A stretch of DNA of 64,000 bases. Source: Adineta ricciae. Lineage: Eukaryota; Rotifera; Eurotatoria; Adinetida; Adinetidae. The DNA lies in the NCBI GenBank assembly GCA_905250025.1, contig CAJNOJ010000204.1:124001-188000 (forward strand), read 5' to 3'. Positions 1 to 64,000 of the stretch are shown here, one piece after another. Every line of letters begins with the position of its first letter. Within the stretch, counting starts at the first letter, position 1. The notes beneath the pieces were generated by a model. That model saw only the letters and a list, made by a program, of their open reading frames with translations. It was not told where the DNA came from and ran no database searches. Made by a program: the position numbers and the translations under genes.

Positions 1-2180
1 ATGAACAAAAGGAAGAAGTGAAATTTATCTGTAAATACTGAACCATAAGTAGTGAATTGAGGACAATCTTGTAACCATCAAAATTCACAGAAGTGATTAA
101 TTTGTACCTTGAAATATTTCCAGGACAACATGCATTTCTAATTATTATACTAATTCTTATTAAAGCTATGACAGTTCTCATATGTCCACTACAACTGCAC
201 GAACTTTCAGGAGAATTAAGTTAATTCAAAGTGTTTTGGATAGTAGTATGCAAGACAGGAGGCTCAAAGCCACTGATTTATCAGTATCTGCATCCGAAAA
301 AGATGTTTGTGCTAATTAGGAGAAAAGATTATAGATACTTTTTCTATATAATATAGAAACAGTTGAATAATGCAGAAAGAGTCACTGTTGAGTTTTTCTC
401 TTTCTTGTCTTTGCTAGCCCTTATTTGAAAGAATAGTAAAATATGTTGTTTTGACTCTGTCCTAATCGTAGGGGAGCAGAGAGTGGAAGATTTAAGTGAG
501 CCATAGAAAATATTTTTACTATTGTCAGAGAGTTTCTCAAATGTGTAGGGCGGCACCCGGGCACCCATATTTTTCTGGTTACGCCACTACGTATGATGCT
601 GATGATTTCTACAGAACAGTAAACCGATGAAACTATGAATTTAGTATTTAATTAGCATTCACAATTGTTCGAAGAGTATTAGTAGATTTTTATCTTATTG
701 TTACCAGCGAAATGAAATCGTGAAAAACAATTTTAGTAAGAGAGATTATGAATGCGCATCAATTAAACAACGAAATAGATTTATTTTCAGGCAAATCATA
801 TGAGCAATATGTATTTCAACAAAAAGAAAACAGTTATTCTGTTCATATTCATAATACAAATATCATTTCAAACGAAAACCGATGTTGGAGAACTAGAACA
901 ATGTAGCGTCATTCGTTTCATAACTTATTGCAGAAAGCATAGAGTAAAACCCTATGAAATGATATAACATGTAGCACGCTTTACATAAAATACTATCCTC
1001 CACAACCAAATAATAAATCAGGTACTATTTTTGTTCTTCGTTGTAAATGTTCGCATATGCGTATCCCGGTTATTGTATTGTAAGAACCTAATCGGCAGTT
1101 ATCCGTTAACACGACTACGAATGTTTTAAAGCAACATATTACAGCGTTCTTTTAGATTTGCTAATTATCTTCTACGTCATCTGTTTGGGAATATCAAAAA
1201 CGGCTTAACTCTTCCAATAAGCTAAACGTCTTGTTTCGCAAGAGAATTGATAACATTTGTTCTTCCGAATGTTTTCCACGTTTTCTTATTTATTACAATA
1301 CTATGGGCGATTAATTCATCAAAAGAATTCACGACAGATTGTTAGAGCACCTCGATGAGGGAGCTGGCATTCTATTTACGTGAAAGATGGTGAGTGTTCT
1401 AACTCACTCTTCAACACAATAGCAGATATGTATCTTTGGGGTAGCAATTTAACTTGAGTTTAAATCTTCAAGTTAACGTCACTCCTGCGGTAAACAGTAG
1501 CTCAATTTTACAGTTTTTGGCTTTAAAAAGAAATAAACGATCATGTGACTGGATTTTCAGGTTGAGATACGATCATTTATTGTTTTTGTTTTATCTATTC
1601 ATCGAATAAGATTTGAAAAAATGAAACAGTCACAATGAGAACGCCGCATGAAGCTCTACCAGCAAACTATATCGTGAAACTTATTACAATCATGTGTTTT
1701 TTCACTAGAAAACGTGAAATAGTGCAAAACAATCAGTTAAACTGACTGGATAGTATTTCGTGTTCTCGAAAACAACGTACATAATCAAAATGAATCGCTC
1801 ATGTAAGCCGTAGAGTTTGTCATCTTCCACTATATTTTTTAGTTAGAGAAATTAACTTATAGGTGTTAATTTCCTTTTGATGAAAATCGAATCGGCTTAC
1901 AAAGGAGTCCAAGGCATAAAAGATTTCCTGCTTTTAATTCTTAAATATACCATTGTAAATGTCAAAACAGAATTGACTGAGCATACATCTTCTAGTGCCA
2001 TCTATCTGCGCACGCCAACAATTCGTAATTGTTGAAATGATTACACGTCATTTGTTTTCGTCAAAAACACATATATATCTATATCACCAGCATGAATTAC
2101 TACTCATAACGAACAAAATCACACATTTTTCGTCGCTACCAATCTCTACCGCACGGCCTGCTGAACGATTGAAATACAAC
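1..2180. other. Gene-poor stretch
   Basis: I see no supportable gene here. The reading frames are short and without recognisable domains. A small GC-richer patch around 540-590 with the look of decayed mobile DNA stands out from the AT-rich surroundings. The last ~100 bases are the likely 5' region of the F-box/LRR gene that follows. Confidence 0.5.
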
Positions 2181-4456
2181 ATGCACACATTTTCTACATT
2201 ACCTGTCGAACTTGTTTATCGAATTATGGATCATCAAAATGAGCTGACGCTATTTTTGTCAATGCAAAATATTTGTCGACGGCTCAATCAAATACTCAGC
2301 ACCTATGAGCGATATCGAGTAAGTTTTACTTGGCATTTTAACCGTCTTGTCGGCTATGCTACACATAAGCCTTATGATATTTAATGTCGTAAATTTCCTC
2401 ATAGAAAGAGAAAAAGTCATTTCATAATACCCACACAATTTGATCGAATGAAACAATCACAGTACCAAGTCATATGAAATCAAGCATTCCTCCACTCTCT
2501 CACCTCTCTTTTATGTATATTGAGCATCAATTCGGCCGATACGCGACGATGAACGAATAATACGCATAGTTATGCATTGTCGTCCTTAGTTGCGCTACTC
2601 ACTACAAACAAGTGCATCAGCTATAACTTTTGAGGATACTCATCCAATGAAGCAGCGTGAACTGCACAATTACTAGACCTATAACAATATTCATTCTCAG
2701 CAGGGTACACTAAATCCAACTCCCATATTTGACAACAGTATGACTAGGATTTTATTCGGGCACCCCTTGCAAAGAGGTATCTCAATACAACAATTACTTG
2801 TTGATAATTATGCCCTACTCTTTCCATTCCGTCAGTTGTCAGTAATTTCCAGTCCGGATTCCTAATAGCGCACCTCTTCTCTGAACACAGTATTTCCGGA
2901 GCAGCAACAAGCATCATCAACCACATCAAAAACTAACATACAGACACAACTGTTCCCTACAATTCCTTCCCAAACATAACCATTTCATCTCACATATACC
3001 CTACCTATCCTGCAATTAAAGGTTCCCTTCGTTACTTCCAAATTTTCTAATGTATTACTTTCATGCAGACGCTCACCACACTAAACCTCAATTACTGCAG
3101 TATTCGTCTTGTAACAGCGCAGCGCATTGGGCATGCGCTGCGAACAAATACGGTAATATTGATCAGCTTCCACAGAAGATGCAGCACTCACTTTAACTCA
3201 CACCTACAGACACTCACCACACTAAATTTTAGTCAGAACCAAATCCGTGATAAAGGAGCACAACACATTGCCGATGCGTTGCGAACGAACACGGTAATAC
3301 TGACCTCATTTCACAGAAAATGAAGCACTCAGTTTATCTCACACCCTGTAGGCGCTCACCACACTAGATCTCAGCGGCGACGGAATCGGTGACGAAGGAG
3401 CACAGCACATTGCGGATGCTTTGCAAACGAACACGGTAATATTCACCTCATTTCAAAGACAACGAAGCAGTCAGCCTATCTCGCATCTATAGACGCTCAC
3501 CACACTATACCTCGGGAGTAATCGAATCGGTCGTGAAGGAGCACAACACATTGCGGATGCTTTGCGAACGAACACGGTAATATTCACCTCATTTTACAAA
3601 AATCGAAGCAGTCAGCCTATCTCGCATCTACAGACGCTCACCACACTACAGCTCAGTGGCGACGAAATCGGTGGCGAAGGAGCACAACACATTGCGGATG
3701 CATTGCGAACGAACACGGTAATATTCACCTCATTTCAAAGAAAACGAAGCAGTCAGTCTCTCTCGCATCTATAGACGCTCACCACACTAAGGCTCGGCAG
3801 TGACAAAATCCGTGATGAAGGAGCACAACACATTGCGGATGCATTGCGAACGAACACGGTAATATTCACCTCATTTCAAAGACAACGAAGCAGTCAACCT
3901 ATCTCACACCTACAGGCACTTACCACACTAAACCTCGGGTGTAATCTAATCGGTCGTGAAGGAGTACAACACATTGCGGATGCTTTGCGGACGAACACGG
4001 TAATATTCACCGCATTTCAAAGAAAACGAAACACTCAGTTTATCTCACACCCTGTAGACGCTCGCCAGACTAGATCTCAGCTGGAACAAAATCCGTGATG
4101 AAGGAGCACAACACATTGCGGATGCATTGCGAACGAACACAGTAATATTCACCTCATTTCAAAGAAAACGAAGCTATTGACCTGTCTCACATCTACAGGC
4201 ACTCACCACACTAAACCTCCAGCATAATGGAATCGGTCGTGAAGGAGCACAACACATTGCGGATGCTTTGCGAACAAACACGGTAATATTCACCTCATTT
4301 GACAAAAAACGAGGCACTCAGCCAATCTCGCATCTACAGACGCTCACCACACTAATGCTCAACGACAACAGAATCGGTGATGAAGTAGCTGAACAGATTG
4401 CAGAGGTGTTGGGAAGGAATACAGTAAGATTGATGCTGTGCTCTAAAAAGTTTTGA
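2181..4456 (+). CDS. F-box / ribonuclease-inhibitor-type LRR protein, one LRR per exon
   Basis: Exon 1 (2181-2318, 46 codons, phase 0) encodes an F-box-like start with the core LPVELVYRIMDH, typical of bdelloid F-box/LRR proteins. After a ~750-bp intron or unresolved region come ten LRR exons beginning at 3069, 3210, 3352, 3493, 3634, 3775, 3916, 4058, 4199 and 4340. The first nine are exactly 84 nt (28 codons, phase 0); the last runs to a stop at 4456. Each encodes an RI-type repeat with consensus LTTLNL..N.IG.EGAQHIADALRTNT. If all join, the product is about 336 residues. F-box proteins usually recruit substrates to SCF ubiquitin ligases, and the LRRs would be the binding surface; both roles are family inference. 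The join between exon 1 and the first LRR exon is not proven, and a further small exon may lie in 2319-3068. It could also be a decaying copy. Confidence 0.7.
3069..4423 (+). repeat. 141-bp tandem exon+intron units (x10)
   Basis: Ten tandem units have start-to-start spacings of 141 or 142 bp. Each is an 84-nt LRR exon plus a 57-58-nt intron. The introns are nearly identical to one another: all start GTAATA, share a CACCTCATTT core and end in CTACAG, CTATAG or CTGTAG. The whole exon-intron unit was therefore duplicated, not only the coding repeat. Confidence 0.9.
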
Positions 4457-7400
4457 ATTTCTGTTTTATGTAATTCTTAGAACGTGAAGACGGTGTAGAT
4501 ATCGTGGTGAAGGGAATCGATGAAGAAGTCATAGTGGTTCTAGTGACTCTTTTCGTAGACAGAATGTTTTTGGATTGAAAACTTAGTAGATATCATTTGG
4601 TGTGTGATTTGCGTTATACTGAGAAGTAGTGTAGGAATAGAAATTGCATTTTTTCGACGTGAAGATGAGCTGAATGGTAATGTTTCTTGTTGTGTGAGAA
4701 ATATATGCGGAGTACTGAAAGTGAATGCTTTACCTACGAAGGTGTGATAGAACAGTGTTTGGTGAGAGAGTTATCATGGTTCGCTATATCAATGAGAGGT
4801 TCTCTTGGTTTGGGATTTGTTTGTGAGAGCGTTTGATTGACAACACAACATTAGTGTATACTGCTTGGCTATATTGGAGATATAGCAGAATTGAATCAAA
4901 AGTAGTACAGCACGTATGCACTTCAGATGTCAGTTCTCCTAACGGCAAAGTGAGCAGGGCGTGGTACACTAAATGGCAACGGTTTTTCATTATCAGATAG
5001 CAATTTCATGTTGTATTACAAAGTCTAAATGGATTGAGTGCTTGATAATGAAAATTTATATTTGTTTGAAGTGCATTTTCGGAAAGAGTCGTATTCAGCC
5101 GTTATGTATGAATTCAATGGTGCATTTGAAAGCGACAATTTGTTATAGAGTGGCTATAATGGCAAAGTGAAGAGGAAATAATTGAAAAATAGCACCCCAA
5201 ATCACTCTGTTGGATTAATCATCTCCTACCATTAGCGTAGTCTGGGAATTAGTTATTTTGTGGATTATGATCAGCTTTATTCACTCTTTGTGTTGATCCG
5301 TATGAAAATATCAGGGAAGTGTTTTTTGCAGTACTTGATTGTGGAAAAAGCATTGCAATATACTCTCGAGCTTGTTTGTATAGTATTCTTATAGCAAGGC
5401 TTTTCATTTATGGTTTGCTTACATTGAAAATATCTACACAGGTTGAAATACTAAGAAGTTTGAGGTTGTATGAAAATGCGAGGGATGATCATTTCTACAA
5501 ATTTTCTCAGTGAGATTTGGACTGGCAGATTTGATATCTAATGATAGGCAGCTATTGTACCCTTAATCCGATCGGAAGTCATCGGATGTCGGATCCGATA
5601 GTAGGATAATTCTGGAACCAGCGGGAACCACCGGACTTCTCTTGGGTTCATAAGTGCATTTTTAATTTGCTTTATTAATCTTATTTACCGTTTATTTCAA
5701 AATAATTCTTTCACTGCATGAAAGTACTGTTTTACGGCAGAAAAAAATGAAAAACTCTAACAAAAAAGTGATTATTCTAACAATCAACACCATTTTTATT
5801 GGTCAAAAAGAACTTACAGTTGTTGTCAAACTAAAATTTACGTACCATAAAGGAAATTTGAATCCATAAGCGTTCAAAAACTTCCGAATACATTAATACT
5901 AAAATATAACAGAAGAACGTGCTGAAAAATGAACCTACTTTGACAAAAAAAGAACAGTTGTATAATAAAAAAAATTCAGTCAATATGATAAATCTGTTTC
6001 AATGAAATTGTACCGATTTGTTCTAGTCTGAAATCGAAAAAAAATAGGAACACAACAGTTCTATGCTTAATTTCCGAATGAGGTTATAGTATTGCAGCAC
6101 TGTACTTATGTACATAACGTTCGAACTGACCGTTAGAAGTTCAATCATCAACAAGGAATTTTAATAATATATGTCGCCTGATCTTCAGAGAAGACCTTAT
6201 TAAAAATTGTAAAACTACTTTCCCCTAAAATGTTGATCACTTTTACTTATGATAAGGTTGCTAGAGCTTGAAAGTTCCCAAAAATCCGTCAAGATCATTA
6301 ATTAACGGAAGTATCATATATATAATGGTTGTTGTTGTCATATTCTGCTGAATCCGACAAAATCCGACTGTTGGATGACGTCGGACTGTTTAGGGATCCT
6401 TCAGGATCCTGTGGGGTGATTTCGCCCTGGGTATCTTTTGAATAAGGACAAAACTGCAAACCAGTCGGTCGTGCGTAATTCGACATTATAGTCTGTGTGC
6501 CAAGATATTATATATTCGTAGCGTTCCTTGATATTACATTTGGTTTGAGTACCTGTCTTTGAGTTCTCTACACATATTGTTGATTGAAAACTCGCACGAG
6601 ATGACGATCATTGAACAGAAGTGAATTTTGGCTATCTGAAATCACTCCAGGCCAATTTTATACCTGTAGTATTGCTAAGTTTTGAGATGTATCTGGATTG
6701 GTTATGTATATATCCCGCCTGTTTGCAAGGAACTAACAGCACTTGGTCAAAATACAGTCATATAAATCGAGTGGACTGAAAGTATACGAAGTATCATCAT
6801 CTATAAGTATAGATATTTTTACTTTTAATCAAAATATTTGCGCACATTAAGTCTCCGTTTGTTTATATACTCTAAAACAGTATATGGAAGTGCAGTGTGC
6901 CTAAAATGGTTTTTTTAGAAACTAGATGAAGACTACATAATGCTAATAAACCCTTTTGAGAGCTAGATCATCCTCCCATTTTTTTCTACACTGTACTGGG
7001 GAAACTCAACGTTTCCACTGTAGCTAGATAAATTGTTTATCTAGTCAGGCGTATCTTCGAAGTAGATGTAATTACGAACGAATGTGAATCATCTAGAAAA
7101 TTTCACTTCAATCTGATTCGTCTTTTAAAATTTGTTACGCTATGCGCACAGGTAGACAGTAATCGAACTTATAAAGGTAAGTTCGCTTTCTTGGTGGAAA
7201 AATGTATTGTTGGCTCGTTTGACTTAAAACGAAATGCAAAAGCCAAGATACTATCTCTCTGATAGATGCAATACATTTTCATATCAAACGAAAGATTGAA
7301 GTATAATTACTGTCAGTAATTAGGTGCACTAGTTCAAGCATTCGTTATTTCGTTACCGATTGATGGACAGAATATTTACAGGTAACGCCGACAAATAGAC

Positions 7401-7595
7401 GCATTCATCCATTACTTTTATCTACAAAAATGCACTTGGTAGTATATATTGTATTTAATTATCGAAAGCAATTTATATGTACACTTTTTATTTCCAATCA
7501 CGTGCATACTATCATGTTTACTTTCGGTTTGTTTTCTTTGCGAAAAGGTGATCATTCAATAACTGAAGTAGAATTCAAGTGGGCAATTCAAACCT
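4457..7595. other. Intergenic, no gene recognised
   Basis: Only short frames without domain signatures are present. Two GC-richer patches (about 5560-5640 and 6355-6435) share a GTCATC/GTCGGAT-like motif in opposite orientation around ~700 bp of very AT-rich DNA. This could be a decayed inverted-repeat mobile element, but similarity of the ends is weak. Confidence 0.4.
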
Positions 7596-10500
7596 ATGTC
7601 GGCCGAGTAAATACACACTCATCTGGCTACTGCACTATTACTCACTATATGTTTGTTTGTTTTTAGTCTACGATGGCTCGCTAAACAGATCGTCTTGTGC
7701 CTGCTTATACTATGGACAGTAGCTGTTCTTGTTGGCCTAGTGTTCACCTTTCTGCCGAATGAAGAGAAGAACAGCACGGCTATTGCTGGTTTTACTGATG
7801 AAGCAAGTACGTGAGAAATATCGATTAGGTTCACATGTTCAGGGCTCTAAAGGTGCAGCATCAACGACAGAAAAAAAGACTCGAACCAAAGTTTCTTCTC
7901 CAGACACAGTAATAAAATAGCACTGCTCCTGAGATGTGAAATCAAATGAAAGAAACGTGTTATAGTCTGAGTTAGATAGTACTTGGTATATTTGGTAGTT
8001 TTAGGATATCGATATGAAGCTTAGTACGACAAACACAATGTATTAGCTTAAAACGTTTTCACTGAACAAGTCCCATCCATACGAATCAGTGCATTCGATT
8101 GAGAATTTAATTTTGCATCGAATAGTGGTATTTTTATTTACGAAACAAGCTATGAAAAAATTTTATTTGTATGCGCAAACATATTTAAAAGAGTAATGAA
8201 TATTTTTCAAAACTACGGATATCGTTTTTGATAAACTTTTGCCAACAACCTGTGAGCGTCTGGATCTGATTAAAGTACCATTATACCGGCTTCAAATAGA
8301 AGACTACTGGCACAGTTACTCAGCTTGCTTGAAAAGTTAGTACCCACGACCGTGCAAAAAAGGGAAAAGCTCACTCATCTACTAACAAAGCACACATTCA
8401 TATAGGCAAAATGAAACAGAGAGAACAGCATCAACGATAACAAACATGCGTTCGGAACACAGTATATACAAAAAAATAACGAAAATGCGCATGAAAGTCA
8501 ACTTCCTCGAAAGTATTGCAAAACTATTTGGCCAACCTAATAGATCATATGAACGGGACTTATCTAGTAAAAAAAAACTTTTCTCTAACACATCGTTTCG
8601 TCGTGCTAGCTTCACACCGATTTTCTGGATGTCTTCATCGTATACATCCAACACATTCACCACAAAAACACTACTGAAACTACCGGCCAGAAGGCGCTAA
8701 AAGTCAAGAAAGAATTCTGATGATTTTCTTATTTCTCGGCATCTAGATTCGATTGTGTCTGAATTACTATATTAAAATCGGTACTTAAATACTTTCTCAG
8801 AAATTCAAGGAAATTGGCATTGTACTTATAATTTTCCAGCAGAAAATACAAAAATAGTTAATATTACATTCACCCTCTAGTTCTTGATAAATATACTGAG
8901 AAAATATACAAAAACTTATTTTTCAAATGTACTTTTGTTCTATTGACTGATTCTAACTCTGATTATGTTGGTTCAGAGTCAGCTATGCTCACACTTACCT
9001 ATGACACAAATATCACCACTAATGGATCATTGGTAGTTACAGATTTATCCGAACTTGCCGATCAAGTAAGAGAGATAGCAATGTTTATAAAAACGTTTCT
9101 AACAAAACTCATCTCTTATAGATCGCCAAATCCTATAGTATATCTCGCAACATGATACGCGTGTTTTCTGCACGATTTATTCGAAGTCTCATATTGACAA
9201 GACGAAAACGAAAGAGGTAAAGATGTGTTCATTCATAAATGACTTGGTAAATATGCAGAATGAATAAAAAAAAGTGACTCTCACCTGTCGAAATTCTACT
9301 CTAAATAGGCCAGAAGAACTGAGGAAGGATAAAGACATTATAATATATGATGATTTCAGATGTAGTAGGTGACAATATGACGATTTATGAGATAATAAGC
9401 AAAGAACAAACATTATTAACTGAGCTGTACTTCAAGCTACTTGACTATAGTCACGCTGAGATAGACTTTACACATATGAATGAAAACCGAAGTATAGTTT
9501 CACTTGAAGTACTAACTTACCTATGATATTGTTAAGAAGGCATTTGATCTTATCTCATGATTTATGTGTAGTGCAGTGTCAAGCAAACAGAGTAGTAATA
9601 TGGAAACTGGAAACTTGTTTACCGTCGGACTAGAGGCCGATTACCCATATTCTTGCGGTGGCATAACAATGTGCAATGATTTGTACATTGGTCGTATTCG
9701 AAATACAGTGCAGAGAACTGATCCAGTCACTTCATTTATAGTAACACTCAGTACCGGCACCCAAATGATGATTGCTGCTACATTTAAAGCGTTCGCGCAA
9801 ATAACCTCCACAACCACGACAACACAATCTACCTCTACGACAGAGTCAACAACAACAACTACAAGTACCACTTCAATTGCGTCTCCCACAACAACTACAC
9901 CCAAACAAGCCGCAACGATTACAACAACAGCAATAGCAACGTCTACTAAAACGGAAACCACAGTTCAATTTACTATTACCCTAGGACCCATTCAATCCAC
10001 AACAATAGCTAACACACCAACAACTCAGTCTACAGCCACCGCCATGGTATTTACGACATCCACTATTACAACACCAACAATAACGACACCAACAACTCAG
10101 TCTACAGCCACTGCCATGGTGTTTACGACATCCACAATTACCATACCAACAATTACGACACCAACAACTGAGACTACAGCCACTACAATGGTGTTCACGA
10201 CATTCACAATTACCATACCAACAATTACGACACCAACAACTGAGACTACAGCTACTGCAATGGTGTTCACGACACCAACAACTGAGACTACAGCTACTGC
10301 AATGGTGTTCACGACATTCACAATTACCATACCAACAATTACGACACCAACAACTGAGACTACAGCTACTACAATGGTGTTCACGACACCAACAACTGAG
10401 ACTACAGCTACTGCAATGGTGTTCACGACATTCACAATTACCATACCAACAATTACGACACCAACAACGGAGACTACAGCCACTACAATGGTGTTCACGA

Positions 10501-12513
10501 CATTCACAATTACCATACCAACAATTACGACACCAACAACGGAGACTACAGCCATTACAATGGTGTTCACGACATTCACTATTACCATGCCAACAATTAC
10601 GACACCAACAACGGAGACTGCAGCCACTAACATGGTGTTCACGACATCCACTATTACAACACCAACAATAACGACACCAACAATAATGACACCAACAACT
10701 GAGACTACAGCCACTACAATGGTGTTCACGACATCCACTATCACCATACCAACAATTACGACACCAACAACTGAGACTACAGTCACTAACATGGTGTTCA
10801 CGACATCCACTATTACCATACCAACAATTACGACACCAACAACTCAGTCTACAGCCACTAACATGGTGTTCACGACATCCACTATTACAACACCAACAAT
10901 AACGACACCAACAACTCAGTCTACAGCCACTAACATGGTGTTCACGACATCCACTATTACAACACCAACAATAACGACACCAACAACTGAGACTACAGCC
11001 ACTACAATTGTGTTTACGACATCCACTATTACGACACCAACAACTGAGACTACAGCCACTACAATGGTGTTCACGACATCCACAATTACCATACCAACAA
11101 TTACGACATCCACTATTACCACGCCAACAATTACCACACCAACAATTACGACACCAACAACTGAGACTACAGCCACCGCCATGGTATTTACGACATCCAC
11201 AATTACCACACCAACAACTGAGACTACAGCCACTACAATGGTGTTCACGACATCCACAATTACCATACCAACAATTACGACATCCACTATTACCACGCCA
11301 ACAATTACCACACCAACAACTGAGACTACAGCCACTACAATGGTGTTCACGACACCAACAACTCAGTTTACAACCACTACAATTGTATTTATGACACCGA
11401 CTACTACGACCTCAACAACAACAACAACAACTACTACTACAGGTTCTACGACAACAGCAGCAACAGCAATAACTACTGCTACTACTAGCACAACCACAAC
11501 CTTAACGACTACAACAATAACTACTCCTACAACGCCAACATTACCAACGTCAACAAGTTCTACGACAACAACAACACCTACTATTAGTACAATGACAACC
11601 TTAGCAACAACAACGACAACGGCATCTACGACAACAATAATAACGACTACTACAAGTACTTCTACGACAGCAGCAGCAACAACCACTAGTACTACTACGA
11701 CAACATTAACGACAACAACATCAACTACTACTACCAGTACAACGACAACAACAATAAGTACTACTACAAGTACTACTACGACAACATTAACAACAACAAC
11801 GTCAACAACTTCTACGACAACAACAACATCTACTACCAGTACAACGACAACAATAATAACTACTACTACAAGCACTTCTACGACAGCAGTAGCAACAATA
11901 ACAACAACAACTAGTACTACTGCTAGCACAACAACGACGCGTAAGTGATCATTATAGTGTTGGAATAAAGATTACAAGGGTTCTATTTGGTTTATCTGTT
12001 TTCATAGAAAGTTCAATTCAGATTTGTGCAGACTATTTCACGAGTAGCTCTGTTCTTTATTTTGTTACCAATCCATCGACAAACATTTGGGGATATCCTA
12101 GTTACGTGCAGTACTCTTTTAATCGAACGGCAACTACGACAAATACAACCATTGGATTTTTCTTTCGGAACGATCCTGGTGGCTGGATGTTGGATGATGT
12201 GTCAGTGTATATTGGAAGTACACAGTTGGCTGTCAACGGTGGATTTGAAACTGGTAATTTAAATGGTTGGGTTTATCGCACGAGTGGTAGTGCTTGTCTA
12301 TTAAATAAAGGACAAGCTTATTCTGACTCGTGGCCCTCATCGAATCATGCGCATGGTGGAACTTATTACTACTATGATCGGTGTAGCAGTGGATGTGATG
12401 TGATACAACAATCGTTTGTGACTGTTCCTGGGAATATTTATATAATTAATTTTTATCTCACAAACTACGGTTGTTGTGGAACTACATCAATTGCAGGTGT
12501 TACATTTTCATGA
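7596..12513 (+). CDS. Type II membrane, threonine-rich mucin-like protein
   Basis: Six exons fit in phase: 7596-7606, 7667-7806, 8977-9065, 9122-9216, 9572-11940 and 12008-12513. They total 3210 nt (1069 aa). The tiny first exon gives MSAD, followed at once by a membrane anchor (core CLLILWTVAVLVGLVF), so the bulk is expected outside the cell. Next comes a ~150-residue spacer with a short Cys-containing segment, then about 700 residues of Thr/Ser/Pro-rich sequence: degenerate ~24-residue repeats (core TTPTTETTATTMVFTT), then almost pure Thr tracts. The C-terminal ~170 residues are ordinary sequence rich in Cys, Gly and Tyr (ending CCGTTSIAGVTFS), with a LDDVSVYIGS segment reminiscent of carbohydrate-binding jelly-roll folds. 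A heavily O-glycosylated surface or mucus protein is likely. Intron 3 (7807-8976) is exceptionally long because it holds a foldback element. The N-terminal exon chain rests on phase agreement alone. Confidence 0.75.
8008..8621. mobile_element. Foldback/MITE-like element, copy A (in the mucin gene intron)
   Basis: The left end begins ATCGATATGAAGC. The right end reads GCTAGCTTCACACCGAT, the inverted complement of the family terminus ATCGGTGTGAAGC. About 70 bp at each end pair imperfectly, sharing AAGTCCC and the ACAC/TGTGTTAG blocks. A second copy of the same family is at 53399-53741. No transposase is encoded, so it appears nonautonomous. It explains why this intron is 1170 bp when its neighbours are ~60 bp. 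Confidence 0.7.
10020..11400 (+). repeat. Thr/Pro-rich coding tandem repeats
   Basis: Degenerate coding repeats of about 72 nt contain ACACCAACAACTGAGACTAC followed by an ATGGTGTTCACGAC block. Shorter and longer variants arise from deletion or insertion of the ACAATTAC sub-block. The array changes at ~11400 into simple ACN-rich (Thr) sequence that runs to 11940. The frame stays open throughout, which suggests selection for length-tolerant, glycosylatable sequence. Confidence 0.85.
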
Positions 12514-13453
12514 TTGTTGAGAGTAATACTTTGTTAACAAGGTTGAACAGAATTATGAACGAAACAAAACATTTTCTTAGCCTGATGTTTTGTCATTGTG
12601 TTGACTGGACAGATCGCTAGAATGTACGGACAAAACGTATCGTTTTATTTCTGTTTTCTAAGAGTTCAGTAGTTCTAGTGTATTATAGAAGTGGAGGCGG
12701 GAATAACTGTCTCAAGATGATTGAGAAGGTATACATAACGTAATCCGATATTTTTATTGAAGAGTTCTGCTGTGTGTGTTAATAGCTTTCTCTGAAATAT
12801 ACATATTCCTCTGACTAAATAAGAAATACCGTATCATTTGCACTTTGATGAGCTCATTCTCCAGCATAATTATCAATGAAAACAGCACTAATGATAATTG
12901 TTGGGAATCATTGTCAAAACAATATGCGTGAAAAGGTATTTTTAGATTTGACATAGCCATTGGCGATAATTCATAAAAGTACCGATATTGATTCCCATAC
13001 ATTACCATTTAGCTTGATGATTAGGTTGCGTATATTTGCATAAAATGGTCAACTACGAAGAATCGCATCTATGCTCGCGAAATTATCAACTCTTATCGCT
13101 ATATTCAAATAGATATTCAATGAAAATATTTTCTCCATATTTATAAATTAGATCAAATCATGACATACATGAAAGGGAATTAAATTTTTTTCTTTCTCAA
13201 TTCTCTATAGAAGAACGCAAAAAAGTAAAAATTCGTTTGAAATTCATTTTATCTGAATCCAAAAGTTTGAATGTTTTAACTCATAGAAAAAAGGCGAGAT
13301 CGATAGAGGAAAGAAAATGTTTTTAAAACACAAAAACAAACTGTTTTACGATCTTCTTAATCATCGCGTTTATTTCAAATAGACGAAGTAAGATCTCCAT
13401 GTTCAGCTGAAAATAAAGATGACCTTTTTTCGTCTCGAACAGAAAATCCTGCA
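12514..13453. other. Intergenic
   Basis: No gene is recognised. Short frames on both strands lack domain signatures. Confidence 0.5.
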
Positions 13454-14074
13454 ATGGCTGAATATCCAAAGCATTGGATGGGAAAAATTCGCACCGACTG
13501 TTGTCTACGCTATTGTTTCTTCTTCTTTCTCCTAATGATCAACATTCTCTCTCTTATCGCATTGATAATCGGTTTCGTTTTTCGAGGACAATGTTCAATT
13601 GAGCAAAACATTTCTGTATATCTCATTGTCGCAGGTTTTATCTTTACGATATATTATACACTTTTGTTGGTTTTGGTAAGTCAAAGAAGAGAGATAAGGA
13701 GATTTATAAAATCGAGATGAATCATTTAGATGTTCACTTTAATGCGAGCAGATCCTGTGGATGTTGTCGCTTTAGCAAAGAGAAAACGGCGTGTTTTGGG
13801 AATTAGTATTGGAATTATTTGTTTGTTTATGACTGCCTGGCTTATTGTCGTAAGATTTTTTACTTAGATTAAACAGAAAATGTTTTCTTTTTTGGTTAAT
13901 TAGGGTTGTGTTTGGGTCTTTGGAGCAAAATTAAATGTACAATCAATAGATGCAAGTCTCTCAACGTATTGCAATTCTACGCTGTATGATTTCGCTTTTT
14001 TCTATTGTGTTTTTCTTCTTTTCATTTGTTTTGTTCATTATTTTTCTTTCTGCTGTTTGATGAGACAAACTTAG
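13454..14074 (+). CDS. TMEM272-like four-pass membrane protein
   Basis: Three exons (13454-13675, 13730-13849, 13904-14074), all phase 0, give 170 aa. Four hydrophobic segments are visible: around residues 20-40 (FFFFLLMINILSLIALIIGF), 52-72, 97-115, and a C-terminal one (FYCVFLLFICFVHYFSF). The motif GCVWVFG followed by YCNSTLYDFAF matches my recollection of TMEM272-like proteins (GxVWxF...YCxxTLYxFAF), which are multicopy in bdelloids. Function is unknown. The first in-frame ATG of the exon was chosen as start. Confidence 0.75.
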
Positions 14075-14168
14075 TAACAGAAGATTCGATTATGTTCCTT
14101 TTTTAATATCTCAAACGTGTTCTTAACATGTCATTTAGAGAAAATTTTCAATGAAAAAAAAACAACAG

Positions 14169-14402
14169 TTAGCTGTTTTTTAAGTATCTCATTGTTTGTA
14201 TAATAAATTCGACATCGTCGACAATTCTTTTTATACACTTTGCATTGGCAGCGACATTCATTAAATGAGAATCGGATCCTCCAATTGGAGCTCGGTGTCT
14301 GGTGATCAGTTGTTCTCTATCAAACTGTGAATCAATATTTGTAGATTTTCTTGACTTGACGTCAAACAGAATTTTGTTATCACCGATGTGACGCTTTTCC
14401 AT
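14169..14402 (-). CDS. Possible small hypothetical protein
   Basis: A 77-codon ATG-initiated frame lies convergent to the TMEM272-like gene. It is polar, with a predicted amphipathic C-terminal helix (CIKRIVDDVEFIIQTMRYL). There is no signal peptide, membrane segment or recognisable domain. Composition is compatible with real coding sequence, but nothing independent confirms it; it may be an exon of a larger gene or chance. Confidence 0.3.
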   Translation of the reverse strand: MEKRHIGDNKILFDVKSRKSTNIDSQFDREQLITRHRAPIGGSDSHLMNVAANAKCIKRIVDDVEFIIQTMRYLKNS

Positions 14403-14672
14403 GACGTGAAGTCGGTGGTGTCGTCATTCATATATTGACATGATTAATAAAAAGTATCTGATCAGAATTGTATTTCTAAATAATGTTTTCTAAAATCAGA
14501 CAAAGTCATGAGTCGTAGACAAAAAAAAACATTAGAAATTGGTTTCATATGAAATCATTCATGTTGGAGATTAGAATTTACGAGAAAATATGAGAAAATC
14601 ATTGTATTCTCTTATTCACTTCTTCTCATATAAAAAAAAGGAACGATTTAGAGTTGAGTTCATTGATAAAAG

Positions 14673-15410
14673 ATGATTTCTACGAAGAATGCCATTTCAT
14701 CTGATCGTCTAACAAATTTAAAAGATCAAATCGATTTAGTTCTTTGTCCAATTTGTGGTGATGTTCTCTGGAAACCTGTCACATGTAGTTCATGTGAAAA
14801 TTCTTTTTGTTCTTTTTGTATTGATAAATGGTTGTTCGAACAACAAAAAGAAATTATTCCAAATCTTGATAATGAAACTCATCTGGATTATTCAACGAAA
14901 TCTTTATCATTAACTCGATGTCCATTCAATTGTTCGCCTTATATTCAACGAAATTGTCCGTCGCTATTACGAATAATTTTATCGAAATTGAACATTGAAT
15001 GTCGAAACAAAATCAACGGCTGCCGAGAAATTCTTTCTTATGAACAATTGGAAAAACATCAAGAAGAATGTTGTCCTTATCAAGTTATTCAATGTTCGGG
15101 GTGTAAAAAATTTATTCGGAAAGACGTTTTTGATGAAGAAAATCACTTTTTAATGTGTCGTTATGTGAAATTTCAATGTACAAAATGTGAAAGTGTCTTT
15201 CGACGAGAAGATAAACATGATCGATTTGATTGTATCGAAGGACAAATTCGTTTGTTGGAACAACGATTAATGTTAACGGAACGGAAATATTCGACTATTT
15301 GTGAAATTCAAAGAAAGAAATTGGATATTTTCTATGAAAAGTTTGCGGTTATTGAACAAAATTATGAAATCGACAACGATGATTCAATAGAAAGAACAAA
15401 TGGAGTGTGA
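14673..15410 (+). CDS. RING-type and TRAF-type zinc-finger protein
   Basis: Single exon, 245 aa. Residues ~25-50 hold a RING-like finger (CPICGDVLWKPVTCSSC, then CSFCIDKW), with a later Cys pair (RCPFNCSPY) after an insert of ~30 residues. Residues ~105-190 contain TRAF-type zinc fingers: CRNKINGCREILSYEQLEKH followed by CPYQVIQCSGC, a second H..C unit and C..C pairs. The C-terminal ~60 residues are a predicted coiled coil. RING plus TRAF fingers normally indicate an E3 ubiquitin ligase working in signalling. The MATH domain of true TRAFs is absent, so this resembles the short RING/TRAF-finger proteins expanded in rotifers. A possible poly(A) signal AATAAA is at 15502. Confidence 0.85.
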   Translation: MISTKNAISSDRLTNLKDQIDLVLCPICGDVLWKPVTCSSCENSFCSFCIDKWLFEQQKEIIPNLDNETHLDYSTKSLSLTRCPFNCSPYIQRNCPSLLRIILSKLNIECRNKINGCREILSYEQLEKHQEECCPYQVIQCSGCKKFIRKDVFDEENHFLMCRYVKFQCTKCESVFRREDKHDRFDCIEGQIRLLEQRLMLTERKYSTICEIQRKKLDIFYEKFAVIEQNYEIDNDDSIERTNGV

Positions 15411-15907
15411 ACATAAAAATGAAGTATAACTGTTAAAACATTCAGATTTTTTGCTTTATCGACATTTTGTATGGAAAGTTTTCTTTTGCGACAAAAAAGT
15501 GAATAAATTCATGTTGATTTCTTCGTACAATCAAGAAAATAATTTTGTCTTCATTTACATATTGTTTCGTTCATTGCTGTTAACATAATCTTTGCCAAAT
15601 TAAGGAAATGAGAAAAGATAATTCAGATATTGAAGGATAAACATATGAACTTAGAGAATAAATAGCAATGATTAAAGCTTCGACACACAAATACATAATT
15701 AGACTCTCTCGGAAAGAAACAATCATTTCTATCCAGTTAATAATATATAGGAAAAGATGATTTAACCGATATCGCTTATATAAATGATGGTTATGGATCT
15801 ATTGAAATTCATTTTGTTTTTCTGCATGTACGATTTAGAATGAAAATAGTGAAATAGACGCAGATATCTATATCAATGTAGTGCTTTTTTTTCATGAAAT
15901 ATTCATA
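15411..15907. other. Intergenic
   Basis: 3' region of the RING gene and 5' region of the next gene. No feature beyond a possible poly(A) signal near 15502. Confidence 0.5.
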
Positions 15908-16660
15908 ATGGTAACTGATAGTGTCATAAACGTTATCTACATCGAAGATTATCAAGTTTCCTATAACAATACGCACCTTCATCATTTTACTCATTTACCT
16001 GACAACATAAGTCAAACATCTATTCAACTAACAATGACAAACATCGATGTTAATGTTGAAGGTTTGGATGAACTCGTTGATCGATCATTAACTCGTGTTA
16101 TCGAGGAAATCAATCCAACTCTTGAGAAATTTCAAAATCTTTCTCTTGAACTTATCTCAACATTGGAAACACGCATAAAAGAAAATGTTTCAGAAACACT
16201 TTACTACTTGGAAACTAATTTATTTGTCCTTCTATTCGTAATGATAGTTGTCCTTATTCTTATCCTTATTATGTTTTGGTTACTTGAGACTGTTATGAGA
16301 AATTTTGAGTTCAAATTAGCAACACGAAAATTCATCGGTTTAATATTCTTTACTGCTATATTCATTTGGTTATTCGTTGCCACTACCCTTGCGACGTTTC
16401 CTCCTCCACAACCGATTGATCTTCAAACATTGAAATATATTTTATTTAGTGTGTTATGTATAAGTAGTGCGGTAATGATCTTTATCTGGATACGATGGAT
16501 ATGTATACATCGAAAATGTATTCGCACGTTTTTTGTTAACGAACTTTGTCATTTTCAATCGAAAACATATCCAATCGAATCAATAACAACTATCAAGACA
16601 GTAGTGGACAATATACCAATGGATCCAGTAGCAGGAAACCGAAAGAACACTTTATTTTAA
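15908..16660 (+). CDS. Unknown multi-pass membrane protein
   Basis: One open exon. ATG 15908 gives 250 aa; ATG 16034 (MTNIDVNVEGLDELVD) gives 208 aa and is a plausible alternative start. An N-terminal helical stretch (GLDELVDRSLTRVIEEINPT) precedes three strongly hydrophobic segments: LFVLLFVMIVVLILILIMFW, IGLIFFTAIFIWLFVATTLA and ILFSVLCISSAVMIFIWIRW. A basic cytosolic-looking tail follows. I do not recognise the family. The topology (helical N-terminus, three TMs, basic tail) is the only functional clue. Confidence 0.6.
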   Translation: MVTDSVINVIYIEDYQVSYNNTHLHHFTHLPDNISQTSIQLTMTNIDVNVEGLDELVDRSLTRVIEEINPTLEKFQNLSLELISTLETRIKENVSETLYYLETNLFVLLFVMIVVLILILIMFWLLETVMRNFEFKLATRKFIGLIFFTAIFIWLFVATTLATFPPPQPIDLQTLKYILFSVLCISSAVMIFIWIRWICIHRKCIRTFFVNELCHFQSKTYPIESITTIKTVVDNIPMDPVAGNRKNTLF

Positions 16661-17360
16661 ATGCTATCATATTGTTTGTTTTGTATTACAATTTATTCAA
16701 GAGTGTTGCCTCTGAAAGATCATTATAGTAAAGAATATTCATACTTTCGCCCGATAGAGAAACTATTCCTGACTATAAGAGATCGTCAAAGTACGATAAG
16801 TGCAGATATTCTGCCATTCTTTCTGACAGATAAATCTGAATGATATTATTATGAATAGTTCATGCTTACAAGAAATATGTTCATATGGTCGAACATCAGA
16901 AGTTTGATGGATGAAGTGAAATTTCTAATGAATCATGACAGTTCCGAAGGATGACAAAAACATCATGAGAATAGCCGTTTCTTTTCACGATTCAACGTTT
17001 ACGGAAAACATTTCGTTTCTTTCTTGTTTATTATAATCTTTACTTTCGAGTCAATATATGTGGATTTAAGCACGTCATTGTCTCATCATTGTCCAAATGA
17101 TAATCATCAAAATACGCTGTTACTTTTCCATCATAGTCAGAACTTCTAATGTAAAATATAAAGAAAACAAACTAAATAAATTCAATTTATAAAATTGCAG
17201 TTTTGTTGTGTTAATAAACTTTCTTCGAGTGATTAAATGAGAAATATCGATGAAAAGAATTCAGCAATCAATGATTCATTTGTATTTCGCGATGTTCGCA
17301 CGCGCCGAAAGAACAACATCAACTGAATCATGACATGGATACTAATCTGAATTAATCGAT
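16661..17360. other. Intergenic, beyond the truncated polycystin-like 3' end
   Basis: This is where the remaining membrane helices and pore of a polycystin-1 would be expected on the minus strand. I find no exon with hydrophobic segments or splice-compatible frames. Confidence 0.45.
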
Positions 17361-20300
17361 TTAATTATTTGGTTCTTTTGATAAATACAAGAAAAATGAT
17401 TTCGTACAAACCTGTTCTGAACTAATATCGAGAGAATCGCAGAGTGTACCGAGACTGTCCGTCTTCTTTTTTGTGTTTATCTGTTCCATTTGATCATGGT
17501 AGAGAGCATTCAATGACGCCAACACGAAACGTAAAGTTAAGCAAAAACTACAACGTTGAACTCGTGTGAATTCCTTCGACGGCGAATGCAAAATAATCGA
17601 AAATCGAGGATATCCTTCAGCCAAATAGTGATGCTTTTGTATAGTTCGAAGGTGAGAAAACTGTTGTGCTTGGTCTTCATTTGCCACTTTCGAAATCTGT
17701 TTGATCTATAATACAATAACTTTCTATTAAAATCGTATTCTGAAGTATCAATTACTCGTTCATTGTCTTCTGCAACAGCTATCCATTGTTCAAAAATGAA
17801 ATTGAATGTTTCTATCGTTTTTAAATCACGAAAAATAATGTATTCAAAAAACCAGGATGTTAAATGACCTATTTCACTATTGTCATGCCAGATATAAATA
17901 CAGTTCAATGAACAAAATGATCTATGAGTTTGGAAAATATTTCTTTCAATCATTAATATAAAAAGGAATATGTTCACCTGGAAACAACGATCAGAAATGA
18001 ATCAACACCAGAATGTTCGAAGATTTTGGGATGTGATTGAATAAATGAACGAATTTCTGTCTCATTCTTCTTTCCCAACATCATAAATTGTACCTAACAT
18101 ATGCAGCGTTTCCATCGTTATCAATTTTAATTCAATCTTTTACTTTCAATTTTAATATTGTATCTTTCTGATTATCAATCACCATCATCAATGGTAGCTA
18201 AAGCAGAAATACCTTCATATTTCATCTATTTACAATTGTGTCATTGATACTTTTTGCATATCTTTGTTGTCTTCATAACGTACATAGATCAGCAATATGA
18301 TATAAATAGTGAAGACATAAACAATTGCAACATAGACAGTTTTATTTCGAAGAAAATCCGTATTGGAAAAGCTATAATCCCAATTGATTGGCGCAGGTAA
18401 AACAAGAAAACCACCTGCAAATGTTGTGAGATGATTCGAATAACATTCAGTTTCATTATGATTTGTTCGTGATCCCACCTAAAAAAATCACGTACAGAAA
18501 AGTTTCTCTATCGAAAATATTCTATACTATCAATCCATCTGATTGCCAGTTATTTTTGGAATCAAGATAATAACAACCAGAAACATAAGTACGAAGATTA
18601 TAGTTGGAAGAGAATACAAATGGATCTGTTGGTACGGGCAGAGTGTTGTTTGATCGATTCGAACAAAATGTAATTAGTTCGAAAGAATTCATTTCTCGTA
18701 AACCAAATATCACTGATTGATGGTTAGCTGTCTGTTGATTGTCAAGAAAATAAATGTAATAACTATCATTTGTCAGATCTAAAGTAAGCAGAAGTATTCA
18801 GTCGATGAATTACACTAGTTTCGATGGTTGCACTTACTGTATGGACAAAAGAGTGTCCAACCTGCAATTGTATTGCTCGAACTATCAAATTTGTAGGCCA
18901 AGAAATAAGCTAGACTTGTATTTAAAGGTTCCATTTCAAGATGAAGTGATACAGACAGATTTGGTTTAAATTGATTTAGATTAATGTAGTGCCAGTTAAA
19001 TAGAAGATGTCGAGCAGTAGAATTGATTGCTGTAACATTTTGTAAACTCATCGGTGGAAGAACAAAGTTTTTATCTCGAGGAATGATTAATTTAATAGAT
19101 TGATTGGTTTGAATTGTCAATTCATTTCCATTCCGATCAAATATTGAAAAGGAAAGAGATCGAGAAAGATTTGTATTTGATTGATCAGCAATGGCTAATG
19201 GTTGTATTAATGACTAGAAATAAACAAATAGAATTCAACGTGATCTTTCGGAAAAAGTTAATCGTCAGACTCGAATAGAAATTGTTGTAGAATTGATATT
19301 GGCAAGTGATGATGGAAGGTGAACTTGTGCGTTTTCTGTTAATTGAACGAGTTTATTCGAGAGCGAAGCAACTGATATGGTTTCCAGTGAGAGAAATAAT
19401 GCTGAAGTGTTTATTGTACAATTTTGACCGATGTTTATGTGAGTTTGTAAGATTTTTGTGAGTAATGAGAGAGTTTCCGTTGACTGAGCGTCGATTTGAT
19501 TAGCCGTTTGTTTTTGATAGTAGAAATTTCGGCCATTCTGTATTGTTTGCCACGAATAATCATTTCCGTCAGCAAAGAATTCTTTAGAAAATGAAATAAG
19601 AGTATTCATCATCAAACAGCAAAAAGTCCTACTCAGATCAGACCATTTAAATTCAACATCTGTATCATAATCGTAAGGAAATTCATTCGCACGAGAGAAA
19701 TCTAAATCAAGAGTCGTTATTCGTTGTTGCAATGGTCCATTAATCGCCTAAAAAGACATTTCATAATCGGATGACATCAAACATAGTCAAAGATCCTACA
19801 GTCATAACATTAGAAACACATGTAGCAATTGATTGAACTGCTGCTTGAGTGTCTTCGTAGGAGATCTTGTTCATTATTAAGTACAGTTTCTGTGCTAGTT
19901 GATGACATTTTGCTGAGGCGTTTGTCTACATAGTCACATATGAAAATGAACAATTTACAAAATAAAATAAAGCTATTCGAACAAGTACCGAAAGCAGTCG
20001 TGTAAGCTGATTAGTTGATTGAGTTAGTTGAGCTATGGTTGATGCTTGCAATGTAATTCCCTTTGTAGTAGGTATAATCGGAAGATTTGTGAGAGTAGTC
20101 ATGAGATATTCTCGAATGGTAGCATATGTGTTCATTTGTTTATTGAAATAGAGCATTGTTGATGCATTCGGTAACACATAATTGCTCGAAAAACTGGATT
20201 CTCCGAGTGGCGAAACAAAAACACTGGCAACAGGTATATCTTCTACAAGAAAAAGATTAAAAGAAAGTCATAAGATTAATTCAAAGAAGATACGTACTAG

Positions 20301-23300
20301 TAACAGCATTCTGCAGTTGTTCGTTATTGATTTGGTTTAATTCTTGTGAAAGTATAGTGATAATTTGTTCGACAGTATTCTGATCTCCGGTCGAAAGTAG
20401 CTGAGAGAAGAGATGATTTGTGGATATGTTTGTCCTATTTCGAAAACTATCTATGAGATCACTCAAGATTGTCGTATCTTGAACGATGAGAACTGATGTG
20501 AGATTGAAATCAGTATAACTGTTCAATGTGTCTTGAATCTTCACAAACAGATTCAATCTCGATGTAGTGTTGCTTCCGGCTGGTAATCGAACTTGAAACA
20601 TAGGTACAGAACTGAAAGCGACAAGATTGGCGTTGGATTCATTTTGGTTGTAACCTAAAAGAGTTTCATATGGTTTTGGCATATACAAAATAGAATATAG
20701 ATCATGTTTATAACTTACTATAGAGCGAATAATCGTTGATGCTATTCTCATCGAGCCAGTTGGAACATGTTATTGTAAATAGAGTCATTGTTGTACCATT
20801 AAGAGGATTAATAGAACAAGATCCATTTCGAGGTGGTGCGTTGATGAGAAAATTCAAAGCACTCACACCTATTCCATTCAACGATGAATAAATAACTTCA
20901 AATCTCCAATAAATAATTTGAGGATTGACGAAAAAGATTTCTTTTGCCACAGTGAAATTACTTGTATTCATACCTACAATAGTCAATCATATGTCGAATC
21001 AATAGTTGACGACGGTAGCTTACCAAACAGCCAAATATTTTCATAGGCATTCGTCTGATTCCATCTAATCCATGAAATAAGATTCGATGATCTATTAGTC
21101 AGACTATAATAGATATTCCATGTGATATTAACACTTGTTTGACAATTGTCAATGCAAAGAGAAAACAAAGCCACTTGTGTTGTAGGATTGATTAGTTGAA
21201 ATTCCAGGTTTGACGCGCACATTGTTGATATTACACAGCTAAATAAATTGTGAAGGATGTAAATAACAGAAACGAAATATTGGGAAGCATACCCAACAGC
21301 GACGATTTGAGTGTTGTAATCAACAGTTTGAACAAGTAAATAACCAATGGCTGATGAAGAAGTATTGTAAATGGATAGCATTTTCACCATGAATTGATAT
21401 GTTTGATTAGGACGAAGCGATCTTGAGAGAATTCGTAGCGATGATGAAGGAAATGAAACAACTCCAATATCTGGAAAAAAAAACAGATAAAGCGTTGCAA
21501 TCCAAACAGATTAAAAAATACTTGATCTATTGAAGAAACACGATGAATTGAATACAAGACTTCGAGGATCATCGATTGTCAGTAATGAACCATTTATACT
21601 TGGGAAACTTTCAGAATCCAGTGTGCGACAATAGTATTCATACATCCAGTTCTATATATATAAAGAAATCTATTTAGAAGAAGAAATGTATTCGAAAAAA
21701 GATCTCACGGAAGCATTGAATATGTTTTCATCAGGATCGATTGAATTTGCTCCGGGATCCAGGAGTAGATCTGTAGCATAACCGAATGTAATCGATGACG
21801 TTCCAAATTGAAAAAGATTAACTGTGATGCCTGTTGGAATGATTTGAATATAAGCAGAACTCAATCCAATTAAACTGGATGAAGAAACTAGAGTGACAGT
21901 CAACTTAAATTCATAAATTTCGTTGGGTAAACTTTTAGCAGGAATAAAGAGATCACTGTGAGTTGTGACAATGGTTGGATTGATTTGAACTAAAGATGAA
22001 CAGTTACGGGAACAATTGAACACAGTCCATTGTGTTTGTATGGCTAAAGATTGATTACAACTGGGTTGGATATTCGAACTGATATAAATATCTTTGCTGT
22101 ATTGAAACTGTAATGGCGATAGCAATGTTGAAACATTTGGAATCAATGTCACGATAGGTGGAAAACAACCGGAGTTACTCTGATTAATGACTGATAATGA
22201 AACTGTACTTAGATTGTATGATATTGATGATAACGGTGAAGATTGAAGTAATCCAGTTGTGATTGTAGTTTGTTTAACAGGTACTCCTGAAAACATATAA
22301 TTCCAAAAATTAATCAGATACGATACAGGATATAGATAAGTACAAAATCATGTTACCTTGTGTTGTAGTGGTTTCTATGGCTGCAGAAAAAAAACGGAAA
22401 ACATAGATAGTTAGGAACTATGAGGAAAAAAACTCACCACAAGAATTAGTCATTAAGATAAATTTTTGAATCTGTTGATTAGAGCGATCAGAAACGAAAA
22501 TATTTCCATAACTATCAAAACCAAGCGTTCGTGGTGCATTCAGTTGATTGGACAGCGAACCTGCCACCGGAGTAGAACATCCAACAATACATCGAAAACC
22601 ATAAAGTCCCGAACCAATAATACGATTATTCGATGTATCTACAATAAATAAATAACCACCCCCATCGATAAAGACTCCTGTTGGCATAGTAAGCTGGAAA
22701 CTTCCAGATGTTCCATTCCCAGCTACGGTTGTTCCATTTCTTTGTCCGACTGCAAATTTTTGAATTCTATTATTGAAAGCATCGGCCACATACAGCGAAA
22801 ATTCGGAATCAACGAAAATTCCGTTTGGATGACTAAGCGAATACGCGTCCGAGCCAGCAGTACTATTTCCAGCAACAGTTTCCAATGGGCTCGATCCATT
22901 GCTTAATGACATTTTCACTACTTCATGCAGATCATCATAGGATATATATAAAGTGTCATTGAGATCAATGAAAATTCCAAGAGTTTGCGCACTGATATTT
23001 GTGACGAGTTCACTCTGTGATCCGTTTGACGTCCATTTCAGAAGTTGACTGTTCTTACCATTGTCAACATATATATCACCATTGTTTGCGACAAATACAG
23101 CGCCTGGACTATTTAAATTGCCAGATAACGTGTGAATAAGATTACTGCTATTTCCAGACCATATGTAGATTGTATTGGAACGTTGTGAAGTGGCATAGAT
23201 AATATTGTTGATGTCAACAAATAGACCAAATAAGTCGTTGATATTGTTGGCGAATGTAATACCATTTGGGTTCCACGTTGCATTTGGACAAAACGTCAAC

Positions 23301-23432
23301 TGGTTGAAGAATGAACCTGAAAAATAATAGACTAGCGCTTTTCATATTTCTATTGGGAATATACTTACCTACAACTGGATTGCCAATGAACGAAAGGATT
23401 AACGAAAAAACGAGATGACATGAGTACCACAT
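17361..23432 (-). CDS. NHL-REJ-GAIN/GPS-TM-PLAT polycystin-1-like protein, C-terminally short
   Basis: Nineteen exons were traced (23432-23369, 23316-22438, 22380-22357, 22286-21709, 21651-21522, 21470-21293, 21238-21024, 20973-20719, 20654-20298, 20242-19989, 19925-19800, 19747-19271, 19213-18838, 18778-18528, 18478-18251, 18197-18144, 18093-17978, 17921-17756, 17705-17361). They sum to 5073 nt, 1690 aa, with matching phases. Order: signal peptide; NHL-type propeller (~1-315, e.g. GIFVDSEFSLYVADAFNNRI); REJ region (~325-890); GAIN-like region and GPS (CYYLDSK..W, then CYSNHLTTFAGGF); TM1 (VYVAIVYVFTIYIILLIYV); PLAT domain (IYIWHDNS, WFFEYIIFRDLKTIETF); and a post-PLAT segment with polycystin signature EFTRVQRCSFCL. 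The reading frame then stops; the ~9 further TMs of polycystin-1 are absent. Polycystin-1 is a ciliary receptor/channel subunit; here only an autoproteolysable receptor part could be made. The 54-nt exon 18197-18144 is the least certain. Upstream in-frame codons reach 23546. Confidence 0.85.
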
Positions 23433-23638
23433 AATTAATATGTTTGCTGATTCAGGAAAAATCAATTTTAGTTGAGCGGAAAAGAATATAGACAAACGCT
23501 TATATATTTTCAGACAGTGACTGTTTGTCTTCGTTGCGCCAGACAAAATTGATTATGTACGAATGATTGTTTTATGTTTCTGATTGAAATACACATTGCC
23601 GTAGCGAAATAAAACTAAACATAATATCGGATCCGACG

Positions 23639-24073
23639 TAAAGCAAACAACAATGTCCTTTTCATTCATATATTTTAAATTTACTGGGTGATCGCCGACC
23701 TTTTGTAAAATTTATAAACGAAACATTAATCATCTCGGATGAGTTTCTGGTGATATCTCCTCATTTTGAAGGATGTGACCCGAGCGCGATTATGATTTCG
23801 AAATTAGATAAACATTTTACTGAATGGAGGCTTCGGAAATGAAACTGTTGTGTACNTAAAGCAAACAACAATGTCCTTTTCATTCATATATTTTAAATTT
23901 ACTGGGTGATCGCCGACCTTTTGTAAAATTTATAAACGAAACATTAATCATCTCGGATGATTTTCTGGTGATATCTCCTCATTTTGAAGGATGTGACCCG
24001 AGCGCGATTATGATTTCGAAATTAGATAAACATTTTACTGAATGGAGGCTTCGGAAATGAAACTGTTGTGTAC
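23639..24073. repeat. 217-bp direct duplication either side of an N (assembly gap)
   Basis: Bases 23639-23855 and 23857-24073 are the same 217-bp sequence with a single difference (GATGAGTTT versus GATGATTTT), separated by one N at 23856. This is the pattern of two overlapping contig ends joined without merging, so the duplication is probably not biological. Confidence 0.9.
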
Positions 24074-25474
24074 AATGTACAACTTTGCGGGATCATGGTA
24101 TGCACTTCGAAATTGTACTTTCTATTTCCAACTTGAAGAAGACAAACAAGAAAGAAGAAAAAAATGAGTCCGTAATAAATATACAAATATAAAATTTATG
24201 AAATGATAACAATACAATCGAAAAATGTGCGTGGGAATATGTTAAACATCGTTCGATAGAAGTGCATTGTAAATAGTGCAAAGTTTGGAATTTTATCATA
24301 ATGAATGCCAAAACTTCGGATTTTATCCAAAAGTTAGATGTGCTGCAAAAAGTGTATCATATATACGACACAAGAAGTCATAGAAAAATATCAATAGTTC
24401 TTTCAGTAACTGAGGAGTCGATCTCCCAATTTGTCTCATCTTCGAACGTCAGTAAAATTCTGATGCAACAGAGAACTTTATCACCATCAATTTAGCCTTT
24501 TAGAAGTTAGCATGTAAATCAACGGTAGAAAGTACACTAATTAGTTTGAGTAATCCGTTCACTTTCTTACGTTCATATACTATAATACTGAGATGTTTGA
24601 AATCTATTCCTAGTAACATAATGTTGACACTTTAACTCTCTTCAAGCGAAGTAGAGATTTTAACAAAAATTTTGTTAACGTTAACGCATACAAAGAGGAT
24701 TCGGGTGAGTTTCACCCAAGTCCATCGGATCACACTCATTGTCGTAATCTCCACGCAAACTTTAGTTACGGTATCTATAATAAAGATCTATAAATAGCAG
24801 ATGGGTGGTCTGAGTGAAAAACACATACACCCTTAATCTCAAGATGAACTGTTTCGTGTTCTTGATGACCCCGGATCCTTTGTTTATTTGTTTTAGCGAT
24901 ATAATGGTATTGTCAATCATAAACTATTGCTTATACAATAATCTCATATTCGAGAATTGTAATCAGACGTTCAACTATTCAGTGATTGATCTTGACGTAT
25001 CCTCATAATATCTTTGCTATCGAAATAAACTTCCAGTTATCATAACTACAAAAATAGCACACGTACAATGAATCATAAGTATAATTTTTTACTTATATGA
25101 ATAGTTTTTAGCCCGTTACTTTTATCATTACCAAAGTAAAAAAAGACGTCATTTCCTAATGTTTTATTACTTTAAATGCGTCAGATATTCATTTCTTATA
25201 ACGTCGATATTTTGCATTACGTTAATGAACATGTTTTAAAAAAATCTGTCCTAATTTCTTCAGTTCATTTTTTATTTCTCACAAGAGGTAAAGTTCATAT
25301 TTATAATAAGAAAAAACTTTGCTTCTTTTCAGGAAGAATATTTTTCCAATCAGAAACAATTTCCTAAATATATCGTCAACTTTTCTTCAAGAAAAAATGG
25401 ACAGGAAATATGTAATATTTTTATCAATTTTTCTGAATTATTCGTATTCATTTGCTCTTCATATCATTTCAACA
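24074..25474. other. Intergenic
   Basis: No gene is supported. Small frames (for example around 24301-24495) have no domain signature. The last ~100 bases are in frame with the following gene and include an upstream ATG at 25397. Confidence 0.5.
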
Positions 25475-28400
25475 ATGTCTCAACTATTCTCTTATCTACG
25501 TAAGTTGAATATATTCAAAACAAATGATAAAGATGAACATGAATATGAAAATGGATTAATATCCACACGAATTTATCTCATATCGATGTTATTAATTTTG
25601 GTTAGTATAACCTTTAGTTTTGCATTGATTCCTCAAATGACCAAGATAACAATCAATTCACCAACATTTGAACAAACAAAAACATTTCCACATGATGCTC
25701 AATGTATTTGCTCACGTTTATCAATTCGATATGGAACATTTTTAACAATAACAGCTCGTTTTCATCAAATATGTTCAAGTGATTTGATTTCTAATCGATG
25801 GATCAATGTGATTTATTCCGGAAAAAATTCGACATTCTTTCCTCCAGGAGATTTTCGTGGAATTGGCAGTTCACAATTTCAATCACTTGCAAGTTTTTGT
25901 TTTCTTTCACAAACAACAATTGAAGATAATTTGAATACATTTTACGATCTTTCCTTGATAAACTCCGAACTTCTTTTCGAAGATTTACTAAAAATAACAA
26001 TTCAATCATCTATCGAACAACTGAAGATGAATTTACCAGTCACTTTTACATCCCAATTGAATCTTCTCAACAATTTAATCTTTGGTAATCAACTTTTATC
26101 GGGATTAAAAACGATTCTCAATGTCAAATATGTCAATGAAACATCGGATTTCTTCATAAATTATTTGATTTATCCAAATTCATCTTCATCATCCAATCGT
26201 TGTCTTAATGATTACAACATTGTTATTCCATCGGGATTTTACAATCAATCAGAAGATGAACGAATGAGTTTATCAATGGAAATTCCTGGATTTCGTAGTG
26301 GTTGTTTACCAATAAATTCTCTTCTTCAATCAACATTAGAATGTTTTTATGATCGAAAATGTATTGAGAAAATTCTTTCGTATTTTCCTACAAATCAAAC
26401 ATTTCAATCATTAAATCAATCTGAACAAAGTATTTTCTCTCCTCAAATGACAATTCAATCTATTATTAATCAATTAATGATTGAGAAATTGATTTCGAAT
26501 ATTTCCTATGAAAATTATTTTCTTCAATGCGCACCGATTTCTTGTAGTTATACAATTAATAGAAAAAATGATTTTTTATTTGTTCTAACTCAAATGATCA
26601 GTTTACTTAGTGGATTAAAACTAATCTTAGAAAATCTTATTCCGAATTTAGTTCGATTTTTAAGAAGAAAACCAAATACACAACAAAAACAACCGAAATC
26701 AAAGATTCCACGTAAGTTTCTTTATTATTTCTAAGAGAATGAACAGAAACTGTCGTGTTTATTGAATTCTGTTTCTTGTGAAAATATAAAGTAGAAGAGA
26801 AAGAATGAAAATTGTTGGAATTTCTAAAACTTACACGATCTATTTCTGTTTTACTTTGTTTAAAATGGACATCGAATGAATATCGTTTAATTGAATATTA
26901 TTGAAATTCTTTAAATTTTAGTTTCTCAACATATTAATGAAATAAAGGTAAATCTGAAAAGACGTGCAATTGATTTAAATCTCTTTGAAGACAAAAATAA
27001 TCCTCAATTGATTTCGTATGAAAAATTTGGAACACGATTTTATCTATTTCTTCTTTTAATTTCATTAACCAGTCTCACAATTTATTCATCTATTATGGAA
27101 GAAATCATTCGAGAAATCTTTCCCAATCCAACAGAATCTGAGTATTATCAACTTTATGAAAAATATTCGACCAATTTGAATTGTCCATGTTCGTCACTTT
27201 CGATATTCTATGATGAATTTCTTTCCATTGAAGCAATTCATGATGAAATCTGTTCGAGTGATTTTGTTTCATCGAAATGGATCGATTATTTGATGAAAAA
27301 TGAACTCAATGATAATTATACATTGATCAATTCCAGTAAAATTCGTACAAATCTGGGAACACAAATGAACATTTTGCGAACATTGTGTAATTATTCAAAA
27401 GACATGGTCAATGAAAATCTTCAAGTATTTTCTCAAACAAAGTTTATTAGTGCACAAGTGATTTCATTAAATGAATTTCATTTACAATTTCCTGATTTAA
27501 TTAAACAATGGCAAATCAATATGATTAGTGGATGTCAACGTGTTATTGATCTTGTTCGAATCACCAATCAAGGAAATCAATATCTCAATAATTTTTATAA
27601 TTTTAAATTCAAAATCAATAATCACACAGTGAATTTTATTCCACAAAATTATTCGAATTGTTCTTGTGATTTATCACAAAGTTGTAGTAAGAAAATGTTT
27701 TCTTCATTCTACGTCGGTTGTTCATCATTTGAAAGTTTATTACAAGGAACATTAGAATGTTATTATAATCGAACGTGTGTCAATGAAATTATCAAAGAAA
27801 TTGGAAATTCATCTAATTATTTAACTAATATTTCATTGTTGATTAACAATAATAATCAATTCAATGAAAAAATTGAATCAATTGTTAATCGTGTGATGAT
27901 CGTTTCATTGAAAACGAATATGTCATTTTCATCGTATTATCAAAAATGTTCTCCGAGTTATTGTGTAGTTGAACAAATCTCTCGTCGATCTGTGGCGATG
28001 ATTTTAGTCATCGTTCTTGGAATTTTAGGAGGTTTATCAACAGGTTTGAAGATTTTTCTCGTTATTTTCATAAAATTTATCGGAAAAATTCATCAGAAGA
28101 AAAATCTACTCAAATCGATTATTTGTCAAGAACAAAAACAATTTCAATCTCGTTTGCAATGTTTATTTCTAATAATTTTGATTCTATTCTTTTATTTAAT
28201 TATATTTCTTAGACCAAAATTAACAACTGTTCAGATTGATTTACCAACAATCTCGATTTATAAAGATTTATCGGTAAAACAACCGACATTACGATGTTTA
28301 TGTAAGGAAATATCTTTTCAATATGAAACATTTCTTTCAATTCAACCGTCATTTCATCTTATTTGTTCAAATTATTCTATTTCTGATCAATTGATGGAAT

Positions 28401-29110
28401 TTCTTCATGAAGAAAATCCAGTTCAATATCGAAATTTGCAATTTTTATCATCATTTTGTAAAATATCTCAACAGACAATCGATCAATCATTATCACAATT
28501 GTTATTAACGAATTTTGTTGGTTCAGATTTAATATCTTCAAATATTTTAAAGAATCAAATCGAAATTTTAATCAAAGAATTTCATTTGAGAATTTCTAAA
28601 ACATTTTTCACAACATTTAATCTTCTCCGTCAAGTTACTGAGAATAATCAACTAATCAGTGGATATTCAACCAATTGGATTTATGAATTTGATGAGAAGA
28701 ATGATAATTTTCATACATTATCGATTATTTATGATGAATGTGATTGTGGTTTATCATCAAAATGTACAAAATTATGGAATGGATGTTTTCCATTAGAAAC
28801 TTTTCTTCAATCAACATTAAATTCATCTTTTTTAACAAATCAATTTTCGACTAATTTAACAATAGAATCGATTCTTCAAGAATTAATGGTTGAAAATTAT
28901 TCATTTGATTTATCGTATGAAAAATATTTTAATCAATGTTCACCTTTGTCGTGTACTTATTCTTATATTGGTTATCAAAATGTTATCGATAGTATTACTT
29001 TTCTTATTGGATTGTATGGAGGATTAATGATTCTATCTCATTGGATAACAATTTTTATTCTGGAAATATATAAATGTCGAAATAGACAAATTCATCCAGA
29101 TGTTCAATAA
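25475..29110 (+). CDS. Three-module multi-pass membrane protein (bdelloid-expanded family, function unknown)
   Basis: Two exons (25475-26711, 26922-29110) give 1141 aa. The protein consists of three copies of one ~350-residue module. Each module has a TM helix, a Cys pair (CICSRLSI, CPCSSLSI, CLCKEISF), an ICSSD-like motif, a helical stretch, a GC-P/S-containing motif ahead of SLLQ-TLEC-Y---C, a CxPxxCxY motif (CAPISCSY, CSPSYCVV, CSPLSCTY) and a closing TM with a GL...GL pattern. That predicts about six membrane passes with three disulfide-rich, N-glycosylated ectodomains. I recall many proteins of this type in Rotaria and Adineta but no assigned function. ATG 25475 (MSQLFSYLRKL) fits the family start; ATG 25397 adds 26 hydrophobic residues. 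A poly(A) signal AATAAA is at 29170. Confidence 0.8.
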
Positions 29111-29621
29111 AATGAAATGAAGATTTGCAGTTTCATATAACTATTCATTTTTCTTTTTTTGTTCTCCTAAATAAAAGTGTATATGGTGATTGATGTATAT
29201 GATATCATGGAAAAACTTTATCTTTGATGCTTTTCGGACACTTTTCTAGCTTTAATAATGCTATATGTGACTTTCCTGTTTAAGGAAAAACGTTCATTTG
29301 TGTATGTTGAATTTTACAGGGAAAAATGGCTAAATTAAAATTTATTTTCCAAATCGAAATTATAAACAATTGTGATCTTTCAAATTGATCGATTCGAAAA
29401 GACGAAAAATTTCTATTTAGATAAGATAAAATATTAAAGTTTCTTGTCATGCTTATACGGAATGACAAGGCCAGTTGTCATTGTGTGTCTTTTGTTATCA
29501 TGTGTATGATTCTTCATTTTTCTTTCTTTTCTATTCTTTCAGTTTCTAAAAGTATGTGAATGTCATTCAGTGAATTATCTGTACTTCAATAAAAATCGAA
29601 TTCTATTTTGTGTTAGAAAAT

Positions 29622-31003
29622 ATGAAAGTATTATTTCTTATTCTAATGATAATCCCAATTACTGGTGGTTATTTCACTGGATGTCCAATGGATGGATGTG
29701 AAAATACACTTAGTGGTTATGTTGATCTTGCTGTTGAGAGATTTAATGACCGTATTGAATGGCAACGTTTGGATCTTCTTATTAATCCTTCTCGCGGTTG
29801 TATTTCCAATGGACAATCTTCACTTATATGTACTGTCGACATTGGACATGTATCAATCAATGTTACCAATGGTCAATTACTCTGGACAATTGCTCTTAAT
29901 GTTGAAGGACGATTCATAGCAGAATCGTTACCTGTAGTTAATTATCGAGGTTATTTGATCATTGCCAATGGTACACGATGTATATTGATTGATCCACAAG
30001 GTGAAGTCGTTGGCATTTTTGATTATATTCCAAAATTAATTCCTCCATTAGCTGGACCATTTGTGACGAGTAATGGTCAAATCATTGTCGCCGATCAGAT
30101 CTCCGTAAGTTATGAGAAGATTTCTCTTTCATCGACAAACAATAATTGATCTCCATTCGATTTTAGTTTGTTGGAATCGAAGATTCAGGTATTCCACTGG
30201 GTATTCAAGCATTACCTCCAGGTTACAATCGTCTGTCAAGATCAATGAGTCTGAACATGAATATTGATCGATGGTATTTAATTGCTCAACATAATACAAC
30301 GTTATCACAAGTGATTATTGCAGCTGAAACAACTGGTAGCATCGTAGAACGATTGCGTATCGCTTGGCTATACGAATTCGGAAAACAATCCAGTTTTTGT
30401 AATCGAACCGAAGGACCTTTACTTTCTATCGATCGTAAATGGCTCTTTGTTTCTAACACCACAGGAATTCTTGTGATTTCCGATGATGATGATTCAGCAC
30501 ATACTGAATATCTTGTTAATCTATCGAACTTTTGTGCGAATGACATGGCCTTTTCTGATACTGACTCAATGTTATTCGTAGTCGATTCATTCATGTACAA
30601 TATTCTTCTGGTTAATGTTTCAACACAACATATTTCATCGATTTCCTTAAAAGAACTTGTTCAAGAAGATATCATTGGACAATTATCACGAATGACTCTG
30701 ATTCAGAATCATCGTCTAATCATCGTCGTTGTCAGCGCTTCTCGAAAAGCTTTATTGTTATTAATTGATGTTAACATTCATCGTCTGATTTCTCGTGTTG
30801 ATCTTGGTTATGTGTCAGAAACTCGATCTCTGAGTCCACTAACCCAATTGGCATATACTCAACTTAATGAAGAACAAGCTTTCGTTACAATAGCTCATCA
30901 AGCTGTCGGAGTGATGGCAGTTCGACTGTGTAAATCTGATTATGAATTCATTTTCTCTTTCATATTTCTATTTTTTCTTCCTTCAGACATATCTCGTCGA
31001 TAA
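29622..31003 (+). CDS. Secreted propeller-like protein of unknown function
   Basis: Exons 29622-30104 and 30167-31003 (phase 0) give 439 aa. ATG 29622 opens a clear signal peptide (MKVLFLILMIIPITGG), followed by CPMDGC and repeated beta-strand blocks (GYLIIANGTRCILIDPQGEV, LFVSNTTGILVISDDD, LFVVDSFMYNILLVNVS) like those of quinoprotein/YVTN-type beta-propellers. Several N-glycosylation sites are present. A 57-nt stretch near the end (30930-30986, GT...AG) can be spliced or retained without changing frame: retained it adds a hydrophobic FIFSFIFLFFLP segment, spliced it leaves a soluble protein of 420 aa. The stop is only 52 bp from the stop of the convergent gene. Confidence 0.75.
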
Positions 31004-31055
31004 ACAAACTCTCAAATGAACTCGATATGTTTATTTACATACAACTATAATCGAA

Positions 31056-32366
31056 TCATAGTCGATGAAAAATGACATTGTCTTTTGTTCGCACAATGAA
31101 AATATTTGAGCCGAAAAGAAGCGCATTCATCGGTGATGGTTTATATTCTTCTGTAATTTTCATTTTTCCATTTTTTAATATATGAAATAAATGTGAAGTG
31201 TTTCCTTCGACCACAAGCCATTCACCATATTTCAACGAACAACAACGAATAGTTTGTTGAAACCAACTTTTCTTGATATTCAACTGAGTTGACCAAAGTC
31301 GTTCGAGCGTTTGCGATGAACGAAGATCTAAATGTACAGTGTTATTCGATGAAACCTTAATAACTAAGGCTAATGTTCCATTTTGATATGAAATATCATC
31401 AATATATTCATGTTGTTTACACGAATACGGTGGTTTCCATCGTTGAGTCAATTGACATGAAGATAAAAGATTAAATTGATAAATACTTGTTCCCATTGTT
31501 GTATTCGTCAGAAACAAAGACGTATCAGAGCACACACACGACCACCAATATTGCTCTTCAATAGTTTGAATACGTTCGATTGATAAACAATTTTCATCCA
31601 AGAAAAAGACTTCTTTTTCTTTATTAATAATAACGAATTTATTCGCTGTTGACGACCAACAAATACTTCTGATAAATGCGTGTGGCCAAGAAATCTGTTT
31701 GATAATTTTCAAATCATGATTCAACAAAATAATGTTTGGATATTGATCAACTAGAAGAAAACGATCGTTCGTTGCCATCGCTGGCCAACTTTGTTCGGTA
31801 CAAGGAATCGTTCGATATGGATCTGGTAGTTTTGTTAAATTTAATTCATAGATTTTCACTTCATCAAATGAAATGAGTTTCTCATTGAGAATTAAATGTC
31901 GTGTTGTGATTTGTAAAGGTTTTTGTTGAAATTGAAACAATTTGTATTTCAGATCTGCGAGATTTATTTGTAAAATTTCCAAATCTTCTTTCGTAATTTC
32001 TTGATCGTCGATCGATTTGCAAATCTTCGAACGAATCTGTTCGAGATCATGTTGTAACACGTCAATCTGTTTGTGACAATGTCGAGTTAATTCTTCACAT
32101 TTCTTCTCGTAGAATTCATTGATTTTTGCGAAACAATTCTCACGCCATTGGTCGAGTTTTTCGCGAGACTTTTGAGTCAATTTATCACAGTTTAACGAGA
32201 TTAAATCCGCACTGAGAGTATTAATTTCATCAGCTAATGGATTTAATTGAGCATTATTCGCTTCATTATGTTGTTTTAAATGTTCCAGACATAAATTTTG
32301 GTTACAACAATGACATAAAACACGTGATGTGTATTTACATCCATCAGAAACACACGCTTGAGGCAT
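31056..32366 (-). CDS. B-box/coiled-coil/propeller protein (TRIM-like without RING)
   Basis: Single exon, 436 aa. The N-terminus is a B-box-like zinc finger (CVSDGCKYTSRVLCHCC, then CLEHLKQH). Residues ~45-150 are a coiled coil (repeated K/E/L heptads such as EKKCEELTRHCHKQIDVLQH). Residues ~170-436 carry beta-propeller-like repeats (NKFVIINKEKEVFFLDENC, SLFLTNTTMGTSIYQFNLL). This is the layout of RING-less TRIM proteins expanded in bdelloids. Without a RING it probably lacks E3 activity and may act as a scaffold. A poly(A) signal on the minus strand is at 31035-31030. Confidence 0.8.
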   Translation of the reverse strand: MPQACVSDGCKYTSRVLCHCCNQNLCLEHLKQHNEANNAQLNPLADEINTLSADLISLNCDKLTQKSREKLDQWRENCFAKINEFYEKKCEELTRHCHKQIDVLQHDLEQIRSKICKSIDDQEITKEDLEILQINLADLKYKLFQFQQKPLQITTRHLILNEKLISFDEVKIYELNLTKLPDPYRTIPCTEQSWPAMATNDRFLLVDQYPNIILLNHDLKIIKQISWPHAFIRSICWSSTANKFVIINKEKEVFFLDENCLSIERIQTIEEQYWWSCVCSDTSLFLTNTTMGTSIYQFNLLSSCQLTQRWKPPYSCKQHEYIDDISYQNGTLALVIKVSSNNTVHLDLRSSQTLERLWSTQLNIKKSWFQQTIRCCSLKYGEWLVVEGNTSHLFHILKNGKMKITEEYKPSPMNALLFGSNIFIVRTKDNVIFHRL

Positions 32367-33398
32367 TTTTTAATTCGACAACTAAAAGTATTACAAAAAA
32401 AAGGTACGATCGATTGAAAAAATAAGATTTATTTTTTCTTATATGAAAAAGTTGATAGAAATACACACTGTTCTCTTTCGATCCTTTCTCTCCATTGAAT
32501 TTCAGTCAATGTCTTGAAAGAAAGCCTAGAATATTTCAAGTGAGTTGAGCTGATCTGGTTTGTTTGTGAAACGATCTGATTCGTCACGACAAACAGACAA
32601 TCTGCTAATTTTCTCTCGGCAAGAAAAGAACAATGACGGCATGAAAAAACCATACAATCGATTGTAATTCGATTTTTTCGAATGAAAAAAAAAGAAATGA
32701 AACCGGAAAAAAACTCATCAAACAATCGAACTAATTTTTTGTCGAACTCAAACAAAATACTTGATTACATTTCGTTATCAAGTAGAAAGAAACGATAAAT
32801 TATATTTGTTCTCTCCTCACCATCGATGACAAACAAAAATACAATCCGTCAGAGTATTCTTAGTATAATTCACACGTCTTTCTCTTTCGCGTGTATCAGG
32901 CCATGGAATTCGGAAGTATTTTATCAATTCCAATTTAACATACCACAGCGCGTTTCAAATAATTTTTATGTGACTTGAAGAAAAGACAATATGCGACTGT
33001 TTAAAATATACATATGACCTTGAAAAAGTTAACTACGAAGGAGAAACATTATCAAATCATACTGGATGAGTCATGAAAACGATGATTGAGGATTAGAGAA
33101 CGATACAATAACGTAACCTCGATATATCGTTTTTGTTTTTTTTATCGTATTAACTGGTGTCAGTTTACTCATCAATGCTCGATCAGTGTTCGACAATAAT
33201 CGGTTGATCCAAATCAAAAAGAAGATATGAATGAAATGATTTTCACACTTGTTTTTTAGTACAATGAAAACGACACTGCAGGAGATGAGAAAATAATTAT
33301 GGAGTCTTGGAAGGCATTGAATGTTTCTTTGAAAGTATAAAGATTTGAAATAATAAAAAAGTTTTATTCGAAATATTTCTTTCGTAAAAGTTTGATTT
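32367..33398. other. Intergenic
   Basis: No gene is recognised between the TRIM-like 5' end and the CFAP251 3' end. The frames present are low-complexity and lack domain signatures. A minus-strand AATAAA at 33368-33363 probably serves CFAP251. Confidence 0.5.
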
Positions 33399-36300
33399 TC
33401 AGTTTTGAGAATCATTTAGAATTGATCCTGTACGTTGTGACGTTGCTGTCATTGATGAATGATATCGTTTATCGATCGATGATTGTCTCTTTCGATCGAT
33501 TAGGGAGGATCGACGTCGTTGGTGTACTTTGACTGAATTTAATACTTGATTAATGTATTGAGATGGCATTTTTAATAAATCTTCCATAAATGTTTGAATC
33601 GTCACTTGTTCAGGTAATTGATTTTCGATAAATTGACCTAAAAAACAAATAGAAAAGTATTTCATAATCAGATAAAAGACGATCAGTTTTTACAAGCGTC
33701 ATCTGCATTCATTGTATCAAACATTTCTGTAGTTTCGTTATTTAAATTTAATAAATTAGCTAAACACTCGGCCATTTCATAATCGTTGATATGTTCACCA
33801 TATCGTTGTAAAAGGCACAGAAGATTTTCTCGATTGATTTCTGGTTGACCATCATCAGAACTAATCTCATCAGAAAGAACATTGAATGCGTGTGACAAAT
33901 CAGCTGGATTCAAACCAAATGCTGGTCGATGATTGATATATACTAAAGTAGAAAAAAGATTATTAAAAGATTTTCGTGATAAAAAAAATATCGAAGTTTA
34001 CATTTGATGAAATCATTCAAATCGATCTCATCGACGTAAGTTTTCGTATCGATATAAGTACTAAATTTCACTTCATTGATCATTTCTTCAACCTGTGAAG
34101 AAACAAATTTTTCTTTGATTTCGGATAAAAAGACTTTTTTTTTAAAACCTCTTGTTCAGTTGGATAATAACCCAATGCTCGCATAACGAATGGAATTTCA
34201 CTTAATGGAATCGTCGCTTTGATCTCTCGACGATCGAATCGATTGATATCTTGACTAAAAGTAACAAACAAAGTCATTTCATTCAATCAAATTCTTTCTT
34301 CTTACTATCTCAATTGACTATAATAAAATAATTCTTGCATTTCTCGAAATATTTCGCCTTCTCTTCCTCCTTCTAATAATTTATAAAATGGAATCAAGTC
34401 TTTTCCACCTAATTGTGCTTGTGCTTGTAAAACTTGTGGATTAACACTTAACATGTGCACAACATTATCTAAACCTCCGCTTGTAAACAAATATCGACCA
34501 TCGTAACTCGCTCGAACATCGCTGACACGATTTGGATGTGCAATGATTGCCATTTGATCATAAGGATTTCCAGTTAATGGTAAACGTTGAAGACCGATTT
34601 TGTCGGTTGTCATAAAATAAATATATTCTTCAGGTGAATTTTCATCGATTTTCGGTAAAATACCGATTTTTCGGATAGGTGAACCAAAAGTCGGTCCCAA
34701 AACTGTTTTTCGACACATTTTCGTATCTGCATTGTATAATTTATATTTATATTCATTGTTAACGGTGATCAGAAACGCTTCTTTAGTTAACGATGCTGGA
34801 TAATAACCTGCGGACATTGGTTCAGCTATTTGTTCAATTCTTGTTGATGGTTTTAGAACTAATCGATCAACTTCACTTTCATTTAAATCATATTCAGCCA
34901 AGACACGATCAGTACCTATTTTTATTTCGATCAAATCTCTTTTAAAAACTTAAAATATGTGTCTTACCGATTGTTGTTAGAATTGGTTGATTATCGTCAA
35001 TGGTAAAACCAAAAAATAAAGCTCGAATAGGTTTATAATGTGCGCGATATCGACCGAGAAAAGTGTAAATATCTTCAGTATGAAAGTTTTGTCGATAAAC
35101 CGAAATCGTGTAATCTTCTTCCTACAAATGAGAAATTCTCATTCGAATCGACATTTCTCAAGAAATTTCTTACTGCTGTGGCTAAATAATCCGATGATTC
35201 GGAAAATTCAATAAGAAGAATTGCTGCTTTCGCATAATGAAATGGTTCTTTCAAAATACTTTCCAATGACAATGCATCACAAATTGTTAATTTCCCATCT
35301 GCATATCCAACGGCAATGTAATTTGCATTATGATTATAATGTAGTTGCGTTACAGCATTATCAGGAGTGTGTTGAACAGTTGTAATGACTTGTTTTTTCT
35401 CGTAATCCCATAATTGTAAGCGACCTGATGCATTGGCAAAACATAGTTTATGTTGAAATGGATGTGTATCCAATGCGTAAATCGCTGTTGGTGAATCTCG
35501 TTTCACAATTGTGATCTGTTGACCTGAATGTGTTACATGAGCAATGACAGCGTTGGTTGACGAAACAGTGAAATCAAGTGTGGAAAATGGAGGTTGTTGT
35601 AACGTTGATTCATTCTGTTTGAAATTCAATGTTGTTGACAAAGGTGAAGGAGTAAAATCAGATGTTGTGTATGTAAATGAAAGAGATTGAACTGGACCGA
35701 TGCGAATATGTTCGAACCACATACGTAGTTTCAGTTCTTGATCGAAAAACCGAACAACACCTTCAGTATCACCTGTAACGATCAGACTGGAAATCGAAAA
35801 AGAGAAAATTCGATATTAGTTCGATGTGTTGTCTTACTCTCCTGTTGTGATTAAAACAGTGATTGGCTTCTTCTGTGGTTCGCATAATTTTAATGGCTGT
35901 TTGTTCATTGGAGAAAGACCGAAGAGATCGTTGGAACTTTGTTCTAAGGAAATTTGTTTTTAAATTGAAGAAAAAAAAAGAAGAGAGAGAAACTAACCGT
36001 TTTCTAATAATTGTTCACTGAAGGACATTTGTTGTTGATTATTATCGTCATCATCCTGCTGGCTTGTTTTCGCAGAGGATTTTCTGGATGATAATGTTCC
36101 ACTACGTGTCGAACCCGATGATTTCAATGTATCACGTGTTAATTCTCTATTCGCGGGTGATTTTGTTCGATTACGTGTTAAATCTTTACTTTCGCCGATT
36201 TTCGTTTGTTGACGTGAATAATCCAATTGTTTTAACTGTTGTTTTCTATTCATTTCTAATTTTTCTCGATATGATTTGCAATCCCACAGAACTAATTTTC

Positions 36301-37316
36301 CCGTTGTTGTTCCCGAAACGACCTGTGTTGGATGAGCAAGGAACACCGATTGAGTGATATAACCCAGTTTTTCGCGAGAAGTATCGAACGTCTAAAGAGA
36401 ATCACAAGTTTTGAATAATTTCATATACATTTCGATTTTTTTACTCTTTCGGAGAGATTGGGATCGTAACAAGTTAATCCATTTTCACGTGACCATTCGA
36501 AGAAAAGGACTTGTGTTGATGAATTCGATAGCAATTGTGTTGGTTGACGTGGATTGAATTGTAAATAATGTTGATTCGAATATTCACTTTTTAGTTCTAA
36601 TGCACAAAGTGGTTTATCACTTTCCGATGTCCAGTCCCATATCGAGACGATCTACTCAATAATTTTCTCAACATTTTTTCAAAAACAGAATATTCAAAAT
36701 TTACTTGTGGACTTTGTTCACTCAACGTGGCCAAATATTTCGCATCAGAACTAAACGCGACTGTTCCTGTACCGTTTATTACATAGAAATACGTTTGATT
36801 CGGCAATCTAATCGACAAAGAAAAACGAATATCGAATAGAAATACTAATTTAACACCCATACCCAGTGATTGTATCCCAAATGATGATGGTACAATCACG
36901 ACCAGTATCAGCCGTACATAACCAACGTTTATCGTTACTGATACAACAACATGTGATGTTGTTTCTCTAAAGGAACGAAAGCAAATGTTGGAAAGAAAAG
37001 TGTTTTTATCGAAAATTTACATGTCCAATTAATAATTGTTGTCGATTATTAGCGAAATCGTATAAAACTCCGATTTGTGCAGCAACGAAGAAGATTTTCT
37101 TGGTTTTATTAATCGATAAATTCAAAACTGGTAAATCTTTATTAAAACCAAAACACCATTGGAAAGTCTAAAGAATAAAGCCTAATCAATAGATGAAAAT
37201 CTCTCTGTTTAACAAACCAAAATTTCTGCATAAGCAGCGACCGATGCTTCTTCATCTTGATGTTCGTCATCGGGTGAGATCGGAAACGGTGGTGCGTCAG
37301 GTGGTGTCAAAGACAT
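33399..37316 (-). CDS. CFAP251: Cilia- and flagella-associated protein 251 (WDR66)
   Basis: Fourteen phase-consistent exons (37316-37218, 37167-37021, 36966-36863, 36807-36705, 36651-36445, 36391-35998, 35943-35838, 35786-35174, 35121-34968, 34915-34306, 34254-34149, 34092-34002, 33942-33694, 33637-33399) give 1073 aa. WD40 repeats fill residues ~35-840 (GRDCTIIIWDTITG, KLVLWDCKSYREK, RLQLWDYEKKQV). The family-specific block LGGKDLIPFYKLLEGGREGE and then YYSQLR follow. The C-terminus is the EF-hand-like part (LSEIPFVMRALGYYPTEQEV; YINHRPAFG; INRENLLCLLQRYGEH). CFAP251 belongs to the calmodulin- and spoke-associated complex at the base of radial spoke 3 in motile axonemes, fitting a ciliated animal. 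The long Glu-rich N-terminus of vertebrate WDR66 is missing; only 33 residues precede the first repeat. A polar Ser/Arg-rich loop lies within the exon 36391-35998. It shares a short upstream region with the divergent SUMO-domain gene. Confidence 0.93.
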
Positions 37317-37589
37317 TGTTGTCTGCTCTGATTTCAACAATATTCTTCGTCAAAATTTTGTTTGAGTGTCGCCACCATTCTTCATGTTGTTGTCATGGTT
37401 ACCTGAACCTTTGAAATTTCCTTCGATGAAATTTATTTCTTCAGAAGAAATTTTTGAGAAGAAATAAGAAAAATTTTATTGGGAAAAATAAGAAAATGTG
37501 AGAATACGAACAAAGACTATTGTCCGTTGTCCAATGAGTAATCAATGCGAAATATATTGTTCATTCTTAGAATTCGAAATTTGAATGCA
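37317..37589. promoter_or_regulatory. Putative bidirectional promoter (CFAP251 / NFATC2IP-like)
   Basis: The two start codons face away from each other across only 273 bp, so both promoters and both 5' UTRs must share this interval. No specific TATA or X-box motif could be assigned with confidence. Confidence 0.5.
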
Positions 37590-39196
37590 ATGGAAGACGA
37601 TGAAGATGATTTCTTCGCTTATCAAGCTGCAAAATCGTTAAATAATAAACGAGCACAATTAAAACAATTTCTCCAAACGTAATTTCTCATTAATTTCCAA
37701 TTTTACGCGAAATTCTTTTCTATTTTTAGTCCAGTAAATCTCAAACAAATCTCTAGTTCAACTGATTCCGAATCTGACGACGAAACCGATCTAATTCCTT
37801 CGAAGAAAACCAAAGCAACAACGAAACCAATAGTTAAATCTTCCATTCAATCTGTAGTCGTTCAATCTGCCGAACCGGAAAAAACCAAAGATTCCATTCG
37901 AAATGAAATCGATGCCATTGTCACATCGTGTTTTACAACGAACAAAGAAAAGAAAAGAAAAATCAAATTAGGCAAACGAACGGCTGCAGACGATCAAGAA
38001 TATGAAAACGAAGATGAATATCTCGCTCACACTTCTCATCGTGGTCGCCATAGTCAGATGAGCAGGTCAGTTGAACATTCGGAAAACGCTCTTCGAATTC
38101 GAGTTTTTAGATCAGCAAGAAATGCGATGAATATTAGCCAATTAGAAGAAGATGATGAAAAAGTAACGCGTGAAACAGCTGCTTATAATCGATTGGATGC
38201 AGTTTTACGTGTAACGAAGCCTTTAGTGGAAAAACAAATGACATCAACAGACGATGATAATAATGAAGATGGTGATGAACCGAGTGAAAGAGGTTAAATT
38301 TTGTTATTTCTTGTTTTGACTTGTGTAGTTCAACGGTCTATAGCGATAAGATATGTCACGACCCTGGTTCGAGTCTTTCTTAGAGAAACGAAAAAGAAAG
38401 ACACGATGATTAATGTTCTAATTTCGATATTGGTTTTCTTTTCAATGGAAATCGATAATAAGAAATGAGAAAACATACGAACGGGCGGTATGAGTGTCTT
38501 TACAATCTATGTTAACCAACTGATGAACATTCAACTTGCCCTCTCTAAGACGTACATGCTGAGTCTATACAAACGGTACTTATGTCTGATGGTTAACTTT
38601 TTCTTTCTTTCGAAAATCTGACTTTGCGTTGTAATCGTTTAGATGATTCACATGGATTGGAGATGATCATGCCGGTGAAAAGTCTTTCATTTAATAAAGT
38701 TACCCTTAACATCGATCATTGCGATGGACGACAATTGACATTAACTTTACCATTATCAACAACATTGAAATCACTCTGTCAACAAGTTGCTGAACATTTG
38801 CATTTATCCTCAATTTATTTGGTTTATAATGATCGAACATTGAAGTTAGATGAAAAAAATCATTCAATGACTCTGAAACAATTGGATTTCTCAACAGATG
38901 CTGATCAGTTTCTTGAATCATATCCATTAATTCGAAAATTGAAAATTTCGATTCAAACATCTTCGAATCGTCGTTCGTCTTTACCATCGAAACGGGAATA
39001 TACAATGATGGATACAGATCGTTTTGAAGTCATCTTCAATGCTTATAAATCTGATACGAAAGCAACAAATGTTCGATTTGAATTTGATGGTGATACACTT
39101 GATCCTCGCGCCACACCGAATGATTATGAAATGGTTGATGAAGAAATTCTCGATGCGTTTATCCTTCCACAAACGTCAACAACAGATAAATCTTAG
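37590..39196 (+). CDS. NFATC2IP / Rad60-Esc2-like SUMO-domain protein
   Basis: Three exons (37590-37678, 37730-38292, 38643-39196) give 401 aa. The N-terminal half is acidic and low-complexity with a basic KKRKIKLGKR segment. Residues ~65 onward include Ser/Asp-rich sequence resembling SUMO-interacting or CK2 sites (SSTDSESDDETD). The C-terminal third holds two ubiquitin-like domains; the last has the diagnostic RFEFDGDTLDPRATPNDYEM and ends DEEILDAFI, as in the Rad60-SLD domain. The family (Rad60, Esc2, NFATC2IP) mimics SUMO and binds Ubc9, acting in genome stability and sumoylation. The second intron is 350 nt versus ~50 for the first and contains a tRNA-like sequence. Poly(A) signal at 39274. 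Confidence 0.85.
38320..38390 (+). repeat. tRNA-like (SINE-like) sequence inside an intron
   Basis: An A-box-like TAGTTCAACGG (38326-38336) and a B-box-like GGTTCGAGTC (38366-38375) are spaced ~30 nt, as in tRNA-type RNA polymerase III promoters. The T-stem does not pair beyond two bases, so this is not a functional tRNA. It could be a tRNA-derived SINE head or a decayed tRNA inserted in the 350-nt intron. Confidence 0.4.
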
Positions 39197-40072
39197 TCAA
39201 CTAAAACCAAACAGATCAATTTTGACTAAGATTCAGATGACTAACTCAGATATTTTTCTTGTTCATTTGTACAAATAAAATTTAATTTTCATTCGACTTG
39301 CAAACAGAAATCTGAATAAAAACCAACAAAAATAGTCGTTAGTCAAATTCAAAACCTATTCAAAATCGGATATTCAGATTCTGATGATCTTATCCCATGA
39401 GTAATTCTATGACTTGACGCGACGATGTGATGACAATAATTTTTAGGTTTCGCTTGTATACCACACGTTGGTGAAGTTAGCACCATATTCGTTTAGGAAT
39501 GCGTTCCAACCGTTCCAATCGATGTTCCAAGTAGAACTCGGCGAGCTCTATCTAGTGGTATGCCCAGTTTCCCTATAACTCGAGTTTTGTTTTTTAGGCT
39601 TCAAATAACGGCAGTACTGATCCAAAAAACTAAAGTTGGGACTAGGTCGCAACTGGGTATACCACTAGATAGAACTCGTTGAGTTCTACTTGGAACGCAT
39701 TCCTAAACGAATATGGTGCTAACTTCACCAACGTATTGAGTTACGTTTTATTTAAAGTCTTAGTAACAAACGCAATGTTTGATATGTCTTGTCAGTTATA
39801 CAAAAACAAAGCAAAATCATATGTCGTAGGATCAAATACAGCGAAGCAAGGAAGAAATAAAAAAAAAGTATTTTCGTGGCACTCGTTGAATTCAATTATA
39901 AATTATTGTAAAATTCAGTGAACATTTCTCTCGTACCACTTAAACGTAGCTTCTGATGGAAATTTTTAGGTATCAGCAGAAGGGTGAGCATGCAAACTAG
40001 AAACAACCTAAAAACGACTCAATGTTGAAAATGTTTATAATAAAAACCCATTGAGGTCAAAGGCATTTTTTT
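39197..40072. other. Intergenic with foldback element
   Basis: Between two convergent genes. Apart from the foldback element at 39465-39733 there is no supported feature; the frame at 39679-39921 starts inside that element and is judged non-coding. Confidence 0.5.
39465..39733. mobile_element. Near-perfect hairpin (foldback/MITE-like) element
   Basis: The left arm (39465-~39579) and right arm (~39651-39733) are inverted copies. ACGTTGGTGAAGTTAGCACC pairs with the end GGTGCTAACTTCACCAACGT, and an inner block around AGTAGAACTCGGCGAGCTCT pairs with AGAACTCGTTGAGTTCTACT. The left arm carries an extra ~23 bp with repeated GTTCCAA. The ~70-bp loop includes a further weak TTTTTTAG/CCAAAAAA pairing. 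No protein is encoded. Confidence 0.8.
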
Positions 40073-42703
40073 TTATTTGTTGAAAGATGGTAATTCTTGT
40101 TCGTCGTCTTGATCTTCTTCTTCCAGTTCATCTTCCTGCTCTTCAGATACCTTTTCTATTGTATCATTATTTAATAATAAATCTTTTCCTTTTTTGATAT
40201 TCTCTTGGTCATCAGGATCATTACCACCCATATTTTCAATTGTTTTATCTAATTTTCCAATTTGTTCATTGACTTCTTTGTTATATTTTTCCCGTCTTTG
40301 TTTCACCATAACTAAAACCTTTTTTTGAATCTCAATGATTTTATCTTTCAGCATATGTGACATTCGTTTCTTTTCTTCTACCGTTCCAGCATTGATTAAT
40401 TTGGCTAGACCAGCTAATTGAGTGATAATATGTTCGTTTGACATATCCACATAGGTTTTGGCCATGACATGTAAAATAAATGCTTGTCGATGAATTGATT
40501 TTGCATAACCTTTTAGATTATCTCTATAGTAATCTCGATCGTTTTTCGACAACTTTTCATATGCCAAAGCATCACGTGTTTCATTGAGAAATTGTTTGAT
40601 AGGTTCGTTTAGTTCAATACTTGCGTGTTTGGTAATTATATTGAAAAACCTGACCAATTTTGACCATTCTTCCTTCAGATTGCCCAGCAATGTTAATGCA
40701 TCATCTAAAACACGAACTGAATTGCATTAGAAGTGTTTTTTTTTACAATGTGAGATAAGATACAAAGACATTCTTCAAGCAATGGATGTCTTTATTTCTC
40801 TTATGTATGTTCACTTACTTAACAACTCAACAATTTTTTGATAATTGATTTTTGCCGGGTCTAAAGAAGCTAATTCGATGCTTAAATCATTTAATTTTTT
40901 TTGATATTCCATCCAATTATTGAAAGATTGATCCGTTGCTGCTTGGGTATCTTTCAGAACTTCTTTCAATTGTTGAGCTTTGAATCTTTCATTGCGATAT
41001 TTATCATTTGCATCATGTGTTGGATTGTTTCCTTTTCCAACATTTGGAGTAGTTGGACCATTTACAAAACTATTTGCAGCTAGTATTGGTTTAGTAAGTC
41101 TTTGTAAATTGTTCCAATCCGCTTTGATTTCTGTTGAAATTTGCATTCCACTTTTCATGTGTTTTATGTATTCAATTGTGTTGTCAATTAGATTAATACA
41201 AGTTTCCATTAAACTTAATGCTTGTGATTTGATCTTATTATGATCAAAACCTCGTTGAACTGCTTTCATGACACTTTCAAAAGCTATTTTATATGCGTCT
41301 AATTCTTGTTCTAGGTGAACTGGATCGTTGATATTTCCATTGAGTTGTTGAATAATTTTATTGATTTGCTCTGAAGTCGTTTTTATCATTGTCAAAATCC
41401 CAGCTGTTTCTGGAGAAATATCTGGAATTGTGTTTGTTACAGCTCCATCATTTCCTGTTGTACCAGCTACTCCTGTACCTTTTTGACCGATAAAACTGAG
41501 TATTTTAGTTAAACCACCAAATGAAAGGAATTGATTTGCGGTAGTTTGAGCAACATCAACAATCATTCGCGTGAAATCTTGTAAAATCGCTTGAAAACCA
41601 GTTGGAATACGTTTTAATGCATCCCGAAAATCTTCTTGTGTTTGTTTTAAAAATGCATTGTCTTTTTCATATTTTTTCTGTAATTCAGTAGCTATTCCTG
41701 CAGTTCCATTGATAGCAGTTTTTGTGATTTCAATTTTTCTAGTTATATTTTTAACACGTTGAATATGTATTCCACGACTGACAGTTGTCACCTGAATAAC
41801 TTCGGATATCAATTGAATAACACTACACAAAGAAGAGAATATTCCGTTGAGAAAAAGAAAATCGATTTAGTTTATTTACTCGTCAAATTTTTTATCAGTT
41901 TCAGTTGCTAAATCGATACATTTGTTTCCAATACGTTCAATATTTCCCAAAGTTTTTGGTAATGATCGATTAATTATCCTTGGTGATCCTTGAATGAATA
42001 ATTTTAAAGCTGTTTGAATATATCCTGGAATTTGTTTCATATAACTCGTTATCGAATCCATATTCTTATGTGCGATATGAAATGCCGTCCAACCATCGTT
42101 TGCTATTTGTATTAATGTACCAGAAAACGATTGTGGATGTTTCATATGGAGAAATTTAAAGTTTGGTACTGATTCTTGTAAGTCAAAATCGCGTTCCGAA
42201 GATAAAATAACCAATTGTCCAAGTAAATTTATCGTAACAGGACCAGCTGATATTAATTCTTCCCATTGAGAATCGATAACAATTTGATTTTTCATCTGAT
42301 CGAGCTTTTCTTCTCCATATAAATCACTTTTCGGTTGAGCTAAAAGAAAAAAACTGGTATTAAAAGCAACAAAAAGAGTTTCTTCTCTCACTTTTCTTTT
42401 TCGTTGGTTTTGATGTTACAGATCGTTTAAAAATCAATTTTCTTGTATTCCAATATTTGTCTTCAGTTGTATAATTTGTATCCATTGATAATAATTCTTC
42501 AGTTACAGGATCATAATATGGATTCGAATATGTACTTTTCGGTGGAAAGACACTAATGACAAGAGAATTCGATTCTGAATTGCCATCTGTAGTTCCACTT
42601 AGAGTTAAGAAAAAGATTCCGATTTCTAAAAGATAAAGTTAAGAAATGCGTGAGAATTACAATTTCAAAACTTACTCAATAGTACGAATGTTCGCATAAT
42701 CAT
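40073..42703 (-). CDS. Secreted, predominantly alpha-helical protein (unknown function) 1
   Basis: Five exons (42703-42676, 42625-42392, 42339-41880, 41822-40819, 40716-40073) total 2370 nt, 789 aa, with matching phases. MIMRTFVLL plus the start of exon 2 forms a signal peptide (core IGIFFLTLSG). After a basic KRSVTSKPTKKK stretch comes a conserved-looking block around FKFLHMKHPQSFSG and GWTAFHIAHKNMDSI, then ~450 residues of long helices interrupted by a Gly/Ala-rich hydrophobic stretch (FLSFGGLTKILSFIGQKG). The tail is acidic (DELEEEDQDDEQE). Long helices with one central hydrophobic hairpin are seen in membrane-inserting alpha-helical proteins, but I cannot assign a family. It lies 148 bp downstream of another secreted helical gene on the same strand. 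Confidence 0.75.
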
Positions 42704-42851
42704 CGATTTACTTGCTGTCGTAAAGAGAAATTCAAAGATCTAAAAGATGAAATGAAAAACTACATGTCAAGGTTAATTGAAGAACAAATAATAAACACGA
42801 ACAAAAAGCGATGAGAAACGTATTTAATTGACAGTAAAAGTTTCTCTCTCC

Positions 42852-44282
42852 TTAGCCTCTTCCTTCATCACAATTGGCGTCATCATCGTTTAGAAGTTCG
42901 TTTTCACTTGTATTCATCGGAACATTTGGTAAAATATTCATTAATTCATTCAAACTATTTTGAATTGATTCTATTTCTTCTTCTGTGATGAGAACGTGTT
43001 GATCGTCAATTGCTTGTGAAAGTAGATTGTTGTTTTTCAATTCATTATAAATATTATTTAATGGTTGAATTAATAAATTAAAATCAATTAAATATTTGAT
43101 TTCTTCTTTCAAAACATGTGATCGACTGGATAAAATTGATACATGATGAACGGCTATTTTCAATTCATAATTAATCGTACTTGTTAAATTTAAATTTGTG
43201 TATAATTTTCCGATTTCAATGTTTAATTCATTGATCAAATCGTTCGCTCGTGTTAAATCGAGTTCCAAGCGTTGTTTGTTGTTCTGATAGTTTGATAATT
43301 GACTTCGATGTTTTTGTAATTGATCACGAGCATTCTGCAAACTATTTAATGCTTCATTACGAATATATCGAGCATTGTTGATACCTTCATGATTGAAAAC
43401 GCTACATACTGGTTTAATAACATACTCTTTCACTCCATCTTCTACTGTTTCATAATGTTCAGATACTTGATCTGCAACTGCTTGTCCGATGTTTTGCATA
43501 TCGTGAGCCGCCTCATTTCCAACGTCTTTCAATGTTTCTCCAGCATTTTGAAAACCCACAGCCACATTATCTCCAACATCTTTGACTGCCTCTTCAGTTT
43601 TTGAAACGACATGCTTTGTTCCGTCTACGATTGTCTCAGCGGCATTACTTACACCTGTTGCTATATTATCGCTGATCTTTTTTATTTCAGAAATTGGATT
43701 CCATCCCCAAAAACGTTTGCTACGACATAATTTTGCCCTTTCTAATTTTCGTTCAGCTTCTTTAACATCGCCTTCAGCTCTATCTAAATCTTTTTGTTTG
43801 TCTTGAATCAAATTTTCCATAATATCCATCTGATTTTTAACATTTTTTATTGCAATGTCAATCTTGGCTTTTTTCGTTGTCATATCGCGAATACGACGTT
43901 TTTGTTTTTCAATTTTCTTCTGAACTGGAATGATTTTTGCTTCGACATGTTTCATTGTTCGATAACTAACATCCACAGTTTCGTTGAGTTGTTCATTCAT
44001 TCGCCGAATATTACAGTGTAAATTTTGAGCAAACTGATGAATTCTGGTTTCATTATCTTCTGATTCTGATGAAATCAATGTTTCATTCTGATTAAAATTA
44101 ACTAATTTTTCGATAATCTTTTCTTTGAAGATTTTGTAAGCTTCAATGTAAGGTGGCACAACACTTGATTTGATAATGTTTCGGTACCAATCTCTATCTA
44201 TTAAATCTTCATCGGCAGAGCCAGTTTCACAACATATAATTAGGAAGACTAATGGTACAAGAATCAACACTTTATCAACCAT
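42852..44282 (-). CDS. Secreted, predominantly alpha-helical protein (unknown function) 2
   Basis: Single exon, 476 aa from ATG 44282, which opens a signal peptide (core ILVPLVFLIICC). Residues ~95-190 form a long coiled coil (KKIEKQKRRIRDMTTKKAKI). At ~187 a CRSKRFWGWNP motif leads into ~90 residues of Ala/Asp/Glu/Lys amphipathic repeats (AAETIVDGTKHVVSKTEEAV; NAGETLKDVGNEAAHDM) with an 11-residue-like periodicity as in group 3 LEA and apolipoprotein-type helices. A second coiled coil follows, and the end is acidic. It may act with the next gene downstream, given co-orientation, secretion and similar architecture, but this is inference. Alternatives are an LEA-like or structural secreted protein. 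Confidence 0.7.
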   Translation of the reverse strand: MVDKVLILVPLVFLIICCETGSADEDLIDRDWYRNIIKSSVVPPYIEAYKIFKEKIIEKLVNFNQNETLISSESEDNETRIHQFAQNLHCNIRRMNEQLNETVDVSYRTMKHVEAKIIPVQKKIEKQKRRIRDMTTKKAKIDIAIKNVKNQMDIMENLIQDKQKDLDRAEGDVKEAERKLERAKLCRSKRFWGWNPISEIKKISDNIATGVSNAAETIVDGTKHVVSKTEEAVKDVGDNVAVGFQNAGETLKDVGNEAAHDMQNIGQAVADQVSEHYETVEDGVKEYVIKPVCSVFNHEGINNARYIRNEALNSLQNARDQLQKHRSQLSNYQNNKQRLELDLTRANDLINELNIEIGKLYTNLNLTSTINYELKIAVHHVSILSSRSHVLKEEIKYLIDFNLLIQPLNNIYNELKNNNLLSQAIDDQHVLITEEEIESIQNSLNELMNILPNVPMNTSENELLNDDDANCDEGRG

Positions 44283-46152
44283 CGGCTTTGTCTGTTTGTT
44301 CGTCAAAATTACTGGAAAATGAAGATAAACATGAAATTAGTAACTATATTTCAAATTAAACGACGGCATGCATATGATTCTGGGTAGTTCAATATCAACT
44401 CATCATGTTATAATCTCCTTTAATAATGACGCTCAAAGTTCATATCGGAAGTAGTTCCTAATCGAACGCGTCCGTCCTTTTCGAAAAGGGCGCCACCGCT
44501 GTGGATACAGTTATTGAATGTCATATATGTGTAGATCTATTAGTTGCATTGGGATGAATGCGTTTTTGCACGACCGTTTATTATTCTCGGCTACAATTAT
44601 GGCTTAGCGCGAATTTTGTCAGCAGACAGTTGCTTTTGTTTTATTTTTATACTGATCGGAACGAATTCTAAGATAGAAGTTATTCACTTTTGGTGTAAGG
44701 AAGTTCGAGCGCACAAATATGACGGATCAGAGAATGTCATACATGTCTAATGTCTTTTTCTCTACTGGAAAACTCAACAGAAGCCATAGCTTATCAGGAT
44801 TCGATGGAACTTTGCAGGGTCCTGGATATGAAGAGGTACTTTTTATATTTCCACGATTGTCAATCACTCCAGGGATGAATATACAGTGAGCAGACAAGAA
44901 AATGAGAATCATACTAGACACAAAAACATTGTCACTTACCTTTGATTATTACGTTGCAACAATTTCAATGTAAATACACACAAAATGTATTCCCATGTAT
45001 ATATATATATGTGTGTCCGAAGCCACATTTAGAAAACAATCGATTCCCCATATTTCAACAGTCCTAAATTTGATATTTAGTATGGGATTTCCCATATTTT
45101 TATCAGTAATTATCTCACTTTATATGCTGAGAATACAAGATGAACTAAAAAACATTCGTTATTTGATGAAATATTAAGTTATGGTGGGAAAAAAATTTGC
45201 AGAAATTCTCCTACGCAATACACTAGAATTAGATTACGTTATCTGTCCAGTTCGCCATTGCTATAAATAACTCGACTTGGAATAAGACCTTGATGTGGGA
45301 AAATACGACGATGTGGGAAAATGGGTAAGTACACTACACTATTTGTGTATTCTTTATTGTAAGTAACATAACTTCACAATAATGAAGAATGTACAACTTT
45401 CTTTTTTCCGCTGAAATGAGTTTCAAATTAATTTTAGTTTGTTTATCGATGGATAGATTTGCTTCTCGAAGAAGTTTTTGCAGAGAAATCATCAATTTAA
45501 AAGGTTTGACACATAACGAACCTCTTTCTCATTGTCTACCACCTAAGAATTCAATTATAATTTGTGATCTCACATTCGCGCTGTTCTACCAATGATACAA
45601 TCGAATATTATAAAAGAGAAACGTTGAAGATACGCCAACCTGACCTTTCTTTTGTGACTATTTTAACATGATTATTCACAATATAAATATGGTTTCACCA
45701 TGTTTTTTGCACAGTCTTATGTAATTGATTCGAAAAATGGTATATGGACAAACTGTTAGATTGTCTATCTAAATTCCATAAGCGAGAAAAACAAATAAAA
45801 ATGCTCGCGATGTGATTTGTGATGAATTCGAAATGATATCTAATCTCTTCGAGTTGATATAACATTCAATTGATTTCTCCCGTGTCAATCTCATGAAAAA
45901 AAATTACATATAAATATTCAGTCAATTCTTTTCCGTATCAACATCCAATCACTAGAGACATCTTACTTGACTTAATATAAATGAATGAACAAGCAGAAAC
46001 ATAACCAATGGTAGTTATACGTACGCATTATTATTATTATGTATCTACTCTACACTTACCTTCCCAAACAATAAAACATATTGAAATTTCAATATTGTTT
46101 GATCATAAAATTGTATGTTTGTAGATAAACTTTTCGTTAAATTTCGTCTACT
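44283..46152. other. Intergenic
   Basis: No gene is recognised. A GC-richer patch at ~44463-44515 and a TA-rich simple repeat near 44998-45012 are the only landmarks. Small frames (for example 44995-45177) lack support. Confidence 0.45.
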
Positions 46153-47968
46153 ATGCTCCCTAAAGGCACATTCGAACAATTTCCTGATGAAATTCTTCTA
46201 TTGATTTTTCGTTATTTATCCTCTATGGATATTCTATTTTCATTCTATGGATTAAATTCTCGCTTATCTCAAACAATCAATGGTTATTGTCAACATATTG
46301 TTCTCTGTCAACTTCCATTTAAACAATATCATCACATATCTACTTCGATTTTACCTTCAATTTCTTCTGAAGTTTATTCATTAACAATCAGTAATGAATG
46401 GACCGGTGTTTTATCCAAAGTATTTCTCACTGATTTTGGTCAAAGAATGTCTTCGATATTTCCAAATTTACAACATTTAACTTTGATTGCATTTATTAGT
46501 CAATCGTTAGGATTAATTCTCGATTGTCTTGAAGATTTTCATCATTTGTTGGAAATAAACATTCATGGTCTATTCGCTGAATTTGAAAATGCGATTCAAT
46601 CCGAATCATTTTTGTATCGAATCTTTTCGGCGAATAATCATCGTTTAAATTCAATTCTATTTGATAATTTTTCCACTGCTTTTCATGTGAATTCAACAAA
46701 TGCCGAAATGAAATTCGACAATATTACAAAATTACGTATTGAATTGAAAACTATTGTTGATCTCCATCGACTATTAACAATTTTACCAAATTTAGAATAT
46801 CTTCATACAAGAATTCACGATGAATCATTTGAAATCGACAAGACCAATGGAAATCGTCTGGTTTCCAAATTGAAATTCTTTCATCTTCAATCGGTTCGTC
46901 ATTGGTGGATATTTTCGGAATTAGAATCGATTCTAAAACGTTTGTCAAATGTTGAACATCTGGCGATTAACATTGATGGTTATTCAGATGTGAATCTCAC
47001 CGATGGAGAAAAACTCTTTTCTCTTCTTTCAAAATTTCCATTGAAAAACTTTCATTATTTACTTCGACTGCACGATTCATCGTTTCTCGATCAAAAAAAT
47101 GTTCTCTCTACTTGGCAACAATTCAATCAACAATTCGTCTGTGTTCAAACAGATAATGATCATAGTTTAATTCTTTATTCATTACCTTTTCATTTCGAAG
47201 ATTTAGTTCTTCAATGTTCATTGGCAAAAACAAAAATCTTCAATGAAAATTATTCAAATCAAGTCAAACTTTTACATTTATATTCTGTACCGAAAGATAT
47301 CGATGAAATATTCTCAATTATTTCCAAATGTTCACGTTTACATCGTCTGTGTTTACAATTCGGTCAAAATCACATGAAAAGTAAATCATTTGCTTAACTT
47401 TTTCTCTTATTCGTTATGATTTTCATCGAATTTAGAATCTTCACAACAACAAAATCAACTTTGTCACCTATCTCATTTGACAACAATAACAATTATGAAT
47501 GGATCATCGATCGATCTAAATAGTTTTTGTAAATTAGTTGAACAATTACCTAATCTCAATACGATGAATATTGAAGATGAATTATTACAATTATTAATGA
47601 TGAATCAATTCATTGATGAAAGTTTGAAATCTAAAATTACTCATTTATGTATTATTGTACATTCTTCGGATATTTTTCAATTTATTACTTCATCAATATC
47701 TTTATTAGCATCGACATTTTCTTCACTGAAATATCTTTATTTTTGGTTTGAAAAAGAATGTCAAACATCGGAATCGTTAATTTTGTCTGTTTTCAAACAT
47801 TTATCGATGTGGAAATCTTTGATTGCATTTGTAACTGTGGGAATTATTCTTCAACCTGAAATTTTAGCCAAAGGAATTCGAGAATGGACAGTGGAAAACT
47901 CGTATTTACATGACAATGATTCATTTGTTGTTGATTATTTCGAAGAGAGATTTCGATTATGGTTATAA
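46153..47968 (+). CDS. F-box protein with LRR-like C-terminus, paralogue 1
   Basis: Two exons (46153-47380, 47436-47968) give 586 aa. Residues ~8-45 are a clear F-box (FEQFPDEILLLIFRYLSS). The rest is an irregular LRR-like solenoid with repeated leucine strands (FPNLQHLTLIAFI, LPNLEYLHTRIHD, SNVEHLAINIDG). It is likely an SCF substrate adaptor by family analogy. The paralogue at 56782-58604 has the same domain plan, the same intron position (phase 1, after a K/VP residue, before a AATCTT exon start) and the same C-terminal end (FRLWL). AATAAA at 47994. Confidence 0.88.
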
Positions 47969-48237
47969 AACTGTTTTAATATATTTTTTTATTAATAAAA
48001 AGAATTGTTTACACAAACGATAATCATCTCATTTCAATGTTTTAGTCTTCCAAAGTTATTTTCATTCTATTTAAATGATTATATGCAGAACGGATACATG
48101 TCAAACATCTTTTTGACATTGCGCGGCCAGAGCGAAATCATCTGGAAAAGTGTAAGAGTTGAATGCTTTATAGGCAAATAATTAAGTAGAAATCTTCCAC
48201 CAGGTAAAGAGATTCTGTTGGAATATTGTTTTTACAG

Positions 48238-48576
48238 AATCATTGAAAGAAAATCAGCTTTGTGAATTACTGCTGTTTGGCAATGATGATAGTAAGGAAT
48301 TGATGAGTAGCAAATCTGAATAGTTTAACTATCGAAGATGAACTATTCGATCTATTATTGAATAATGAAAGTATTTAGGATATTTTGAAACATCAAACTA
48401 ATCATTTCTCTGTGTGGAAGTGTTTGATTATGTTTGTAATTGTATGGATTGTCTTTCAATCTATAGTTTTAACAAAAGGGGTTTGAGAATAGGCAGTAGA
48501 AAACTCTTGTTTATGAGACAAAGATTCATTTATGGTTAATTATTTCGAAGAGAGGTTGTGATTATGATTGTAAAAT
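48238..48576 (+). pseudogene. Decayed fragment of an F-box paralogue (second exon)
   Basis: Bases from ~48238 resemble the second exon of the F-box gene ending at 47968: ATCGAAGATGAACTATTCGA aligns with the ATTGAAGATGAATTATTACA block, and later blocks match ATGTGGAAATCTTTGATTG, ACAGTGGAAAACTCGTATTT and GATTATTTCGAAGAGAG. A central ~100 nt is missing. Several in-frame stops break the copy (for example TTTAGG, GTTTGAGAATAG, TTATGA), so it cannot encode a protein. Confidence 0.8.
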
Positions 48577-48778
48577 TATTCTTTATATCGAGATACTTTT
48601 TTGACGTTCTTCTATCGTGTTAATAAGAATGCTTTTGACTGAAGGTTCTTTTATAGAAGACTGAAGAAAATTGATAAAAAATTCTGAAATTTTATTTAAA
48701 ATAATATTCTTCTGAAACAAAAAATCTTGCATAAATGCTAAAAACACGTTTTTTCTTATTTGTGTGTCCAGTTTGGGA

Positions 48779-50608
48779 TCACGTGAAACGACGACTGTCG
48801 ATATTTCTTTCATATTCAGCTCGCATTTGTCGATAATCATTTCTTCGAATAATTTCTTTTATTTCTTCAATTGTTTTCACTTGAAATAATTCTTTAATCT
48901 TCTCTTCTTCGACTGCAGGCTGATCTTTCCAAACAAAACTCTTGCCACAACCTACTCCTTTGGTGTCTGATGCAGACTGTGACATGTTGTCAGTTAGTGT
49001 GTATTCCAGTAATTCGTCGAGTCTCCGAAGTGTATGATGAAGTCTGAAAGCAATGTGTTGGATGTGCTCTCTTCTTCGTTCTTCCATATCTGCTCGTAAT
49101 TGTAATATGCCGGAATTTTTTATGGATGCAAGTAATTGTTCGAGTTCCATATACATATGATGAAATCTGGAAGCGAAATCTTCGGCATAACGTCTTTCTC
49201 GGTTAATTCTTCGCCTCTGAAACACGCCCAAAGTTTTTATGTATTCGTATAATGTTCCGATTTGTTCATATACATGACGAAATTCCAAAACAGCACGTTC
49301 AGGATAACCCCTTGTTTCTTCTCTACTTGTTTGAGACTGTGACACACTGTGAGCTCTTATGTCCCCGAGTAATTGCTCCATTTGTCTAAGTGTACGCTGA
49401 AGCTCGGAAACAATGCGTATGACTTCACTTCTTTGCGGATTGTTTGTTTGTAATTGTGAATTATTGCGAGCATTAGTCTCTTCAATTTTCTGCCATTGTA
49501 TACGTCTCTCCACGCGTACGAATGTAAATCTCCAGAATGTCTTTCCCGAGATATCATAAGCTCTGTTCATCGGTCGCTTTCCACATGAAGTCGACCCATC
49601 GCAACCAGTTACTTTGAACCAAACTTCCTGACAATGAGGACATCTTTTGATCATATTTCGAGGGTCAGTGGTGTCCAGTAGACTGTATGACATCATAGCA
49701 GATACATTTGTAGTGAATTCAGTACAAAGTTTGATTTTTTCTTTTTGCATCATTACAGCAAATCCATAACTTTCCAGTTCTTGCATATTAGCGCCATGTG
49801 TACCAATAAACTGTTCCGTTAATGCTTCCAGTTCATTCTTGAAGCTTACAATGCTCATGTGAAGGATTTCATCTTTCTCTTGTGTGTTAATATCGGATTT
49901 ATTAAGATCTTTAATTAAATTTGTGTAATCATCTTCGATCTGCTTTGTTTCTCGTAGAAATTTATCATATGCTGCTTTGATTTTGGCTTTCATTTCGTAA
50001 ATATTGAAATTGAGATTAAATTCTTCGTCGCTTATTTGCAGCGTTTCTGCTGGCATTTTGAATAAGTATGAATGCATTATATCAGCTATTTCGGATCGAT
50101 CATCTTTTTCTGAATAAAATATAAAATTGAAAGATTTATCAGGATATTCTTCCTTGAATACGTCGTTAATTTCCTTTTTATCGCTATTTGAACTTTTCGA
50201 TAAATCTATATGAGAAATCATGACAACAATCTTATGCGAATATTTCTCTACAGGCGTCAACAGTTTAAGATAATCCAATAGTATATTATCAAAACGACTG
50301 TCGTATTTGATGACAAAGAAGATCGTATTGATTGGTGTGCCTGTCAATGCTTCTTTTAATAGAACAGCATGCTTGAATGTATCAACCTGACTATCAACAC
50401 CGGGCGTGTCAACAACTTTGAATGGATAAGAACCACAGTTTACAGGATTTTCGAAAAGTTGTCTAGTCTTGCTCTGCCTTCCTGAACCTGATTCATGATT
50501 TGTTCCACATAACATGTTGGATAACGTGGTTTTTCCTGCTCCCGTATTTCCTATGATCACACCGACTGGATTTGAACTAATGACTGGAGACGAATTGGTA
50601 GTTGCCAT
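48779..50608 (-). CDS. AIG1/GIMAP-like GTPase with split zinc module and inserted helical repeats
   Basis: Single exon, 609 aa. The GTPase domain shows G1 GNTGAGKTT (20-28), G3 DTPG (67-70) and the G4-position SHID (132-135), as in AIG1/GIMAP and related P-loop GTPases. A helical region (~200-310) precedes a zinc-binding half-site CPHC...GCDGSTSCGKRP (323-346). The second half, GVGCGKSFVWKD, appears only at ~551, whereas in the related proteins I recall the two halves are separated by only a few tens of residues. The ~200-residue insert holds four related helical repeats (RTLRQMEQLLGDI, HVYEQIGTLYEYI, HHMYMELEQLLASI, HHTLRRLDELLEYT) with Arg-rich linkers. A role in immunity or membrane remodelling is family inference. 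It is divergent from a second, degenerate GTPase 672 bp away. Confidence 0.82.
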   Translation of the reverse strand: MATTNSSPVISSNPVGVIIGNTGAGKTTLSNMLCGTNHESGSGRQSKTRQLFENPVNCGSYPFKVVDTPGVDSQVDTFKHAVLLKEALTGTPINTIFFVIKYDSRFDNILLDYLKLLTPVEKYSHKIVVMISHIDLSKSSNSDKKEINDVFKEEYPDKSFNFIFYSEKDDRSEIADIMHSYLFKMPAETLQISDEEFNLNFNIYEMKAKIKAAYDKFLRETKQIEDDYTNLIKDLNKSDINTQEKDEILHMSIVSFKNELEALTEQFIGTHGANMQELESYGFAVMMQKEKIKLCTEFTTNVSAMMSYSLLDTTDPRNMIKRCPHCQEVWFKVTGCDGSTSCGKRPMNRAYDISGKTFWRFTFVRVERRIQWQKIEETNARNNSQLQTNNPQRSEVIRIVSELQRTLRQMEQLLGDIRAHSVSQSQTSREETRGYPERAVLEFRHVYEQIGTLYEYIKTLGVFQRRRINRERRYAEDFASRFHHMYMELEQLLASIKNSGILQLRADMEERRREHIQHIAFRLHHTLRRLDELLEYTLTDNMSQSASDTKGVGCGKSFVWKDQPAVEEEKIKELFQVKTIEEIKEIIRRNDYRQMRAEYERNIDSRRFT

Positions 50609-51280
50609 AGTATTGCTTTTGAAACTTTAAAAAAGAGAAGAATGTAAACTTGTTGAAGTGAAAAATATTCAAGCAACAGAGCTACTATACATACACCAAG
50701 AACGTATTTTGGAGAAATGGTTTTTACCAAATGATATAAAAACGGAAAGTGGCTCAAAATGATGAATTTGATTGGATTTTATATAGGGAATGCTAAAAAA
50801 AACTCTTGGAGGTATTTTTCCCTTTGCGGGAAATAGAAGAAAAACATGAAAAGCAAATATTTCGTTCCATCATTGTCATACAAACAAAGACACCAATTGT
50901 TTGCTCGTCGTTCTCACTCATATTCGGAGCATGAGGCCATTTATTTTCTGTTTTTATTTCTCAGTGTTTTTTAATGGTTTCGTTCTATAGTGTCTATGAC
51001 TCACTGAGTATTAAAAGCAAACTGGGTAAAAATTTTGTTATTAAAAAAGTTTCTTCAGCATAAATTCTCTTATCTTTACGCTGCAAAACATTTCAAACGG
51101 AATTAGTCTGATCGACGAAAATCTAGTGTGGATCCTATACTGATGAACGAAAATGGAAATTTAAGCAGTTTTTAAAAGGTAAATATTTATTCTGTCTCGC
51201 TGTTCATCACGGAAACTCCGCTTTTTGTTTAATTCGATTTCGAAGAACTACATTTCATTCGTCATTCTAGATTTATCACA

Positions 51281-52177
51281 ATGGTTAATGGAATTTCAGC
51301 TCGCATGAGGCATATGATTGAACCGAATGTTTTAACTGAAACATTGTATGCTCTCGTTATCGGCGAAAAAGGCGCCGGAAAAACAACACTAGTCTCCGGA
51401 CTATATAAACTTCACCCAGTTGATCGTCGAGTGTTAAATACAATAGAAAAGAAAGATAACTACTACCCAATATGTCAACAAATGAATTCAGTTGTATTAA
51501 TTGATGGATCAGAAGAAGAAAACGTCGAACAAATTTGGGAATCTACAGAAATTTCCGTCGTCTTCCTTGTTATAAAGTACGACACTCGATTCGAACGTAT
51601 GTTGACCAGTTATTTCACAAATGAAGAACAGATAGAAAAACATAGTGCTAAAGTCATCGTGATGTTTTCACATTGGGATCATTCGAAAGATCCAGAGAAA
51701 GAGTTCGAAGATATATGTGAATTCTTCGAAGAAGAATGTTCAAATATTTTGAATTTAATCTGTTATTCTGATCAAAATATGAATGAAGAACTTGTGGACA
51801 TGATTTTCAGATGTATTTCTCACTACAATCCAAAAACATCGATATCAACGAAAGACGAGTTATCTTCGAATACCGAACAAGAGAATATCGAGACTGTTGC
51901 AAATTTTAACGGTCAAAACCAGTTTCTATCACAACAATCATCTGATCATGTCTGCAACTTGTCAATAGAAAATAGTACGAGTAATGAAATGGGAAACGAT
52001 CAAACATCTAGAACAGTTCGCATTTGTAAGTGGCCCTATCAGTTATGTTCAAGGAAAAGACTGTCTATTGTAGCTGTTTCAATCTTTATGACTTCCTTGA
52101 AAACAATTTACTGTTTCTATATTACCTCACATCCGTACTTGTCGTTATCCAATCACAATCGAACCGAAAAACTGTAG
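51281..52177 (+). CDS. AIG1/GIMAP-like GTPase, degenerate paralogue
   Basis: Single exon, 298 aa. G1 is intact (GEKGAGKTT), and the stretch VFLVIKYDTRFERML parallels the neighbouring GTPase (FFVIKYDSRFDNIL), as does VIVMFSHWDHSKDP. The G3 DTPG is replaced by LIDGSEEEN, the protein is half the length, and the zinc module is absent. The C-terminal ~110 residues are polar and then weakly hydrophobic (SIVAVSIFMTSLKTIYCFYI), possibly a tail anchor. It may bind but not hydrolyse nucleotide, or be decaying; the frame is intact. Confidence 0.7.
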   Translation: MVNGISARMRHMIEPNVLTETLYALVIGEKGAGKTTLVSGLYKLHPVDRRVLNTIEKKDNYYPICQQMNSVVLIDGSEEENVEQIWESTEISVVFLVIKYDTRFERMLTSYFTNEEQIEKHSAKVIVMFSHWDHSKDPEKEFEDICEFFEEECSNILNLICYSDQNMNEELVDMIFRCISHYNPKTSISTKDELSSNTEQENIETVANFNGQNQFLSQQSSDHVCNLSIENSTSNEMGNDQTSRTVRICKWPYQLCSRKRLSIVAVSIFMTSLKTIYCFYITSHPYLSLSNHNRTEKL

Positions 52178-54860
52178 ATATTAATAGATAATTTTTCACG
52201 AAGAAAACTATCGAGAACATATTTTTTCTCGAAAGTGTTGATGTAGACGGAAATCTACAGCGTTTATAACGTTCTACCCTGAATAAAATTGTTTATATCT
52301 CTTCTGACATTCTTTATAGAAAATAAACTTCAAATCAAATTACACACTCAAGTGTAATATAAAGTTTTGCTTTTACATCTAAGAAATATTTTAGATTGAG
52401 AAACAAATACTCTTAAACACGATTAGAGATGAAATTTATACGTAGAATCGTGATTTTGTGAATTCGAAGAATTGAAAAAACAACGAATTTGTAAATTTAT
52501 ACATCTTTGTTTTATCAACAAAATCTAACCTTCATTTCACATGTCAAAGAAAACAAGAACGAAAAAATAGGGTCGTTCCATGGGAGGTCAACCACAAAAA
52601 CATAAGAGTTTCAAATTTTTTTTTCATATATGGCTTTGTAGAGCTTTTAAGGGTGATCATTTTGGTTAAAAAAATTTTCCTTATCGGTCAATTTTTACCT
52701 ATTTTATAGCCAAATTACCGTCAAACCCTTTCAAAAATCTTCGCAATTTTCCAAACTTGGTTTTTTAGTGTTTTCGCGCTAGCACCGTCTACAATGGGTC
52801 GATTTTCAAAAACGTTGTTATCAAAATGATCAGCTCTACAAGATAGACTATGGTAAAAATTTTCGACCTCCATTTTACTATTAGGCTACTAGTTTACTAG
52901 TAAAAAAGTTTACTAGTGCTGTGAAAAATGACTACATTCTGGAAAGATCAGCCCCACCGCATCTTGTGGAACAGACTTGACTCTACAAAACTGTATTTTG
53001 GTTTCCTATTCAAAGTCGAAATGGCTGAGATAATCGTGATACAAGATTATACACTATATTAAGCGGAAAAATGTACGAGTTTTATTATGAAATAGCTTTG
53101 AAATTTTTTCTTTTACAATTGAATGTGATATGAAAGGGTCATATGCATAAGAATATGTAATTGGTCACTTTTGAAACATACTTACACATATGCTATGTCC
53201 CATCCACGGTAGTATAAGAAGCCAGAAATAGTTCGATGGGAAAATTTTTATTTTGATCAAATCATAACCCAAGAAATCTTGTCCAAATTGATTTTGTATT
53301 CGAGATCAATCATAATTATATGACTCGACAAATATCAAGACTTTACGCATGGAATTTGTGAATACCTATGAATTGTTCTTTCGATAGTGATAGTTGATAT
53401 CGGTGTGAAGCCAGCACCACGAAACTAAGGATTTTCTGAAAACGAATTCCCGTCGATAAAACCTACTCTGTTCGACGCAGAATTTAATTCTGCATCGAAT
53501 GGTGGTACTTTTATTCACGAGACAAATTTTTGAAAAATGCTTTGCAGAGTTTTGTGTCATATATAAGAACACAATTAAGATGTAGGTAAAAATTTTTTCA
53601 AAAGTTTGTCCCATGAATAAAAAAAATCGCCATTCGATGCAAAATCAAATTCTGAGTCGAATAGTGTAGTTTTCATGGACGGGACTTAATAGAAAAGTTT
53701 TTGCCTAACACATTGTTTATTCGGGCTAGCTTCACACCGATCTGTAATTAGACTACTCATGGAGGTTTTAAAAGTGAAACAGATGAAGTATTGTGATTTG
53801 AGTGAAATAAATATTCTTATTCAAAGCATTGTGGAGGTTACGAACCAGGTAATAACAAGAAGTCAACACCTATTTCTACTAGTTTGCATATCAGCGTGTT
53901 TCATTTACAATACGGAACTTTTGTATAAAAGATCGGTACCATGAACATCAGCATATTGCGAGCGCTATGACATTACTCCACTAATAGTACACCTAAGACC
54001 GCTATGCTATATAATTCATATATATATTTGGTTTTGTCAAAAATTAGCTATTTTTTTCAAAACTATTTTGCCGCAACATCATGTTCCCCAGCTTACAAGC
54101 ACCTGATGCACACTTTCCCCCTTGAGAATGACAATTATGCTAAATTGATAAAAGCGAATAATTTTTTGATGTGCTGCACACTATTTTATATAAAAATAAT
54201 TAATGTGACTTAATTTTATCAGGTGGAAGATCATAGAAAATAATATATTTAACCAAGGTTATCTTTTGATGAGATAAACAAGAATATGGTTTAAAAGAAC
54301 TAAAAGAACTTGAATAATTCATAGAAAGTCGCTACTACAAACATAAATCTATTTTATTCAAAATAACGTTTATTGTTCAAAAAAGTCACATTTCCAAAAA
54401 TAATATGGACCGTAACAATTATCTATCTTCATCAGTTCCTTTTTTCTAATATTTTACTCTATTAATGAAAAAAAGAGGTAATGTAGCATTATCCAATAAA
54501 ACTCATTGGTTTTTTCAAGATATTATATTCAAAAAAAAATTTTTTCTCACTTGTTTTTTCCTGTTACGAAGTATTCAGTCATTTTCAAACGTGAAGTTCA
54601 TATTTCATGGCATATTCTTTATTCTGCGTCTGGATTTACCGCTACACAATTAAGTGAGCAAATTACAGCGTACATGAGAGAAAATAATTCTCTTTTATTT
54701 AGAAGGTTGAAAAGAGAAACGACATTGGAAAAGATTAGATAGAATAAATTTGCACTTCCACTTTCTTAATTGCACTTAAATAGACACTTGTAATCATCTT
54801 ATTTTCTTCTTTTTTAACAGTGATTTCATATAATAAACAAGTGTTTTAGAATAAACAGAA
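52178..54860. other. Repeat-rich intergenic DNA
   Basis: No gene is supported. It contains foldback copy B (53399-53741). At 52570-53220 there is a block with CCATGGGAGGTC near one side and short palindromes (CTAGTTTACTAGTAAA), possibly another decayed mobile element. Frames around 53759-54742 look non-coding. Confidence 0.45.
53399..53741. mobile_element. Foldback/MITE-like element, copy B
   Basis: The element starts ATCGGTGTGAAGC and ends GCTTCACACCGAT. Inner arms at 53473-53537 and 53591-53659 are strongly complementary (core AATTCTGCATCGAATGG against CCATTCGATGCAAAATC), so almost the whole 343 bp can form one hairpin. It belongs to the same family as the element at 8008-8621, sharing GCATCGAAT-GTGGTA-TTTTATT and the terminal 13 bp. 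Flanks could reflect a 2-bp AT target duplication at both copies. Confidence 0.75.
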
Positions 54861-55776
54861 ATGACTGATGCAGCCTATATTATCTTAATTATGGATACTA
54901 TTATCTTAATAATTAGTGTTATATTAGGAATAATGTATCTTCTTCCCATTTTCTTCGTACGAGGTTTTCATAATACATCTAATATTTTAACAGGTAATGT
55001 TTGTTTGGCTCTTTCAATCAATACTGGCTTCTATGTTGTTTATAATATTATAACTGGTTTTTATTCATCTATTTTGAAACAATATACTATTGCATGTTTT
55101 TTATATACATATTTACCGGCATCGGCTAATTTTCTTACAGTTTATGCCTTAGCTATAATTAGTATCAATCGATGTCTTGTGATTATTTATCAAAATAAAG
55201 GCTTATTCAAAGAAAAACCATGGTCATTTATTTTTGTCGGTATACATTGGATATTAGTTTTCATCTTACCTCTACCTCGTCTCATTGCTGCTTTTCAGGT
55301 AAATTTCTATTCGTATTCTCATCGATGTCTTTTAACTTCTTTTGGAAATTTTCTAGAAATGTATTTATTTAAAACAGGCTCCCTCTTGGATTAGTTTATT
55401 TAATATAATTATGATTGTCATTTTCCCATCTATTATCATGCTTAGTTTTTATTCAATCATATATTTCAAAGTATGTTCATCATCTCATCGTGTTCATACA
55501 GCTGTATTGGCTTTTACTGGCTCTACAAAACTCACGCGACAAACGGCTCGAGATATTCGTTTACTAAAGCATATACTTTTTATGTTTGTTGTGTTTATTA
55601 TGGGATGGGCACCTATTTACACTTATCTAATGGTTATAGTAGATCCATACTCAATCCGTTGGTTGTTTATCTTATTACAAACATTGCCCGCATTGAGTAT
55701 ACTTATCAATATAATGGATTTATTCTTATATAATTATGAACTTCGAAGATACTACAAGCGACTATTCTTGAATTGA
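54861..55776 (+). CDS. Orphan class A (rhodopsin-like) GPCR
   Basis: Two exons (54861-55298, 55378-55776, phase 0) give 278 aa with seven hydrophobic segments. TM1 is ILIMDTIILIISVILGIMYL, TM2 carries the L-x-L-x-x-N/T pattern, and Cys at the start of TM3 (IACFLY) is conserved. The DRY position reads NRCLVIIY. TM6 has FVVFIMGWAPIYTYL, and TM7 ends LINIMDLFLYNYELRRYY in place of NPxxY. It resembles the large orphan GPCR expansions of bdelloids; no ligand can be named. The altered DRY and NPxxY motifs suggest atypical coupling or a divergent receptor. Confidence 0.82.
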
Positions 55777-56781
55777 AATTGTATTAAATAATTTTCATTA
55801 ATATTCTTATCTTTATTCAGTTTTTAGTGAAAAATAAATGCCTTTAATATAGGCATTCAACAGTTCCAATTCGGTTCGGTTCCAATCCTAGAATTGGTTA
55901 CAACTGGCTGTTATGACCAGTTTCATTATGACATCCATATCATGGTTAATTCTGTCGTATTGGTTTTCTCTCTCTGTTGTATCTATATATGTTGTGATAA
56001 GGATAAAAGAAAGTTAGCCATACCTAACTGACAAAACGAAAACACGTCTCTCTTCTATCCATAACATCAGAAGGTATAACATTTGATATCATACTTTGTC
56101 TCAATCTATAACTAAATCCATATAAGCACCAGCAGAAAACTCATAATGATTGATTTGTTTTTCTCTTAGTGTTACACGATGAACACTACGCAACTTGTTT
56201 CGAGAGAATTCAAATTTAGAAAAATCAAAACTATTCTGTGCAAATTATACAGACGAAACAATTCGATTGTGGTTTTAAATCGATTTGATCTTTATATTCA
56301 AAGATCCTTCGAAATTTATTGTTTGTCTTCGTTCGTCAACGTGCCAATTGTGATGCTTTACATATACAATCGATGATCTATTCCATAGAACTAATTTTGA
56401 TCGATATCAACGAAGAATTAGACGAAATTTTGATAAAACCAGGCTGTGATTTTCTTTTCAAGAGTGACAAGGAATTTGAATATGACGAATTTTTTATATT
56501 CATGACAATCCTGAATTTCATTTAAATTGGTTAGAGTTTTAGAAAAAGTTTTCCAAACGACTTTTAGTTGGTTTTTTATATTTGTCTTTCAAAAAGGTAA
56601 TTTCTCTTTCCTTTCTTGTATAGATTGTAATAAAAGAAACAATGTTAATGTCCTTCGTTCGTTCGTATAGAGATATATTACTGCGTAGATAATAAGAAGG
56701 ACGTAAAAATTTGGCACGTGGCGTTCGTTCTTTGTTGTATTAATAAATAGTGTTTAGATTGTTTTCTTTCCCGAATTTCAG
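55777..56781. other. Intergenic
   Basis: No gene is recognised. Small frames at 56179-56525 lack domain signatures. A palindromic CCAAT...ATTGG patch lies near 55866-55900. Confidence 0.45.
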
Positions 56782-58604
56782 ATGTCAATCACGACTTTCT
56801 CCCAAAGGCAATTTGAAAGTTTTCCTGATGAAATTCTTTTACTTATTTGTCGATATTTATCCTCAACTGAAATAATTTATTCATTGAATAATTTAAACTA
56901 TCGATTAACTCAAACAATCAGTGATTATTATCGTCGTGTTGTATTAGGACAAGTTCCATTTCAACGTTTCAATTTTATCTGTAGATCAATTTTACCTGAA
57001 ATTGGTTCACATATTCGTGTATTGGTCATCAGTAATGATTGGAAAGGTGTTCTTTCCAATGTGTTTCTTCAATATTTTTCTGATCGAATGTCAGTTACAT
57101 TTCCGAATGTCGAACGAATTGTGTTAACAACATTTGTCATCGATTCTCTCATGACATTTTTACCTTCTCTTCGTGATTTACTAAGTTTTTCTCAATTGAA
57201 AATATCAAGTTTATATGAAATCAGTGTGGGTTCTACATCCCGAGATGTTTTATTACGAACGATTTTCGATACGAATAATTGTCGTTTGAAATCGATTACA
57301 TTCGATGATGATTGTTTAGATTTTACTTATGAAAATCATCTTGTTGATTTAATTTATCCAAATCTGACAAAATTAGTCATTCAACTGGCAAACCTCAATG
57401 ATTTACATAAACTTTTATCTTGTTTATCTCAACTTGAAGATCTTGACGTGGAAATCAATAACGAAGGAACTGAACTTGATGAGAATCTTTCATTAAATTC
57501 AGTTTTTACTTTGAAATACTTTTGTTTACGTTCGTTACTTTATTCTTGGACATTCGATGAGTTGATTTCAATCTTCAAACGCATTCCGAACGTCGAACAA
57601 TTGAAGATTCAAATTGGTACGAATAATGATGTTAATCTTATTCACGGAAAAGAACTTTCCACTTATCTTTCGAACTTTTCCTTGAAAAACTTCTCGTATT
57701 TTCTTCAAATTGTTGATGTTTATTTAGCAAATACGACAAAAATCGTCTCGACATGGAAAAACCAATTTCCTCAAGACTTTTTTTGTATTCAAAGTGAAGA
57801 TGAAGAAAGTCTAATGATCTATTCTTTACCTTTCTCTTGTCCTTATCTGATTCTTCGATGCTCTGTTGCGAAAAATCCCATTTTCGTTTCACATTTTGGA
57901 ACGAATGTCAAATGTTTAACTTTGTATGAAGTTTCCTCGCGAATAGTCGAAGTTTTTCCAATCATTGTCCAATGTCGTCGAATGCAATCCTTAGTTTTGC
58001 AAGTAACTCGAACGGATGTTCCGAGTAAGTTAAACATAATCGAAAAAAACAGGTGGAATCATGTTCATTTTTAGAATCTTTAAAAGAAATTTCACTTCGG
58101 AAAATGCCTTCGTTAACATTCTTTGTTTGTCTTCAACGATATCCGATAAATACAGATGATTTCATGAAATTACTTGAATCTTCTCCAAATTTATACCATT
58201 TCGCACTAAATTATGAAGTCATTCGTCCATTTCTCAACATTAAAAATCTTTGTGATCTGTTGGGACAACGTCTGACTGATTTATTGATTGGTATTACAAC
58301 AAATATTGATTCTGAATCGCTAAATACTTTGGTGACACGTCTTGCAAGTGCCTTTCCATCATTACGACATCTCTATTTCCATTTTAAAGATGATACTCTT
58401 CCAGTTGAATCGTTAATTTTAACAATTTGTACAAATTTATTCCAATGGAAACGTTTAATTTCCTTTGGTATCGCCAATATTCAATTGAATGCTACGATTT
58501 TATCCAAAGGACTTCGTCAATGGTTATTAGATAATTCAAATTTACCTGCGGATGATTCATTTCTCACGGACTATAGTGCCAAAACATTTCGACTTTGGTT
58601 GTAA
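56782..58604 (+). CDS. F-box protein with LRR-like C-terminus, paralogue 2
   Basis: Exons 56782-58024 and 58075-58604 total 1773 nt, 590 aa. The F-box is FESFPDEILLLICRYLSSTE at residues ~12-31. The following ~540 residues are LRR-like (FPNVERIVLTTFV, LSQLEDLDVEINNE, FPSLRHLYFHFKDD). It is clearly homologous over its full length to the gene at 46153-47968 and likewise ends FRLWL. It lacks an adjacent pseudogene copy. AATAAA at 58622. Confidence 0.88.
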
Positions 58605-59015
58605 ATTCTTTATGAGAGGGAAATAAAACATGAGTTAGATGGCGCACATGTCCATTTGTTTGTTTTCTTCTGAATCAATTCTGACTCGTTCGTTCATGTC
58701 TAATCAATGATTGATTGATGACTTTTTTTTTCTCGTTTCATTTCATCTAAACAGTCGATGGAAGTATAAATGGCTGGAACTCTTCGTCTTCGGTTTGTTG
58801 AAACGTTTTTTCTTTCCGAGATTTTCGTGAATTTGTTTGTATAGAGAACATTTACAAGAAGTGATTTCTCTTCTGTCGAATGAACCGAAAAATGCCTCGT
58901 TGCCATTGAATGAAAATAAAGAAGAAATCGAATCAGATTTAGTAAAAACGAACTTTTTTTCGAAAGAATTCGTCTGGAATTTCGTTTTGTTTTTCAATAG
59001 ACTTATCCAACTAAA

Positions 59016-62000
59016 ATGACGACGAATGTGATTGATATCATCGATCCGATCGATTATGAAGAGTATATCGATGAACATCGACAAAAGATCGAAAACGATC
59101 CATTAAGACATTTATTAGAATATCCCAATGATGATATTGATTTTGTTCGAATTGAACGGCAATATCGAACGATAATTCCCGTTATTCCGGAAAAAGAGTA
59201 CGAAGATAAATATTGTAATCAACAATAAAACTCTTCTTTTTTTCAATTCTCCAGAGCATTAACCGATCCACATATTCGCGATTGTTTACAAAGTTTCAAT
59301 GGTGAACATTTTTATCTTCGTCGAAAGTAAAATTTTCCTTTTAAAACTCTCCTCACATAATCTTCATCTTTTCTTTTCCAAGTTATAATCATTATGGTAG
59401 TGCAATAACCTTGTTAAATGTTCGTCAAGAGCAAATGCAAGCGTTGAAACAGATTCCGAAACAAGATTATGAAGTTGATATCATCGATGACAATCGACAA
59501 ACATTGATCGATCAAGAAAGAGTAAAGAATTCTTTAGGAATTGTTGGATTTTGTTATGTGAAAAGGTTTTAGGATAGTCCGAGGAAATTGCCGATTAGCG
59601 ATTCGGCGATGAATCCGATGAAAAGTAGTTGGGCTATGGCGAAAGATGATTTGGATAAAACGGAACCAGATACGATTATGCCTCATTTGAGTAAGAAGAT
59701 CTTCCGGTAATGTTTTCAAAACATTCGTCTTCGTTTTGTAGTTGAAAGAATTCCAATTGAAAGTGTTGATAAAGAAAATGAATTGCTACGAGGAAAAAAT
59801 CGTTATTCGAAGTTGTTCAGTTCATATCCACCCCAAGCAGATGTAAGTTTCTTTTATTTCCAATAAATCAATCGTAGGAATTGATTTGATAGAGCGATTG
59901 TATTGAATATCGACCACCATCGGAACCACTTCAACCTTATACAACATTCAAATTGCAAGTCAAATGTTTAGATTTCAAGTGAATATCGAATATTTTTCAT
60001 AGATAATTTCATCTTTTCTCATTATTAGATTTGAACCAGAAATCGAACCAATGTTTATCACGTTGTCCTTATACGATTTGAAAGAGCGAAAAAAAGTTTG
60101 TTTGAAATAGTTTATGTAGATTTGTGATTTACTTTATTGATTTAGATTTCGGAAAATTTTCATTTTGATTTAAATTCTGATGCATTAAAACAAATGATTC
60201 ATCTTCGACCAGCCGTTGATGGTTCAACATTAAGTCTCTCTGCAATATTTCCAATTTCATTTCCATCACCAGACATCTATCTAATCATTCGAGTAACTTC
60301 ATCAATTGAATTTCCATAAATCTTCTAGTTTTCATCTTTAGATCGAAAAAGTTTTACAACAAGGTGACCTATCCGATTGTGCTGAACCTTATATGAAACA
60401 AGATTTGAAGGTAAATCGTTTTGTATATTGATCTATCGATGTATGATTAGTCGTTCTGATAGAATCAACAACGATATCACGAACAAGCAATTCAATTTTG
60501 TCAACGTCTTGGTCGTTTTCGAATGCCATTTGCTTGGACAGCGATTAGTTTACGTGATATTCTCAAAGAGATCGAACAAGAAACAATGATTTCCAGTCAT
60601 TCGAGTACTTTACCTCCCAACTCGGAATTGATCAATTCTACTGCAAAAGCTTCGAGTCTTGGTAAAACACGAAAATAAAAGTTTTGAAAGTGTTCTGAAT
60701 GTGAATGTTTTGTTTAGAACGTAAAAGTTTAGGAGCGGGAGGCCTTCGAAATGCTTATGAGAGTTTTCGGCGTTCGCGTGATGAAAGTTTAACACGAAAC
60801 AGCTCAAAACGAAGTGACGATCGACAAATTCCTCCAACATCTCCAACTACCACGTCGACCAACGCAACTCTTTTATCAACAACTGATGAATTCTTTCATA
60901 TTTTAGCCAATTTCGATCGACCAATTCTCCTCACATTGAAAGGAGTTTACAAACAAGTAAAACGAAACTCTTCATGACAATTTAAAAGCAACTTCATTTT
61001 TCCTAGGAAAGTGAACGCCTGAGTGATGAAGATATTTTCAAATTTCTCACTGATTTTCGCAAACCACCAACATTAGCAAAGAAACCGAAGACAATTCCAG
61101 GTAAAATTCTATTAAAATTCCTTCTTTGTCACTTGTCTTTTCTTTCAGCATTCATTCGTTTCGAATTCAACCAAATTCATCCTGGCGATACTGTTGATTG
61201 TTGTCTTGATGCTCAATTAAATCGTCTAAAACCTTATACAGACGATACAAAACGTCCAATCAAAGAATTACTTGAATTTCCTCCACGTGAAATCTATTTA
61301 CCTCATACATCTTATCGAAATCTTCTTTATATTTATCCATTGTCAGTCAATTTATCAAATTTAACAACACGTGGTTCGACATCAGCGAGAAATATCGCCG
61401 TGAAAATTCAATTAATGGGAGGAGAAGAAGAAATCTTCGCTTTACCATTAATCTTCGGCAAATCATCTGGACAAGAAATGGTCAAAGAAATTTATTCACC
61501 AGTTTTATATCATTCGAAATCTCCATCGTTTTATGATGAAGTGAAACTTCGTCTTCCAGCTGTTCTCGATGAAAATCATCATCTATTCTTTACTTTTTCA
61601 CACATTAGTTGTCAGCCGAAAGAAAACGCACCGGTCGAAACTCCGATTAGTTATACGGTAAATGTTTCTTGGAAGGTCAATTGATCATATAAATTTCATG
61701 ATTTTAGTGGCTTCCATTATTGAATAATAACCAACTTATTCATGGAGATTTTAATCTTCCTGTTACTTATGATAGACCACCGCATAATTATTCACTTGTA
61801 CCACCAACTGTAAGGATTTTTTCATGAATTCTCAGTTAATCATTGAGTTTACGAAATGTAGAATCACGATGTGAACAATGTCAAATGGGCTGATAGTCAT
61901 AAACCATTGTTTTCTTTATCAATTCGTCCATGCTCAACAATTCACTCATTGGTTTGTTTTCTCATCTACATTTCTCATTGATTAACTTTCTTTTTCTTCC

Positions 62001-64000
62001 AAAAGGACGAACGATTAGAAAACTTTTTCCATATGTATAATCAGTTACGCAAACAAGCTTATGCCAATCATCATCATCACCATCATTCACATTATCAAAT
62101 AACAGATAAAGATTTTAAACAAGCAATTATGGATACTGTTTGGGCTCAAGCAGAGAAACTCATTCAGTTTCTGTACATCCTTCTCGATACGCTTCTTTCT
62201 CTATTGGTTCGAGCACCAGTACTCAACGGACATGTTTGTATGTATTTTGTTTTGATGAATTTTTGAACGCGAATGGAAAAGAGTTGTTTTTTGTTTAGTG
62301 AATATCAATCAAACATGTTTTGAAACGTTAACAAAGATTATTCAACGTATTCAACGCGATCTTCTCGCTGATCTGAATGATACGCATGGACGGAATCGTT
62401 TGTTATTAACCTATATTCATTATGAGTGTACATTACATACACCGAATGAAACAGGTGAAGTTCTTCTTTCGCAATCTACATCTACGACGAGTTTTTGTTT
62501 AGATGTGAGTGCAATCTCATCGAAATCAGCGAGTCTTCGTCCAAGTTCATTGTATTTCAACCGTCGTGTTCCACGAAGTACCTCGAATCCTGATTTACCC
62601 AGCCCATCATTATCTCCTGAAGATGAAATGGCACTTGCAGCTGCAAATGGAGGTTTGATTTCTTCCAATGTTTCATCCGGAAAACAATCGGTTGAATCTG
62701 GTCAAGGAATTATTAAAGATTCGGCTTATTCAAGCAAAGCTGCCCAACAACGAAAAGTAAGTCCAATACGGAATTTGTCTTTTCTATGAATCTTCTTTTC
62801 GTACATAGAGATCGATTTCCATGTAAGTCAGAGTATCTTGTATCGATTCTTGGGATAGTGGAGCATAAGGGGATTGTTGCATTTTGAACTAACGCTTTGA
62901 TTGCTGCTTGGGGGAAGAACGTTCCTTATCATAGATTTCATTTTTAGCCTTTACATGAAGAATTATTATTCCAATGGGTTGTTTCATCGGGTGCAACACG
63001 AGATTTCGCCTTTGGAAATAGTTGGTTCTTCTTCGAATTATTAGTAAGTACAATAAGTTAATTTCTTCGTCTTAATCAAAAACAAATCTTTGTAATGCAT
63101 AGATTAAAACAATGGGACATTTCTTACATACAACAAATCGATTTTCGATTGAACGTCGTCATCGATTTTCGTATCAATTCTGTGACGATATCACCACATT
63201 ATTACGTTTGATTATTCGTGAATTACTCGATCGCCAACATCATACTCAACGAAATGGAATTGACGGAAAACTCCATTGCACACAATTAAATAGTTCATTG
63301 GCATTTTTTATCAACGACTGTTTATCACTAATGGATCGAGGATTTGTATTTAGTCTCATCAAAATCTACTGCAAAGAGGTATGTTCACTCAACTTTCCTT
63401 AACTTTTTCTCTATTCTCTAACTTTAAGTTCGATTTGGAAATCGCTCATGGTCAACCTAATGACACATCGTATTACGTTTCTCTAAAACTGGACTTCATT
63501 CGCATAATTTGTTCTCATGAACATTATGTGGCACTGAATCTTCCCTTATTACCATGTGTACCACCTTCACCATCACCAAGTATTGGAAGTATGCAGTCAT
63601 TCTCATCGAATAATAACAATATAAATACAAATACCAATGGAAATTATCAACGAACAATTTCTATCCAACAAACTGATTTAACTTATGAATATCGACAAGA
63701 ACATTATCTTGTCGGAATTATTTTACATGATTTACAAAATGTCTTAGCAAATAAGTAAGTTTCATTGTTATCAGTGTCTGAATACTTGTCAAATTTTGAT
63801 TCTTTTAGTACTCCATGGCTTCACAGTCGTGCAATAAATATTCTACGCAATGTTTTATCGTATCATGATTTCGATCAACGTTTATTAATTAATGATGAAA
63901 AAACGAATCGAAATCGCGTGGCGAGACTTTATCTACCATTACTTCATATCATTTCCAATAATCTAAACAAACTCTTTGACCCAGGAAACGCCTCATACGG
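59016..64000 (+). CDS. DOCK6/7/8-type (DOCK-C) guanine nucleotide exchange factor, 5' part
   Basis: Many short exons are separated by ~45-60-nt introns (for example 59016-59214, 59257-59326, then others to the edge). The N-terminal block ([31 protein letters not shown]) matches the DOCK-C subfamily. [19 protein letters not shown] near 61320-61380 marks the DHR-1/C2 domain, which binds phosphoinositides. Downstream armadillo-like blocks include [48 protein letters not shown] and [19 protein letters not shown]. The catalytic DHR-2 domain lies beyond the window. DOCK-C proteins activate Rac/Cdc42 in cytoskeletal control. A His-rich insert sits at ~62050-62085. ATG 59016 may not be the true start: vertebrate DOCK7 has ~50 more N-terminal residues, and TTTTTCAATAG just upstream could be a cis or spliced-leader acceptor. 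Confidence 0.9.

Follow-up and report, generated by a model that had tools for sequence, protein, structure and literature searches.

A probable still-coding, C-terminally reduced polycystin-1/REJ receptor with an NHL front in the genome of the bdelloid rotifer Adineta ricciae

We describe a gene of Adineta ricciae which probably still codes for a protein, shortened at its C-terminus, and belongs to a family of bdelloid polycystin-1/REJ receptors that carry an NHL propeller in front. The gene lies in the window, a stretch of 64,000 nucleotides (C204:124001-188000) that was analysed in the setting of the 130-Mb genome. That this genome is bdelloid is borne out by one of its glutamate-receptor genes, for which AvGluR1 of Adineta vaga is by a wide margin the top PDB match (266 bits, compared with 63). 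TGTGGG, a bdelloid telomere motif, gave 28 repeat matches, with the same repeat in another phase as the control. It looks like a receptor whose sensing half was kept and whose ion-channel half was lost, i.e., a sensor detached from its channel. Its exons are open through NHL, REJ, GPS, TM1, a partial PLAT and TM2, and the channel is absent.

The window gene is encoded on the minus strand with its start at 23432, and its exons are open and phase-consistent. The final model has 21 exons from 23432 to 17233 with 5085 coding bases (1694 amino acids); the single stop is at its end, no frameshift occurs within the 1694 codons, and the 20 introns, each of them GT-AG, measure 49-70 bp. The original prediction of 19 exons in perfect frame had correctly found open, phase-consistent exons from 23432 and had missed one of 54 bp. 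Splicing by hand produced 20 exons at first, and the extra small exon was revealed by comparison with the sister gene C453. Read as one intron, the stretch 18250-18094 (157 bp) is a length outlier, and at the corresponding place C453 has a 102-bp exon between introns of 52 and 53 bp; for these two reasons the stretch is best split into an in-frame exon of 54 bp (18197-18144) with an intron of 53 bp before it (18250-18198) and one of 50 bp after it. Likeness of the 53-bp intron to that of C453 goes beyond shuffled sequences (1/500 as good), while resemblance to C453 is weak for the 54-bp exon (34/500) and the 50-bp intron (87/500). Taken whole, the 157 bp showed no significant likeness to C300 or C453 (108/300 and 61/300 shuffles as good); against C255 none of 300 shuffles was as good, which is no more than evidence of homology for the stretch. 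The idea that the stretch is decayed PLAT coding sequence was dropped after the comparison with C453, as was the idea that the in-frame TAA met after TM1 when exon 16 is read on is a nonsense mutation, since C453 places this TAA in an intron.

Exon 1 (23369..23432) holds the start codon and a signal-peptide-like hydrophobic stretch, and exon 2 (22438..23316) a single NHL propeller (Pfam NHL 1.1e-13), which was found to have a six-bladed fold by Pfam, AF2 and Foldseek. AF2 gave a confident fold for this exon (pLDDT 91.3, pTM 0.91), and its top PDB matches in Foldseek were NHL-type propellers, including the Pizza6 designs and TRIM2, with TM-scores of 0.70-0.90. On the 20-exon chain Pfam recognised REJ (PF02010, 2.1e-40), NHL (1.9e-10) and GPS (PF01825, 3.6e-5). 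REJ occupies exons 4-9 (20359..22071, introns included; DNA coordinates worked out by hand). The GPS motif in exons 15-16 (18416..18575, intron included) scored 24.6 bits against a cut-off of 22.5, is positioned before TM1 and keeps its HL/T site; all 20 invariant columns (as defined below) of residues 1346-1400 in the GPS region are kept, and autoproteolysis at this site is predicted from the motif. TM1 (18281..18337) is the strongest hydrophobic stretch of the protein, with a top 19-residue hydropathy of 2.62. An NHL propeller in front, followed by REJ, GPS and TM1, had been anticipated by the original prediction and was borne out.

The part after TM1 has fared differently from what had been predicted, namely an intact PLAT domain and an end right behind it near 17361. 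No PLAT was called by Pfam on the 20-exon chain; the PLAT exons alone pass the cut-off with 29.3 bits, and the tail of the 21-exon model matches PF01477 with 25.7 bits (cut-off 23) over profile positions 18-110 of 117. Exon 17, the first PLAT exon (18144..18197), is shortened to 54 bp or 18 codons, compared with 102 bp or 34 codons in C453, and is followed by the middle of PLAT in exon 18 (17978..18093) and its end (IWHDN) in exon 19 (17756..17921). With many invariant residues lost as well, PLAT is not intact. Exon 20 (17412..17705) encodes the EFTRVQR signature, which was rightly recognised as that of a polycystin and matches polycystin-1 chains in the PDB (6a70, 5.4e-12). Directly after it comes a degenerate TM2, with a hydropathy of 1.19 as opposed to 1.86 in C300, and then, in exon 21 (17233..17346), TM3 in shortened form and part of TM5 before the stop. 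The end at 17361 is a stop reached by reading through intron 20 (17411-17347), at whose site C300 and C255 splice and C924 reads straight on; spliced there, the frame of the window gene reaches a stop at 17233, which is the predicted 3' end. Relatives continue coding at the point where this last exon stops. For the TM5 piece downstream, no shuffle in 300 was as good against C300 or C924 (11/300 against C255, 5/300 against C228). A remnant of the next ancestral exon, comprising the end of TM5 and the acidic loop, lies outside the model at 17043..17171; for the acidic-loop piece none of 300 shuffles was as good against C300, C255 or C228, and 216/300 were against C924, a reference which stops short of the loop. 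In profile scans of the genome none of the 109 PLAT matches and none of the 90 PKD_channel matches fell on C204, so that the claim of a missing pore region stands.

The window gene belongs to a large family in the same genome. A query running from REJ to the tail gave at least 102 exon matches across many loci, and apart from the window none exceeded 66% identity among the best 43 of 405 candidates; gene conversion of the 5' half by a paralog was rejected, no recent donor being visible under this same limit, and an unseen allele may still have been one. The 103 genome matches to PF02010 were grouped into 65 REJ clusters. In 30 of these a same-strand PKD_channel match follows at a distance of up to 8 kb, which is a lower bound because some channels are hidden by introns and contig ends. 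The upstream part was read in seven genes (window, C16, C255, C300, C453, C600 and the second C188 gene), and an NHL exon was present in all seven. C558 had no NHL match in the ~690 bases before its REJ, where a Ser/Thr-rich stretch is found. The joined C-terminal exons of C300 carry PLAT, Polycystin_dom and PKD_channel by Pfam, with an NHL exon in front (L051); PLAT and channel are likewise found in the paralogs C255 and C228, and the genome profile scan placed PKD_channel on the C255, C453 and C228 contigs. In C255 the REJ is mostly assembly gap, and C453 is imperfect, its NHL match being interrupted by one stop codon and its GPS site altered. These paralogs share with the window gene the NHL front (C300, C255, C453; C228 was compared without its front being read), GPS, TM1 and the order of the PLAT exons, but C300, C255, C453 and C228 retain PLAT and channel exons. 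The NHL front is thus a common trait of the family, and a channel-bearing form exists; the channel-less state of the window gene would therefore have been reached secondarily, by reduction of one member of the family. The same protein with the full 11 TMs, whose presence elsewhere was to count against the original prediction, exists in essence in C300, C255 and C228, as judged by their PLAT and channel.

Conservation was scored on invariant columns, i.e., those at least 90% identical among relatives. Fifteen loci, which were either window sequence or members of other gene families, were set aside before this count; of the 37 with matches, 8 were then dropped as near-duplicates or too short, leaving 29. 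No NHL column passed the invariance test, and ectodomain counts refer to REJ and the part after it. The window copy keeps 107/112 invariants in this region compared with 29/53 after TM1. Invariants of GPS and TM1 are kept at 32/35, those of the PLAT exons 18-19 at 14/23 and those of exon 20 at 15/30. With 17 tail-bearing relatives as references the figures are 102/113 for the ectodomain and 34/62 for the tail (Fisher p 2e-7), and the losses begin in TM1, with 15/20 kept in residues 1401-1447. Per-locus retention is given for 23 of the 29 loci (omitted were L017, L019, L025, L030, L051 and L052; among these, the tail of L017 is decayed, at 18/25 and 4/6, and L030 retains 20/22). Of the 17 tail-bearing relatives 14 retain 93-100% of tail columns; L044 (45/68), L036 (50/59) and L023 (46/59) score lower, their PLAT figures being lowered at least partly by alignments crossing introns or gaps.

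Amino acid identity in exons 14-16 is 0.62 for the window gene and 0.61 between channel-bearing paralogs, compared with 0.39 and 0.70 in exons 18-20; measured to C255, the window gene is as distant as C300 in exons 14-16 and much farther in exons 18-20. Codon positions 1 and 2 contribute about equally to the excess divergence of exons 18-20, which means that constraint on these exons is relaxed. The 192 tail codons of the window copy contain no stop, an outcome reached in 0.07% to 0.6% of neutral simulations at K 0.2-0.25 and in ~3% at K 0.1. Because ectodomain invariants are kept, many tail invariants are lost and no stop codon is present, the window copy is, on sequence grounds, still coding, with its channel function relinquished.

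An end between GPS and PLAT was also observed in eight other copies. In C118, two C523 copies, C600 (judged on ~560 bases after GPS) and the first C188 gene the stop falls at the GPS cleavage site or next to it; C668 ends in decayed sequence after GPS, C16 just after TM1 and C124 within PLAT. The first C188 gene had been thought to end before GPS, which was refuted by an intron followed by a GPS exon that stops. C349 runs into a contig end and was excluded from the count. Genome profile scans gave no PLAT or channel match on the contigs of these eight copies. The six short copies that were measured keep 87-95% of ectodomain invariants, compared with 83-99% in tail-bearing relatives, and the best-matching exons of short copies have no stop (in L026, L029, L031 and L038 from exon 7 or 8 on). 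In C293 (L017) PLAT is broken and part of it has been deleted. In a tree of 33 rows the window gene stands beside C453 (support 0.95), its nearest relative, which carries PLAT and channel exons. C523 is placed beside the channel-bearing C506 (0.999), C600 beside L013-L016 (0.87), C118 with C668 (0.72) and C124 inside a clade of tail-bearing copies; the group that holds C16 is weakly placed (0.48). The six short copies in the tree are scattered, which suggests several independent channel losses if these placements hold.

Decay of the window gene may be in progress, since its last exon stops where relatives code and the following exon is still present as remnants, and the two long in-frame deletions could possibly also have arisen by chance. 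The gene might be at an early stage of dying, in which the 3' half was the first to lose function and the entire locus is turning into a pseudogene. The lost PLAT and TM2 invariants, the deletions in PLAT and TM3-TM5 and the downstream remnants would all fit, as would the decay of the family copies C293 (L017; broken PLAT) and C668 (remnants after GPS); however, 1694 codons free of internal stops and frameshifts, an ectodomain kept as well as in tail-bearing relatives, and simulations in which so diverged a neutral tail would rarely remain open speak against it, and we regard such a fate as unlikely, if worth bearing in mind.

More improbable is that the locus was collapsed or misassembled and that a full 3' end exists on another haplotype or in the real sequence. 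The neighbouring genes that were tested are single in the assembly (one match and no second close copy), so that an allele would go unseen, and there are one N and a duplication of 218 bp that is nearly perfect; both lie upstream of the gene, away from 17361, where the original prediction had suggested looking for a misassembly. The window contains no further N, and at the 3' end the gene differs by substitutions and deletions in scattered places, with no clean break. A receptor of the adhesion type that keeps TM1 and PLAT intact and ends cleanly after PLAT would agree with the open frame and the kept GPS and TM1, but it is very hard to reconcile with a shortened PLAT, 14/23 invariants in exons 18-19 and the TM2 and further codons that follow, and we give it hardly any credence.

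If the gene is the still-coding, reduced receptor that we favour, its protein would be exported, cleaved at the GPS and anchored by TM1, and would act via its ectodomain and not by ion conduction. The ectodomain might serve for display, or its N-terminal fragment might be released as a ligand or decoy; the tail after TM1 would be translated, with most PLAT and channel-coupling function gone. A role as ligand or decoy is plausible because a soluble PC-1 N-terminal fragment activates the PC-1/PC-2 channel, according to the accessible part of the report (PMC7728438). It is a bolder and rather doubtful proposal that bdelloids repeatedly and independently removed the pore from an expanded NHL-polycystin family (nine copies, with their ends at the GPS, directly behind TM1 or in the region of PLAT), and that the resulting secreted or membrane-tethered ectodomains would be ligands or decoys for channel-bearing paralogs, by analogy with the soluble PC-1 N-terminus acting on PC-1/PC-2.

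Human polycystin-1 (PKD1) has the domain order REJ, GPS, TM1, PLAT, FTRIQR region and TM2, an order that it shares with the window gene, in which PLAT is partial and TM2 degenerate, and it differs in having the TM6-11 channel. The front of PKD1 consists of LRR, lectin and PKD repeats, in place of which the window gene has the NHL propeller. Channel-less members of the PKD1 family are already known from sea urchin: as far as the accessible text goes, a single TM is present in SpREJ1, 8 and 9 and none in SpREJ10, and SpREJ proteins span 0 to 11 TMs, so that 11 are not universal in the PKD1/REJ family (PMC1934368). SpREJ1, 8, 9 and 10 can be likened to the window gene by architecture alone; NHL is mentioned nowhere in the accessible portion of that paper (0 occurrences; PMC1934368). 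An expansion of NHL families was noted in Adineta vaga, in the available part of the source (PMC3846280). Among titles and abstract openings, a scope outside which most subscription journals fell, no description of NHL-fronted polycystins was found. The NHL front would bring an extra sensor module to the polycystin-1 architecture. Should the short copies be expressed, they would constitute a natural experiment in which the sensing and channel halves of polycystin-1 have come apart several times in one genome, with channel-bearing relatives permitting direct comparison, and they would help to judge whether the N-terminus, once cleaved, is the signal itself, a question on which the accessible part of the work on soluble PC-1 bears (PMC7728438).

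The NHL-fronted polycystin-1-like receptor gene without a channel carries a single NHL propeller, whereas its NHL-fronted paralogs on contigs C16 (loci L042 and L052), C255 (L043) and C300 (L051) have two propeller stretches in tandem. Upstream of the gene lies a direct duplication of 218 bp (window 23636-24071) with copies 99% identical, and the single N of the window falls at about the junction of the two; together, the duplication and the N look like an unmerged contig join. The sister gene on C453 (L044; C453:36400-44400) has oddities of its own, which involve the GPS/TM1 exon and a channel exon, at positions 1-165, 4203-4391 and 4425-4655 of the locus: the GPS/TM1 exon matches at three places, the HL/T site of the GPS is altered to YPAT, and a piece of a channel exon is repeated around an X.

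Two plus-strand frames, a RING-type zinc-finger frame (14670-15407) followed by one without a Pfam match (15839-16660), converge on the 3' end of the receptor gene. Elsewhere in the window there is a long Thr-rich, mucin-like frame that contains repeated TPTTETTATTMVFTT units (9561-11948), and two P-loop GTPase-like frames in opposite orientations, at 48779-50626 (Pfam match MMR_HSR1) and 51233-52177 (no Pfam match).

In the wider genome, 28 of the 67 Lig_chan-Glu_bd matches, on C286 and other contigs, lie within open frames of 726-1002 aa; the C286 frame, the single one compared, is closest to AvGluR1. These frames suggest an expanded family of single-exon glutamate receptors.
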